64,000 nt of DNA from Amylostereum areolatum (lineage: Eukaryota; Basidiomycota; Agaricomycetes; Russulales; Stereaceae), in contig SAXG01000034.1 in the NCBI GenBank assembly GCA_012932865.1, forward strand, positions 310,001 to 374,000, in the 5' to 3' direction. This document shows, piece by piece, positions 1 to 64,000 of the stretch. A program made the translations under genes and the position numbers. Each line of letters starts with the position of its first letter. Position 1 is the first letter of the stretch. Below the pieces are notes generated by a model that made no database searches, was not told the DNA's origin, and saw only the letters and a program-made list of their open reading frames with translations.

Positions 1-368
1 CACTGACTATATTTGACCGGAATGTCCATACACACTCTGCTATTTCTTTGGTTATGCAGGCTCGTGTACGGGAGTGCGCACTAAGTACGATGTACACGCG
101 ATACTCCCTTGTATTCCCGTCCATAAATTTGTGGCTAACTCGAGCACACTAACCGGCAATTAAATTTGGAGGATACGGACGTGCGAGGATGGTCTTCTCT
201 GAATCCCCAAATCCAAGAAGCGCGGTCGACGGGGAGTTCGCCGACGCTGGGCCACTGGCGTCGAGCGCACACATCTCTGTAGACGACATCCATCCGGTCA
301 GTTGATACGCCAAGTAATGTTCTGAAAGGGATCGCGCACCGTGTTGGATGGAATCACCGTCAAATCCA
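1..368. other. Gene-free window edge
   Basis: I see no supportable gene, RNA or repeat. Open frames on both strands are short and lack splice-consistent partners. The right part is probably the 3' flank of the small minus-strand gene that ends at 369. Confidence 0.5.
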
Positions 369-695
369 CTATGTCGCCTCTTCTGCCTTGCCGTCCTGAG
401 ACGCCGCTTGTCCATCCTCCGCCTCCAGCACCTTCCCGTCCTCCCCAAACGACCCCAATATACCATCCAGTTGTTCCAGCACGGCATCGATGCGCCCTTC
501 TACGTCCCGCCCGATTCCATCCGCTTGCTCGAGCTGACGCAAAAGACTGGTGATGTCCAGGTCCGCCGCACTGTCGTCCTTGTCGTTCTGGGAGAGGAAC
601 TTCCGAATGGACGCGATGCCGTCTTCGAGAGTGTTGGTCCCGTTTAGTGTGGGGTTGGACGGTGGGTTGGCTGCATGGGCGTCAAAGGTAGACAT
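369..695 (-). CDS. Small helical protein, unknown function
   Basis: A single open exon of 108 codons on the minus strand. I chose the ATG at 695 (MSTFDAH...) over an in-frame ATG at 710 because the residues between look like leader. Residues about 25-90 are rich in Leu, Ile, Asp, Glu and Gln with heptad-like spacing (for example SLLRQLEQADGI and IDAVLEQLDGIL), so a mostly helical, possibly coiled-coil protein is expected. The tail is acidic and polar. There is no signal peptide, membrane segment or catalytic motif. I do not recognise a family. It reads like the short conserved proteins of basidiomycete genomes, but that is an impression, not a search result. Confidence 0.55.
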   Translation of the reverse strand: MSTFDAHAANPPSNPTLNGTNTLEDGIASIRKFLSQNDKDDSAADLDITSLLRQLEQADGIGRDVEGRIDAVLEQLDGILGSFGEDGKVLEAEDGQAASQDGKAEEAT

Positions 696-970
696 GGCGA
701 TTTGGAACAAGAAGGGGCGGTCATAGTTCCGCGATCGGCCTCGATCGGTCGTCTGTACAAGTTCTCACGCTCCCATTGTCCTCCCATGTTATGTAAGTAG
801 GTAGGGTGACGGTCCTGAACCTCTCAGTGCAAAATAACACTGTAGTCAATGAGCGACATTTCGTTCCCCAAACAAGGCCCGCCATGTTACGGAAACGCCA
901 TAGTAGTGTGCATCCTCAGTACCGGCCTGATCTACAAATCCTGAAAGTCTCCTCCGCCGCCGACCGCCGC

Positions 971-2110
971 TCAGAACAGCTCGCCTCTCCGCGCCACCGG
1001 AACCATCCCCACGGCTCCCCTCCCGACCACCACCGGCACGAACGCGCCCAGACTTTTCGCGACAGGGATAAACACTGGCTGTGCGTTGAAGGAAGCTGGG
1101 GAAGCGACTTGAACGTGAGGAGAGTTGGCCGGTCGATTGGGACGCGAAGTGACGTAGGTGGGGATGGCGCGCGGGGAGTTGTCCGAGATCAACGCTGAGG
1201 TGGGCGTTGGGGGGAAGTTGGGGGAGGCCGGAGAAGATGTCGGGGTTTGGAAGGGGTTTCTGGCTTTGGGGGTGAAGACGGGTGCGTTGGGGTTCAAGGT
1301 CAGCGCAGGAACGTTGGCTCGGGAGGACTTGGTGAGGCGTCGAAGGCGCAGAGCGGAGACAGTCGTGTCCTTCGAAGCGGTAGGCGAGCTCGGAGAGGCG
1401 TCACAGGGCGATTTCTCCACGGAGGTGGTCGTCGATGTTTGGCTGAGCTTGCGTGAAGCCGGCTTGGAGGTTGACGAGTACTCAGAAATATCGATCAGAG
1501 AGTCGTGGACGACAACGGTCATCAATTCTGGTGCTTGGTCGAGGGCTTCTTGCGATAACGAGCGTTTAAAAGCGGCTCGTTTCGCGGCGGGGCGCATCCT
1601 AACCGCCAAGTCGGCTACAACCTGGAGATGATTTCAATAAACGAACGGGGGAACACGTCCGAGCGTCCTTACCAGGTAGGCTATCGCGAGATATGCGCAA
1701 GTCAGCAAAACAGACACAATGCCGCCGTCCAACAGAAATTTGGAGCCGCCAGAGAGAGAGAGGACCTGGTTCGGAGCAGAGGATGGCGCGGGGTTGAAGA
1801 TGTCGACGGGAACCAGTTCACCAGTGGCGGTCCTTCTGACGAAGCTGAAGATGGGGCTGTCGTCCGCTCGCGGGGAGACGTCGGCGCCGCTGACAAGCAT
1901 GGCCAGTCCATCCAAAAAGCCGAGAGGAAGAGTGCATATATCGCGTAGGGTCCTGAGGAGAGAGTAGAAGAAGTAGAGGGTGCTGGAGTATAGGATCCAT
2001 TTTAAGAGGAAGGAGATGGTCGAGCTAGCCAGCTGCTGCATGTGGAGTCCGCCAGCTCTGAGAGCAGCCTGAGCGAGGGGAAGAGGTCGTGAGATGCTAG
2101 ATTGGTCCAT
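971..2110 (-). CDS. Two-exon membrane protein, unknown function
   Basis: Exons complement(971..1621, 1673..2110); a 51-bp GT-AG intron joins in phase, giving 362 codons with the start at 2110. The N-terminal half has a hydrophobic segment around residues 28-50 (ISFLLKWILYSSTLYFFYSL) and a second near residues 130-146, just before the intron, so two membrane passes are likely. After the intron the chain turns basic (MRPAAKRAAFKRS) and then becomes a long low-complexity Ser/Thr/Pro/Asn tail that is probably disordered. The two hydrophobic segments enclose about 75 polar residues. That topology suits an endomembrane or nuclear-envelope protein, but no family motif was recognised, so no function is assigned. 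Confidence 0.6.
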
Positions 2111-2357
2111 TTGATGATGTGTTTGAGTAGAGTGAGTGTGGGAGGGTAGAGCTTGATGGTGGTGAGAGAAGAAGGTTGAGATTTGTGCAGCGGGGTAAAG
2201 AGGCGGGCGGGCGCTCTCACGGTCTCGTGAGCATGGCCACGCGAGATCTTACATAAGATGCGTCATCACTTCTGACAGAACGTTGACGGAAGCTAACGAT
2301 TCGTCCTTATTCCACCATCATCCCCATTTTTTCTCCCCGTGCAACACTTGGAACATC

Positions 2358-2955
2358 ATGGTATGTCCTTGAGTCTGCTTTCTTTCTACTGGCCCATTGA
2401 CAGATCCACCTGATAGTCGTACGAAGTCCGGATGTCCAGCTCGCGCGGTGTGCCGTACTTCTTCAACCTCCAGACCCAGCAGTCGAGCTGGGATGCCCCC
2501 CCGGAGCTCACACCAGAGCAAGTCAAGGCGCTTCCAGGAGCTGAATATCTCGGTTCGGAGGCCCGCCCTTCGCGCGTACGTGCCAGCCACTTGCTCGTCA
2601 AGCACAGCGGCAGCCGACGACCTGCGAGCTGGAAGGAGGTGCGTGTTTTCGTTGCCGATGCACCCCACGCGTGCTGATGCATTTATAGCCCAACATCACG
2701 CGTTCGAAGGATGAGGCCGTTTCCATCCTGAAAGGCTACGAGAGCCAGATCGGCGGGGACCCTTCCAAGTTTGGCGAGCTCGCCAAGGTGCACTCGGACT
2801 GTTCTTCGCACGACCACAGCGGAGACCTGGGCTGGTTCACTCCGGGACAAATGCAAAAGGCGTTCGAAGACGCGACGTATGCGCTCAAGGTCGGGCAGAT
2901 GAGTGGGGTGATCAGCACCGATAGCGGGGTGCACCTCATTCTGAGGACCGGGTGA
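2358..2955 (+). CDS. ESS1: ESS1/PIN1-type peptidyl-prolyl isomerase
   Basis: Exons 2358..2360, 2417..2638, 2689..2955; 163 residues, the usual PIN1 length. A WW domain (residues about 3-33; EVRMSSSRGVPYFFN, then SSWDAP) is followed by a parvulin domain. Expected PIN1 active-site residues are visible: the His and Lys of SHLLVKH, the arginines of SRRPASW, the Cys of SDCSS, GQMQKAFED, and the Ser/His of TDSGVHLILRTG. The family isomerises phospho-Ser/Thr-Pro bonds, notably in the RNA polymerase II CTD. Exon 1 is only the start codon: the 56-bp intron begins right after ATG, and only the acceptor at 2415-2416 gives the WW frame. The first signature Trp of the WW domain is replaced by Tyr in this model. 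Confidence 0.9.
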
Positions 2956-3383
2956 AGGGTGGGGCGAGTCGAGAGAAGGTCGTCGTTCGAGGCCTGGGTT
3001 GGAAGATGGGAAGGCGACGGAGAGGAGGCAATGAGGCAAGAGAAGCGGACGACGAAATCTGAGGAGAAGCAGTTGGTCTCGGAGATGCCAGATGGCAATT
3101 GTACAATAGAGTGCGTCTTTGCAAGCAACCGACTCAGTTTTCCCTTCGTCCTCCTCGACATCCATAGACATCCACGACATCCTCCGACAATTGCCCCACT
3201 CCTTCTTGCGACCGCACGCCTTTGCGAGCTCACCATCCGCGGCCAATACCTGGCTTGACCGGGAAAACGTGTCGCGGTCATGTGCATCCACGGGTATTCG
3301 CACGCCGTCTTCTGGAATACGCATCCACGAGGATACAAAAACACGCCTTCAACACGCTCCTCGCCTCGTTTCCCCCCTCCACG

Positions 3384-5409
3384 ATGTCGGGGCCCTCGCA
3401 CGCAGGTCCCTCTCGTCTCCCCGCCAGCACCAGCACCAACCTGAGCACCGCAGGCTCATCTGCTCCCAGGTCGACCACGGGCACCAGCAGCCCCGACCAG
3501 CTCTCGCAGCCGCTCTGGGCATCCGACCTCCACGCCGGCGCGACCGACCCCAACGTCAACACCGCCCTCTACGCCAAATGGAACATTTTCATTCATCAGA
3601 ACCCGACCAAAGCCGCCGCCGCCCTCCGCGCCGCCCACCGTGACCGCACCCCGACCAAGATGGACATGAACTGCATAGCCCTCACCTGGGTCCTGATCTC
3701 CTTCCTCGCAGAGCTCATTCTCTCCACCCCGAAGCACCCGATTTCCGACCTGCGCGTGCCTAGGGCCCTCCTCGCGTCCGACCTTGCCGACGTCTATGTG
3801 GACATCATCACCGACCCCACCTTCTATCGCGAGTACCCTGTGCGGGTTCTTCTCAATGTCTCGCGTTCTTTGCTGATGTCACTCAAGGCCTACGTCCGGA
3901 ACATCGTCCATGCCATGTGCGCGATCGTCCATGGCGTAGGCTTCATCGACGCACTGCGTGACGACGCGAGGGCGGACCGTATCCTGGACCGGGCGCCGTT
4001 GCTGTGGGACGTGCTCTGGAACAATCGCAACTTCGTGTCAGCGTACGACCGCACCGCATTTGAAGGAAGTGACGCCATGCGCGGCCTCATCTCGCAAGTC
4101 GTCTACTACTACCTCAAACTTTACCAGTCCCGGTATTCACGTCCTCCCCGTCCCTCATGCTTCGCTGACCACGCCCGCAGGAAACGCGTTCCCCAAATCA
4201 ACGCCACCCGCCTCGCGCACGTCGCGCTCACCTGCTGGTTCTACGTCAAAGACACCCACCACGACGAGAGCGCGCTCAACTACGTCCTGCTCGTCTCCCG
4301 CTGCACGCGCTCGTACGCCGAGCTCGACGTGTTCGCCCAGTGCGCCGTCGACGCCTTTGGCCCGGAGCCCTTCCTCGCGCGTTTCCACCGCGCGCTCGAC
4401 AGCCCGCGCGTGCTCAACCAGGAGCTGACCGACTGCGTCCAGGCCCTGTGCGAGTTTGCGCACCACCCCGCCGTGCTCAGGCTCCTGGGCCCGATGGAGA
4501 CCTGCAGACGCGTCATCGAGGCGTTCAGGCGGCAGCAGCGCGCGGGAGACCCCCGGTGGGAGTGGCGCGTGCTTTCGCGCGCGGCGAACCTGCTCCAGTG
4601 GGCCTTTCCTCTTTTTTGTCTTCGAGGCGTGCGTTGCTGACGGACGGGCGTCGGGAGGTGGGGCACGACGCTGTTCCCGTGCCAGATCGGGCTGCGTCCG
4701 CTCATCCTGCAACACGACGTCGTCGGCGTCATGGCCCACGCCATGGTCCTCTGCGCCCGCGAGAAGTTCGACGCGCTCGGTACGCCTTCCTCCGCCCCGA
4801 TTTTCGCCCTTTCGTCTCACTCGCAAGCGCGCCGCCGCGCCTCCCGCAGATGCGTGGTTACAGCTGCTCACGCAGTACACCGCTATCGCCGCCGCCGCGC
4901 CCAAGGCGGGCTCCACGAGCGCGGGCCGCGCCGACGACGTGCTCGCGCACCTCCATCGCGCGGTGAAGAAGGTGTGGTACCCGACGCTGCACGCGCTCTG
5001 CGAGCTGCGCCCGCCGGAATGGAAGCAGTCAACCGAGTTCACGCGCCTGTGCAAGCAATGGACCGGCCTCGGAAGGGCGCTCGGGCTCAGCGTCGCCAGC
5101 GAACAGCAAGCCTTCGATGCGGCGCGCACGGGCGACGACGGGGAGGGCGCGGCTGCGCGCAGGATGTGCGCGTGGAACGTGTGCGTGTATGCGAAGCGGC
5201 GCCCTCTGCACGCGATGCTCGCGTGCGCGGCGTGCAACAAGGCGTGGTACTGCAATCGGGCGTGCCAGGCGAGGTCAGCGCTCGTTCCTTCGTCCTTCGT
5301 GGTTCGTCGAAGAGCTAAATCGGCCTTTGTGGACGGTGTGGTGGCTAGGGACTGGAAAGAGGGACGGCACAAGGAAACGTGCCATGGCAAGGCGGCCAAA
5401 AGGAGTTGA
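3384..5409 (+). CDS. MYND-type zinc finger protein
   Basis: Exons 3384..4132, 4181..4597, 4658..4779, 4850..5273, 5349..5409, all GT-AG and all in phase; 590 residues. The frame is open upstream to 3222, but MSGPSHAG at 3384 is the natural start. After a Ser/Thr/Pro-rich leader comes a long alpha-helical region without a recognised enzyme motif. The C-terminus is a MYND finger: CAWNVC, CAACNKAWYCNRAC, then across the last intron ARDWKEGRHKETC, supplying the expected Cys and His ligands. MYND fingers are protein-interaction modules, often in regulators or SET-domain proteins; no SET domain is present. This architecture is common and expanded in Agaricomycetes. The specific role is unknown. Confidence 0.85.
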
Positions 5410-5469
5410 CTGGGACTCGTGTGGCCGGTTGAGAGGGGTGGGTTTAGACGGGAATCTTTTGCTGTATAT

Positions 5470-5535
5470 ATGACCTCCTTTGCTTCCTCCTTGGAAAAAG
5501 TAGAATTCGCCGTCCTCGCAATCATCCGTATGTTT
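5470..5535 (-). pseudogene. Short antisense scar of an APH-type kinase gene
   Basis: On the minus strand this stretch reads DGEFYFFQGGSKGGHI. That nearly matches DGEFYFFHGESKGDHI of the APH-type kinase 1.2 kb away on the plus strand (codons around 6675-6720). Similarity covers only about 50 bp and no flanking exon is recognisable, so this is either a remnant of an inverted duplicate or a small templated insertion. It lies just downstream of the MYND gene stop. Confidence 0.5.
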
Positions 5536-5703
5536 CGGTCCGATATTGCCGATTTGTGTATGCGTAGACGCCGTGAGCGCGTGAGCCTTTGCACTCACTA
5601 GTACATTTACAACTTCAAGCCGTTTCTGCGCGTTACCACAACTCGAAGGTATGTGGCCCGCATAGAAATATCACTTCAACATCCATTTTTTTTCTTTTAC
5701 AGC

Positions 5704-7143
5704 ATGCCTTTGTTCTACTGCGACATAGAAGGCTGCAACAACGCTGCACAGCGCGCTAAAGCTGGCTATTGCGAGTTTTGCAACCGTCACTTCTGTGAGG
5801 TGCACATCAAAGGCAGCTGCTGTCTTGATGGCGTAGTGAGCCTCCTTTCCACGATTTCTTGTAGGAGATACTGATATTAAGTCGTGCAGGACCGAAGGAC
5901 GGCCGGGGAGCTCGATCGCAAGGCATGGCAAGACGAGCTGGCGCGCCTCGCTGCCCGAATCGACGTTGCTGCACTTCAGCAGAGGGCGAGCGACCTTCGA
6001 AATGGTATTTCGTGCACCATCCCCGCCTTACAAAAGGAAAACTTGTTCGTGGGCACCATCAATTGGCACATACCGATCACATTCACCGACGGCGTTGTCT
6101 GGCTCTGTCGTATCCCGCTCACGACCGCCCGTGCACCTCCGCAAGCGGCCCAGGACCAAAGCCTCCTCTCCGAATTTGGGACCTATCGTTTCTTAGCTTC
6201 CATAGGTGTCCCCGTCCCTGCCGTCGTTGAGGTCTTCATCTCGACCCCTTCCAACCCGGGCGTCGGCGCCAGCTATCTCCTCATGGAGAAGGTTGCGGGA
6301 AAGTGGCTGGACTGGGACAGGGCAAGCGATGAAGCGAAATCGTACGTCCTTGAGCAGCTCGCCGAGGTGTATGCCAAGATCAAGTCCCATCCGCTTCCCT
6401 CCATCGGCTCTCTTTACTGCTCCGATGACTATACGACGATATATGTCGGGCCCATCGCGGACGCCACGTTCAACGATATCCGCGAAGATGGGACACTCTC
6501 CTCCTTCGGACCGTTCACATCGGTGCTCGATTATGCGAAAAACGTGCTCCAACAGAGGCTCGACCGTATCGTCGCTCGCGAGTGTTGGCACGAGTACGCT
6601 GTGGACGGATATCTCTTCCATCGATTTCTACTTGACAATGTGAACTCGCTCCCTATAGTCAAGGAGGGGAAGGACGGAGAATTCTATTTCTTCCATGGTG
6701 AGAGTAAGGGCGACCACATCATGGTCGACGAGGATTACAAGATCGTGGGTATAATCGATTGCGAGTGGTCGCAGACGTCCACCGCTCCGATCGCCTTCGC
6801 GGCCCCACACTTCCTCGTCGAGTGGAACATGTATGCTGATGGTATCACCGAGCCCACCCCTGGTGACAAGCAATTCACGGACATTCTAGAGGCGAAGGGC
6901 TACACGGATCTGGCACGGCACGCGCAACAAACTCGTTTCGCCCGCGGTTGGGCTTTCATTGTTCTTAACGATGAGGTCTTCGAGCGCATATTCTTCAACG
7001 CGGCGATTGGGATGGTGAAGCTGTGTGGAGAGGAGTGTAGTCAGACGTCGGAGGAGGGCGAACAATGGTTGGAGTGGCGGCAGAAGATGTTGAGGAAATA
7101 CGCCTACGACGACGGTTTGCAAAGCCTTCTTTCCGCACACTGA
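5704..7143 (+). CDS. APH-type kinase with N-terminal Cys/His-rich domain
   Basis: Exons 5704..5832 and 5890..7143 (57-bp intron, phase 0); 460 residues. Exon 1 is a compact Cys/His module: YCDIEGC, GYCEFCNRHFC, VHIKGSCC, in which pairs of Cys and a His suggest zinc binding (AN1-like by eye). The rest is an aminoglycoside-phosphotransferase-fold kinase: a lobe with GTINWHIPITF and YLLMEKVAGKWLDW, a catalytic-loop region HGESKGDHIMVD, and the metal-binding Asp in VGIIDCEWS. Fungal members of this fold phosphorylate small molecules or are orphans; the substrate is unknown. The usual HxD is not seen at the first position (HGE), although KGDHI is a recurring variant in fungal relatives, so activity should not be ruled out. 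The next downstream gene is on the opposite strand. Confidence 0.8.
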
Positions 7144-7366
7144 TTATTGCATCGTCCCTCTATCCGTCATGATAATTGCCACTTCAAATGACTACACCCC
7201 CTCCCGCGGCTATCAAGGCCACGGCCCCCACACCCACCAGAACGCGAAGGTTCCACGGGCGTAGAGTCTGCGATCATGCGAAGTTAAAGGACCGAGAGTA
7301 ACTCTACGTAAGTACGAAAGACAGTGACTCCGAGGACGGTGCGCGATTCGATGCATGGTTGGTTAG
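7144..7366. other. Short convergent intergenic region
   Basis: The 3' ends of the plus-strand APH-type gene and the minus-strand seven-helix gene face each other here. I saw no gene. No centrin relic was found, unlike beside the other seven-helix copies. Confidence 0.5.
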
Positions 7367-8944
7367 CTATCCGTTCTTCTTATCATGCCTGATACCCGCA
7401 GGTTCATCGCTTTCATCTGAGAGCGACGTCGTACTCTCCGGCTCCCTCGCCACAATGACGATAGTATCCGGGCCGGAAACGATCTGAGTGTCGGGGATGG
7501 AAACGTGCATAACACCCTGCTGCTCGATATCATCCGTGTGAACGGTTGTTTGTGGGATGCGGACGGAGAAAGGGACAGATATTTCGCCTCCTGTGCGAAC
7601 GTTCGAGAGCGTATGTTCGAGATGTGACTGTTTCAGCGCCACGATGATGATGACGAGGGTGAGGTAGATTCCCTAGGACATGTAAGTGAGTAAACTCCTG
7701 AGGGGTCCGAAAGATCACTCACTGGTACCTGATTCATGCCCGAAACCCAAACATATTCAGCATTCGTCACCGCTGAGGAAGCCCCGGCGGCATCGCTAGA
7801 CTTCACTTCCAATACCGTAAAGACAATCTGCGCGATGATAAGAGTAAACTGACTGATCCATGCCAATAAATAAACCAATCATACCCAAACCGTTGCATAG
7901 AGAGCACCAGACTCGACAAGTAATAGGAACACTGTCTCTACGGCGGATTTTCTGGTACGGTTGCTCAGGTAGCGACGGACCTCGCGCCGGTGTTTCCTGT
8001 TAATCGACAGAGTCAGTTTCAAAGACAAGGAGATGTAGCGATCAACTAACCAAGTTTTATAAGCGATCATCGCGGTTGCCCATACATTAGCTGCCAGTGA
8101 TAATGAACATCCTAAGGCACTCAGGTCGGTAATTCCAGAAAGAGAGCCCAGCACACGGAAGGACGCCGGTGTCGCAGACACCGAGTTCGATACCACAATT
8201 CCGATCTCGTAGACGACCCATGAACCTATACACGATTGCCCTATTGAGTAAGGCGGTGCAACAAAGAAAGGAGCGGAAGAAGACCGGGACGCACATATTG
8301 GACAAGAATGAGGACGACGGAAAAAATGCACATGCCCTTATGCATGCCCCATATGACACAAGCTCTCCAAAGTACAACTGAGTCACTCATAACGAACTAT
8401 GGATGAGTCGGCAGGTCAACGGGCTGTGCTTCTGTCTTTCTGTATGCATAAAGCGATGGACTTACAATGACAGCAACGAAAATGTTCTCCGTGAGACTGA
8501 GATAGATACCGGCATCATCCCCAGAAGCAGTGTCATCGCCGCCAGCGAGATCCAACGGGATTACAACGTTCAGTTCATTCCATGCGGACTCCACGTCAAT
8601 CGCCCATACCGCAGCGGACAGCGTATACATTGTGAGCGTTAAGGTGAGCATTAGGAGGCGGGGCCGAGAACGCAGTCCCTTCGAGCTTTATGCTCTCGAT
8701 GAGAAAGATAAGCCCTATAGTCATATCGGGGCCATACCTCAACACGTAGATCGAGGCGACGACCGAGACGGTGAGGACCGCTGGGATTGTTAGAGGTCAG
8801 ACATGTTATCTCACACACATGGGAAGACAGATGCTCACCGAGGAGGAAAGTTTCAAGGAGCAAGGGAAATATGAGCTGGAACCTTGAGTCAGCCAAGTCG
8901 GTTAGTGCCACAGACACTTGGTCGGGGATAAGACAGTCGGACAT
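7367..8944 (-). pseudogene. Seven-helix membrane protein, copy 1 (one-base deletion)
   Basis: Eight exons by comparison with the other four copies: complement(7367..7672, 7723..7827, 7885..7996, 8051..8225, 8295..8396, 8466..8685, 8738..8780, 8839..8944). Exon lengths match the family (106, 43, 175, 112) except exon 4, which is 102 instead of 103. The conserved CAGATAT before the donor is CAATAT, so exon 5 (SWVVYEIGIVVS) is read out of frame. Everything else is open, including the TM3 motif DSVVLWRACVIW, NVWATAMIAYKTW and the last helix GIYLTLVIIIVAL. Either the gene was lost very recently, there is a sequencing error, or an unusual splice restores the frame. Exon 3 must use the acceptor next to SSKGLRSRPR, because the alternative 12 bp upstream brings in a stop. 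Function of the family is unknown. Confidence 0.7.
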
Positions 8945-8993
8945 GGTGGTGGGTGATGTGCGGGTGCCCGGCCTGTGCATGCACTTGAGCTTC

Positions 8994-9001
8994 CTATATA
9001 G
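8994..9001 (-). promoter_or_regulatory. TATA-like box, seven-helix copy 1
   Basis: CTATATAG, 50 bp upstream of the ATG at 8944. The same octamer stands upstream of copies 2, 3 and 5, so it is probably a core promoter element inherited with the gene. Confidence 0.6.
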
Positions 9002-10029
9002 AAGTGTAGAAGTGCACAGAACGTGACCGGTGCCAGACCGTTCTGCTTCGGAGGCATCGAGATGCGAATGGACCAAGGTGAGTACCTGTGATGTTAGTAT
9101 GTTACAGATAGATTGACGGGTGATTGACGAGTCTTTCCTGTCCGGCTGCTTGTCATAGTCAGTTCCTAGTGTCTATTCGCATTTGCCGATCACAGCGCAG
9201 AAGACGCGTTGTTCGGGCACAAATCGCGGAATACCTTCGACGTGGCACCAATTTAGAGCTTGAACGTGGACTTACCTGCTCCAGACTGACCCAGGCGACG
9301 AACGGTGAAAATCACATCGCCACTGATATGATATGCTACGCCGTCCATCCGAGGTTGTAACACATGTTCAACGCCTTTAGATCTTGGTCCCCTTCTTAGG
9401 AGTTCTCGCCTTGAAACTTGTACGACAAACCATACGTTTTCTCGCCATCCATGCGGCGCGGATAACATCAGAAAAGTCCGGATAGAGGAGGGGAGGACGC
9501 CTTGATAAAGATGGTCGAGGAGCTGAATCATAAATGGGACAGGGTTTCTTTGGGAAGTTACGCGCGACGCGGACGGCGAGTGACGAGAATGAAAGCGTGT
9601 GTCTCAGGTAAGATGATAGGCACGGAAGCCTCTTTTATAACACGTTTCAAGTAGAGGAGAGGAGGTGATCTAGAGGCGGTCGAGCATTGCGCAAAATGGG
9701 CAAGTTCATTTTCAAGGTCCAAGAGCGTGTCGGGCGTTGCCGGCCGCGCTTCCCCTCCATCGTGTGTCACTGTGACACTGTCAGTGTCGAACGTCGAGCC
9801 CCTACCTCGATTGTCAGTTTCCCCAACTTGCGTCGACTCCTCATGAGTCATTAAGTTCCTCCCCGTCGACTTCTGGAGTTCGAAGGATTTTCTGGGCAAA
9901 GTGTTGGTCGGATGCGGAAGCGACGTGAGCGTGTGACAGGACATTGTGCGCGGCACGTTCGACTTGTCGATCGACCCTTTCTGGGGCGCGTTTTTCGACA
10001 GTCGATTTCTTTTCTGACGCTATGACTGT
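9002..10029. other. Gene-free spacer with duplicated 5' flank
   Basis: No supportable gene. The beginning (around 9050-9110) resembles the 5' flank of seven-helix copy 2 (12720-12770), with a shared CCTGTGATGTTA motif, so it is part of the duplicated unit. The open frame at 9558-9956 on the minus strand has no recognisable domain, and I leave it out. Confidence 0.45.
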
Positions 10030-10330
10030 ACAGTGAAGGAATTTATCATCTTACGAGATCCCATGGACTGAATCGAACTGCCTTCCAACTCGCCGACGAT
10101 GACCACACCGGCAATCGGCAATCCTAGCCTGCACAACCTGCGATGCGTGGCGAAAAGACCGGCGATTGACTCGAAGACGAAGAATTGTGCGTGGTTCTTT
10201 CCCCCCCTCCTGATCCTGGAAGTGGCTCTTGCTATTGAGAAGGATGTATATAGACAACCGATGATCGTTGAATTCAAACTGAAACAAGACGATGACATCA
10301 ACAAGCAAGGAATTGTATCGGACGAAACAT
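10030..10330 (+). pseudogene. Centrin relic 1
   Basis: Degenerate copy of centrin exons 2 and 3 in plus orientation. The acceptor-like TACAGTGA, then ACGAGATCCCATGGAC, AACCTGCGATGCGTGGCGAAA and a donor-like TTGTGCGTGG follow the order of the intact gene at 58553-59323. After the intron-like gap, the frame from about 10255 reads IVEFKLKQDDDINKQ, against [16 protein letters not shown] in the intact protein. Indels break the frame repeatedly. The 3' flank (10330-10550) also resembles the flank downstream of the intact gene. It sits next to seven-helix copy 2, with both inverted relative to the 56-59 kb arrangement. Confidence 0.75.
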
Positions 10331-11074
10331 CGGTGCCAATCCCAGCCAATCCCCCGTACGTCCCCATCTCCTGTGTTGTCCATCTAAGTCCGCACATTCC
10401 CTCCCCTCGCCTTACTGTTGCACACTCACATCCCGTATCAATTCATCCCACACCCGTGTATCACCATACGCCCATTGCCAGACCCTACTCATCCTGGCAC
10501 CTTCCCGTTCTCTTATCTCCAACCTACGACAAACCGCCCAATGTTCGATAAGCCTCCGCCCCGTCCTCCCCGTATGAAACATTCTTAACTCTTCCCTCGT
10601 ACCTCTCTCCACGTGTGGCTCGCACAGTTCGTCGGGCACGGCATTGAGGAGAAGTGCCTGCCGCCGTTGCCCACCGACAACGTCACGGTCGTGTTCATTG
10701 GGCGGTCAGGGGTTCCGGCAAGCGCGCGCTATAGTACGGGGTGAGACAAGACGGTAAACACGACGTACGGCGGCAACGGGCTCGGGGAGGTGGTACGTGA
10801 AGAGGAATGATTGGCGGAACACCTTGATTTACCAACTTTGAACAAATTTGAACCACTTGAACTCCTTCGGCGAATCAGTCCGGGTGGGTGTTGAACGCTG
10901 AACATCGAGGGCGAGCGCTGTGCGAGTCAAAACAACTATCGATATACTAAAAGCCCTCCGACCAACAGTTTGCGAAGATATAAGTATAACGGGACACGAA
11001 GAAAAGTGGCTGTACGGATATTTTGAAGAGCTGAACACGCCGAGGACCGTGCGTGGCCTGCTACTAGCGTATAG
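10331..11074. other. Spacer between centrin relic 1 and seven-helix copy 2
   Basis: Up to about 10550 it matches the duplicated centrin 3' flank (for example CATCCCACACC and ACGCCCATTGCCAGAC). The remainder shows nothing I can support. Confidence 0.5.
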
Positions 11075-12650
11075 CTATCCGCTCTTCTCATCGCGCTTGA
11101 TGCCTGCATCTTCCTTGTCTTCGTCTGAGAGCGAATTCGTGCTCTCCCTCACCACGACGACGATCTCCGGATCGAATGTTCCCTGCGCGTCTGAATCGGT
11201 GACGTTTATGGAACGCTGCTGCTGGGTATCGTCGGTGCAAACGGTCGTATGTGGGGCGCGAACGGAGAACGGGAGGGAGAGTTCGGCTCCCGAGCGCATG
11301 TTCGAGAGCGTGCTTTCGAGATGCGACTGTTGAAGCGTGACGACGACCACGACGATGGTGAGGTATATTCCCTACGTATGCAACGGTAAAGTTGTTGACA
11401 TTTCAAGGGGACCACAAAGTTTGCTCACCGGCATCTGATTCATGCCAAAGGACCAAACGAACTCGGCCCTCGTTAAAGCACCGTAACCTGTGACACTTCC
11501 CTCCCCTATATCTGCGAGGGTATAGAAAATCTGCGGTGAGGATCAATGTAAACCGACGAGTCCATGCTAATAAATGAACAAATCTCACCCAAAGTATTGC
11601 ATAGAAAACACCAGATTCCACAAGTAATAAGAACACGGCCTCCACGGCCGATTTTCTGGTACGGTCGTTCAGGTAGCGCCGGACGTCGCTCCGATGCTTC
11701 CTGTGAATTGGCAGCCAGTCAGTCTCTACAATAACGAAGTGCAGCGATCAACTCACCAAGTTTTATAGGCGACCATCGCTGTTGCCCATACATTGGCTGC
11801 AAGTGAGATTGAAAATGCCAAGGCGACCAGAGCAGTATATGCGGAAGGAGAGGCCAGCGGTTGGAAGGACGCCGGCGTCGCAGGCACAGAGTATTCTACA
11901 ACGATTCCGATTGTATAAACCACCCATGCACCTGTACACGATTACCTTATTAAGCAGGGTGATGCAACGAAGAAAGAGGACGGGGACTCACATATCTGAA
12001 CAAAAATAAGGATGACAGAGAAGATCCACATGCCCCTTCGCATACCCCATACGACACAAGCTCTCCAAAGTACAACCGCGTCACCCGTGATGGACTGTAA
12101 ACGAGACGGCAGCTCAACGAGCTGTTCCTGCGTTTCTGTTTATGCATATAACGATGGACTCACGATGGCCGCAGTGAGAACGTTCTCCACGAGGTCGGTA
12201 TAAGTATTAGAATCGCTCCCAGGAATGTCAGCATCGCCACCAGCAAGGTCCAACGGGATCTCGATGCTCAGGTCAACCCACGCGGACTTGACGTCAATCG
12301 CCCACACTGCGGCGGACATAGCATACATTGTGAGTGTTAGAATGAGCATCAGGAGGCGGGGCCGAGAGCCAAGTCCCTTCGAGCTTTGCGTGCCGCTCAA
12401 TGAGACGATCAGCTGCGTGGTAACGTCAAAAACCTACCTGAGTAAATAGGTTGCCACGATGACAAGGAGAGTCAGGATTCCTGTAGGCATAGTTATGATG
12501 GTCTGCCCGCCCGGCCAGGGCACATGTCAATGGCGGGGGCTTACCGAAGAGGACAGTTTCGAAGAGCAAGGGAAATATGCGAAAGGTACTTGATTCAGCC
12601 AAGTCGGCGAGTGCCAGAGACACTTGTTCGGGGCTAAGGCAGGCGGACAT
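11075..12650 (-). CDS. Seven-helix membrane protein, copy 2
   Basis: Exons complement(11075..11371, 11429..11530, 11589..11700, 11757..11931, 11992..12094, 12164..12395, 12438..12480, 12545..12650); 389 residues, all junctions in phase. Exon lengths 106/43/232/103/175/112 are the same as in copies 4 and 5. Hydrophobic helices fall across exons 1-2 (ETVLFGILTLLVIVATYLL), in exon 3 (LMLILTLTMYAMSAAVWAI), across exons 3-4 (GDAVVLWRACVVW), at the end of exon 4, in exon 5 (two, ending NVWATAMVAYKTW), in exon 6 (VFLLLVESGVFYAILW) and at the start of exon 8. The tail is a polar cytoplasm-like segment with acidic and Ser clusters. The seven-helix layout and basic loop after helix 6 (KHRSDVRRYL-like) recall receptor-type proteins expanded in Agaricomycetes, but no ligand or pathway can be named. 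Confidence 0.8.
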
Positions 12651-12687
12651 GGTGGATGCTGTGCCCGTGCGCAAGCCCTTGAGCGTT

Positions 12688-12695
12688 CTATATAG
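12688..12695 (-). promoter_or_regulatory. TATA-like box, seven-helix copy 2
   Basis: CTATATAG, 38 bp upstream of the ATG at 12650, followed by the shared GAACGCTCAAGGGCTTGC context found at related positions in copies 4 and 5. Confidence 0.6.
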
Positions 12696-14270
12696 CAGAG
12701 CGCATGAATGTTCTGCTTCTTAGGCATCAAGATGCGAACGAACTTCCTGTGATGTTACAGATAAGTGTATGTATTGAGACGAATGGGTCAACTCACACGC
12801 GACTTACTTATCACTGACGTCGAAGGCAACGGAGAAGGCGCGTTAGTTGGGCGCAAGCATCCGCCTCTCCACTGTTCTGATAGGAGTCGTGTAATCCATG
12901 GACAGCTCAAATCCAAGCGCTTTCTGATCTCGAGGAGTGCAAGCATGATGCAAAAGATTTCCGTGGCCAGTACTTCTGGCAATGGTAAGTGGACGGCACG
13001 TTCGACGCACAGGATGTAAGGCGCGAGAAAGGGAGCCCAGAAGGGCGCTGAATACTGTGTGACGACCACGGATTGACGGCGTATCAGTGGTCATTGTTTG
13101 CTGCCTGTTCGTCGCCTGGGCTAGTCCGTGGAAGGGTGTCTTACACCCCACGCGGCGGGAGTTTTCAGTGCGGAAACACGAAACAAGCGATGAGAGCGCC
13201 TACGAGAAAGAGAGAGGGCCGATTGGAGATGATGAATCAATGGGTTACCAGTTTGCACTTCGATGGGAATTGATGTGCCCCGATGTGCACGGCGCGCTCT
13301 GTGCGTTATTTGCGTGTGGGAGGGGGGCTGTGGATGTTTAAAAGACGAGGCCAGTGAGTACTGAGTTTCGCGGGAGCGTGTATCCCGAACATATCATAGT
13401 GCTTCATAGGATGATGATCACGGACCAGGAGAATGTTGCGAGACGCGACTACAGGAGACTACTCGGAGAGAATTGAGATTGTGAAGAGCGGACGCGCAAA
13501 TACGGTCCAGAAGCGGATAACAGGACATTGTTTGTATGAAAAGATTAGTAGCGCATCCAGCCTCCAACGGGAAGATCTGGCAGGATGATATTGATGGTGC
13601 AGAGTTCAAGTTCAGAGGAACCATTGTTCCATAGCGCCCGCGGCCGGTTGCGCCGGCCGTCGCCGGCCACGCTCCCCGCCCTTATGTAACCTGCCCTTAA
13701 CCTTCTCTTTCCCAGTTCTGTAGTACCCACCATGTCAAAACCACTCGCTCGTAATCCCGGTTTCGAACACCGATGGGAGAAATGGGCCTATTGATCCAAA
13801 CGCTCCCCAGATCAAGCCATCCTCGGACCAGTCAGTCCCTTGGACCCAGCGTCCATTATGAATGCGTGAGGTGAGCTTTTTTTGTCCAGTGGACGTCTGT
13901 CCACTTCACCGCACTTTGTTTGTTCTGACTCGTCCTTAGCACAGTTATTGCACAGGAACGAGTCTCAGGGCAGATTCAACCAAATTGTCACCATCGACGT
14001 CGAACGTCATCTTCTTCACCTTGCGTCGGAGCTCACCAAGTTCTTCCCCATCGATTTGTCGAACACTTGGCGAAGATTGGTTGAGTTCAGTTTTCTCTTT
14101 TTGGTTGTTTTTGGTGTCGCGCGGGAGGTTGTGAGTAGTCGTGGGCTGGAGGGTGGGTGGAGGGTTGGTAGATGTGGAGGTGATGCCAGCATACCGGATA
14201 TGCCTTTGACGGCGTCCAGTAACCCTCTTCTTGCCCTCTCCTGCACGCGTGTTACGCTTTGACTTTACAG
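12696..14270. other. Gene-free spacer
   Basis: No gene I can support. The first 100 bp continue the duplicated 5' flank of the seven-helix gene. Around 14035-14085 the sequence resembles the end of centrin exon 1 and its donor (CTTGGCGAAGATTG followed by GTTGAG), so decayed centrin exon 1 probably lies here, but the similarity is too weak to draw borders. Confidence 0.45.
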
Positions 14271-14485
14271 CGAGCGAAATGATCATCGCACGGAAATCCA
14301 CATACTCTTCTTTCAACTCTCCGATGACGATTGTCTAAGAAGGAGACCGGGGACGAGCTCGAAGACAAGCTGTGCGTGGTTCTTTTCGCGGTGACGGCAG
14401 TCGCTGACAGGGCCCGAAGATAGACAGGCGGTAGTAAAAGAACTCGACTTGGACCAGGACGAAGATATCAGCGAGCAGGATATTC
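14271..14485 (+). pseudogene. Centrin relic 2
   Basis: Degenerate copy of centrin exons 2 and 3. After TTTACAG it reads GCGAGCGAA, CTTCTTTCAACTCT and GACGAGCTCGAAGACAAGCTGTGCGTGG broken into pieces by deletions. The last exon is still recognisable as VVKELDLDQDEDISEQDI, which mirrors the fourth EF-hand of the intact gene. The central part of exon 2 (the [12 protein letters not shown] segment) is deleted. It lies beside seven-helix copy 3, in the same relative order as relic 1 with copy 2. Confidence 0.75.
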
Positions 14486-15895
14486 CGCACTCAAGATGCA
14501 GATGGACGGACGTTTAGATCCCATAGCACCCGCACCTTCCCGTCCCCCTTGTTATGCATTTAACGACTCTACAACTTTATCCCCCTCGCTTTTCTCTCAC
14601 ACACGCCCGCCATATGCAGTCACGCTCGCGCATGCATCTACGCCCGTCGCCAGACTAACTCCGTTGCCATGTCGTACGCATGTCTCGCACGTCCCATCCT
14701 ACACCTTCCCTGTCGCCGTTGTTTCCGTCAGTCCTGTATCTCTATCCGATTTCGCACCCTACGCACATCCTAGTGCCCACGCTCGCGTCCCTCACATCAC
14801 CGTCACCATAATCCTTTCCTTCACGCGGCATCTCATTCCGTTACCAGGATCATCACTCGTATCCCCCGCAAAATCGGTGCCAAGTTCCAACAACTCCAAC
14901 CGCCACACTTTCTGGCCACTCGATCGCCGCAAGACTTCTGACCGCCGTTCCTTTACGCCAAAATCGCTCAACGCAGAGGTGCCGTAGGTCAAGATCGTGC
15001 TTCGTGCGCGCGGGCGCTATTCCATGCCAAGAATCCGACCATTCAAACTATAGGTTCAACGTTCAACCAGGATCCACCGGCTGGACATGAAGATTGGCGC
15101 GAGGGCTGCTACGGTCCCAACAAACAATGGCGTACACTTCGGCCCGCAATGGCATGCCTTACAACTGTGCTAACCACGCGATGGTTTGGCGCGAGGGGGC
15201 CGGGTGTCGGACTGTCGGGTGTGGCTGTCGGGTGTGGCTGTCGGGCGTGGCTGTCAGGCATAGGCCAGGACGGGAGTGGTGGGAGGCTAGGAGATGAAAG
15301 AGAGTGTCGGTGAGCGGGCGCGAGGTTACGCGCGAGAGACGGCGGTGGACGCGACGTACGGCGGGGGTTGTACGTGAAGTGGAAGAGCGATTGGAGGCGG
15401 CTCAATTGGGCATGGAGATGGCCTTGGGAAGGTCGTAGCTGAGTAGTTTCGTGACGAGACGGGTGGAGAATGATATGAGAATGTCCAGAAAATGATGGGA
15501 ATGGGAATGCGGTGGATGGTGACGTTGACTGGGTGCGACAGGGTTATGAGCTGGAGAATTGTCAATGCTATCACAGGGAGCTGGGTGTGCGTGCTGCTCT
15601 GCGTTGAATTGCACGGTGTGTTTTGCATTGGCCATTGAATAGGAATGCCACTGTGGGTAAGTTAAACTCATTCGCGTGTGGGAAGCCTTTCAACCAACTT
15701 TTGAACAAATGTAGTATGTACTTCCGCGGTGATTAAAGATTCGGCGAGTCCGGGTGGATGTTGAGCGCGATGCGATACGGAACAACCACCCCGATATGAT
15801 ACCAGCCCCTCGACCAACAGTAAACGTACGAGCATAACTAGGGACAGGGAAGACACCAGCTGGGAAAACAGATTGGACTCATTGGAGAAAAATAC
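14486..15895. other. Spacer with duplicated centrin 3' flank
   Basis: From 14620 to about 14740 the sequence follows the centrin downstream flank (ACGCCCGTCGCCAGACTAAC and neighbours). Its long plus-strand frame (14496-14987) is Ser/Thr/Pro-rich and matches that noncoding flank, so I do not call it a gene. At 15185-15260 there is a short tandem array of about 14 bp (TGTCGGGTGTGGC variants). Nothing else is supportable. Confidence 0.45.
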
Positions 15896-17499
15896 CTAGG
15901 ACCGTACGTGGTCGATCGGACGCGTTTCAGAAGCCAAGTACCCGCTCTTCTCATCGGGCTTGATACCTGCGTGATCGTCGCCTTCACCTGAGAGCGAGTT
16001 CGTGCTCTCCCTCGACACGACGACGATATCCGGACCGGACACGATCTGCGTGTCTGGGATGGTGACGTGGATGGTACACTGCTGTTCCATGTCGTCGGTA
16101 CGGATAATTGTCTGCGGGACGCGGAAGGAGAGGGGGGCGGAGATTTCGGCTCCTGGGCGCACATTCGAAAGCGTGTTTTCGAGATGCGATTGTTGAAGCG
16201 CGACAATGGTGATGACGAGGGTGAGGTATATCCCCTGGGCATGTGAAATGAGTGAGATTCCCAGACCACACAGTTCAAAAGTTCACTCACCGATATCTGC
16301 TTCATAGCTGAGGCCCAAAAGTACCCGGCTATCAGAGCTGCGTCCGAATTTATGAGCACCGTCTCAAAGAGGGTGAAGACAACCTGCACCAAGACAAATG
16401 TAAGCTGCCTAGACGATGCTAACATATAAACCGACAAACAAACCCCCAAGATTGAATAGAGAACACCGGATTCCACAAGGATGAGGAACACGGCCTCTAC
16501 GACAGACTTCTGTGTACGGTTACTCAGGTAGAGCCGGACGTCGCGTCGGTGTATCCTGTACATGTGTGACGATAATTAGACTTCACGACTATGAGGTACA
16601 GGTAAGGTGGATCAACCAACCAAGTTTTATAGGCGATCATTGATGTTGCCCATACGTTGACTATAAGCGTCCATGAAAGTGCCGAGGCATTGATGGCAAC
16701 GGTTGCGGAAGGCGAGCCCAGGGTTAGGAAGGACGCCGGTATCCCTGGCAGCGAGTAGTATACGGTGGCTCCAAACATATAGACAACCCAAATGCCTGTC
16801 CGTGTACGGGATATGTATCAAGGAAAGGGGAAGAAGTGAAGACGAGTACGTACATATCTGGACGACGATAAGGACGACAGAAAAAATGCGCATACCCTTA
16901 TGCATACTCCATATGACACATGCTCTCCAGAGTACAATTGTGTCGCTCATGATGAACTGGAGATGAGAAGGTAGTTCATCGTGCCGATGTCTATTTATGT
17001 ATGAATTGATGGACTCACGATGGCCGCAAGGAGAACCTGCTCCGCGAATGCAGTATAGTAATTGGAGTCGTTCGCAGGAGAGGTCCCATCCCCGCCAGCC
17101 AGGTCGAATGGGATCAGGATGCTCAGGTCATTCCACATGGCGTCCACATCAATCGCCCATAACGCGGCGGAGAGGGCATACATTGTCAATATTGAGATGA
17201 GCATCAGGAGGCGGGACCGAGAGCGAAGTCCTTTCGAGCTTGCTCGACGAGACGATAAGTTGCCTAGTCATATATCATATCAAGGTCTTACCTGAGCACG
17301 TAGGTAGATGCTATGACAAGGACGGTGAGGACCGCTAGAATGGTAGTTATGAAGGTTATCCAGCAGTCACACATGAGAAGACGATGGATTTACCGAAGAA
17401 GAAAGTCCCGAGGAGCAAAGGGAATATGCGTTGATATTTTATGGCAGTCAAGTCAGTGAGTGCAACAGACACTTGTTCGGGGCGAAGACAGTCAGACAT
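15896..17499 (-). CDS. Seven-helix membrane protein, copy 3
   Basis: Exons complement(15896..16234, 16291..16383, 16444..16555, 16621..16795, 16854..16956, 17019..17238, 17292..17334, 17394..17499); 396 residues, in phase throughout. It is the most diverged intact copy: exon 5 reads CIWVVYMFGATVYYSL where others have SWVVYTIGIVV, exon 6 ends in Gly instead of Trp, and the C-terminal exon is extended by 14 codons past the usual KSG ending. The TM3 motif DTIVLWRACVIW and the loop WIHRRDVRLYLSNRT are kept. Exon 3 uses the acceptor 12 bp downstream of the one available in copies 2, 4 and 5. Helix layout is as in copy 2; function is unknown. Confidence 0.8.
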
Positions 17500-17536
17500 G
17501 GTGGACAACGTGCCCCTGTGCTATCACCAAAGACCC

Positions 17537-17544
17537 CTATATAG
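17537..17544 (-). promoter_or_regulatory. TATA-like box, seven-helix copy 3
   Basis: CTATATAG, 38 bp upstream of the ATG at 17499, the same distance as in copies 2 and 5. Confidence 0.6.
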
Positions 17545-18175
17545 TGGAGAGCACGAAATTCTTGCCGCATAGACATTGGACCGTTCCTCGCGAACAAAGA
17601 TCTCCACCACCGCGGAACACGACTAGAATACACCCACCCACACGCTTTGTGTTGCGCACAATGGCGGCTGGGAGGAAAATGTGGGACGAGTGGTTTGGGT
17701 ACAACACGAGCCACCCTATCTCGATAGAATCCATGGCACGCAAAAAGACTGATGACCCTCGCTTTCTTGGTTTTGAGCGCAGAAACTGTGCAGAGGGATT
17801 CGTACCTATCACCCAGCCTGAGGCCGGGTACGTTCGTCGCGAATAGTAAGAAGAATCAGCGTGAAAGCGTGTGTGTTGTATGAAGTGATGCCGTGAGGGC
17901 AACACCACGGCAAGATGGGGAACACGAACCAAGAGTTGCCCCCCTGCTTCCCCATCTTTCCAGCTCGAGCGAAATCCTCACCCATTCAGTCTCCACTGTG
18001 ACTCTGCCCGACAAAGTTGACTGCATTCAAAGGGAAATTTGGGATTTAGGGAGTAGACGTTTGAGACTGAGATGTATGCACGAGGAGGGGGGAGAAGGAA
18101 ACGCACAGGTCGGATTGAAAAGGGCACAGTGATAGAGCACCGCGATAAGCACAATTGGAACGGTTGCACTGCATG
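17545..18175. other. Gene-free spacer
   Basis: The 17545-17950 part resembles the 5' flank of seven-helix copy 5 in inverse orientation (for example a CACGAAGCAAGTGAATAAGG-like run near 55970). I see no gene. Confidence 0.4.
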
Positions 18176-18245
18176 TCATGATTCGACGTGCCACGGTGTA
18201 AGGTTTTCGGACGTAGACGGGCGGGAGACTAAATAGCATCGTCAT
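18176..18245 (-). pseudogene. Relic of TM-protein exon 1
   Basis: The plus strand here (ATTCGACGTGCCACGGTGTAA, then GACGTAGACGGG) parallels 19225-19275 (ATTGGACGTGCCATGATGTGA, then GGCGTAGATGGG) inside exon 1 of the neighbouring TM-protein copy A. Only a fragment survives. Confidence 0.45.
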
Positions 18246-18547
18246 CAGGTGTTGCAGGCATCAATATGAGATCAAGATGCTCCTTACTAGTGACGAACAG
18301 GTTGCATTGCTATTTGGACGATAAAACAACCTCTTTCGCGTTTTGCACAGCCGGTTCCAGCACCAATTCGCACCGTGGAATACAATCCATGTCTTCATAG
18401 AATCCTACCAGTGTTCTTATCACAGCTCGGAGCCATTGTCGAGCACTTTCTGAATGCGGGGGAATGCGGAGATGATGAGAAAAGCTTCGGATATCGGTAC
18501 TGCAGTGAAGTAAAGTAAGATGGACCACCCCAACGGCGAACAAGGTA

Positions 18548-19395
18548 TCACGATCCTTCTCCTACGGTCTTCTTGACCTCCATTCCTCGCATCTCCCGCC
18601 TTGCGTCCTGCGCGACCTTCCCGAGCTGGTCCGCGATACCTTGTCCAACCATCCACGCGACAGGAATGAGCAAGGCGAAGAATGCGAGCACGGGCGCGAC
18701 GGAGGCGGGAAGAACGACGAAATACAGAGGTTCGAGGAGCAGGATGAACGGCACGGGTGGATTCGCGAGGTCCCGCTGGGATGGAGGACGCACGCCGGTG
18801 TGTACGACGCGGATGCGCGCGTATTGTCGGCGCGTGGTTGGACTTGATGAGACGCGGGATGGCGTGGACGGGTGAGAAAAGTGGGTAGCGAGCTCGGTGG
18901 GAGTGTAGAGAGTCATAGAGAAGTCTGCGGGGGACTACGCGTGAGAGTCAGCGACATGATACCGGACGAGAAGGGGGGGGAAACGCACGGATGCCGGCCA
19001 GGATATTCGAAGCGTGAAGCGATCGTAGCGCGTCCAGTCGTCGTCGTCAAGATCGAGGGTGGTCCAGAGTTCATACGGACAAGAGTCTGTGCCATGAGGC
19101 TCGCATATGTGATCAAGAGGCGTGTCGAGGGGAGCGGGGTCGAGAAGGAACTGGTGTTCGTTGGATGACGGACGGTACACCGGCCTGTAACACACCGATG
19201 AAACTCACGAGAAAGTATCATACAGAGATATTGGACGTGCCATGATGTGAGGTTCGGGCGTAGATGGGGTATGTCGATGTGGGGCGAGCTCGTTGCGGAA
19301 AAGTTGATGATTTCGGTGTTGGCAGCGACGAGCGGAGCAGCGAAGAGAGCGACAAGAAGCGTGAAGGGCAGGCAGGAAAGAGACGGGATATGCAT
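18548..19395 (-). CDS. Signal-peptide/TM protein, copy A
   Basis: Three exons: complement(18548..18934, 18989..19184, 19224..19395). Exon 1 encodes a clear signal peptide (MHIPSLSCLPFTLLVALFAA) and begins the lumenal domain (NTEIINFSATSSP). Exon 2, read as PVYRPSSNEHQFLLDPA through RFTLRISWPAS, is conserved in copy B. Exon 3 starts SPADFSMTLYTPTEL and ends with a hydrophobic stretch (FILLLEPLYF, VAPVLAFFALLIPVAWMVG) and a short basic tail. The layout is that of a type I secretory-pathway membrane protein; I do not recognise the family with certainty. The exon 1-exon 2 junction is one base short of phase with the only visible GT-AG pair, and copy B has the same conflict. So either the splice is misread or an ancestral frameshift was duplicated. 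Confidence 0.55.
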
Positions 19396-19907
19396 AAGAG
19401 CCTCGGTCGTCGTATGTTTCAGATGGTAGGGCGTGGTTCGGTCGTCGCTGTTCACGCGTTCATGGTCGATGGTCAAAGAGCACGATGGCCGACTTGAAGC
19501 GCGTCGCGTCGGCGTCTTCTCTCTCTCGTCCACCATGTCGAACCTGCTCGTCGTCCCACATCCGAATCCTTTCGTCTCTATTGCCGGGAGAGAGATATCA
19601 TCGAGTCACGGAACACGGGCCCCTTACCTCCAATCAACTAGTCCCCAATAGCTATCGATCGCTTGAGAAGCGTGGAGGATAGGAGAACGCGACGTGATAC
19701 GGACAACAACGGTGGCAGTGAGCAACCTCTCTATCATTCAACTCTACTTACTGGAAGACTTGTAACCGCTGCAGCTCGTTGTGGCGTACTTGGCGTCCAT
19801 ATTCTTGCGTCTTGCTATCGCATCACCGTCTCTTCCTGAATTGCAGGTATGCAGGTATGATTCCACCGCATGTATGATACAGTGCACTCACCCCTGCTCT
19901 CGCAGTG

Positions 19908-20854
19908 ATGGATCCCAAGCCCTTTTCCAGTGGCAAGAAAACCTTTGTCCGCCATTTTGAAACGTTCACCCTAATCGACGATGTTCCGACCAACAAGAGG
20001 TACTCCCTGATATGGACTGACGGAGACGACCACTACGTTCGAATCAGGGTCGCTCCTGAAGTCTACCTTGCCGAAGACGTCGACCTCGAAAGGCTGAGCG
20101 AAGAAGCGGTCCTCGTACCGAGGACGTACTACCGACCTGTCTACCCGGGCGACCTCGTCGTCGCCCCTGTTCCTCCATCAGCAGACAGCTTCCTCAAAAT
20201 ATTCATGCCGGATTTTTTCGTTCCGGGAGAAGATGAGGGAGAGACTTTGCTCGCTGATGTTTGCCTCCACGGACCACGACGCCCGCATCTGCAACGACCT
20301 CATGAAGCACCCGCATCCCAACATAGGCGAATATCGCGGATGCATCCTCGCGCACGGACGTATCAAGGGTCTCTGCTTCAAACGCTACGGCACGGATCTC
20401 TACTGTGCAAAACGCGACGGATACGATTTCGACGCCGACCGCGTTATGGAGGGTATTCGAGCGGGGCTTGGCGCATTTACACGGTCTCGGCTATATCCAC
20501 GTTCGTTCTCCTCTCCTTTGGTAAAAAATTGCTATATTCTTATTTCCCATCTTGCAGAACGACCTCAACCCCTCGAACGTTGTCCTCGACTCAGACGGTC
20601 AAGCCGTCATAGTCGACTTTGGCTCGTGCGTCCCTAAGGGCGAACCCATGACCCTATCCCTGGGAACTCCTCCCTGGACCAACGGAGCCGAGATCGCTTC
20701 GGAGGAAAACGATTTTTACGGGTTGGAGAAGATCGATGATTGGATTCGTCAACCCCGGTCGCCCCGGTCGTCCTCAGAGGCATCTGACTCTGGCACGGAC
20801 GACTGTTGCACGGACATTCCCCACGCAGACACTCCACGAAGCGAGAGGATCTGA
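19908..20854 (+). pseudogene. Kinase-like gene K1, frameshifted
   Basis: Exon 1 runs from 19908 to 20500, then an intron to 20557 and exon 2 20558..20854. The N-terminal 110 codons (KTFVRHFETFTL, LIWTDGDDHYVRI) align with K2, but the frame shifts near 20265 and again near 20468. Between them the good frame is NDLMKHPHPNIGEYRGC...CFKRYGTDLYCAKRDGY. Exon 2 retains the catalytic loop NDLNPSNVVLD, the metal motif VDFGS and GTPPWTNGAEIASEENDFYGLEKI. Two frame breaks make a working kinase unlikely. K2, 4 kb downstream, is the closest intact relative in this window. Its 5' neighbour on the opposite strand is TM-protein copy A, the same pairing as K2 with a TM relic and K5 with copy B. Confidence 0.75.
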
Positions 20855-20934
20855 CGACCAGTGAAGCCTTTGAAGGAATATCTTGGTCTGCCGAATTTTC
20901 GTTTCTTAAATTATCTTGGCCGTCATAGATATGC

Positions 20935-21000
20935 TCATTGGTTTGCTATAAGCCGGTGCGGGTGTATCGTCCGTCATCCAACGAACACCAGCTCCCTTGA
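20935..21000 (+). pseudogene. Relic of TM-protein exon 2
   Basis: The sequence GTCCGTCATCCAACGAACAC, preceded by GCCGGTG, repeats the start of exon 2 of the TM protein (copy B, 38339 onward) with a small insertion. Nothing recognisable follows. It marks another decayed copy right after K1. Confidence 0.6.
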
Positions 21001-21145
21001 GCAGGTTTGGACAGAATCTTTTGCTTTACATGCGTGTGGACTAGGATTACCTACAATGATATCTCTCGTTATGGATCAATACAACCGTACGGCAGGTCGG
21101 GAACATCCACCCCGCCCAGCGCTCTCTCTGTGCGGCCACTCATCC

Positions 21146-23539
21146 TTACGTGTCCGGCACTGTGAAGATCTGCGGGTTGCGCGATATCTAGGCATGCCGA
21201 ACCCCCCAGTCAGGACAGGAAGAAAAGAATGCCAATAAAACAAGCCGCTCACCCAGGACCGTGCCCTCTTCCCCCAGATATACATCGGCACGCTCGCGCA
21301 CCAGCAGAATGCCTGGCACGCGGCAAGGATGAGCAAAGAGTTCTTGACGCCGCGGGACTCGACCATCCCGTTCGCGAAGAAGCTAAAACCGTAGAGGACC
21401 ATGTTCTTGAAGAAGTTGCTGATGGCGAGGCAGTGCAGCGCGTTGGGTCCGTGCGTGTCCAGGAGGTATGTCACGGCGGACGCGCCGGAGACGACCATGC
21501 TGAAGTTGACCATGCTAGGGGTTGGGAAACATTTCGATGAATGAGCGAGCTTTTGAGAATGGAAAGGAAAGGATGGATGGATGGAGACGTACGCGATGCA
21601 GGAGACGGCGCCGATCCAGGGCATGTTGTGCACTGTGCCGACTGTTCACGCGTTCACGGTCCAGTCAGCCTAAGTACGAAGGCCAGCGGGCCAAAGGTCG
21701 CTCACCAGCCCATCCCTGCGTATCCGAAGATCCCGAACCACATCGCGAACATAAACCAAAGCCGGAACTCGGGCTCGTACACGCCTCCGTTGCGCTTCGA
21801 GAGCCAGACCGCACCCCAGTCTGTCAGGGACCCGGTGATGCCCATGGCGAGGATGATGCCGACCAGTCCTCCCAGGTTCGTCAAACCCTGTTAGTGGCGT
21901 TATTCAACGGCTCATCCGCGGACAAGCCAACCGGACGATACGCACGATTTGGGAAGCATTGAAGTTGTACTCGATCGTGAATATTGTGGAAGAACAGATG
22001 GGGAGAAGGCTGAGCCAGGCCGTTTGGAGCCCATGCGTGAGAAAGAGGAATATGGTCTAGCGCGATGTCAGCTTGGGATCGGAACGAGCGGGTTGAGGTT
22101 GTCGTACCACAGGAGAGGCCATGAAAGGGAAAGGCCGCGTCACCAGCCTCCACAACGGCGTATCCGTGAACGTTCCATGCCAGATCTTCAGCTGCGACAG
22201 GTAGGAAGGCGAGGGCAAGGGGCCATCCCTGCTCGACGTGGACAGTTCTTCGACCGACGGTTTCTCCTTCTCGAAGCTCTCTTTCTCCTTGTCTGAAAGC
22301 GGCGGAAGCTGGGTGGTATTGCGGTGGTACGTCGTCTGCCAAGAGTTCACATTGAGCTCAGCTCCCCACGAGGGTGGAAGGACGCGTGCTTACCTCTGGT
22401 ACGAAGAAAAAGACCATGGCCAGGTTGATGCCCAGTGGGATGCTCACGAACCAGAAGCCTATCTGCCACGACAAGTTTTGCACGACATATCCATAGATGA
22501 ATGGCCCGCTGCGAACGCCCGTCAGTCCCGCCGCATCTCTCAGGATCGAAGAACGAAGAACGCACAGGGTGATGCCCGCCATGATTGCAAAGCTCCATAT
22601 GACCGAACGCGCGCCTCGTTCATGAATACTGCATGAGCCGTGAGTCGACGTCAGCGCAGAGAATGAGATAGCGGAGGGCAGAAACCCGTACAAGAAGATC
22701 TGCTCGATTGTCGAGGCTACCAGGCTCTGCAGGGCGGACATCCCGAACCCTTGGAACACTCTCGAAGCGCGAATGGATGCCAAGTTAGGGCTCGCGGCGC
22801 ACCACATGCACGAGACGAACATCTGTGCGGCACGCGTCCGTCAGAAAACCGCGGAATGCCGTTGTCAGGACCTGAATGCACCAACAAGAGCGAGCACAGA
22901 TACACGATGCGATGGCCAAACTTAACCGCAAAAGACCCCTGAACAAACCTGGACCGAATATACATGCCCCTCAGCCGGCGCTCGATAAGTGAAGAAGAAA
23001 GGTGACGCACATGAAACATCCGAGCCCGAGCAGGATGGCGCCAAAGCTTGACGCGATATCGTCGACTGAGGTATCGAACTTCTTTGATAAGAGGACGTAT
23101 CCTGGACCCGTCATGGGCGACAACGCCCCATCCAAGCTCGCCGCGAAAGCCCTATACGTGCAGCATTAGCGTTGCTCGAGTAAAGAGATGTTGGTCCTCA
23201 CAAAGTCCAAAAACACGCCTCCTTCTTCCACCGTGGCCAATTCAATCTGTTCACAACACGCCTTCAGAGAACCATACGCTGTAGAGAGGAAGACTGAACG
23301 AACGGGTCTGCAGGATCGTCTGAGGGCTGCGGGTTTAGTATGATGTGAGAATCGCGTCCTTTTCCTCGCTTGAGCGGCGTCGCCTCGTCGATGACCACGC
23401 GATGGCCATGCACGATACCAAGGTCGGAAAGCAGCGTCGTCCCGGGGACGTGCTCCAAGTATTTGTCCTCTACGCGTCACAGCATAAGCATCATCTCGCC
23501 ACCAAAAGCAGAGAACGTACCAAGAATCCCGAAGGGCAT
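21146..23539 (-). CDS. MFS transporter, DHA1-like, with one frame break
   Basis: Fourteen exons: complement(21146..21187, 21253..21514, 21593..21641, 21706..21887, 21946..22056, 22108..22335, 22394..22508, 22566..22628, 22692..22822, 22882..22948, 23011..23151, 23202..23246, 23304..23469, 23521..23539). The start MPFGILEDKYLEHVPGTTLL and the pre-TM1 motif DPADPLNWPRWKKE are hallmarks of a fungal MFS group. AFAASLDGALSPMTG, FGHRIVYLCS, ASRVFQGFGMS, FFIHERGARSVIW, IYGYVVQNLSWQIGFW and FFKNMVLYGFSFFANGMV follow in order, ending ISRNPQIFTVPDT. That is a 12-helix plasma-membrane facilitator, substrate unknown. All junctions fit except exon 11 to 12 (21706/21641), which is one base out; this is a frameshift, an error or an unusual splice. 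GC-AG is not involved there. Confidence 0.8.
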
Positions 23540-24089
23540 GGTAAGAAAATGGTGGGTGGCGCGCTGCAACCCGAGGATTTGCGCGGTGCTTTACGGTCAT
23601 GGTTTATACACCCCAAGCGCGGAGGCTTTTGAGATGCGGGCGGAACCCCGTGGACGCTAGGAGGTCCCGTGGCAGGGCATTGAAGCTCTTGTGAAGAGAT
23701 CATATGGCCCAATCGTGCTTCGTAGGCGGCGCTTCGCGATGGGAACGTTGGGGTATTCATTGGAGCCCTTCATCGCAGGCAAGTTTTCACCACGGCGACC
23801 GCCATGAATACGTACTCTAAGAACAGGGCGTCAGTGCTAGCCGCGTCAGGCAAGAAAACCCGACGAAATGACATACAGTGTACACACCCTCGACCGGCCG
23901 TGCGAAATGAACAATCGAACAGAACAGACAGGCTGACGCCTGCGTGGGTCCCATCATGATTGGCCCCGTGAGCACCCAAAAACACCGTACCCAGTAGGGT
24001 AAGTAGATCACACGACGACGACCTGCGCACCAGCGCAGTGACAGAGATAGGCCTAGAGAACGATCAGCACCACAATAAAATGGTATAGA
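23540..24089. other. Divergent spacer upstream of the MFS gene
   Basis: Holds the presumed MFS promoter. The minus-strand frame at 23770-24030 contains hydrophobic runs but no motif or splice-consistent extension, so it is not called. Confidence 0.4.
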
Positions 24090-24330
24090 GAGGAATTTGA
24101 CGCGCTATGGTGTGAATTTCAGACGTAGATTGGGTGTATCGGGCGGGGTGAGATCGTTGTGGAGAATTGATGTCGGCGCCGTGGTAGAGACGAGCGGAAC
24201 GACCAAGAGCACGACGAGAAGTGTGGGGGGGAGTCGGAACGTCGGAACAGTCGAAATCCGCCGATAAGAGCCCCTACTAATTGTATATTTTGGATGGCAG
24301 GGGGTGGTTCGGTCACCGCTGTACACGGTG
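24090..24330 (-). pseudogene. Relic of TM-protein exon 1, second copy
   Basis: The minus strand still shows a decayed signal-peptide region (LPPTLLVVLLVVPLVST beside LPFTLLVALFAAPLVAA of copy A) and follows its 5' flank up to the GGTTCGGTC motif. Frames are shifted and no exon 2 or 3 is present. It lies head to head with K2, as copy A does with K1. Confidence 0.7.
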
Positions 24331-24585
24331 GAGGTCCGAGTGGACGACAGCGGATTTGTATTACATAAGGGGATTTTCGGTCCCACGGTCCATTTCCGAA
24401 GGTTGACGTCGACCTTCACCCAATCCTATCCAATGATCCAACCCTACCCAATCCTAGCTACCCAATCTTACCATCGATTTCGGCTCGCAGGTCCATCCTC
24501 GTTTTCAGACGTGTATATCTTATGGTATGTTAGGTGTGGCCAAGAACATCTGCATCCACTCACTGTTACCTTCATAGCTAATACT

Positions 24586-25604
24586 ATGGGTTCTCAGCCC
24601 TGCCTGAAGGAGTCGGACGCGGATGATGATGGACCAAAACTCCCAGTTTTGGAGTTCGTTGGCGAAGCCGAAATGTGGAGTATGCACGACGGCAAACCGA
24701 GGTCGAAATACTTCGCACTTACATGGACCGACGGGGACGACATCTACCTTCTTGGAGACATCAAACCTGAAGTCTACCTTTCTAACGACGTCGACCTGGA
24801 GAAACTGAGTAAAAAATCCATGCTCGTGCCCAGGTCGTGCTATCAAGCCATAGCTCCGGACGACTTGATTGCTGCACCCTCGCCTCCTCCAGAAGACAGC
24901 TATCTCAAATTTCCCGACCCGTGTCATCTCGTTCCGGGAGAAGATGACGAAGACACTGTTCTTGCGGACACCTACCTCCGTGAGGCGCGCGTCTCCGAAT
25001 TCCTCATGAAGAACCCGCACCCCAACATATGCGAGTATCGAGGATACATTGCAGCGCACGGACGCATCAAGGGGCTCTGCGTCAAACGCTACGGGAGAAA
25101 CCTTTACTGTGCAAAGCGCGATGGGGACGATTTTGACGCCGACCGTGTCATGGATAGTATTCGAGCGGGTCTGGCGCATCTTCATGGCCTGGGTTACGCT
25201 CACGTATCTCACTTTCTTCAATCAGGACTACCTTTGATACTGACCATGCGCGACAGAATGACCTCAACCCCACCAATGTTGTCCTCGATCCAGAAGCTCA
25301 CGCTGTCATAATCGACTTTGGTTCATGTATACCGATAGGCTCTCCTCTGAGCTTATGCTATGGGACCCCTCCCTGGACTAATGAGGCTAAGGTCTCCTCA
25401 GAAGAAAACGATCGTTATGGGTTGGAGAAGGTGGGTGTTTGGATCCATAGGAAGTTTGGTCCCCCTCCAGGGGAATCTGACACAGATGACTCCGACAATT
25501 CTGACGCGGGCGACTCGGACTCGGACGTGCATGACTTGGACGCGCGCGAATTTGACGCGTACAGGGAAGGTTTTGTATCAGAAAACCCCCGTGCGGGCGA
25601 TTGA
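24586..25604 (+). CDS. Kinase-like protein K2 (intact)
   Basis: Exons 24586..25203 and 25257..25604, 53-bp intron in phase; 321 residues. The frame is open further 5' but MGSQPCLK is the first plausible start and lines up with relatives. Kinase C-lobe features: HPNICEYRGY, the hinge-like GLCVKRYG, a catalytic loop HNDLNPTNVVLD (Asp about residue 208, Asn 213) and IIDFGS (Asp about 226), followed by GTPPWTNEAKVSSEEND. The N-lobe has no recognisable Gly-rich loop or VAIK lysine; instead a family-specific block (LTWTDGDDIYLL, KPEVYLSNDVDLEKLS) is conserved. The tail is very acidic with Ser/Asp repeats. It belongs to the protein-kinase-like superfamily as expanded in Agaricomycetes; substrate unknown. 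Confidence 0.8.
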
Positions 25605-26041
25605 ACGGTGTGGTGTGTCGCGCCTTGTTCGCTTTCGTCCTCGTCGTCATTGATTCGACCCGTTTCAATTTGCATGCAATCTGCTGTCTATTCTCTTCGC
25701 TATGCTGTGTGCGCCGCTATGTTTTCTTACAGATCTCTAGCATTGAAGACAGTAAAACCAATCAAGTGATCAACGCAATTCTGAACTCTACTAAGTCCGA
25801 TTGATAGATGATCGAGATAGGCCTTTAGGCGCTGTGGCCCACCTCTGTCACAGATCTGAGCACTGAAATTGAAGCCCTGTTGACATATCTCCTCTGCCTT
25901 TACGGCTATCTACCGCAGAGCGACGGCCATCTGCGCTTCGAGCAACAGGTACCCGTCTTTCCTCGTGCATCCGATGTTTTGTACTTGAATTTTTCGAACG
26001 CAGGTATACCGCCGCGCAGCAAGGTTTCGATTTCAACGCCA
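25605..26041. other. Spacer between K2 and K3
   Basis: No gene supported. The short open frame just after the K2 stop has no motif. Confidence 0.45.
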
Positions 26042-26902
26042 TGTCAAACGCCATGCACCCCAAAACGAAAACATTCCTGCGCGAATTGTATCCTTGAAAT
26101 CGAGAAGGATGATGGTAGCGCAGAGACTGGCCAGCCACCTTCTCTACTGGTCCGACGACGACGATTACTATGTTCTCTCCACTCCGGCGTACGAACGCAA
26201 GGACCTTCGAAACCTTGAGCGAACGAGCGATGCTCATCCCGAAGACTTTCTATCTGGCGGTTATCCCCAACGACCTAACGATCGCTCCCGTTTCTCCTCC
26301 GAGCGACAGCTTTCTCAAAGTCGTCGATCCACTCGTTTCTCGTCCCCGAGATTAACTCGGAGAAACACCCAACCGATGGCGCGGACATCATCGTCCAGGA
26401 GGCCCGCGTTTACGAACGATACCTTCTGAAACACCCTCATCCCCATATCTGCGAGTACTACGGCTACGTCCCCACGGAAGACGGTCGTCTGAAGGGCCTG
26501 TGTATCAAACGGCACAAGAAGGATCTTCGGCAGGCCGTCAAAGTTGGCGAATTGCTAGCTGTCGACAAGATTGTGGAGGGGATTCGGAGTGGGTTGACGC
26601 ATCTGCATAGTCTCGGTCTCGTACATGTGCGTGGTTCTGCTTTCACCATACCTTGGGTTCCAACTTATGATATACTAGGGCGATATAAACCCTGCCAACA
26701 TCGTGATCGACGATGACGGACGGGCCGTCATTATTGACTTCGGCTCCTGCGAGCCTACGGGTTCGGAACTCACGAGGGCGATGGGAACGTACCCCTGGAC
26801 CAACAACGCCAAGATAGTTGCCGAGGAGAATGATTTCTATGGTTTGAATAAAATCGAAGCGTGGCTTCGCGAGGAGCAGGCGAAGAAGGACGCTTCTGCC
26901 AT
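26042..26902 (+). pseudogene. Kinase-like gene K3, multiply frameshifted
   Basis: The start MSNAMHPKTKTFLREL at about 26041 is soon cut by a stop. The alignment with K4 then hops frames at least three times: LLYWSDDDDYYVLSTPAYE, then LSERAMLIPKTFYLAVIPNDL, then GADIIVQEARVYERY, followed by HPHPHICEYYGYVPTEDG. After an intron at 26627..26678, exon 2 is open with GDINPANIVIDDDG, IIDFGSCEPTGS and TYPWTNNAKIVAEEND. The end falls on T|GTGCGT, where splicing would complete a stop codon as in K4. Clearly a non-functional K4-like copy. Confidence 0.8.
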
Positions 26903-27926
26903 TGAACCTTGTGCGTCTTTTTTCATCGCCGCACATACACGTTCACTAATCCTGGAGTCACATGCAGGAAATGCATACATATCTCGGATTCCCGGTCACG
27001 GCCAGCTTGAGAGCGAGTTCGCTCGACTTCGACGGGGCATAGAATAGTGACGGTCGCAGGGGTTGTTTCGTCGCCGTACCCGTCGCTCACACGGCTAAAT
27101 TATGCGCCATGCCAGCATATCATGTATCCTCGAGTTGAGTTGAGCGCTTGCGTTTGAGTGTTTGAGAGTGGAACCACTGTGCCATGCATTTCAAGTTCCT
27201 CTCAGCTTCAAGTTCACCTTCAACTTGACTAGCCTGACTACCTAGCAATCCTTCAGCACGTCTGCCACTTTTAGACCTCGCCCGCGTCTTCTTCAACCAT
27301 CCCTTGACCCTGGGTTTTGCATAGTACGGTAGGTATGCATATACAATCGCACCGTCATGTACTATACGTCGACGACGAGTCTAATGTGGACGGGTGGATG
27401 AAAGGAAAGGCGTGGACATCTGTTACGTCGTCTATCTATCTTACCATTGCCCCCGTTTTGACGCAGAACCCGCCAGGCATTCGTTGTTTGGGCGTTGACG
27501 CACTGTGTACATGTTCGCCACTCGACTGGTCCCTTTCGTCCGCTTCACAGAAGGGAACTGTGCCTTCTTTCCAGCAGTTACCTGGAGATCAGTGCTCTGC
27601 GGCGTTAGCTAAAGTACTTAAACGTTCCCGTAAAAGGTGACGGGAAAGAGCGCGGTCAACGCGAGGATAAGGCCCATCATAGGATTAATCTAGACGCTGT
27701 GGCCCACCCGGATCGGTCTCGCAAATAAGTAGTCTATCTCAGCGTTACCGATCCTCGATTGACGTTCGACGCTCGACGCTTGGGATATACTTGCCGTCCT
27801 TCGCCTCTCAAACCGTCACCACGCGCGTCATTGGATTTGGCAGTAAGCTCAACGAAATTCAGGCGCGCACATTCCCCCCGCCTCTTCTGAAGCGTCCACT
27901 TCTGATAGGATGCTACAGACCTACTT
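26903..27926. other. Spacer upstream of K4
   Basis: No gene supported. The frame running on from K3 to 27047 is intron and flank. Confidence 0.45.
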
Positions 27927-28934
27927 ATGATGCCCACGCCACACTCGCCCGACGCGCCGTCGTCCCCGCATACCGCGCTCAGCCCCAAGCCAAAGACCTT
28001 TCTTCGTCACATGGACATATGGACTTGCGAGGAAGAAGATTCCGAAGACGAAGTCAACGTGTATTCCCTCATATGGGTCGACGGGGAAGACAACTACTAC
28101 GTCCATCACCCCGTGGATCCCAGGACGTACGAACCCGAGGAGCTCGAGGCTCTGAGCGCGCAAGCGACGCGCGTCCCGAAGGCGTTCTACCAGGCGTCCG
28201 CCCCCAGCGACCTGACACTTTCCGAGCTGCCTCCGCCGGAGGATACGTTCGTCAAGCTCATCAAACCCCTCGTCTTCCTACCCCATCAGCGCGACCTCAC
28301 GTACGTCGCCGACACCGTCGTGCGCGAGGCGCGCGTGTACGAACGGCTGTCCGCGCATCCCCATCCGAACATCTGCGAGTATCGCGGATACCTTCCGACC
28401 GAGGACGGACGCATCCAAGCGTTGTGTCTCAAGCGCTACCCCAAGACTCTCCAGACCGCGATCGACAGCGGCGAGCCGATCGACGTGGGCGATATCGTCG
28501 AAGGCATCAGGAGCGGGCTGACGCATCTGCACGGTCTTTCCCTCGTTCACGTACGTGCCTCCTCACGCTCTAACCCCCTTCCATCTCAAAAACAGGGGCC
28601 GGCGCGTACGCCGCGTGGGATCACGATAGAACGACATCAACCCGACCAACATCGCCCTCGACGCCCGCGGCCGACCGATCATCATCGATTTTGGCTCGTG
28701 CGTACCGACGGGCTCGCCGCTCTCCCTGTGTTTCGGGACCATGCCCTGGAGCAACGATTCGGAGACAGCCGCGGAAGAGAATGACTGGTACGGGCTGGAC
28801 AAGATCGAACGGTGGCTCCGCGATGGGCATGCGAAGAAGGCCCCTGCTGTCGAGATATGTGCGTGCTCCCTCGCTGTTCAAGTTGCCGTACGCGCGCTCG
28901 TTCATTGACCCCACCTCCTACGCTACATGTAGAG
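27927..28934 (+). CDS. Kinase-like protein K4 (intact)
   Basis: Exon 1 27927..28550 (208 codons), 79-bp intron, exon 2 from 28630. Exon 1 carries KTFLRHMDIWTC, LIWVDGEDNYYV and HPHPNICEYRGYLPTEDG. Exon 2 opens with the catalytic loop NDINPTNIALD (Asp about residue 210), IIIDFGS (Asp about 228) and GTMPWSNDSETAAEENDWYG. After KKAPAVEI there are two readings: translation continues to TGA at 28906-28908, or a 74-bp intron (28859..28932) is removed and T plus AG forms the stop at 28934. The second is drawn here because K3 has the same arrangement. N-lobe ATP motifs are not visible, so it is kinase-like with both key Asp residues kept. It lies two genes from K2 in a tandem series. Confidence 0.75.
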
Positions 28935-29308
28935 TCCCGTGTTCCGGTTTCCGTGTATCTTCCTCCTGTGACGCTTGGATACCGTCTGTATCATGCAGTG
29001 TATCTGTGGACTGGAGGGACGGTCACATGATCGCGTCTGTCCATTGTCGGGTCCTTGCCTTGTGATTCTTGATATCCGTTTTTCCTGCGACACCCCCACC
29101 CCCGCCTCCCTCACGTAGATATCGCAATAAGATTCTAACATTGCGCGAAGGTAGTACAACGAGCCAGCCATAGCGAGAGCGAGCACTGTGAATTCTACAT
29201 TGAGATTGAGATTGATTAGTCGTAACAGCTTCTTCTTTTTACCGTCTCCCCCCCTCCTACGATCGAGTATACATCCGTCCACACCCCAAGAGCGTAACCC
29301 TTTCGAGT
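28935..29308. other. Convergent spacer between K4 and enolase
   Basis: The 3' flanks of both genes meet here; no further feature seen. Confidence 0.5.
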
Positions 29309-31091
<1,783 letters not shown>

Positions 31092-31983
31092 GGTGGTGGA
31101 AATGCAAAGGACTGGAGCGAAGTCCGCGCTCCGGACGGAGGGTTTTTATAATATACGCGTTCTCACGCTGATTATCTCCGCGTCCGCGTCCCCAACGCGT
31201 CCTCGACCGCGCCGACGTTCCATCCGACCCTGAAAAACGACCTTGGCAGTCGCACTGCGAGTAAAACCATCGCACCTCGTCGAGCAGCAGCAGTTGGCGA
31301 CACGCTCTCTGCGCGTGCGATCCTAATATAAGCGTAACCTTATCTCAATCTTCCTTTCATCTGAGAGTTCCAGCTCCCGTTCGCGCTCTCACGCACAACT
31401 CAAAAACACGTCAGGCCCACCGACGACTTGTTTGATTGTCGCTGGAGAGCATTGAAGCTTGAAGCTTGAAGGTTGACGGATCGCGACGAGCAACTCGTTG
31501 AGCGTTGTTGAACTCCCATTGGACGCGCAGAGGCGGTGGGGTCTGGGGTCTGGCACCGCCGAGGGGTAGCGCAGCCGCCTGGCCCAACCTCGAGGCCAAA
31601 AGGCCGCCGCTTGAGCTCCACAGAAAGTGACGGACGCCATCCAGAACACCTTCCCGGTCCGACGAGGACGCCAGGGGGGAGATGCCAGCCTATAGGACCA
31701 TCTTCGGTGGAAGTATGTCAGTGAGTCTGCGGCGCGTCCAAGGCGTCTCGAGTAAATATAAGTTTGAGGGACTGGTCGGGTCTTAGACTCGGAGGGCCAG
31801 CCTGCGCCGACTCCAGCCTCGCGCGTCGCTACTGAATTGAAGAACGCCGATGAATTGTATGCAGGCCCTCGGGATAGCGGGTAGCGTCCTGCTGGATGGC
31901 GCACGGCAGCCATCGATACAAACCCCAAACAGACCACCGAGCTCGGACAGCAGCGTGCTCGCCACAGATCGTCACAATCTGAA
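31092..31983. other. Enolase 5' flank and NOG2 3' flank
   Basis: About 890 bp without a supportable gene. The part next to 31091 should hold the enolase promoter, and there is a TTATAATATA run at 31145-31154. The minus-strand frame 31389-31937 has no motif or codon pattern that convinces me. A tRNA A-box-like string near 31565 has no matching B box or cloverleaf. Confidence 0.5.
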
Positions 31984-34390
31984 TCACCGCTTCCTCCGCC
32001 CGCCCCCTTCCTTCCCCTTCTTTCCCTGCAGCGACTTCATCAGCGCCGCCTTCGTCCGGTTCTTGTTCTTCACGTTGGCGCTGGAGTAGAAGTTCTCCGC
32101 CTTTTTCTGCAGAGCGCGCGCGCGCGCGCACGATCAGTAAACGAGTGCACCATCGTACGAGGGAACGTACTTTGTTCGTCGTCATACGACGCTCCTTTTG
32201 TGCCGGTGCGTCTGACTCGTCGCCCGAAGCTACGATGTGAGCAGTCAGCGTGAGTGCGCGGTAGTGCATGGAGGGAGGAAAACGCACCTTCAGCCGTCTC
32301 AGCTTTTGCGCCGAGGCCCTGCCATTCCTCCTCCTCCTCCTCCTCCTCCTCCTCGCTCTCCTCCCCATCCGCCTGGTCTCGTGCAGCTGTCGGATGATCA
32401 CCTCCTTCCGCGAACACGTCGTTCCACGTCAAAGGCTCCTCCTCTTGAGCCCGCTCCTCCACCACATCCTCGCCATCGCTGCCTTCCCCGCCTTCCTCTT
32501 CCCCGCCCTCTTCCTCCTCCCCACCCTCCTCCTCCTCCAAAGGCCTCACGTCCTCCCCGACAAACGTATTCTTCTGCACGATCGACCCCAGCTTCTGCGT
32601 CACCCCAGGCGTCCACTCTTCCTTCTTCCCCTTCCCCTTCCGCGCCTTCGCCTTCGCCTCCCGCACATTGAGCTCCTCCGAGCGCTCCGGCGGGGGCACG
32701 AAGAACGGGATCCTGCCGCGCACCCAGTCGCTCAGGACCACCTTCGACACGCCCTCGAGGTCGGGCTCGCCGCCCTTGAGCAGACGGCCCTTCATCCGCG
32801 CGAGCACGTCGAGGAACGCCTCCGCGGTCCACCCACGCGTCGGGTCGTCCTCGTCCGGGAGGGGCATGCCGTACGTGCGCGCGAGGTACAGCGGCTTCAC
32901 GCGCTCCATCAGCTCGGGGATGTGGTCCGAGGGCGTAGGCAGCGCCTCGACGCGCACCACGCCCTTGAGCACGGTCGCGGTTTGGGAGTCGTGCGCGGAG
33001 GTGGGCACGATGCCGGGGCGGTCGATGAGGTATATGCGCCGGGTGAGCGTGATGTATTGCCAGACCTGTCCGACGCAAACAAGGCAAAAAAATTGAACAT
33101 CGTACCACCGAAAACGAAAGAGGAGAAACGCACCTTGGTCTCGCCGGGGATGGGCGCGACGCGGCACACCTTCCCGCTTTTGAGCGTGTTGATCACGCTG
33201 CTTTTGCCCACGTTCGGGTAGCCGATGAACCCGACGGAGATCTGCTTCTTGTCGGAGTGCAGCTGGGAGAACTGGCGAAGGAGCTGGATGAGCGAGCCCT
33301 TGCCGAAGGAGTGGTTCGGGGAGGCGTGGAAAGCGATGGTGGGGAATCGCGGGGTGAGGTGTTGGATGTACCGCGCCTGTCAACACCGCGATTGAAAAAA
33401 AAAGATTGGCGAAGGTCAGCGACGAAGGCGAGGGTGAAGACGCACGGTGACCCAGTTCGGTACGAGATCGCATTTGTTGATGATGAGCACGACCTGCTTG
33501 TGCGCCTTCTCCTTCTTGATGTACTCCAGCACGCTATCGCACATCGTGCCGAGCGGGTCCCGCGCGTCGAGGACATGCAGAACAACGTCCGACGAGTCGA
33601 TGACCTTGTACAGCTCCCCGTAGATGCGCCGGGAAGTGCCCTTGGCGTAGATAGGCTCGTTGTAGTCCGCGTGCGTTTGTGCGGCCGCCAAGGCGGTGGG
33701 ATCCCCGGCGTCGATGGCCATCTCCACTGCGACGGCCGCCACGGCTGCTTTCTCTGCAGCCGTAGCGCCGACTTTGCTGAGCTCCTCGAAGGTACCGACG
33801 TCGATGCGGGCCCGTTTGCGTTGGGCTTTGGGCCCGAAGGTGTCGCCGAACGACTCGGTTTCGACGATGTGCGAGCGCTGTGATATTGGGTAAGTCGGGA
33901 TGGGGAGTTACGGCGATTCCAAGAGGCTTTTTTTTTTTACCTTTCGCGTGTTAGGGTTGGCCGCGTCGTCCAGGAGCTGCATGGGCAGCTTGTTCCTTCT
34001 GAGCAAGACCGAGTATGGATCGTGTTGCTTCGTCTGCAAGCTCGTCCTGAAATGATCCAAAGCGGTCTGCGAGATCACCCGCGTGTTTCCTGCCCGAATC
34101 AACCCTTCAGCACGAGGAAAATACGCATCAAGATGGGCCCACGCACCAAACCACCGCCTGTCGGGCTGCACCCTCCCCGGTTTCGTCTCGTCCTCGCCCT
34201 TCTGGAAGATGGCGGCCTCGATGATCTTTCCGTCTTTATCGCGGATGGCCTTTCCGCCCGTGAGCATCTTGAGCCGTTTGACGGTCTTCGCATCGCGGTA
34301 AAAGTTCTCTCCTTTGACTCGTTTGAGGGAGACTTGGGAAGAGCTCGAGCGAGTTTTGGAGGAGGAGCGGGGTTTCGGTGTCGGCGCCAT
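31984..34390 (-). CDS. NOG2: Nucleolar GTP-binding protein 2 (ribosome assembly GTPase)
   Basis: Exons complement(31984..32106, 32171..32229, 32288..33065, 33134..33376, 33446..33877, 33941..34390); 694 residues, all introns in phase. The family acts in late nuclear 60S pre-ribosome maturation and export. The N-terminal NGP1NT-type region ([26 protein letters not shown]) is followed by a circularly permuted GTPase: G4 IINKCDLVP precedes G1 GYPNVGKSS and G3 LIDRPG. Upstream lie [20 protein letters not shown] and RDPLGTMCD. The C-terminus is Glu-rich (32330-32560) and ends with a basic [17 protein letters not shown]...GGGRRKR nucleolar-type tail. It is divergently transcribed from the XanA-like gene across about 300 bp. 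Confidence 0.95.
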
Positions 34391-34693
34391 GGTGTAAGGA
34401 GCGCTGTTTGCGCAAAGAGAAGGGGAAAGGGGGAGGGACGGACAGGGGAGGGGGAAGAACGACGAGCAAACGAGCGGACCGTGGAGAAATCACCCGTAAA
34501 ACTAGATAGGTATGTTATTCCCACGGGGGTAAACGGGTGCCTGGACCTTCTATCGCATACCAAGCACGCTGCTTCGATCGAATCTGGCCCGCCCCGTATA
34601 TAAGCACGATGTTTCGCCTCGCCGCGCCTGCTCGACACCCCCCCCGCGTCTTCACCCGCCTTTCGCACCCTCGCCACCGTCGCGCAGAACAAC

Positions 34694-36327
34694 ATGGCCA
34701 TCGAACTCACCCCGCTTCCCCTCCCGCCCTCTGCCGACGCCTCCAAGTTCGCCGATTTCGGTAGGGAGGTCAAGGGCGTTAATCCAGGAAACCTCACCGC
34801 GGAGCAGACGAAGGAGATCCAGGAGCTGCTGTACAAAGTACGTCGATGTCGAGGCTGTGAAGGGCGAGTGGATCGTTGACCAAAGCGTTCTTTCGTGTTT
34901 AGCACGGTGCGCTCCTCTTCCGTGACTGCGATGTTACCCCCGAACAGCAGTACGCCTTGACCAAGGTCTGTCGTTTATCTCCTGTTCTTGCAGCCAGCTG
35001 GAGTGCGAACTCTCTGGCGATGTTGGGCGTATCAGCTCGAGGCTGCTGCCTACGCGTGCCTCGACCTCCGTCGTCGGTCCACGCGGTCTACGCACACCCA
35101 AGACGGTCTCGCCCTTTACCCGGCGTTATCGGTCGAGCTCCCCGTCTGCCTCGCCGCCCCGAGTGCCTAACCACCCGCCCCCCTTTCCTCGATTTCCACT
35201 TACACGCGATGTGTGAACTCACCCCCACCGTTCCCAGTCCTTCGACCCCGCCTCGGAGTCCTACGGCCACGGCAACAACAAGACCGGCAAGCAAGCCAAG
35301 TCCATCCTCCACCCGGACCTCAAGACGATCCCGCGCGTGCCCCAAGTGCAGCTGATCGGCAACGGCCCAGCCCCCGCGCACGAGGGGCTCCCGCCCGTGC
35401 AGCTCAAGCATCCGAACCACACCACCTTCCACCTCACGCACACCACCGAGCCCAACACCACGCGCTTCTACCGCTGGCACATCGACGCGGCGCTCTACGG
35501 CCTCTCCCCCCCGCGCGTGACGACGCTGTACGGCATCCGCGTGCCCCAGGGCCCGCCCCAGGTGTGCACGTACGACGACGGCTCCGGGGACGAGCTCAAG
35601 GTGCCCCTCGGCACGACCGCGTTCGTGTCCGGCAAGACGATGTTCGACATCCTCCCGGCCGAGCTCAAGAGCCTCGCCGTGCGCACCAAGGTCCGCTACG
35701 CGCCGCACCCGTACGTGTGGATGGCGCCCGCGCACGCGATGAGCACCGGGCTCGGGATCGAGAGCGAGGGGCTCGAGCTGCCTCCTGAGGAGCTTCCGGA
35801 GTGGTCCGAGGACCAGGTCAAGGTCTACCCCGTGGTGCGTGTGCTCCAGTCTCCGTCGTGCGCGCCTGCGTGCGCTGACGAAACGGGCTGCTTTTTTAGC
35901 TGTGGAAGAACCCCGTTACGCAGGCGCTGCACTTCCAGGTGCATCCCTGCGGCGTGCAGGAGCTCCTTGTCGACCCTCTCCCGGAGGGTACGAAGCGCGA
36001 GGGCGCGCTCTACCCCGACGGCGCGCACCTCAAGGACCTCAAGCAGGTCCGCGAGCTCCTCTACCAGATGCAGCGGCCCGCCATCGCCCCCAGCGTGCGT
36101 CTCCCCTCTCGCATCCCTTCGCATCGTATGCTGACGCCTTGGTACAGTTGGTCTATCCTCACGACTGGAAGGAGAAGGACCTCGTCCTGTTCCACAACCG
36201 CGGCGTGCTGCACTCGGTCGTCGGCGCGTTCGCCGAGGACCAGGTGCGCATGTTCCACCAGTGCAACCTCGCCGCGTCGGACGAGCCCGCGGGGCCTTCG
36301 CCGGAGGACGTGAAGGCGTGGGCCTAA
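34694..36327 (+). CDS. xanA: TauD-family Fe(II)/2-oxoglutarate dioxygenase, XanA-like
   Basis: Exons 34694..34837, 34903..34965, 35238..35834, 35900..36094, 36148..36327; 392 residues, all phase 0. The iron-binding HxD is in RFYRWHIDAALYG (His about 150, Asp about 152) and the distal His in HNRGVLHSVVGAF (about 355). The HIDAALYG context and PPRVTTLYGIRVPQGP are those of fungal xanthine dioxygenases, which turn xanthine, 2-oxoglutarate and O2 into urate, succinate and CO2; substrate assignment is by this resemblance. I used the ATG at 34694 (MAIELTPLPLPP). Just upstream, an ATG at 34610 (MFRLAAPARH) would give a presequence-like leader (FRTLATVAQNN) joined to this frame, were it not for an eight-C run that puts it out of frame. 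Confidence 0.8.
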
Positions 36328-36435
36328 GCTCCAGCTCTCCAGCTGAGAGAACAGACGTATGACTTTGGTTGTAAGTACGTAGTGTGTTGTATATTGGTTT
36401 TTCATGCTTGTAATCTGTACGACGGGCGGTGATCA

Positions 36436-37441
36436 CTACTGTGTGCTAGCTCCTTCGCTCAGAGCACGCTTTGAACAAGATGAACGGCGACCTCCCTCCT
36501 CATCGGGTGCCGCCAACGACGGGTCCTTGCACGCGTCGCGAAGCCACTCCGCGACCTTGTCGTACGCATACCAATCGTTGTCCACCGTCGACAGGTCCAC
36601 GTCCTGCCGGCACCAGTCCGGGGTCCCTCCCTTGATGCCCATCCCCGATCCCTCCGGGAGACACGCGTCGAAATCGATGAGGACCGCCTCGCCGTCGTCG
36701 TCGAGCATGATGTTCGTCGGCTTGATGTCGTTCTGTCGGTAGGACCCATCAGCCGGGCAGTCGGGCTGCGAAGAAAGGGATACGAACGTGGACAAGCCCG
36801 ATGTAGTGCAAATGCTCGAGCCCGGCTTTCAGCCCCCTCAGCACCTTCTCGACGTCCACCGGGTCCCCCTCCACGACGGCATGCCACAAGTCCTTCCCGT
36901 ACCTCCTCAAACACAGCCCGACCATCCACCCATACTCATCCGCCACATACCCCTCGTACCCGCACAGATGCCGACACCCCCCACACGCCGCGATCCGCTC
37001 ATAATTCCGCGCCTCCTGCTGCATCAAGACCGCATTCGTGCACAGGTCCGCGAAGGAGGGGTGATACAGGAACGGCTCGGTGTGCTTCACGAAGCAGTCG
37101 TCCGGGAGCGGGGAGCGCGCGCGGCGGTACCACGCGTACGGGCTGGGCTGCTGGTAAAAGTCCAGAGGGACGGGACGCGCGGTCTGGCTGAGCGCGCGGA
37201 CGCGTGGGCCGTCCGGGTCGATGTCCGCCGCGCGCTCCGGGAGGGAGGCCCAGAAGTAGGCGGCGCCGTCGGTCCAGGTGAGGACGGTGGAGAGGAAGTC
37301 GCCCGTGTCCTCGTCGTCGAAGTGCTCGTGCAGGTGGCGGAAGAGGAGGGGTTTGGTCGGTGGCGGGGTCGGGGGATGTGGCCCGCTTTGATTCTTCCCT
37401 GGGGCTTCTTGTAGGGACGATCCTTGGATTTGCGTGGACAT
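36436..37441 (-). CDS. Kinase-like protein K5 (diverged)
   Basis: Exons complement(36436..36732, 36788..37441), 55-bp intron in phase; 316 residues from MSTQIQGS (an in-frame ATG at 37528 is possible). It has the family layout: LLFRHLHEHF, VLTWTDGAAYFWA, RHLCGYEGYVADEYG, GLCLRRYGKDLW, then the catalytic loop NDIKPTNIMLDDDG (Asp about residue 220). The metal-binding motif is LIDFDAC rather than DFGS, and the activation-segment region reads GGTPDWCRQDVDLSTVDND. Exon border and intron phase match K1-K4, so it belongs to the same family but is the most divergent member. It sits head to head with TM-protein copy B, mirroring the left-hand pairs. Confidence 0.75.
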
Positions 37442-38121
37442 CCTCGGGGGTTGTGCGGGGTGCGGGGTGTTGAGAGGAAACACTACGTGCGGGGGGGAGG
37501 ATCGATGTGGTGTGAGCGATACATCCATGCGTGCAGGATCGTTCTTGTTATTATACAGCGACCGTCACAGCAAAGCTCAGTAGTCCTAGGGTACTTAGGT
37601 CCATCTGGAGAAAAGATCGATAACAAGACGTCGCCGCTGCCGCGTGTTGTACCGCCAGGCCAATAAAACCGAGCCAGCTTGAGAAAATGAACACCGCCAT
37701 ATCGCCGCCGTACAAGTCCTAGGAGGCAGAGCTAGAACAGTCATTTGCTTTGGGCGCAGAATGGAGGTTCATTTGTTGTCCAGGGGTTTTGGCTATCAGT
37801 GATACAAACGACGTGCTAGGTTGTCAGTGGAGACCTTGACTCACGAGTTGGTCTCGAAACGATCGATGAGTTAGGGGCTGGTTGGTTGGACGTGCGGGGC
37901 GTTCCGTGACTCGATTGCATATATCTTTCCCTGAAATAGAGACGAAGGAATTCGGATGTGGGATGACGAGCAGGTTCGACATGGTGGACAAGAGAGAGAA
38001 GACGCCGGCGCGACGCGCTCCAAGTCGGCTGTCGTGCTCTTTGACTGTCCACCATGAACGCGTGAACAGCGACGACCGAACCACGCCCTGCCATCTGAAA
38101 CATACGACGACCGAGGCTCTT
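37442..38121. other. Divergent region between K5 and TM-protein copy B
   Basis: The right part (37840-38121) is nearly the reverse complement of 19395-19660 next to copy A, so it is the duplicated 5' flank. No separate gene seen. A 78-codon open run upstream of the copy B ATG is flank. Confidence 0.5.
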
Positions 38122-38964
38122 ATGCATATCCCGTCGCTTTCCTGCCTGCCCTCCACGCTTCTCGTCGCGCTCTTCACTGCTCCGCTCGTCGCCGCCAACA
38201 CCGAAATCATCAACTTCTCCGCAACGAGCTCGCCCCACATCGACATACCCCATCTACACCCGAACCTCACATCATGGCACGTCCAATCTCTCTGTAAGAT
38301 CTTCTCTCATGACGCTGATCGGGGTGCGCTATATGTAGGCCGGTGTACCGTCCGTCATCCAACGAACACCAGTTCCTTCTCGACCCCGCTCCCCTCGACA
38401 CGCCTCTTGATCACATATGCGAGCCTCACGGCACAGACCCTTGTCCGTATGAACTCTGGACCACCCTCGATCTCGACGACGGCGGCTGGGCGCGCTACGA
38501 TCGCTTCACGCTTCGAATATCCTGGCCCGCATCTGTGCGTTCCCCCTCTTCGCGCTCAGAATCATATCGCTAACTCTCACGCGTAGTCCCCCGCAGACTT
38601 CTCTATGACGTTGTACACTCCCACCGAACTTGCTGCCCACTTTTCACACACCTCCACGTCATCCCTCGCCCCATCAAGTCCAACCACGCGTCGACAATAC
38701 GCGCGCATCCGCGTCGTGCACACCGGCGTGCGTCCTCCATCCCAGCGGGACCTCGCGAACCCACCCGTTCCGTTCATCTTGCTCCTAGAACCTCTTTATT
38801 TCGGCGTTCTTCCCGCCTCCGTCGCGCCCGTGCTCGCGTTTTTCGCCCTGCTGATTCCTTTCGCGTGGATGGTTGGACGAGGGATTGCGGATCGACTCGG
38901 GAAGGTCGCGCAGGAAGCGAGGCGGGAGCTGCGAGGAATGGAGGTCAAGAAGGGCGTAGAGTAA
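38122..38964 (+). CDS. Signal-peptide/TM protein, copy B
   Basis: Exons 38122..38293, 38339..38534, 38587..38964; exon lengths 172 and 196 equal those of copy A, and exon 3 is 378 against 387. Signal peptide MHIPSLSCLPSTLLVALFTA, lumenal NTEIINFSATSSP, exon 2 YRPSSNEHQFLLDPAPLD to RFTLRISWPAS, exon 3 with the C-terminal hydrophobic region (VAPVLAFFALLIPFAWMVG). It is so close to copy A that both must come from a recent inverted duplication. The same one-base phase conflict at the first junction is present. Both copies keep open exons, arguing that they were under constraint until recently. Probably an ER or secretory-pathway membrane protein; family not identified. Confidence 0.55.
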
Positions 38965-39379
38965 AGGTGTCAACTTTGGACGGATGGCGTGTGGTAGATG
39001 GAGTGGTTTCACCTTCGCGGTTTCTCGCCTAGGTAAGTCCTCGATGTTCGGACACTGGCTCGTTCGCCGTTTCCCAGGCCTAGTCCGCCCCCATCGTTAC
39101 AGAAGTATTAATATGATTATGTAGAGCGTGTACGCGGCTCTTCATACCGATTCGTCGGTTTCACGACAAGCGACCCCTACCCCAAGGATGCTTAGGCATA
39201 TGTATCCCCCATTCCTACCGATCACCCAGATATTTTGTATGTTAGGGCACGCCAATCCCACGGCTCATACGAAAATATCAGGGAAGCACGATTGTTTGCA
39301 CACAGACCTATTCAAGTTGTGCCCGACTGCCTGAGCGCCGAACAAGTAAGTGTCCACGGTACTGAGAGACCTGACCCCA
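38965..39379. other. Spacer, no feature seen
   Basis: The 3' flank of copy B followed by unassigned sequence. Confidence 0.4.
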
Positions 39380-39860
39380 CGCAATAACGCGTCGAACATT
39401 GTTCTCTCGATCGCATGTCATATGCCGGATCTTCACGGTACATAGTACACGTACGTATCCCTACGAACTTGCAATTGGGATCATCATGAATCTTAACGAC
39501 GTCCGCTGGGCGCGCTACTATGGCTTCATGCCGCGAATCTCCTGGCCTCTGCTGGTCCGCATCCGATGTGCGTTCCTCCCAAGTTTCTCCTCCCTCTTCC
39601 CTGATTAATTTTCCCACTCTCACGCGGACTCCGTTTACAGTAACTCCATGCACTCCCGCCGAACTTTCTCACCAATCTATACCAGCGTATCAACCACGCG
39701 TAGTGCACTGTCACTGCACATCGGGGCGCATCGTCTCCCATCCTAGCGCGACCTCGAAAACACCCCCATCCCATTCATCCTGCTCCTTGACCGTCCTCCT
39801 CGCCTCTGTCCGAATCTCTCCTTTTTCCACGGTTCTGATCACTGCCGAGCCGCGTGAATG
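39380..39860 (+). pseudogene. Relic of TM-protein exons 2-3
   Basis: TGGGCGCGCTACTATGGCTTC at 39510 matches the WARYDRF codons of copy B exon 2. It is followed by an RISWP-like segment, a decayed intron, and ACTCCATGCACTCCCGCCGA resembling the TLYTPTEL codons of exon 3. Frames are broken. This is a second, older copy immediately downstream of copy B. Confidence 0.65.
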
Positions 39861-40362
39861 ACGGGACGGCGTGTTGGGATGGGCTGCCGTGCAGAATGCA
39901 AGGCGAGAACCCCGAGGAAGGGGCCAAGGAGGACACGGAACGTATGATGGACGGCATAGCAGTCGCGATTTTTTTGGTCACCGCTCACCGCCTGGGTCAA
40001 TCTAGGGAAAGAGAGTCCACTTTCTATTGACAGCAGTGCCGACTGCCGACATCTTTTCCATCATACTCCCAGAAGTCAGAAACCACCGGGATTTGAGCTG
40101 TTTATGGATCGCGCGACGCCTTTCAGGATGGGAATCATGGGATGACGGACATTCTGCGGTTCGTGCCCCAAAAATGCGTCTCCTTCGTTGCCTTCAACGT
40201 CAGTAACCGGCGAGTAAGTTACGTCAGAATTGACACATTCATTCATCCATCCATCTGAAACATCACAGGCTGTTCGTTAGTGTTTCGATTCCTACGAGGC
40301 AGGACGGGCACACTCCACACTATAGAAGGCTCCAGTGCTTGCACACGGGCTCGTTGTCCACC

Positions 40363-41944
40363 ATGCCCGATTGTCTTCGCCCTGAACAAGTGTCTCTGGC
40401 ACTCACCCACTTGGCTGGCACGAGGATTATCGCCATATTCCCTTTGATCTTTGTAACCTTCCTCTTTGGTAAGGTTTCACCTTCGAGAGTCAAAACCCTG
40501 ACTGATCTTCATCCCTATAATCCCAGGGATTCTCACTCTCCTTGTCATCGCGTCAACCTATGTGCTCAGGTAAGGCTTTGACATGACTATACAACTGATC
40601 ATCTTACTGAGCAATGCCCAAAGCTCAAAGGGACTTCGCTCTCGGCCCCGCCTCCTGATGCTTATCTTAACACTAACAATGTATGGTCTGTCCGCTGCAA
40701 TATGGGCTATTGGTGTGCATAGCGCCTGGTATGACCTCAGCACCATAATTCCGTTAGACCTTGCTGGCGGCGAGGGAGGCGCTCCTGGGAACGATTCCAA
40801 CTTTTCTACCGGGTTCGTGGCGGACGTTCTCGCTGCAGTGGTCGTAAGTTTGTCGTTTTATGCACAAATAGACATGCATAGAGCTGCCTTCTCATTTACA
40901 GTCCATCATAAACGACTCCATCGTGCTCTGGAGAGCTTGTGTCATATGGGGTTTGCATAAGGGCATGTGCATCTTCTCGGTCGTCCTTATTCTTGTCCAG
41001 ATATGTGCGTCCCTGTTTTCTTCTGCTCCTTTCACGTTCTTCCTTGTGTCATTCTGCTTAACAAGATCATCATGTACAGGCTCCTGGGTGGTTTATACCA
41101 TTGGGATTGTTGTAGTTGACACCGTGCCTGCGACACCGGCATCCTTCCGACCGCTGGGCTCTCCTTCCGCATTTGACGACCTGACTGCCTTGGCATTCTC
41201 AGTGTCACTTGCGGCCAACGTATGGGCCACAGCAATGGTTGCCTATAAAACTTGGTTAGTTGATCACTGCATTTTGTCTTCATAAAGACTGACTAGCGGA
41301 TCAACAGGAAGCACAGGCGTGATGTCCGTCGCTACCTGAACAACCGCACACGAAAATCCGCCGTAGAGGCCGTGTTCCTATTACTTGTGGAATCTGGTGT
41401 TGTCTATGCATTACTTTGGGTGAGACCTGTTCATCTGTCAGAACTGGTCGGTTTACATTGCTTCTTGTCGCAGATTGTCTATACCATATCAGAAATAGCG
41501 GGTAACTCAGATCCTGTGTCCACGGTCCCGACTTCAAACGCGGCACTGACGGTCGAGCTCGTTTCGCTCTCGGGCAGGAATCAGATACCGGTGAGTAAAC
41601 TTTGTGTTCCACTCAATGTTTGACTGACTTCACCGTGACATACATAGGGAATATACCTTACCGTCGTCATCCTCGTCGTCGCATTTCAACAGTCGCATCG
41701 CGAAAGCACGCTCTCAAACATGCGCTCAGGTGCTGAAATATCCGTCCCGTTCTCCTTCCGCATCCCGCAGACGACCGTTCGCATCGACGACACCCAGCAG
41801 CATCATTCCATACACGTTACCAACCCAGACGCGCAAGAAACATTCGATCCGGAGATCGTCGTGGCGGCGAGGGAGAGTACAAATTCGCTGTCCGAGGATG
41901 ACGACAGGCACGCAGGCACCAAGGCCGATGAGAAGAGTGGATAG
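40363..41944 (+). CDS. Seven-helix membrane protein, copy 4
   Basis: Exons 40363..40468, 40527..40569, 40612..40843, 40902..41004, 41080..41254, 41308..41419, 41474..41590, 41648..41944; 394 residues, all in phase. All eight exon lengths equal those of copy 5. Helices: FVTFLFGILTLLVIASTYVL, LMLILTLTMYGLSAAIWAI, NDSIVLWRACVIW, a fourth ending in ILVQICSW, two in exon 5 ending NVWATAMVAYKTW, VFLLLVESGVVYALLW, and GIYLTVVILVVAF. The basic loop KHRRDVRRYLNNRTRKS precedes helix 6. The tail carries an acidic-Ser stretch and KSG end. The upstream TATA is shortened (CTATAG at 40320). A receptor-like role is only a guess from topology. Confidence 0.85.
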
Positions 41945-42694
41945 TTGTAGTCCGTCGAACAACGGACGCTGCTCAGTATATTCCCCGAACTGCTTGTAGA
42001 CGTAGTCTTCTATTGTCCTGCTATGCGTATATGTTCACCATTGGGCGAAGGACTTATCGCTTCGAACCCGACGGGGAACGTTCTCTGTGCCCTGATGCAC
42101 GTAGCTGGGTTTCCCGAGCGGTACAGCATCCGGCGGCCCTGTGTCGAACATCGAAGCTGTCCCAAACCCATGACGGTGGCTACACACGCACATTACTTGA
42201 GTACGAAAGGCGGCCAATCCCTAGCCTACGGTTGCCTCGATCCAATTTCGTATGAACAACGACGCGGTCGCAAGATTCCTGCGACGCCGATTGGGATCCT
42301 GTGCCGAGGAAAGCGACGAAGAGCCGTTGGGTTTATGTGGAGTCTGGACACGGACGAGCGGGGACATTAGGGAAGGGGAAAGGGAAGGATTTCATTGGCT
42401 GACATTTGGCGGACGCAGGTGCGGGTACAGGGAGCGTACATAGGATAGTGTGAGTCGGATTGAGATACAGATGTGACGAGAATGATGGTGAAAAGGGTCG
42501 ATGGGGGCGGGAAGGTGCGAAGTATGAGTATGGAAAGACAACAACGTTTATCTGGCAATGGGCGTTTGTGTATACTTTGGGTGTGGGATGGTACGGTATG
42601 GGTCGAGCTTGTGCGAGAATAAGGCGACGGGGAGGGGATATGTGGGGAGTAACTGGACGGCGAGAGAGACAGGAACGTGCAGCAGGCGTGGCAC

Positions 42695-43165
42695 CTGAAG
42701 TGTCGTCCGTCATACTCGCGAGCTGATCCTGCCGTCCTGGTCCGCGTCAAAGTCACCGCTTGGCTACACACGCGCCCTCTCGTCAGTAGCCGCCAGAGAA
42801 AGAAAAAGGAGGGGCGACGCACAACTCGTCGTCTGCCAGTCGATCTCCAATCTCCTTCGCCACGCGTCGCAGGTTGCGCAAGCCGATTTTTGCCGTGTTG
42901 TCATCTTCGAAGAGGTGGGAAGCAGGTCAAATCTCGTCCACGAAACGTCGTGCGAGGATCTATTTGTTCACTCTGCAGGTAAGTCCTGAGAAACGACATC
43001 CACGATGACGGAAACGCGCGCGCTCGCCGCTGGAGGTCGAGCCCGACGTCATCTCCACATCTGACCGGCCCTCCACCCAGCCCCAAAGCCACCCACAGCC
43101 AATCACACGCCTCAAAAAATCAACGAAACGGCGAAACCCAACTCACCAACTCGCGAAAGCCTTGA
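42695..43165 (-). pseudogene. Centrin relic 3
   Basis: Minus-strand remains of centrin: exon 3 at 42695-42767 (DFDADQDG then a deletion of about 14 bp that removes the EF-loop end and the stop), exon 2 at 42826-42982, and the exon 1 end at about 43130-43165. A 26-bp run at 42850-42875 is identical to 58731-58756 of the intact gene (the NLRRVAKEI codons). Exon 2 has several base losses and a substituted start, so no protein can be made. It is part of the duplication with 56-59 kb. Confidence 0.85.
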
Positions 43166-43681
43166 GCTGGGGGGGACGTTGAGACTAACGAGTCGACGCG
43201 CGCCGGTGCAAGGGGGAGAATGTGTGTCCCGTCGAATGGTCGCGCGCAGGTCGCGCGTCAGTTGGTTCCTGATGAATTATGATAAGAACGAGTCAACAGC
43301 ATGTACGGCGAGGAGGATAGATTCCCATCGGTGAACAGAAAGGCCAAGGAAAGGCTCACCTCTTCATCTTCCGTTACCGCCGTTCCTACTTCGAGGCCTC
43401 CGTCTTCGGACACTGGCCCATCCGCTCGCACGAACCCCGAGAGTATAGCAGAAAGAACGGCGGGCCTCGAAGCTTGAAATGGTTGCGCATGCTGGGAGTG
43501 ACGAGGAGTGACGCTGGTGGAACCAGGACCGTGGACATCCAGTCTCGTCTACGCCGATAGCGGCCTTGCTGCGAACTAGGTGGTTGGGTGAGAGCTGGCG
43601 TGAGCCAGATTGTATGTGGTGCGAAGACAAGCCGCTCACCCATGGCAAGCTGCGAGGCACTCCGCAGCCGGCAAGCGCCGC
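43166..43681. other. Spacer between centrin relic 3 and recombinase fragment
   Basis: No gene supported; this may include the 3' flank of the recombinase. Confidence 0.4.
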
Positions 43682-44359
43682 TCACCCAACCCAAGACGAC
43701 GCAGCGCCAAACCCGCTCCTTTCCGCGAGGTTGCCCATGTGGCGTGACACGACCTCCTCGAAGGCGCGGATGTAGGCTTCATATGCGAGGGAGCGCCAGC
43801 GACCGCCGATGCGAACAATCTCGGGGTTGACCTTCTGAGACAGGTAGTACGATGCACCCCCGATGCGGAAGGAGTGGCCATAGGTGTTGCCCCACCCGCA
43901 CCGCGAGGTGACCGAGTTGATGGTTTCGAGTGCGCTCTTGCGAACCAAAGGTCGGACTTGCCCCATGCCATCACGCCAACAGAATAGTGGGTCCTTGCCT
44001 CCAGCAGGCACCACTGCGGTTAGGTTCCGGAGAGCGTCGACGGCCGAGAGAGGGCCTGGTTGATCGACAATGGTGACCGTTTGCACCTCGCCTGGCTTCG
44101 CGGTTTTAGCGGTTGGAAGCGAGAGGCGAACAAGTTGGTTCTCAAAACTGTCTGTCGTGAACTCGATGTTTGATCGGGTGAGGTGACGAGCCAAGTTGAA
44201 TCCGGCGCGAGACTTGACAGAAATCTCGCCAAAGCGCATCATCCCCCAGAACGCGCAACACGCTGCTGCCCATAGGCACGCCCCGAAGGGGGTGCTGATG
44301 TCGAGGTGCTTGCGAATGGTGAATAGGATGTGGATAGTGTTAAGGACGGTCCTTATCAC
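43682..44359 (-). pseudogene. Tyrosine recombinase, C-terminal half
   Basis: An open frame of about 225 codons resembling the catalytic domain of fungal tyrosine recombinases (Crypton-type and related). Features: LWAAACCAFWGMMRFGEIS around the first catalytic Arg, GHSFRIGGASYYL (the HxxR box), GRWRSLAYEAYIRAF with the candidate nucleophile Tyr. The frame closes upstream at a stop just before 44359, and no ATG or clear 5' exon is found, so the core-binding N-terminal domain is missing. A TGAG acceptor-like site could admit an upstream exon, but none was recognised. The fragment ends 140 bp from the outer inverted repeat and 266 bp from the left end of the DUF6589 element. Confidence 0.75.
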
Positions 44360-44501
44360 GTGACAAGCGGCTCAGGCTACAGTACTCGTGCGTATGAGAA
44401 GTGGGATCAGGTGATCCAGACGTCTCGGTTATACGAAGGTTGTGTCACGGTTCGCCCTTTTGCTCCGCTTTTTCCTTGCTTTCTCGCGCTATCTGATCTC
44501 A

Positions 44502-44527
44502 CATCAGCAAATTGTCGAATTTTGTTT
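44502..44527 (+). repeat. Outer inverted repeat, left arm
   Basis: A 26-bp arm beginning CATCAGCAAATTGTCGAATT. It matches the reverse complement of 53751-53776 at 25 of 26 positions. The arms enclose the whole DUF6589-RecQ element plus flanks (about 9.3 kb). Confidence 0.7.
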
Positions 44528-44582
44528 CACCTTGTTAAGCCATGTTTTTGCTGGTTTTGGTGTTGCACAATAGGCTCGGACA

Positions 44583-44627
44583 CAGCCGTTTCTTTCAAAC
44601 TCCGCAACCTCCGTTCAGAAACGGCTG
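44583..44627. repeat. Hairpin at left element end
   Basis: CAGCCGTTTCT (44583-44593) and AGAAACGGCTG (44617-44627) are perfect 11-bp inverted arms around a 23-bp loop. The second arm runs into the first bases of the terminal inverted repeat. Confidence 0.65.
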
Positions 44628-44695
44628 GGCTGACTGGTAGCCATTTTGGCAGGCCCGCCAAAGATATGATCTGACTTAGCCAAATTTTGCTCTCG
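44625..44695 (+). repeat. Left terminal inverted repeat
   Basis: Starts CTGGGCTGACTGGT, has the near-palindrome TTTTGGCAGGCCCGCCAAAG, then ATATGAT and AAATTTTGCT. It pairs with 52118-52189 read on the other strand, differing at about eight positions plus one gap. Confidence 0.85.
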
Positions 44696-45453
44696 CGCGG
44701 CAGCTGGCCGCGACAAGATTTCCTCCCTCTCGTTGCTCGTCACCTCCGTCTCTCTAATTGTGTTTGTCATTCAATTATATAGTGATAAAAGAGGTGACAA
44801 CAAAAAGAAGTAAGGGGGAAAAAGCGAAATGAGACAATAACCGGGATAATTGGGTCTGCTGCTCGTCACCTCAGCCGCTTCCGGGACCAGGAAAAGGTAT
44901 ATTGTTTGCGCGAGATGGTGTATTGAAGCCATTTGAGGGGGTGCCGCTCTGCGCTGTGTATGTGGCTTGTTGCGGGGTGGTGGCTTGATAGAACACACCT
45001 GACTTGGGTGTGCAGGACGACCCCACACTTCCGGCTGTGGCTCTTTGTCATGAACGGTCTATAATTTTCTTTTTACTTTACATCGGTTACACGCTTTAGG
45101 ACTTATCGACTTATCACCGGTCCGACTCCACCTTGGCCCGGACCCGGCTCATCTATATCCCGCCCGGACCCACGTGACTCATCTCGGCCCGGGTCTGACT
45201 CCTTTCCCCTGACTCATGCTGTACAATACTGACTCATGCTGCGCTCTTTTACATACGACTGCTTACTTATACTTGGTCTGCTTACTGATCGCCGTGTATT
45301 GGTTGCTTACCTAAGTCTCTCTCCTCTTGTGTATATAAGGCTCGCTCTCGCTGTACATATTCCTTATCTCGAGCTAGTCAATTCTACCGACTTTGCTTGC
45401 TTTCCCTTGTCTGTCGCCGTGTCCGATCGGCTCCCCTCCGTCGTCCTCATCTT

Positions 45454-45819
45454 CTAGTCAGCTGTGTCGTAACTTGGTGCTGTCGCACTAGTCGTTGCTG
45501 ACACTCTTGCATAGGTGGCGGCTGGCGCGTAACCTCCGAATCCAGTGGGCCATGCATACTGCAAAGGTGCGGGTGCAGGTGTGTAGTAGTAGCCTGGGTG
45601 CACTACTGCATGTGGGGGAACGGAGGCTGGTGTGGGAGTCTGAGGATATGGCGCCGGCGCCGCGTACGGGTTATAAACGGGGTACACATTTGGCGTGACT
45701 AACCGCGCTGGAGCCTGCCCGGCGTTCCCTGGTGTCGACGCATGGGAAGATGCTGGTTCCTGCAGAGTTTGTTGGTGGGGGTGTGGGGAAGGAAGTGGAT
45801 GGGATGGCGGCCTCGTCGG
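45454..45819 (-). other. In-frame open extension beyond the helicase stop
   Basis: After the TGA, the same frame stays open to a stop at 45454, encoding a Pro/Tyr/Ala-rich tail (LVTPNVYPVYNPYAA, HPGYYYTPAPAP). Its compositional bias fits a coding C-terminus like the one just before the stop. So the TGA is probably a recent nonsense mutation, or it is read through; no GT-AG intron removes it in frame. Confidence 0.55.
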
Positions 45820-48155
45820 TCACGATGGTTCAATCTGGGGAAGACTGTACTGATACGATGCCTCGGGTGGACGTAGAGGCCTGCCCGTGTTGACAGGATC
45901 CCGTGAAGCGCTTGTTGCCAGGGTTTGAGCCAAGGCCGAAGGCGGGAGTGTCAATGTGGATGGTCTTGCGGCGGTCCTGGCGCGTTTGGAAGGCGAACCA
46001 TCGAGGGATGGCTCAGGTTCGGAAGGTGGAAGGGGGCGTTTCGTGGTAGAGGAAGAGGGTGTGGATGGGACGGGTTCTGCGCGGGAGAGGAGACGTGCCG
46101 AAGGAGACGGAAGTTGCGCGAGGATGAGGCTCGTGATCTCTGAGCCGTAAACTTCCCAGTAGTACCACTGCTGCTCGAGGAATGCTTTGATTGATGCCTC
46201 GTTCACAATCTTGATTCGTGCGAGTTTGTTGAGGGCATCATCGGGGAGGATGCATGGTGCGGTCAAGTAGGGGTTGTGCTGGTCGCGGATGAGGACATGG
46301 CTACGCCATTCACGAAGTGCGTCAGCGATGGGCTCGTACGGCATGTCTTCGTATCCTAGCCATGTTCGGGATGTCGTGCTTGGTGGTTTTTTCCCAGGTA
46401 GCGTGCGTGAGAGGAGTGCGGGGGCACAAATGTCGCAACACGGAACGACAGGGCCTGAGGACACAGAGTGTCAGCCACTCATTCAAGCAAAGCTAACGCC
46501 GGATGAGGAAAACGTACTCGAAGATGGATTGTTGAAGACATCACGGAGGATCTCGCGGCGGCATGTCGTTGCCTGAACGAAATGGTACATGCCTTCGGTG
46601 GCATCTGCTTTGTCTAAAGGCGGCTTCGGCGATGGTGTGATGATGTCGTCTCGTAGGGATCTGGCACCGCGAAAGCGGACGTGTGCACGCGCGTAGCCCT
46701 TCTCCGACGCAAGTGTCTTCTTCAGTTTGCACCTGTGCTGTTCACGAGACTTACCGGAGCTCTTGACAGGGTTTGTTGAAGGTGCCGGGGGATCTGCTTC
46801 GGTTGGGATAAAAACGGAGTATGCAGCAGGCTCGACGAGTAGAACCATAAGGCCAGTGCGGGTGGGATTGCGAGCAGCACGACCGGCGCACTGTACCAAG
46901 CTTGACAACTTCTCGGGGAGCTTCCATTGAACAATAACATCAATGTTGGGCACATTGCACCCCTATTTTGTGTGTCAGCGCTGTGTGTGAATAAACAAAA
47001 GGATGACGTACCATGCCCGCTGCATCCGTACAGACCAGGATGCGAATCTCACCGCTTCGAAAACCTGCCATCGCGCGACACCGGTATTCATGACCGTGCA
47101 CAGCATTGTACGGACGGATGGCATCCCAAAGATCCTGGGGAAGACGCTCGCGGAGGTGATCGATGATTTCAGCACCTGTGTCTATGTTGTCGGCATAGAT
47201 CCATGTCTTCTGGAGTTCGTCGCGGGATGAAATGGTCGATGGGACCACAAAGTCGAGGTCCGTGTATGACTGAAGGGGATTGTGGATCGCCCTCACCACC
47301 ATGGACACGTTGGCACGATCGTTGCCGAGGTTGCAATATTGGTAGGTCGGGGGAAATTGCAACTTGAGAGCAATGTCTTGCCGCACTCGCGCAGTTATGG
47401 ATGCTGACACTGCGATGATAGGGGTCCCACGCGGGAGAAACACGCGAATCATCCCCATTGAGCCGTATTTTTTGCGGAATAGTGCCCCCCAATGGGAGAT
47501 ACAGTGAGCTTCATCAACGACGAGCGAGTAGACGCGGCGGGTGAAGTCCGAGTTGCGAAGGACGTCGTTGATGAAGCGACGGGACTGCATCATTTCGGGA
47601 GATAAGAGAACAATGTTGTATTTGCCTTGACAGATGTCCTGGAAAGGGGTCAGGGAGGCGGGATGGGAAGAAGGGCAGGGGTCACACACCTGTACAACCT
47701 GAGGTGTCAAGCCGCCGTGGGCACTGTTGATCGCAATGGCGGGGAGCTTGTACTCGTCGCGGAATGTCTCAACCTACATTATATGTGAGACAGAGAGTGG
47801 TAGAGGTATTGCTCAGGGCACGTACCATTTCATCCTGAAGCCCGATGAGCGGCGACACCATCAACGTCACCCGGTCGCTGTTTTTCTTGAGAGCGTACGG
47901 GCCTGCAGCAATGGCTGTTTTTCCGCTTCCAGTAGATGCTTGACAAAGAGCGTCATGGCGCTCCTCCTGAGCTTGGACCATTTGTACTTGGAAATCGCGC
48001 GGTTCTTTGCCGCCGAAGAGGTCCTTCATGGACATTTTGAGTTCATGGATCTGGGTTGGCGTCATGGGCGATCCAGTCGAAGAGACTTGGGGTTGGCGTC
48101 GAGGGCGTTGTGCGTGCATGGCTTGGGGTCCACTTGGGACCATACGCTTGGTCAT
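45820..48155 (-). CDS. RecQ-like DNA helicase of the element
   Basis: Exons complement(45820..46454, 46518..46962, 47012..47638, 47690..47773, 47826..48155); 706 residues, in phase. Superfamily 2 motifs are visible in order: Walker A ASTGSGKTA, LMVSPLIGLQDEM, the DEAH box VVDEAHCISHWG typical of RecQ, TWIYADNIDTGAEI, and motif VI-type QCAGRAARNP after the third intron. The zinc-like CCDIC follows. The C-terminal 200 residues are Ser/Pro/Thr-rich with a nuclear-localisation-like SPSKRARTAAR. Helicases of this type are frequent in mobile and subtelomeric DNA of Agaricomycetes. The reading frame continues open beyond the TGA at 45820-45822 for about 120 codons. Start: first Met of the open exon, 223 bp from the partner gene's start. 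Confidence 0.85.
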
Positions 48156-48377
48156 GGTTGATCAGCGGTGGCGGTGGCGGCGGCACTCGAGTGAGACAGC
48201 ACGGGGTGGTGGAGAGACAGGAGGAAGCGAGCGAAACAGGCAGCACGCCACGTTTTCACTTGGCTCTGCTCGCTCTCCCACAACCACATTCTTGCCAGTC
48301 CCTTCAGCCCAACACCTAAAAAACGGTTCAGCATTTTCTCTTTTGCCTAGGAGAGAACGCGGGATCTACCAAGTGCC
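48156..48377. promoter_or_regulatory. Shared divergent promoter region
   Basis: The 222 bp between the helicase and DUF6589 start codons must hold both promoters. It has GC-rich runs (GCGGTGGCGGTGGCGGCGGC near 48163) and no clear TATA. Confidence 0.5.
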
Positions 48378-51300
48378 ATGGCTTCTACCAGCAGCGGACG
48401 CTCCAAACCGCCCGGAAAGGCAGCCCCTATCCCAGAGCTCTTCAACCCCGTCCCTCGGCGCAGGTCTTTCCCTTCTCCCCCCGCACCTAGCAGCCCCCTG
48501 TCTTCTCCCCCGTCTTCACCTACACCTCTTCATGTAAACGGCAGCCTGTCGCTCCCTTGGTTGACACTCGGTCTGCACGTTGAAGAACTTGTCGACGACG
48601 AGATTACACCGGTTGCGCCTTCAGCCGAGAGAGCTCGCTGGTTAGAAGGCGAGCAGCGCACGGAAGTTGAAGACACCGACACCGACCTGACACCCACAGA
48701 CGAGGACACTGATGCTGACATTGTATCCAACATCGATCCTGGTGCGACTTTCGGCGGCCAAGTCGCAAGCAGTGATGGCCTAGACGGGGTTCAGTTCTCC
48801 TCGCCGGTGCGCGATAAGGCGGGATCTTACCGAAAGCGGGGCAAAAAGCGTACAGCGAAAGCTGCGATGAAGAAAGCAGAAGAGGCACACATCCGGCAAG
48901 AGAAACACGAGGCTGAGAAGAAGCGTCAGCAAGAAGTGATGGAGGCGACGCTCGACAATCTCGAAGAGAACAATGTTACCTTCGGGACTCTGCTCGCGCA
49001 TGTCTTCGACGATGCGAATACGACCGCCGAATGGCGATGGAAGAATGTCTTCGTCACACCCGGGGTTCTTCGAAAGACCCTCGACTTCTGGGGGTCCAAG
49101 GCACCGAAGTCTACCCGTGAGGTTGTACACAAGTGGGTGAAGAAATACATGGGGGGAGTGCTAGGTCGGGAGGCCCAGGCTGCAAGCGAGACCAGTTTCT
49201 TGCGGATGGCGGGGTGCCTGATCGACGCATCATTCGCCGCCGCCTTCGGGTCAAGTGCGCTGACTGATGTCGTGGAAGAGTCTTGCCCTACCATCGTTGA
49301 GGCTGTTGAGTCAGTCATTTTAACCCAACGTCAAGTCGCGACGGCAGAAGACCCCAATAAACCGCAGCCTAAACACGATAAACATCTCGTGAGTGTTGCC
49401 TCTTCTCGACAAGAGACAGTGTGTCCTTACCTTCGTCTTAGGGGGCGATATGGACGACCATCAATCTGCTAGCAGCGAGAAGTCAGCGCAATTCATATAC
49501 ACGTCACGTTATGGGACTCTACCTTTACTCGACCGGCGCAACAAGGCAGCAGATCAGCGTCATGAACCGCTTCAATCTATCGGTCAGCTACGCTATGCTC
49601 GCCGGCAAGGGAAACAAGAGAACACACCTTGCAGACCAAGGTCCCAGTGCCTCCGACGAGACCAGTCCTGGAACTCCTACCGAAGAGCCTTCGCGTCGCC
49701 GAAAACACCGTCAAGCCAACGGATTGGGCACCCTAGAGCATCTATCGTTGCAGATGTGGAAGCTAGCGCGCACGGTAGCGCTGTCCCAAGCGATCATGGT
49801 CGTCTACGACAATATCAACATGGTGTGGAAGGTTGCGGAGCAAATCGTTGGACGTACCGGTACGAATATCTCTTCCACACTGTTCCGGAGTCGCCACTCA
49901 CCAACTCTTGGGGTAGACTCCCAGGAAAATGGTACCTGTGCCACCGTCATCCCGCTGTTCAATGCCAACAAGGAAGACTTACGCACCTTGGATGTCACCG
50001 AGCGATTTCTTGATGCACCACCCCTGCAACTCGCTGATATCGCGCCGAACGGGCCTCCAGATGAATTCTGGACGGAGTGCATGACGCACACCGTCCTTCG
50101 CATCGCCGTTCGTCACGGCGGACCCCAGCTACGCGCTTTCCGAGGGGAGCTTGTAAAGTGTGTTCCCACGAGCCCGGACAAAATTGAATTGCACCGGACG
50201 GATGTCCACCCACTCCCCGCGATGAATATTGACGAATCCTCGAAGACAGGTAACGCGGAGCTGATTGAAGCCGTTTTCAAGGAGCTGGGAGAGGATACGA
50301 GTTCGCCAGAGTTTGCGGCGACTATCAAGTTGATTGCAGGCGACCAACTCTTGATTGCGCGTCTTCACTCCGTGCACGCCGCACGTGCGGGTAATGAAGG
50401 AGGCGCCACGGGCCTTGGTTGGGCTCTCTTCATCCCAGGCCTCTTCCACTACAAGATCACGGCGGTCATTGGTCTGCTCAACACGCACTTCGGACATGTC
50501 AACCACGACCTTAGCAACCCCGCCTCTCTCGCCGCACACAACACCCTCCTTGAACGAAAGCCTATCGTTCTTACTTCTCTTCCCTCATTCCGAGTCTGTC
50601 GAGACCTCACCTTTGTCTCCCTCTATGCGCGCGTGTTACACTGCCTCCTACTCGTCTCCGGCCACAACAACCTGGACGACTTTGCGGAGAACCTCACATG
50701 GGAAGAACTGGAGACGTACGCGCGGCAAGTCGTTGATGTTTACACTGACACCCGTCACGTTGCAGCCCTCCGCCAGGCGCGCCAACTCAAGGGACCCAAG
50801 TTCGGCGACATGGTATACGAGAACGGCATCCTCTTCTTCCGTGACGCACTCATCCTACGAGAGTTCTCGGACGCGATCAAGAGCAGAGACTCCGGGCGTG
50901 TATCCGCCGTCCTGAAACATTGGGCTCTCGCCTATCGAGGTAGCGGTCGCAGCAAGTATAGGTACGAAACCATGTACTTTATCTACATGATGACCCATGT
51001 CTGGCCGAAGCCCATTGTGTACGCCACTTGTTCTCCTTGTTCTCTTTTAGATGCTTACACATTCTTGACCAGAAAAATTGTCCTTGATAACGTACTCGTC
51101 AATCCCACTGGCAAGCCCGACGCATGGCACGAAGTTGATTTGCTTCAAGAGCACCTCAACTTCTGGATAAAGGTGCGTGAACGATTCATTCGAGGCATCG
51201 ACGAGATGTTCATCGCGCTCGCAGAACTACTATCAGGCCCATGGAAGCGGTGCGTCCTGGGAGTGGCTGGCTACCATTGCGCCGTGCATCCAAGTCCTTC

Positions 51301-51994
51301 GCGTGCTGGCCACCTCCGTAAACGGGATGTTTGGAGCGAAGCAGGGTGACCGTCACGCGACGCCAGACCTGACAAACGACGTAGATGCTCTCATGACGAG
51401 TATCTGGGAGAATCAAGTGTACACGGTTTGTCTGGGCCGCGAGTTCGCTGACGACGACCCCCCTGCTGTTGACGTCATGGCCGCTGGTGCTCAGAGCTTG
51501 ACATGGGGTGTTCATTCCCCACTCAAGCAGTTCAACGAGCAGATGGCGACTCTGCGGCGCCGCCTCCGTGTTCAGCCGCTTGTGGACGAAACCACTGCCA
51601 ACAGCAGTGGGACCTCATCAGCCAATGGTACGTTAACCATGTCGCCGTTGCAATCACTCGTACTAATTTTATCTCAGATGTCGAGGCTGCCGTCATACCG
51701 CCTTATCTCTCGTCAACGAGTTCGGATCCAACCCCCCAAAGCAACGGATCTGCCCCTCACGCAGAGGTGGATGAAGCCACAGACCAAAACGGCGATGCGG
51801 AGGATCGCGACGTGGAGCCCGACGTAGAGCTGCTTGAAGATCTCGCCGAGGGCGTATCTCTCACGCTGAACTTGATCACGGCAGAGGATGTCGATTTGGA
51901 GATGGACAGAGATCTTGACGAGGATGACTTCGACGCTGGCGACGGCTCAGACTCGGAAGACGAACTCGACGATGATTTTAGTGACATAGACTAA
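48378..51994 (+). CDS. DUF6589 protein, candidate transposase
   Basis: Exons 48378..49388, 49442..51018, 51073..51172, 51225..51627, 51678..51994; 1,135 residues, all in phase (the 54-bp intron at 51019 could also be left in frame). A Pro/Ser-rich and acidic N-terminus with a Lys/Glu-rich helical stretch (about 160-200) is followed by the DUF6589 region: YLYSTGATRQQISVMNRF, VVYDNINMVWKV, KLIAGDQLLIARLHS, NLDDFAENL, FWIKNYYQAHGSGASWEW. The tail is very acidic. DUF6589 is a fungal domain of unknown function. Here the Asp of YDNIN, the Asp of AGDQL and a Glu of LLQEHLNFW are spaced as an RNase H-like D-D-E triad could be; that is my inference. Being the main intact gene between inverted repeats makes it the candidate transposase. 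Confidence 0.85.
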
Positions 51995-52117
51995 ATTTAT
52001 TTGCTTCTCGTACACCATCTCACCATATATAACTACTTCACACATTCCTAAGCCATGAAAGTGTGTGGAAGGAGGGAGGGAGTGAAAACGGGAGGACACG
52101 GCGGCTTGATGGTGACA

Positions 52118-52189
52118 CGAGAAGCAAAATTTTGCTAAGTCGAATCATATCTTTGGCAGGCCTGCCAAAACCGCGACCAGTCTGCCCAG
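52118..52189 (-). repeat. Right terminal inverted repeat
   Basis: Read on the minus strand it begins CTGGGCAGACTGGTCGC and continues with the perfect 18-bp palindrome TTTGGCAGGCCTGCCAAA, ATATGAT and AAATTTTGCTTCTCG, matching the left repeat. Confidence 0.85.
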
Positions 52190-52201
52190 GTGTTCGACAA
52201 A

Positions 52202-52277
52202 GTGACCCCCTTTCGTTCTCCGCTTGATCTCCGCTTCTTGGTAATCAGAGCCGAGTGCTTGGTGGGAAGGGGGTCAC
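52202..52277. repeat. Hairpin outside right element end
   Basis: GTGACCCCCTT (52202-52212) and AAGGGGGTCAC (52267-52277) are perfect 11-bp inverted arms with a 54-bp loop. It starts 13 bp outside the right terminal repeat, a position comparable to the hairpin at the left end although the sequence differs. Confidence 0.6.
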
Positions 52278-52654
52278 GTGTCAAACGCCTGGATCGAGGC
52301 TAGTTGCACAATGTGCGAAACAGTGCGAAACAGTCAAAATCTGCCAACGTGTCAACATGTCCCCAGGCCATGTCTGATTGCTCAACACGCATGAGTTGGC
52401 CAATGAACAGCCAATCTATACCCAATGAACACACAACTTAGAATCTCCAACAGTTATACAGGTTAGTAATAGCTGGCAACTTGGTACAACAGTTCAACTC
52501 AGTTTGAATACATTCAAAACATCATCGATCATCTATCAGAATCAAAACAAATTCCATTCAAAACAATGTAGCTATTCAATTCATACTAGGTAATGTAAAT
52601 ATTGTAGGCAGTAGGGTGCGGAACAACGAGGGTGCGGATGGAGAGACGCGTGCG
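52278..52654. other. AT-richer spacer
   Basis: Contains a tandem pair GTGCGAAACA at 52313-52332. No gene. Confidence 0.4.
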
Positions 52655-53295
52655 GGCGACGAGACAACGGGGGCAGGGGCGTCGAGAGCCAGGTGTTAGC
52701 ATTGGGGGTCACGAGGCCGTCGGCGCTGGGGGCGACACGCGTTGGCGTTGGCGGGCGACACACGCATGAGCGTTGGGGGATAACGAGACCGTAGGGAGTG
52801 ACGAGGGCATGGGGAGATACGAGGGTGTGGGGGGCGATGAAGCCGTCGGCGGTGACGAGGCCATCGGCGGCGGGGACAATGCGTGTCGCCATGGGGGCGA
52901 CAGGCGCGGGCGTTGAGGGCGACGGGCGTGGGCGTCGAGTGCGACGGTGAGATCGTTGGGGGGTGATGAGGCCGTGGGCCTTGTGGATGACAAGGGCGCG
53001 GGGAGTGACGAGGGTGTGAGTAACGAGGGCGTGGGGGGTGGGGGTGACGCACGTCGCCATGGGGTGACAAAGGCGTTGGCGTTGGGGGCGACGCGCGTTG
53101 GCGTTGGGGGTGACGCATGTGTTGGCGTGGAGGACGACGGGTGTGGGCGTTGAGGGTGGCGGCAAGGTCGTTGAGGGCGGCGGGGAAGTCATTGAAGGCG
53201 AGGGCAAGGGCGATGAGGGCAAGGGCGAGGGCGACGAGGGCAAGGGCGAGGGCGACGAAGGCGGCGGTGACGAAGGCAGCGGCAACGGCGACTAG
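52655..53295. repeat. Degenerate G-rich minisatellite
   Basis: Variants of an 18-21-bp unit built from GACGAGGGCGTGGGG-like blocks; the last part is more regular (GAGGGCAAGGGCGAGGGCGA, repeated from about 53205). Because the unit length is often a multiple of three, both strands show long low-complexity frames (Pro/Ser on one, Gly/Asp/Glu on the other). I treat these as repeat artefacts, not genes. Confidence 0.7.
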
Positions 53296-54045
53296 GCCGG
53301 GGTCCCCAACGAACGACAGATTGTCGTGGTTGAAGACAAAGAGACGATGCGGCGTCGAGCGTCAACATAACTGAAGAGTCACGTGACTATATGTATCCGA
53401 AATCCGCTAAGTCGTGATTTCACAAGTAATTGCATAGTTAAACCAAATTACCTACTAAATTTACCAAGTATGAAAGTAAACTTCTATAGTATATCCAAGA
53501 GAACTTCCAAGTCACACTTGTTTCAACAAGCTAGCCAGCCCAAGTGTAAATACTAAGGTATTGCTCATGTTGTTGGTGGAGATGGGAAGCCTGTTGCATA
53601 GAGTTCTCGTATTGTGTTCAAACCTGGGTAGTTTATGAGATATTGGTGTATTGTTGAGTACTCATCCCAGTTGGCACGTGTTTAGCCAACGTCACAACTG
53701 GTGACAACACCTCAACACCTCAAATACGGTCTCAACCATTCAAAACAACAAAACAAAATTCGACAAATTGCTGATGCACACCTGTGGATCAATCCCCTTT
53801 GATGGCATCGCTGATGTGCCCCTTGGTCTGTGCACATCCCCTCCCTAGTATATATAGCTGGCCTGCATGTATCTAGTTCCTTAGTCTTTCCTCCTAGTCT
53901 TTACCGGCTTAGAGTGCAATGTACTGTTCTCCCTTTGTTCCCTGATTCCCCCTTCCTCTGAGCCACTGCCTGTGTTGCGACTTAGCTATTGGATGCATTC
54001 CTTAGTTGGTCGTTCTTGACAGGTTGAGGTCGATAAGCGAAGCAG
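53296..54045. other. Gene-free AT-richer region
   Basis: No gene supported. TATATATAG at 53851-53859 resembles a core promoter and could belong to a decayed retroelement LTR, but I could not find paired repeats. Confidence 0.35.
53751..53776 (-). repeat. Outer inverted repeat, right arm
   Basis: The reverse complement of 44502-44527 with a single mismatch. It lies 1.56 kb beyond the right terminal repeat of the element. Confidence 0.7.
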
Positions 54046-54206
54046 TAAGTCTTCACGGAAGACTTAGGCGAGCTTTCGACTTAGTTGGCGTTAGATTCTC
54101 TTTAGTAGCTTTAAGAGGAGGTTCTAGTTAGAACGGTCCTGTATTTACAAAGAGAACGAGCTGGGGAATGGCTCGTTCGTTGAGCCTCCTTTTATAAGAA
54201 AGGAGG
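54046..54206. repeat. Cluster of short perfect hairpins
   Basis: Four stems in 160 bp: TAAGTCTTC/GAAGACTTA with a 3-nt loop (54046-54066), GTTCTA/TAGAAC with a 2-nt loop (54121-54134), GAACGAGC/GCTCGTTC (54154-54178) and CCTCCTTT/AAAGGAGG (54185-54206). It could be a structured transcript, a transcription-end region or element debris. Confidence 0.55.
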
Positions 54207-54241
54207 TCGAGTAAATATATGTACATTTGGTAACGGTTGTA

Positions 54242-54838
54242 TCAAGTATCTACGGGGAGGGGGGATAGGGAAACGGCACGGTGCTCTGGGAGCGGGCTGC
54301 CGGATGTCGTGTGGGAAGGAAGTGTGGCGATGGGGGAAGGTTGGGGGGGAAACGTGCGGGAGGAACTTGGGGGTGGGGGGACACTTACCATATGCGCCGA
54401 AGTCGCCTGTGTAGCCCTGTATGATGCGCGCCGTGGCTCCTCCCTTGGGGGCGGCGGCGGCGATCGCGGCGAGGCGCACATTTTCGATTTCTCCTCGGAG
54501 GCGACCATTCGCATGGGGGCGGCAGCCTGGGTCGGGGCGGGAGTACCGGTGGTTTGCGGCGGTGGCTGCTGTGGGCCGGGCAATTGCTGGGCTTGCTGCT
54601 GAGGCTGCTGCTGGGGCGGAAGCGGGGGCTGCTGCTGGGGCTGCTGCTGGGGCTGCTGCTGGGGTTGCTGTTAGGCCTGCTGCTGCTGCTGCTGCTGGGG
54701 CTGCTGCTGGGGTTGCTGTTGCGGAGGGCCTCCGGTGCTGGTGAGGGCCTGAGTGAGCGCAGCGGTCCCTCCTAGGATGGTTGGAGCCGGGTTCGCGGGA
54801 TTTTGGGTTGGATTGGGGGTGGGGAGACTTTGAACCAT
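54242..54838 (-). pseudogene. Gln-rich coding region, interrupted
   Basis: From ATG at 54838 the minus strand reads a Pro/Asn/Thr leader and then Gln/Pro repeats (QQQP units from CAGCAGCAGCCCC). An in-frame TAA at 54671-54673 stops it, but the same frame continues with more QQQP units. Near 54520-54400 the plausible frame changes to RGEIENVRLAAIAAAAPKGG and ATARIIQGYTGDFGAY; a donor at 54388 and an acceptor at 54250 would complete DT and a TGA stop. So a real gene probably ends here, with the repeat tract either broken or mis-assembled. I do not recognise the protein. Confidence 0.45.
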
Positions 54839-55169
54839 GGTGGACTAGTGGATGGGAGTGGTAGGAGAGAATACGAACGGTATTGTACGAGAGATATTAG
54901 GGGAGAACGGGAGCGCGAGCGAGTGGGATGGTGGTGGAGAGAAGGAGAAAACTTTACGGAGCAAACAACGGACAAACAAAGCCTAGGACGAGTGCGTCGG
55001 CCGCACCCGGCTGCGCTCGATTGGACGCTCGCTCCGGCCTCGTGCCTCGGCCGGACCTACGCAGAAGAGTTGTGAAGTGTAGCCGGCAACGGCCGGCCGC
55101 TCCTCGGAGTCCCCCAATAAAACCTCCTTCAAGCTCTTTGTCCATCACCAGCGTCGACGCAAACACCCC

Positions 55170-55400
55170 AGAAAATGTAAGATGCCGTCGTGCCGTATCT
55201 CTGTGCTATCTCGGGCTATCTGTCCACCCACGCAATGAACACCGATCCCTTCTGGACCCCGCACCGGCCGCTGAATCGCGCACACCCACTGGCGGAACAG
55301 ATCGCCATGCTCGTATGAACGTCCCACAACTTCTGACCTGGATAACACGGATAGACACCGTCATGATTGCGTCGCTGCGCCCTGAATGACTCGTATCGGT
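55170..55400 (+). pseudogene. Relic of TM-protein exon 2 upstream of copy 5
   Basis: TGAACACCGATCCCTTCTGG, GACCCCGCACCGGCCGCTGA and CTGGATAACACGGATAGACA follow the order of TM-protein exon 2 (NEHQFLLDPAPLD to TTLDLDD in copy B) with many changes. It completes the TM protein / seven-helix / centrin order on this side too. Confidence 0.55.
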
Positions 55401-56071
55401 CCGTTTCCTTCTTTTCATATCGTCGTGACGGACTTACTGGCATGGTTCCAGCTCTCAGACTCCCGTGGATGTATTCATACTTTCATAGCTCCCTGGTATC
55501 GTCAATTCTTCTGCGTAGGTACTGCCGCGGGAGCTTAATTAATGTTGAGGAATGGACGTGGCTAAATCCAGCTGAGATGATGAGGAACCAGAAGTGCAAC
55601 TCGTGGTTCGTCGTGTTCCCCACCTCCCGTACCAGAGTTGCGGATATCAGTATCACGATCTTGCTCGTATGGAACGCGTTCCCCGGCGAATCTTTGCCAT
55701 CTTCCTGATGACAGTACCCAGCTTAGATGATAGGTACGCAATCGTGTTTTGAGCAACGTGTTCGGAATTCCTCTGCGTCGTGCCCGCGCGCGGAAGCAAA
55801 AAGCCAGCCTGGGGTATTCAAGGTGGTGTCCATCCTCCGTCCTTCGTGTGGCACGAACGCCGTCGGGATAGGATGGTCAGTTCATGCGTAACTCATTTCG
55901 TGGTGTCCTCGTCACGTTCTATGCAAATAGCCGCTTCGTGCCAACTCACTCCGCATCCGCGCAACACGAAGCAAGTGAATAAGGATGTTCTAGTCGTGTT
56001 TCGCGACAGTGGTGGTGATTTCTCGTGCGTAGCGTTTTCATCCCTGCGAGGCATAACTGTCACGCTCTCCG
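55401..56071. other. Spacer upstream of seven-helix copy 5
   Basis: The last 200 bp share sequence with the flank of copy 3 (inverted) and copy 4. No gene. Confidence 0.4.
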
Positions 56072-56079
56072 CTATATAG
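56072..56079 (+). promoter_or_regulatory. TATA-like box, seven-helix copy 5
   Basis: CTATATAG, 38 bp upstream of the ATG at 56117, followed by AAGGCTCCAGTGCTTGC shared with copy 4. Confidence 0.6.
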
Positions 56080-56116
56080 AAGGCTCCAGTGCTTGCGCAC
56101 GAGTACATTGTCCATC

Positions 56117-57709
56117 ATGCCCGACTGTCTTAGCCCCGAACAAGTGACCATAGCACTCACTGACTTGGCTGGAACAAGGATTGACCGCATATTTCCCTTG
56201 CTCTTCGAAACCTTCCTCTTCGGTAAGTTTTTGCCTTCGAGAGTTGAAGCTCTGACAGAGCTTCGTCACTATAATCCCAGGGATCCTCACTCTCCTCGTC
56301 ATCGCGTCAACCTATGTACTCGGGTAGGGCCTTGACATGACTATACGACTAATCATCTAATTGAGCAACACCCAAAGCTCGAAGGGACTTCGCCCTCGGC
56401 CCCGCCTCCTCATGCTTATCTTAACTCTAACGATGTATACTCTGTCCGCTGCGATCTGGGCGATTGACGTGGATTCCGCGTGGTATGACCTCAGCGTCAT
56501 GATTCCGGTAGACCTTGCTGGCGGCGATGGAGGCGCTCCTGGGAATGATTCCAATTTATATACCGCGCTCGTGGAGGCCGTTCTTGTTGCAGTCGTCGTA
56601 AGTTCATTGTCTTATGCATAAAGAGATCTGCAGGGACAGAGCTGCCTTCTCATTTACAGTCCATCATAGGCGACTCCATCGTACTCTGGAGAGCTTATGT
56701 CATATGGGGTATGCATAAGGGCATGTGCATATTCTCGGTCGTCCTTATTCTTGTCCAGATATGTGCGTCCCTGTTTTCTTCTGCTTCTTTCACGTTCTCC
56801 TTTGTGTTATTCTGCTTGACAAGATCATCATGTACAGGCTCCTGGGTGGTCTTTACAATTGGGGGTGTTGTATCTGACACTGTGCCTGCGACACCGGCAT
56901 CCTTCCGACCGCTGGATTCTCCTTCTGCATTTGCCGACCTGACTGCCTTGGCATATTCAGTGTCACTTGCTGCCAATGTATGGGCCACAGCAATGGTTGG
57001 CTATAGAACTTGGTTAGTTGATCGCTGCATTTTGTCTTCACAAAGACTGACTAGCCAATCAACAGGAAGCACAGGCGCGATGTCCGTCGCTACTTGAACA
57101 ACCGTACACGAAAATCCGCCGTAGAGGCTGTGTTCCTATTACTTGTGGAATCTGGTGTTGTCTATGCATTACTTTGGGTACGACTTGTTTGTCTGTTTGA
57201 ACCAGCCGGTTTACAATAATCCTCATCACAGGTTTTCTATACCATATCAAATATAGCGGCTAACACAGTTGCCTTGTCCTCGTCCCCGACTCCAAACGCG
57301 GCAGTGACGGCCGAGTCCGTTTGGATCTCAGGCATGAATCAGATACCGGTGAGTGGAACTTGTGTAACGTGTTCCACACAAAGTTTTACTGACTTCACCG
57401 CGATATACCTAGGGGATATACCTCACCGTCGTCATCCTCGTCGTCGCATTTCAACAGTCGCATCGCGAAAGCACGCTCTCAAACATGCGCTCAGGTGCTG
57501 AAATATCCGTCCCGTTCTCCTTCCGCATCCCGCAGACGACCGTTCGCATCGACGACACCCAGCAGCATCATTCCATACACGTTACCAACCCAGACGCGCA
57601 AGAAACATTCGATCCGGAGATCGTCGTGGCGGCGAGGGAGAGTACGACGTCGCTCTCCGACGATGACGACGTGCACGCAGGCACTCAGGCCGGTGAAAAG
57701 AGCGGATAG
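56117..57709 (+). CDS. Seven-helix membrane protein, copy 5
   Basis: Exons 56117..56222, 56281..56323, 56366..56597, 56660..56762, 56838..57012, 57066..57177, 57232..57348, 57413..57709; 394 residues, all in phase and identical in exon lengths to copy 4. Same helix plan: ETFLFGILTLLVIASTYVL, LTMYTLSAAIWAIDVDSAW, GDSIVLWRAYVIW, SLAANVWATAMVGYRTW, VFLLLVESGVVYALLW, then GIYLTVVILVVAF. A 221-bp tract in exon 8 (57425-57645) is identical by eye to 41660-41880 in copy 4, while exons and introns on both sides differ, which suggests gene conversion. Being next to the functional centrin gene it may be the ancestral locus. Function unknown. Confidence 0.85.
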
Positions 57710-58552
57710 CTTTAGCACGTCGGACAACGCACGCTCGTTGGTCCATTTCTGTTTGTAAAAGTAGTCTTCGGTTGTCCCGTTATGCTTATATATTCGCCGT
57801 TGACTGGTCGAAGGACTTATCAATTAGAGCCCAGCTGGGAACGATTTGTCTGTGCTCGACGCAGATGTGCAATCAAGTTCAATGTTGACTGGCGTTCGCC
57901 CACGGTGCACTTGTGGAATTGGATCTCCCAATTGGTAAAGCATTTGGCTGCTTCTTGACCTCGCCGAACGTCGAACTACAGCCCAAGCTGTCAGAGACCC
58001 TTGACGGCGGCTGTAAACACCAATTAAAAACGGCGACCAATCCCAGGCCTACGGTTGCGTCGATCCACCTTTGTGTGAAACGGAATGGGCTTCGGGTCGT
58101 AGAATTTCTGCGGCGCATATTGATTTCCGGGGCCGAGGTGGGCGATGGGAGCTGTTGGGTTTGCGGGGATATGAACGTGGTTCGGAGCGGGGCGTAACAG
58201 AAGGAGGAAGGGGAGGTTTCTGGTGGCTGAGATTTGAGGAACGCATGTGCGGGTACAGGGAATGTGCATAGCCATAAAATAAGTAGTGCGGAGTCGTGTT
58301 AAAATACAGATGGGTCGAGAACAATGGCGACAAGAGAGGAGGACGGGAAGGTGCGAGGTATGAGTATGCAAGAACAACGACGTTAGTCTGGCGATGGGCG
58401 TTTATGTATACGCGGAAGTGTGGGATGAGATGGTATGGGACGTGCGTGTGCCAGGATAAAGCGGGGGGGGGGGGGGGGGGGGGGAGGGGGGGAGATATGT
58501 GGAGAGTAAAATGGACAGCGGGGGAGACGGGAACGTGCGGGGGGCGTGGCAC
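57710..58552. other. Convergent spacer, duplicated flank, poly-G run
   Basis: This is the model for the flanks seen next to the centrin relics. At 58463-58484 there are 22 consecutive G, then A, then seven more G. The open minus-strand frames here are Pro/His-rich flank, not genes. Confidence 0.5.
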
Positions 58553-59323
58553 CTAAGCGTCGTCCGTCATAATCGCGAAAAACTCCTGTTCGTTGATCTC
58601 GCCGTCCTGGTCCAGGTCAAATTCGTCTATCATGGCTTGTCTACGCAACGTCCCCCCCTCGTCAGCACTCGCCACCGGAAGAGAAAGGAAAAGGGCCACG
58701 CACAGCTCATCATCCTCTAGTCGGTCCCCGATCTCCTTCGCCACGCGTCGCAGGTTACGCAGGCTGATTTTGCCCGTGTTGTCGTCGTCGAAGAGTTGGA
58801 AGGCGCGTCGAATTTCGTCCATGGGATCTCGTGCGAGAATGCGTTCGCTCACTGTGCGTGGGGAATGTTAGAACGGAAGATGACGACGGCCGAAACACGC
58901 GCGCTGGAGGAGGCCGCTAGACGCGTCGAGCGCGTGTTCTCTACGCCAACCCTCCGCCCTCCGCCTTCACCCAGTACCCAGCCACCGCCATCCAAAGCTC
59001 ACCCAAAAATCCGCCCATGCGCACGAAAAGCCAAGCAACCAAAAGAGAGGTCCTAACTCACTAATTTTCGCAAAGTCCTCAAACTCCATAAGCCCATGAC
59101 CCATCTTGTCATGATCCCTCAGAATCTTCAGCACCTCCGCCTTCTTCAAATCAAACCCTAACGCGCGCATAGCGACCTTGAGTTCATGGTAATCGACGCA
59201 ACCATCCTTGTCGGTATCGAAGAGGTCGAAGGCCTCCTTGATCTCCTGCTTCTGCTCGTCGGAAAGCTCGGGACGCGCGTGCGTGCGTCGTTTGGCTTTT
59301 GTCGCTGCTGATGAGGTGTACAT
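58553..59323 (-). CDS. CDC31: Centrin (Cdc31-type EF-hand protein)
   Basis: Exons complement(58553..58640, 58704..58851, 59062..59323); 165 residues with introns of 63 and 210 bp, all in phase. Start at 59323 ([13 protein letters not shown]). Four EF-hands: loop 1 [12 protein letters not shown] intact; loop 2 [12 protein letters not shown] degenerate; loop 3 [12 protein letters not shown]; loop 4 [12 protein letters not shown] intact. [26 protein letters not shown] N-terminus and [13 protein letters not shown] are centrin signatures. Centrins act in spindle pole body duplication and, in fungi, also in mRNA export and DNA repair complexes. It ends in TDDA rather than the aromatic tail of animal centrins. 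It is the only unbroken centrin among at least four copies in this window. Confidence 0.93.
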
Positions 59324-59835
59324 GGCTTCCGGGGATGAAGAGAAGGGAGGAAGGGGTCTTTTTGAGTTAGGGCTTTGGGGAGCGGGCGCGGTGGTGAGTG
59401 GGAGAAGGGCGTTTCGAACACGCGCGACATCGCGACGCGTCGAGGACCGTGGGAATATAAGTACTCTCGCCCTCACTCAACGAACTTTGACAAACTCAAA
59501 AACCACGACATAACTCGTAGTCTTTGAAGGAAGCGTGTGCGCATTTTCAACGAGAACCCGTAAAAAGAGGTTTCTACTTGGTTGTGTGCGTAGAGAAAAG
59601 CGAAAAGCGAACAGCGAGCGCTCAACTGAACTGTATCGATTCAATCTCCGCAAAGGGTCTGCTATCGTTTGCCAACGAAATTTGTCCGGTTTATAACGAG
59701 CCGCGTCCCGCTTCCTCTTCATCCCCGCCAAACCTCGCTTTTTCTCCCAATTTTACACATACAGGATCCCCCAGGACGCTGCTCGGAGAACGCATTTGAT
59801 CGCGGCGCGATCCGCGATATTCTAGCTCGACCACC
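59324..59835. promoter_or_regulatory. Divergent promoter region, centrin and TPR-like gene
   Basis: About 510 bp between two divergent start codons; presumed promoters of both. No clear TATA close to either start; no gene inside. Confidence 0.5.
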
Positions 59836-62800
59836 ATGACCGCCGAGCCCGCCCCCGACCTCGCTGTCGAGGCCGACCCCGCCTCTTCCTCCTCCCGATC
59901 CTCCTCGCCGCCTGTGCCCGCAGAAGACACCACCCCCACCCACGGCGCCACCGCCCAAAAAAAGAAGAAAAAAAAGAAACCGAAGAAACCCAAGGCGAAG
60001 CAGGCCGTCGTCGTCCCCGATGACGAGGAGGATGCCCGCCCGCCCGTGCTCTGCATCAGCAGAAACAAGCACTGGCGATACATCAGCTCCTACCACGTGC
60101 GTCTCCTCATATTTTTTTTGCCTCACTGTTTGTCGAACGCCGGTGCGTGCAGGGACCATGGCTGCAACTCCCCGTCGAACTCCTCGAATCTCTGCTCGTG
60201 CTCAACATGGACCCCGCCACGATGCAAGTCCCTGAAACCCGCTCATCTACCGCCTTCTCCACCGACGCGTACGCGAAACCCTACCCCCGCATGCGCGACC
60301 GCGGCTTCGCCAGCGTCAGCGACCACTCGCCCCCAGACAGCCCCCACAGCACCTTCGCCTCGATCCCCTCCTACCCCCCTCTCCCCACCCCGCAACCCGG
60401 CCACGCGACGCCCCCGCCGATCGACCCAGGCGTCTTCCGCTCCGTCGCCGGCATCCGCAAGCTCATCGACGAAGCCTCCGAACTCTCCGTGCGCGCCAGC
60501 TCCGGCCTGTCCGCCGCCGCCCTCGGCTCGATGCGCAGCGGCGGGTCTCCCATCAACAACAGCCCCTGGGCCATCGCGCAGTCGCTCGGGCTGAACCCCC
60601 TCGGCGAAAACGGCGGCGGCGGCGGACGCCACGTCGCGATGTCCGCCATGCGCATCCACCGCCTGCGCGCGCTCGCGGTGCAGAAGCTCGCGGCGGCCTA
60701 CCGCGCGGACGAGATCGCGTCGAGCGTGATGGTGATGCAAGGCGGGAGCGTGTTCGACGACATCGCCGAGCGCGTGCTCAAAGTCGGTGAGTTTTCGGAT
60801 CCATCCCGCTGCCAGCGTGGAAGCAGTTTATGCCGAGAGATAGTGCCCACATTGGGCCTGGCATTCCTCTCGGTTTCCGTTACCTTGGCGAAACTGAAGG
60901 GAATGCCGGGACTCTTGTCGGTATCATCTCCCCACGTAACACGCTTTCTGTGCTCGCGGTGCTCCCCTCTTTTCTCCGTTCGCTGACGTCCCTCCGTCAC
61001 ACAGACCCGCACGACGCCGACGCGCAATACGTGCACTTTTTCCACGAAAAGATCCCCTCTCGGTACGTCTTTCCGCGCCTCCGTAGCGCCCGCGCCCGGC
61101 TCCTGACCTCCCCCCGCGCCGTCATCCACCAGCCAGCTGGCCGAATCGACCTCGACCCAGGTCCTCGATGACCTCATCGCGGCCTACCCCCAGCGCCTCG
61201 AGCTCTTCCGCACGCGCGGGATCGTGCACACCTTCCGGGACGAGTACGCGCTCGCGGTCAAGGACTTCACGCACGCGCTCAAGGAGGCCCGCGCCGTCCG
61301 CAAGGCCCGCACGCTCCACCGCACCAGCGCCGCGCCGCAGGCGGGCAAGGGCAACAAGAAGAAGAAGGCCGCGGGCAAGCAGCAGCGCACGCACGGGCAG
61401 GCGCCGCCCGCGGGGACGAGCGTCGCGGGGGGCGGGGACGGGAGCAGCGGGGGCAGCGACGAGGGCGGGAGCGACCCGCTCGTCCTGCATCCGTCCGTGC
61501 TCCCGGACGCGCCGGAGCCGATCGAGCCCCAGGTGCTCTTCCTGCGCGGGGCGGCCTACCTCCAGCACGCCGTCTTCCTGATCGAGGACGCGGTCCTGCG
61601 CCTCGAGGGCGTGCGCAAGGCGCCCGCGGCGGACGGCGGCGAGCTGCGGCTCTGCCACCTCGCGCACGGCGCGTACGGCGGGGTCGAGGTCGGGAACCCG
61701 GACGGGCCCCTCGGGCGCGCGGACGGCGCGAAGGCGCGCGCGTACCGCGGCGCGCTCGCCGCGCCCGCCGTGCGCGCGCAGGTCGGCGCGCTCGTGCGCA
61801 AGGCGATGCGCGACCACGAGCGCTTCCTCGCGCACTTCGACGCGCTCGAGGTGCCGCAGCCGCCGCTCGCGCCCGAGGACCTCCCCGCGCGGGCGGCGTA
61901 CGCGTTCCAGCTCGCGGAGGCCCTGCGCCCGGGCGCGCACGCGCCGCCGCCGCCTCCGCCGCCCGCGGACCGCCCGCCGCCGTTCACCACCTACCACCCC
62001 CTGCTGGTGGAAGCGCACTTCTCGATCCTGCTCTGCCACCTCCTGTTGGGCGACTTCCCCGCGCTCGTGCGCGCGTTCGTGCGCACGGCGGCGGTCGTGG
62101 ACGGGCTGGAGGGGTACCCGGTGTTCCTGCCCCCGCGCTCGATGGCCCAGGCCGAGTTCGTGGAGATCCTGGAGCGGCTCGCGGGCGGGTGGCGGGCGGG
62201 GGTGCAGCCGCACTCGTTCGCGGGGGGCGCGGCGCGCACCGGGAAGCTCGCGATCGAGGCGGCGGGGCGCGCGGAGGAACACGAAGGGCCGGCGCGGGAG
62301 CGGGAGCAGGAGCAGGAAGTGGAGGAGGCGGACGAGGACGACGGCTCCGCGTCCTCGTCCTCGGTCCAGACCCCCGTCGATCCGCACGCGCCCTCGACCT
62401 CGACCTCGACGTCCTCCGCGGGCCCGTCCTCCCAGCCGACGTCCGGCCGGGCCACGCCCGCGTCCGCGCCCCATCCCCATCCCAAGGCATCGAGCACCAG
62501 CAACGCGGCCGCCCCCGCCGAGGCGGACGTCGCGGCCGAGCGCGCGGCGGTCCTCGACAGCGCGCGCGTGCTCCTAGCGCCAGTGCTCGCGCGCCAGCGC
62601 GAGCGGGCGGAGCAGGAGCAGAACGGGCACGGGCACGGGCACGGGTACGGGTACGGGTATTGGGGCGGGGGCGGGAAGGCTCCATCTTCGAATGGGAACG
62701 GGGGCGGGGGAAAGGCTGCGAACGGGGGTGGGAAGGCGAACGGGAAGAGCGGGGGCGGGGGCGGGAAGAAGAAGACGGCGCCGCCGCTGAGTATACCGCT

Positions 62801-62876
62801 GCACGGGCCGCGGGTGGAGGTCGTGCTGGCGTGGTTGGGCGCGGTGTGCTTGGTCGAGCTCGAGGGGAAGGCGTGA
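59836..62876 (+). CDS. Large TPR-like protein, unknown function
   Basis: Exons 59836..60096, 60153..60786, 61005..61062, 61133..62876; 898 residues, in phase. The first exon has a Ser/Pro-rich acidic leader and a poly-Lys tract (KKKKKKKPKKPKAKQ), a likely nuclear or nucleolar signal, then CISRNKHWRYISSYHGPWLQLP. Exon 2 includes a Pro-rich linker and helical stretches (SVAGIRKLIDEASELSVRA, AMSAMRIHRLRALAVQKLAAAYR). The last exon has TPR-like helix pairs (RLELFRTRGIVHTFRDEYALAVKDFTHALKEA, VLFLRGAAYLQHAVFLIEDAVLRLE, LLVEAHFSILLCHLLLGDF) interrupted by low-complexity loops, and ends with Gly/Lys/Asn repeats. No enzyme motif. The 3' exon is extremely GC-rich, so its minus strand also looks open; those frames are shadows. 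Confidence 0.8.
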
Positions 62877-63405
62877 GCAAGTCAGGGGAGGTCGGGGTCG
62901 GGGTCGGGGTGTTCATGTGTGTTCGGATGGTTCCGCGACGTCTCGCTGTTTTTTTTTTGTTCTCTCTCTCTTTCTCTTTTCCTCTTTCTCTGTCTGCTTC
63001 GGCTGTAACGAGTACGATTGCCCTGATCAGCGGCGGCAACAGCAGCAGCGCGTCACACATCCGCGATGACGGGGATACATAAGCAAGGAGCCCGGCGTGA
63101 GCTCGCTATCGACTAGCATCTGTACAAGGTCTGCTATAAGGAGACTAGAGCTCGCTGCTCGTCCGCAACATCCGCGACTTATCTCGAATGTACGACAAGG
63201 TTCTCTTCGTCTGACAGTGCATCATCTCCGCTGTCCACGTTATTTAAAATAACGTTGCGCTGGCCCTTGCTGGAAAGCAACCTACTTACCGGTCCTACGC
63301 TGCAAGCGAATATCTTATTATGTCTTGCGCGGGCGGTCCCGCGGTCAGGCAAAGGACGTCCATCGATCGTGCGAAACCAAAAAGTCGCGTCGAAGGCGCA
63401 ACGAT

Positions 63406-63446
<41 letters not shown>

Positions 63447-63716
63447 GCAGGTGGCGGCGATCAACGGTGCGGGGGTTACTACATACAGGACGGGAGACGC
63501 GTGGACGGTGGGGCGGTGCGTGCGTGCGATTACAAGTGAGAGGAGTGGAGACGGAGAACGGAGAGAGAGAGAGAGAGAAGAGAAGAGAAGAGACGAGACG
63601 AGACGAGACGAGACGAGGCCATGGCTACAAGGACGGGCGACGGGAATAATTGATGGGACGAGGACGAGGACGGGGACGGGGACGGGAACGGAGTGAGCGT
63701 GAAGGAGACGGGTGGC

Positions 63717-63747
<31 letters not shown>

Positions 63748-64000
63748 GTGGTAAAAGTACATAAATGCGTTGCGATGGAGAGGGAAGGCGGCGGGGCGTG
63801 TTGTTCGTTGATCGATGTGTGGGGACGGGCGGAGGTGGAGGGGCGTTGTTCGACTTCGGTAGGGTGAGGGAGCGGGAGGAGGGAGAGAGGAGGAAGGGAA
63901 GCGGCCGGATATAGACGCACGGGGGGGAGGGGGGGAGGGAAAGAAAAGAGGTTAACTGGCATGGGTACTTATGGCGTGGGGCGTGGGGCGTGGGGCGTGG
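62877..64000. other. Low-complexity right edge
   Basis: Poly-G of 40 at 63406-63445; GA-rich runs at 63567-63586; GACGA repeats to about 63616; GGGACG repeats near 63673; GA dinucleotides at 63724-63746; a tandem GGCGTGG heptamer from 63973 to the edge. Long frames on both strands are repeat artefacts. No gene supported. Confidence 0.6.

Follow-up and report, generated by a model that had tools for sequence, protein, structure and literature searches.

Among described systems, AcademH, reportedly treated by Kojima in 2020, appears closest to the locus analysed here. In the available excerpts of the literature, AcademH is the helicase-encoding lineage of the Academ superfamily (PMC10045372, PMC3627910, PMC6416283, PMC10799480). 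The RecQ helicase of Academ is presented after Kapitonov et al. (PMC3627910), PF00270/recQ domains are present in fungal Academ copies (PMC6416283), and target duplications are given as 9-10 bp for AcademH versus 3-4 bp for AcademX (PMC10045372). KolobokH likewise has a RecQ helicase and occurs in fungi, and the same excerpted source characterizes Kolobok by TTAA duplications and 5'-RR ends (PMC9587614). For hAT elements, the portion at hand of another account describes a duplication of 8 bp as usual and of 5-7 bp in some lineages (PMC12730594).

The window, a stretch of 64,000 nucleotides from Amylostereum areolatum, contains an element at 44571-52302 (unstranded; 7,732 bp, nested solo LTR included). 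We are confident that it is a DNA transposon with a 9-bp target duplication, DUF6589 as predicted DDE transposase and a RecQ-type helicase that likely opens or remodels its ends, and that it is most likely AcademH-like. The sequence-only reading had set its borders at 44625 and 52189, with inverted repeats of 71-72 bp as its ends. Such arms do exist, at 44620-44691 (plus strand) and 52123-52194 (minus strand); of 32 inverted pairs within 9 kb theirs is the longest, with 72 nt and 86% complementarity. They are subterminal, and the true termini are found 54 bp and 113 bp outside the arms as mapped in that reading. The left end of the element is TAGGCTCG (44571-44578, plus strand) and the right end, up to 52302, is CGAGGCTA; read inward, the right terminal inverted repeat is TAGCCTCG (52295-52302, minus strand), and the two repeats match at 7 of 8 positions. 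The element is thereby delimited as 44571-52302, and on each side it is directly flanked by a copy of GTTGCACAA (44562-44570 and 52303-52311, unstranded).

When the left end was used as a query against the host genome, eight matches were obtained, namely the right arm of the window element and seven left ends (its own counted), all seven starting sharply with TAGGCTC. The flanks of these copies all differ, except that C161 and C132 have theirs in common on both sides and thus mark one duplicated insertion. C94 is a second full copy with its own 9-bp duplication. The surroundings of the window element are a dispersed repeat. A 300-bp query of its joined flanks, in which the site occurs a single time, yielded 40 scored matches among 118 candidates; 22 of the 40 span the junction, two more are the flanks of the element itself and 16 cover the left part only. 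At least 22 other genomic places therefore have the insertion site without the element, and each of the six that were aligned has a single GTTGCACAA. That two host genes simply happen to lie between unrelated inverted repeats is already refuted and deserves practically no credence: evidence in its favour was not found, and the seven copies with the same sharp border, the second full copy and the empty sites all stand against it. The sequence-only reading would have abandoned the transposon if no other locus had such ends; further copies were found, as were the empty sites and target duplications that it had proposed to look for.

Exact target duplications flank 12 of the 16 two-ended insertions examined and measure 9 bp in three families and 8 bp in one. 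The 9-bp length was found in the window element and six more insertions of families 1, 3 and 4. In family 1, to which the window element belongs, GAGGATAGC at C94 and GATTAGAGT at C56 join GTTGCACAA, and exact duplications were absent at the copies C105, C161, C132 and C172. Family 3 has GGATCAAAT at C170 and GATAGGGAG at C145, where the first base of the element is G and not T, and family 4 has AAGTAATCC and CGCTCATGG at the two of its seven near-identical copies that were examined. The duplications of family 2 are 8 bp long (CTCACAAC, CCGGCGAG, GGGAAATG, GATGAGGT and CATACCTT), a length fixed by three of the five, as the other two have A on both sides and can also be read as 9 bp. The right end of a sixth family-2 copy (C113) was not found at the expected place, family 5 consists of a right end only (C70), and unpaired ends occur at C95 (one left, one right) and C97 (right).

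Empty sites were also found for other insertions. The counterpart of the family-2 insertion C141 is C181, which is 98% identical in an alignment of 609 columns and probably represents the other haplotype; this apparently allelic empty site is the reason why active copies may exist. For the family-3 insertion C170, the site at C167:115412-115711 is identical over 300 of 300 positions (100%), and others reach 94-95%. With two family-4 insertions, the genome search returned their own flanks only. A difference of 9 bp between the joined flanks of C141 and C181 was considered as an excision footprint and rejected, because it is located 5 bp beyond the duplicated site and does not repeat the sequence of that site.

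The element encloses two genes, as had been noted before; it does not enclose only these, for a solo LTR (TG..CA; 45046-45503, unstranded) is nested in it between copies of its own duplication CTCTT at 45041-45045 and 45504-45508. This LTR is missing in C94 and does not belong to the element proper. A recombinase-like reading frame at 43682-44359 was dropped as a part of the element, since it lies beyond the borders and only 3 of its 32 other matches have a DUF6589 locus less than 15 kb away. The two genes diverge from an unstranded intergenic region of 222 bp between the start codons (48156-48377), in agreement with the earlier description. To its left, on the minus strand, lies the RecQ-type helicase gene (45820-48155), with five exons (48155-47826, 47773-47690, 47638-47012, 46962-46518 and 46454-45820) that by predicted splicing encode 706 amino acids. 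Its assignment as RecQ-like held up: Pfam reports DEAD (3.9e-20) and Helicase_C (2.2e-14), with RecQ_Zn_bind at 8.2e-4 and 20.5 bits falling under the 25-bit cut-off, the solved sequences nearest to the main exon are WRN, BLM, RecQ and RecQ5, and the motifs ASTGSGKTA and DEAHCISHWG are intact. The DUF6589 gene occupies 48378-51994 on the plus strand. Its main frame matches PF20231 at 2.5e-110, which bears out the name given to it; the single open frame of 1,135 codons gave way to six exons (48378-49388, 49442-49859, 49917-51018, 51073-51172, 51225-51627 and 51678-51994), placed with the help of splice signals and of similarity to a relative, with a predicted product of 1,116 amino acids. Both genes lie within the mapped borders in families 1, 2, 3 and 4.

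The proposal that DUF6589 is the transposase gained support from structure prediction. Two structures predicted for distant DUF6589 proteins resemble those of hAT (Hermes), P-element and RAG-type enzymes, with Hermes ranked first in both, and the predicted fold has an RNase H core into which a mostly helical segment is inserted ahead of the last acidic residue. The segments YDNIN, AGDQL and LLQEHLNFW, named earlier as a possible triad, do contain the conserved D, D and E; the predicted catalytic residues are D460, D619 and E870, and H654 is conserved as well. An RNase H fold and an acidic triad in the expected places, the marks of a DDE transposase, are thus found in the predicted models and in the D-D-E conservation. 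Because the triad is conserved and the models match hAT, P and RAG-type enzymes, DUF6589 is very probably the transposase of the element. This would give a likely job to a widespread and unexplained protein family of mushroom-type fungi with at least 58 loci in this genome; if true, it explains the spread of DUF6589 and moves many 'hypothetical genes' into the mobile fraction. A protein search gave at least 334 DUF6589 proteins at E up to 0.001, and the recognised named ones among the matches listed belong to the class Agaricomycetes. Closest among the matches listed is a protein of Amylostereum chailletii, which reaches 95% across the region used in the search and is identical at 888 of the 949 positions of an alignment.

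A profile made from the DUF6589 alignment matched none of the PDB sequences at E up to 1. Four DUF6589 relatives searched against Pfam at E up to 10 matched PF20231 only, apart from one chance-level match in one of them; neither hAT nor P-element domains appeared, at a setting where the HMMER filters lose most weak matches, and no MULE transposase match was seen in the four. Among 6,050 candidates, no long DUF6589 proteins (about 1,390 amino acids or more, as in helicase or XPG nuclease fusions) were found at E 0.01, and of 39 pattern matches in IMG/VR none was confirmed as a DUF6589 relative.

Like AcademH, the element is a fungal DNA transposon of the DDE type that encodes a RecQ-type helicase in addition to the transposase, and the 9-bp duplications of families 1, 3 and 4 fall within the 9- or 10-bp range; the 8-bp duplications of family 2 depart from it. 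We file the element as most likely AcademH-like by its helicase and duplication length, measured against AcademH as described. KolobokH shares the DDE transposase, the RecQ helicase and the fungal host; however, GTTGCACAA and the 11 other duplications are not TTAA but variable sequences of 8-9 bp, and the element ends in 5'-TAG instead of the 5'-RR of Kolobok. The closest predicted fold is that of hAT (Hermes) and the P element, yet unlike these the element has a helicase gene. It further differs from hAT in the 9 bp duplication of the window element, with 8 bp in family 2 only, and in the lack of a sequence match to hAT transposase or dimerisation domains (Pfam, four relatives and window pieces, the latter at E up to 0.1). 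Compared with the C/DxxH of hAT and P, the H is kept and the first place is taken by G or Q (12 and 13 of 28). MuDR/Mutator and ISCth4 (IS256 family) are set apart by the lack of a MULE transposase match in the four relatives. Membership in P-element, RAG, Transib or IS256-type groups was rejected, the structure matches being fold neighbours only.

The sequence-only reading had gone further and suggested a new type of transposon. This is probably not the case: helicase-carrying transposons of such a sort are known in fungi, and the suggestion is unsupported because RecQ helicases in DDE transposons, namely in Academ/AcademH (with its 9-10-bp duplications) and KolobokH, are already in print, as far as the excerpted accounts go (PMC3627910, PMC10045372, PMC9587614, PMC6416283). 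A tentative alternative, to which we give a minor share of belief, is that DUF6589-RecQ elements form a superfamily of their own with a hAT/P-like fold that gained its RecQ helicase independently of Academ and Kolobok. The first rank of Hermes in both models, the hairpin ends described below, and the 8-bp duplications of family 2, which have hAT length in the available part of the source (PMC12730594), are consistent with it, and searches on DUF6589, PF20231 and related terms found no relevant literature. Against it, both the 9-bp duplication and the RecQ helicase fit fungal Academ/AcademH as published, in the excerpts cited above. Somewhat more doubtful still is the fuller version in which DUF6589-RecQ is a distinct, very abundant hAT-like DDE superfamily of Agaricomycetes whose hairpins must loop out for a fixed spacing between terminus and box and are extruded or resolved by its own RecQ helicase.

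The association of the two genes extends across the genome, so that the helicase, as suggested before, is the usual partner of DUF6589. Searches with PF20231 and with the window helicase gave at least 112 and at least 72 matches, merged into at least 58 and at least 49 loci, with 40 of the helicase loci being paired; both are lower bounds drawn from the best-scoring candidates. A RecQ-type helicase lies within 8 kb of 40 of the at least 58 DUF6589 loci, with 1.5% per locus or about 0.8 in total expected at random, and these 40 are not independent because many of them represent repeated copies within a family or are alleles. Opposite strands are found in 39 of the 40, seven divergent as in the window and 32 convergent; the remaining pair, in tandem and 7.7 kb apart, is probably due to chance. 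Helitrons have an HUH nuclease and are not known to create a target duplication or to have terminal inverted repeats. The proximity of the helicase might be taken to mean that it drives movement and DUF6589 does not, as in rolling-circle elements, but this is highly improbable in view of the inverted ends, the exactness of the 8-9-bp duplications and the precision of the empty sites, none of which is known as a rolling-circle feature. In addition, no HUH nuclease or Helitron domain was found by Pfam in the window pieces, the four relatives or the helicase.

The ends of the element gave an unexpected result in the form of hairpins, which occur in four of five families and are absent from the ends of family 2. 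In the window, the left hairpin (44583-44627, plus strand) has the arms CAGCCGTTTCT and AGAAACGGCTG, and the right one (52186-52292, minus strand) the outer arms CCAGGCGTTTGACA and TGTCGAACACCTGG. In general an end consists of TAGNCTCG, a hairpin from nt 11-13, TTTTGGC (families 1, 3 and 5) and then GACTTAG. In the window the boxes are at 44644-44650 and 44673-44679 in the left arm and at 52164-52170 and 52135-52141 (both minus strand) in the right. Among families 1, 3 and 4, GACTTAG is present at 11 ends out of 12 and missing from the right end of C161; family 5 has GACTTCG and family 2 neither box. In a comparison of stems with 1,314 random window positions, values above the 99th percentile were reached by 8 of the 11 ends; one end of family 4 ranks at 83 of 1,314, and the two of family 2 are ordinary. 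For positions inside the element, the 99th percentile is 18 and the maximum 30. By a second stem score the right end of family 3 (60 of 1,222) and the DUF side of family 4 (142 of 1,222) are not unusual alone. By free energy, the ends of families 1, 3 and 4 have z-scores between -1.3 and -5.0, and those of family 2 have +0.4 and +0.7. The available AcademH accounts, in the portions at hand, do not mention hairpin ends.

In the mechanism that we envisage, transposase dimers would bind the subterminal boxes TTTTGGC and GACTTAG, cut at TAGNCTCG and insert the element with a stagger of 8 or 9 bp. The hairpin that separates the boxes from the terminus would be extruded, giving both ends the same spacing, and the RecQ helicase could unwind the hairpin ends or clear joints afterwards. 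The hairpin could accordingly be a substrate of the helicase, and its spacing pattern offers a candidate substrate for the puzzling RecQ partner of Academ-like transposons.

The distance from terminus to TTTTGGC is 74 on the left and 133 on the right in the window element and 75 and 131 in family 3. After subtraction of the hairpin, it becomes 29 and 26 in the window (the same in C94 and C56), 27 and 27 in family 3 and 25 at the one end of family 5. For GACTTAG the subtracted distances are 58 and 55 in the window element, 54 and 54 in family 3, and 63 and 63 in family 4 (raw 113 and 108). Only when the hairpin is looped out do the two ends agree in their spacing, which suggests that end recognition takes place with the hairpin looped out or at any rate not counted. 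With hairpin lengths from random windows, such agreement has a chance of 0.03 in family 1, 0.004 in family 3 and 0.009 in family 4, frequencies that are not simply multiplied because the families are related. In C161, where the left stem is partly lost, the hairpin-subtracted distances are 37 and 26.

Copies with the same ends as the window element were found in the host genome on contigs C56, C105, C161, C132 and C172 (loci L002, L004, L005, L007 and L073). Four of these, with lengths of about 0.16 to 2.1 kb, are too short to accommodate the helicase and DUF6589 genes. The C132 copy has flanks in common with the copy on C161 and contains about 19 kb of extra DNA inside.

When positions 48501-52302 of the window element were aligned with C94, the second full copy of the family, 84% identity was observed over 3,720 aligned bases, with 208 transversions and 401 transitions, 153 of the latter in CpG context. 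Judged from this pattern, the substitutions between the two copies could represent CpG decay of a methylated repeat. The C94 copy is devoid of the solo LTR (TG..CA, 5-bp duplication CTCTT) that lies at 45046-45503 in the window element, between its left end and the helicase gene. Other pieces of this LTR repeat are present at loci L050, L020, L012 and L058.

The insertion target, represented by the flanking sequences 44421-44570 and 52303-52461, is a dispersed repeat, the junction of which is crossed at no fewer than 22 other places in the genome. Part of the left flank (44437-44503) also corresponds to another common short repeat, with at least 16 matches in the joined-flank search. Just beyond the element border, an ORF on the minus strand (43682-44359) resembles a tyrosine-recombinase fragment, as judged by a motif. 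It had no match in the Pfam search of window pieces, and 32 more matches to it were found in the genome at 26-45% identity. To the right of the element, 52617-52996 consists of degenerate direct repeats rich in TGGGGG and ACGAGG units.
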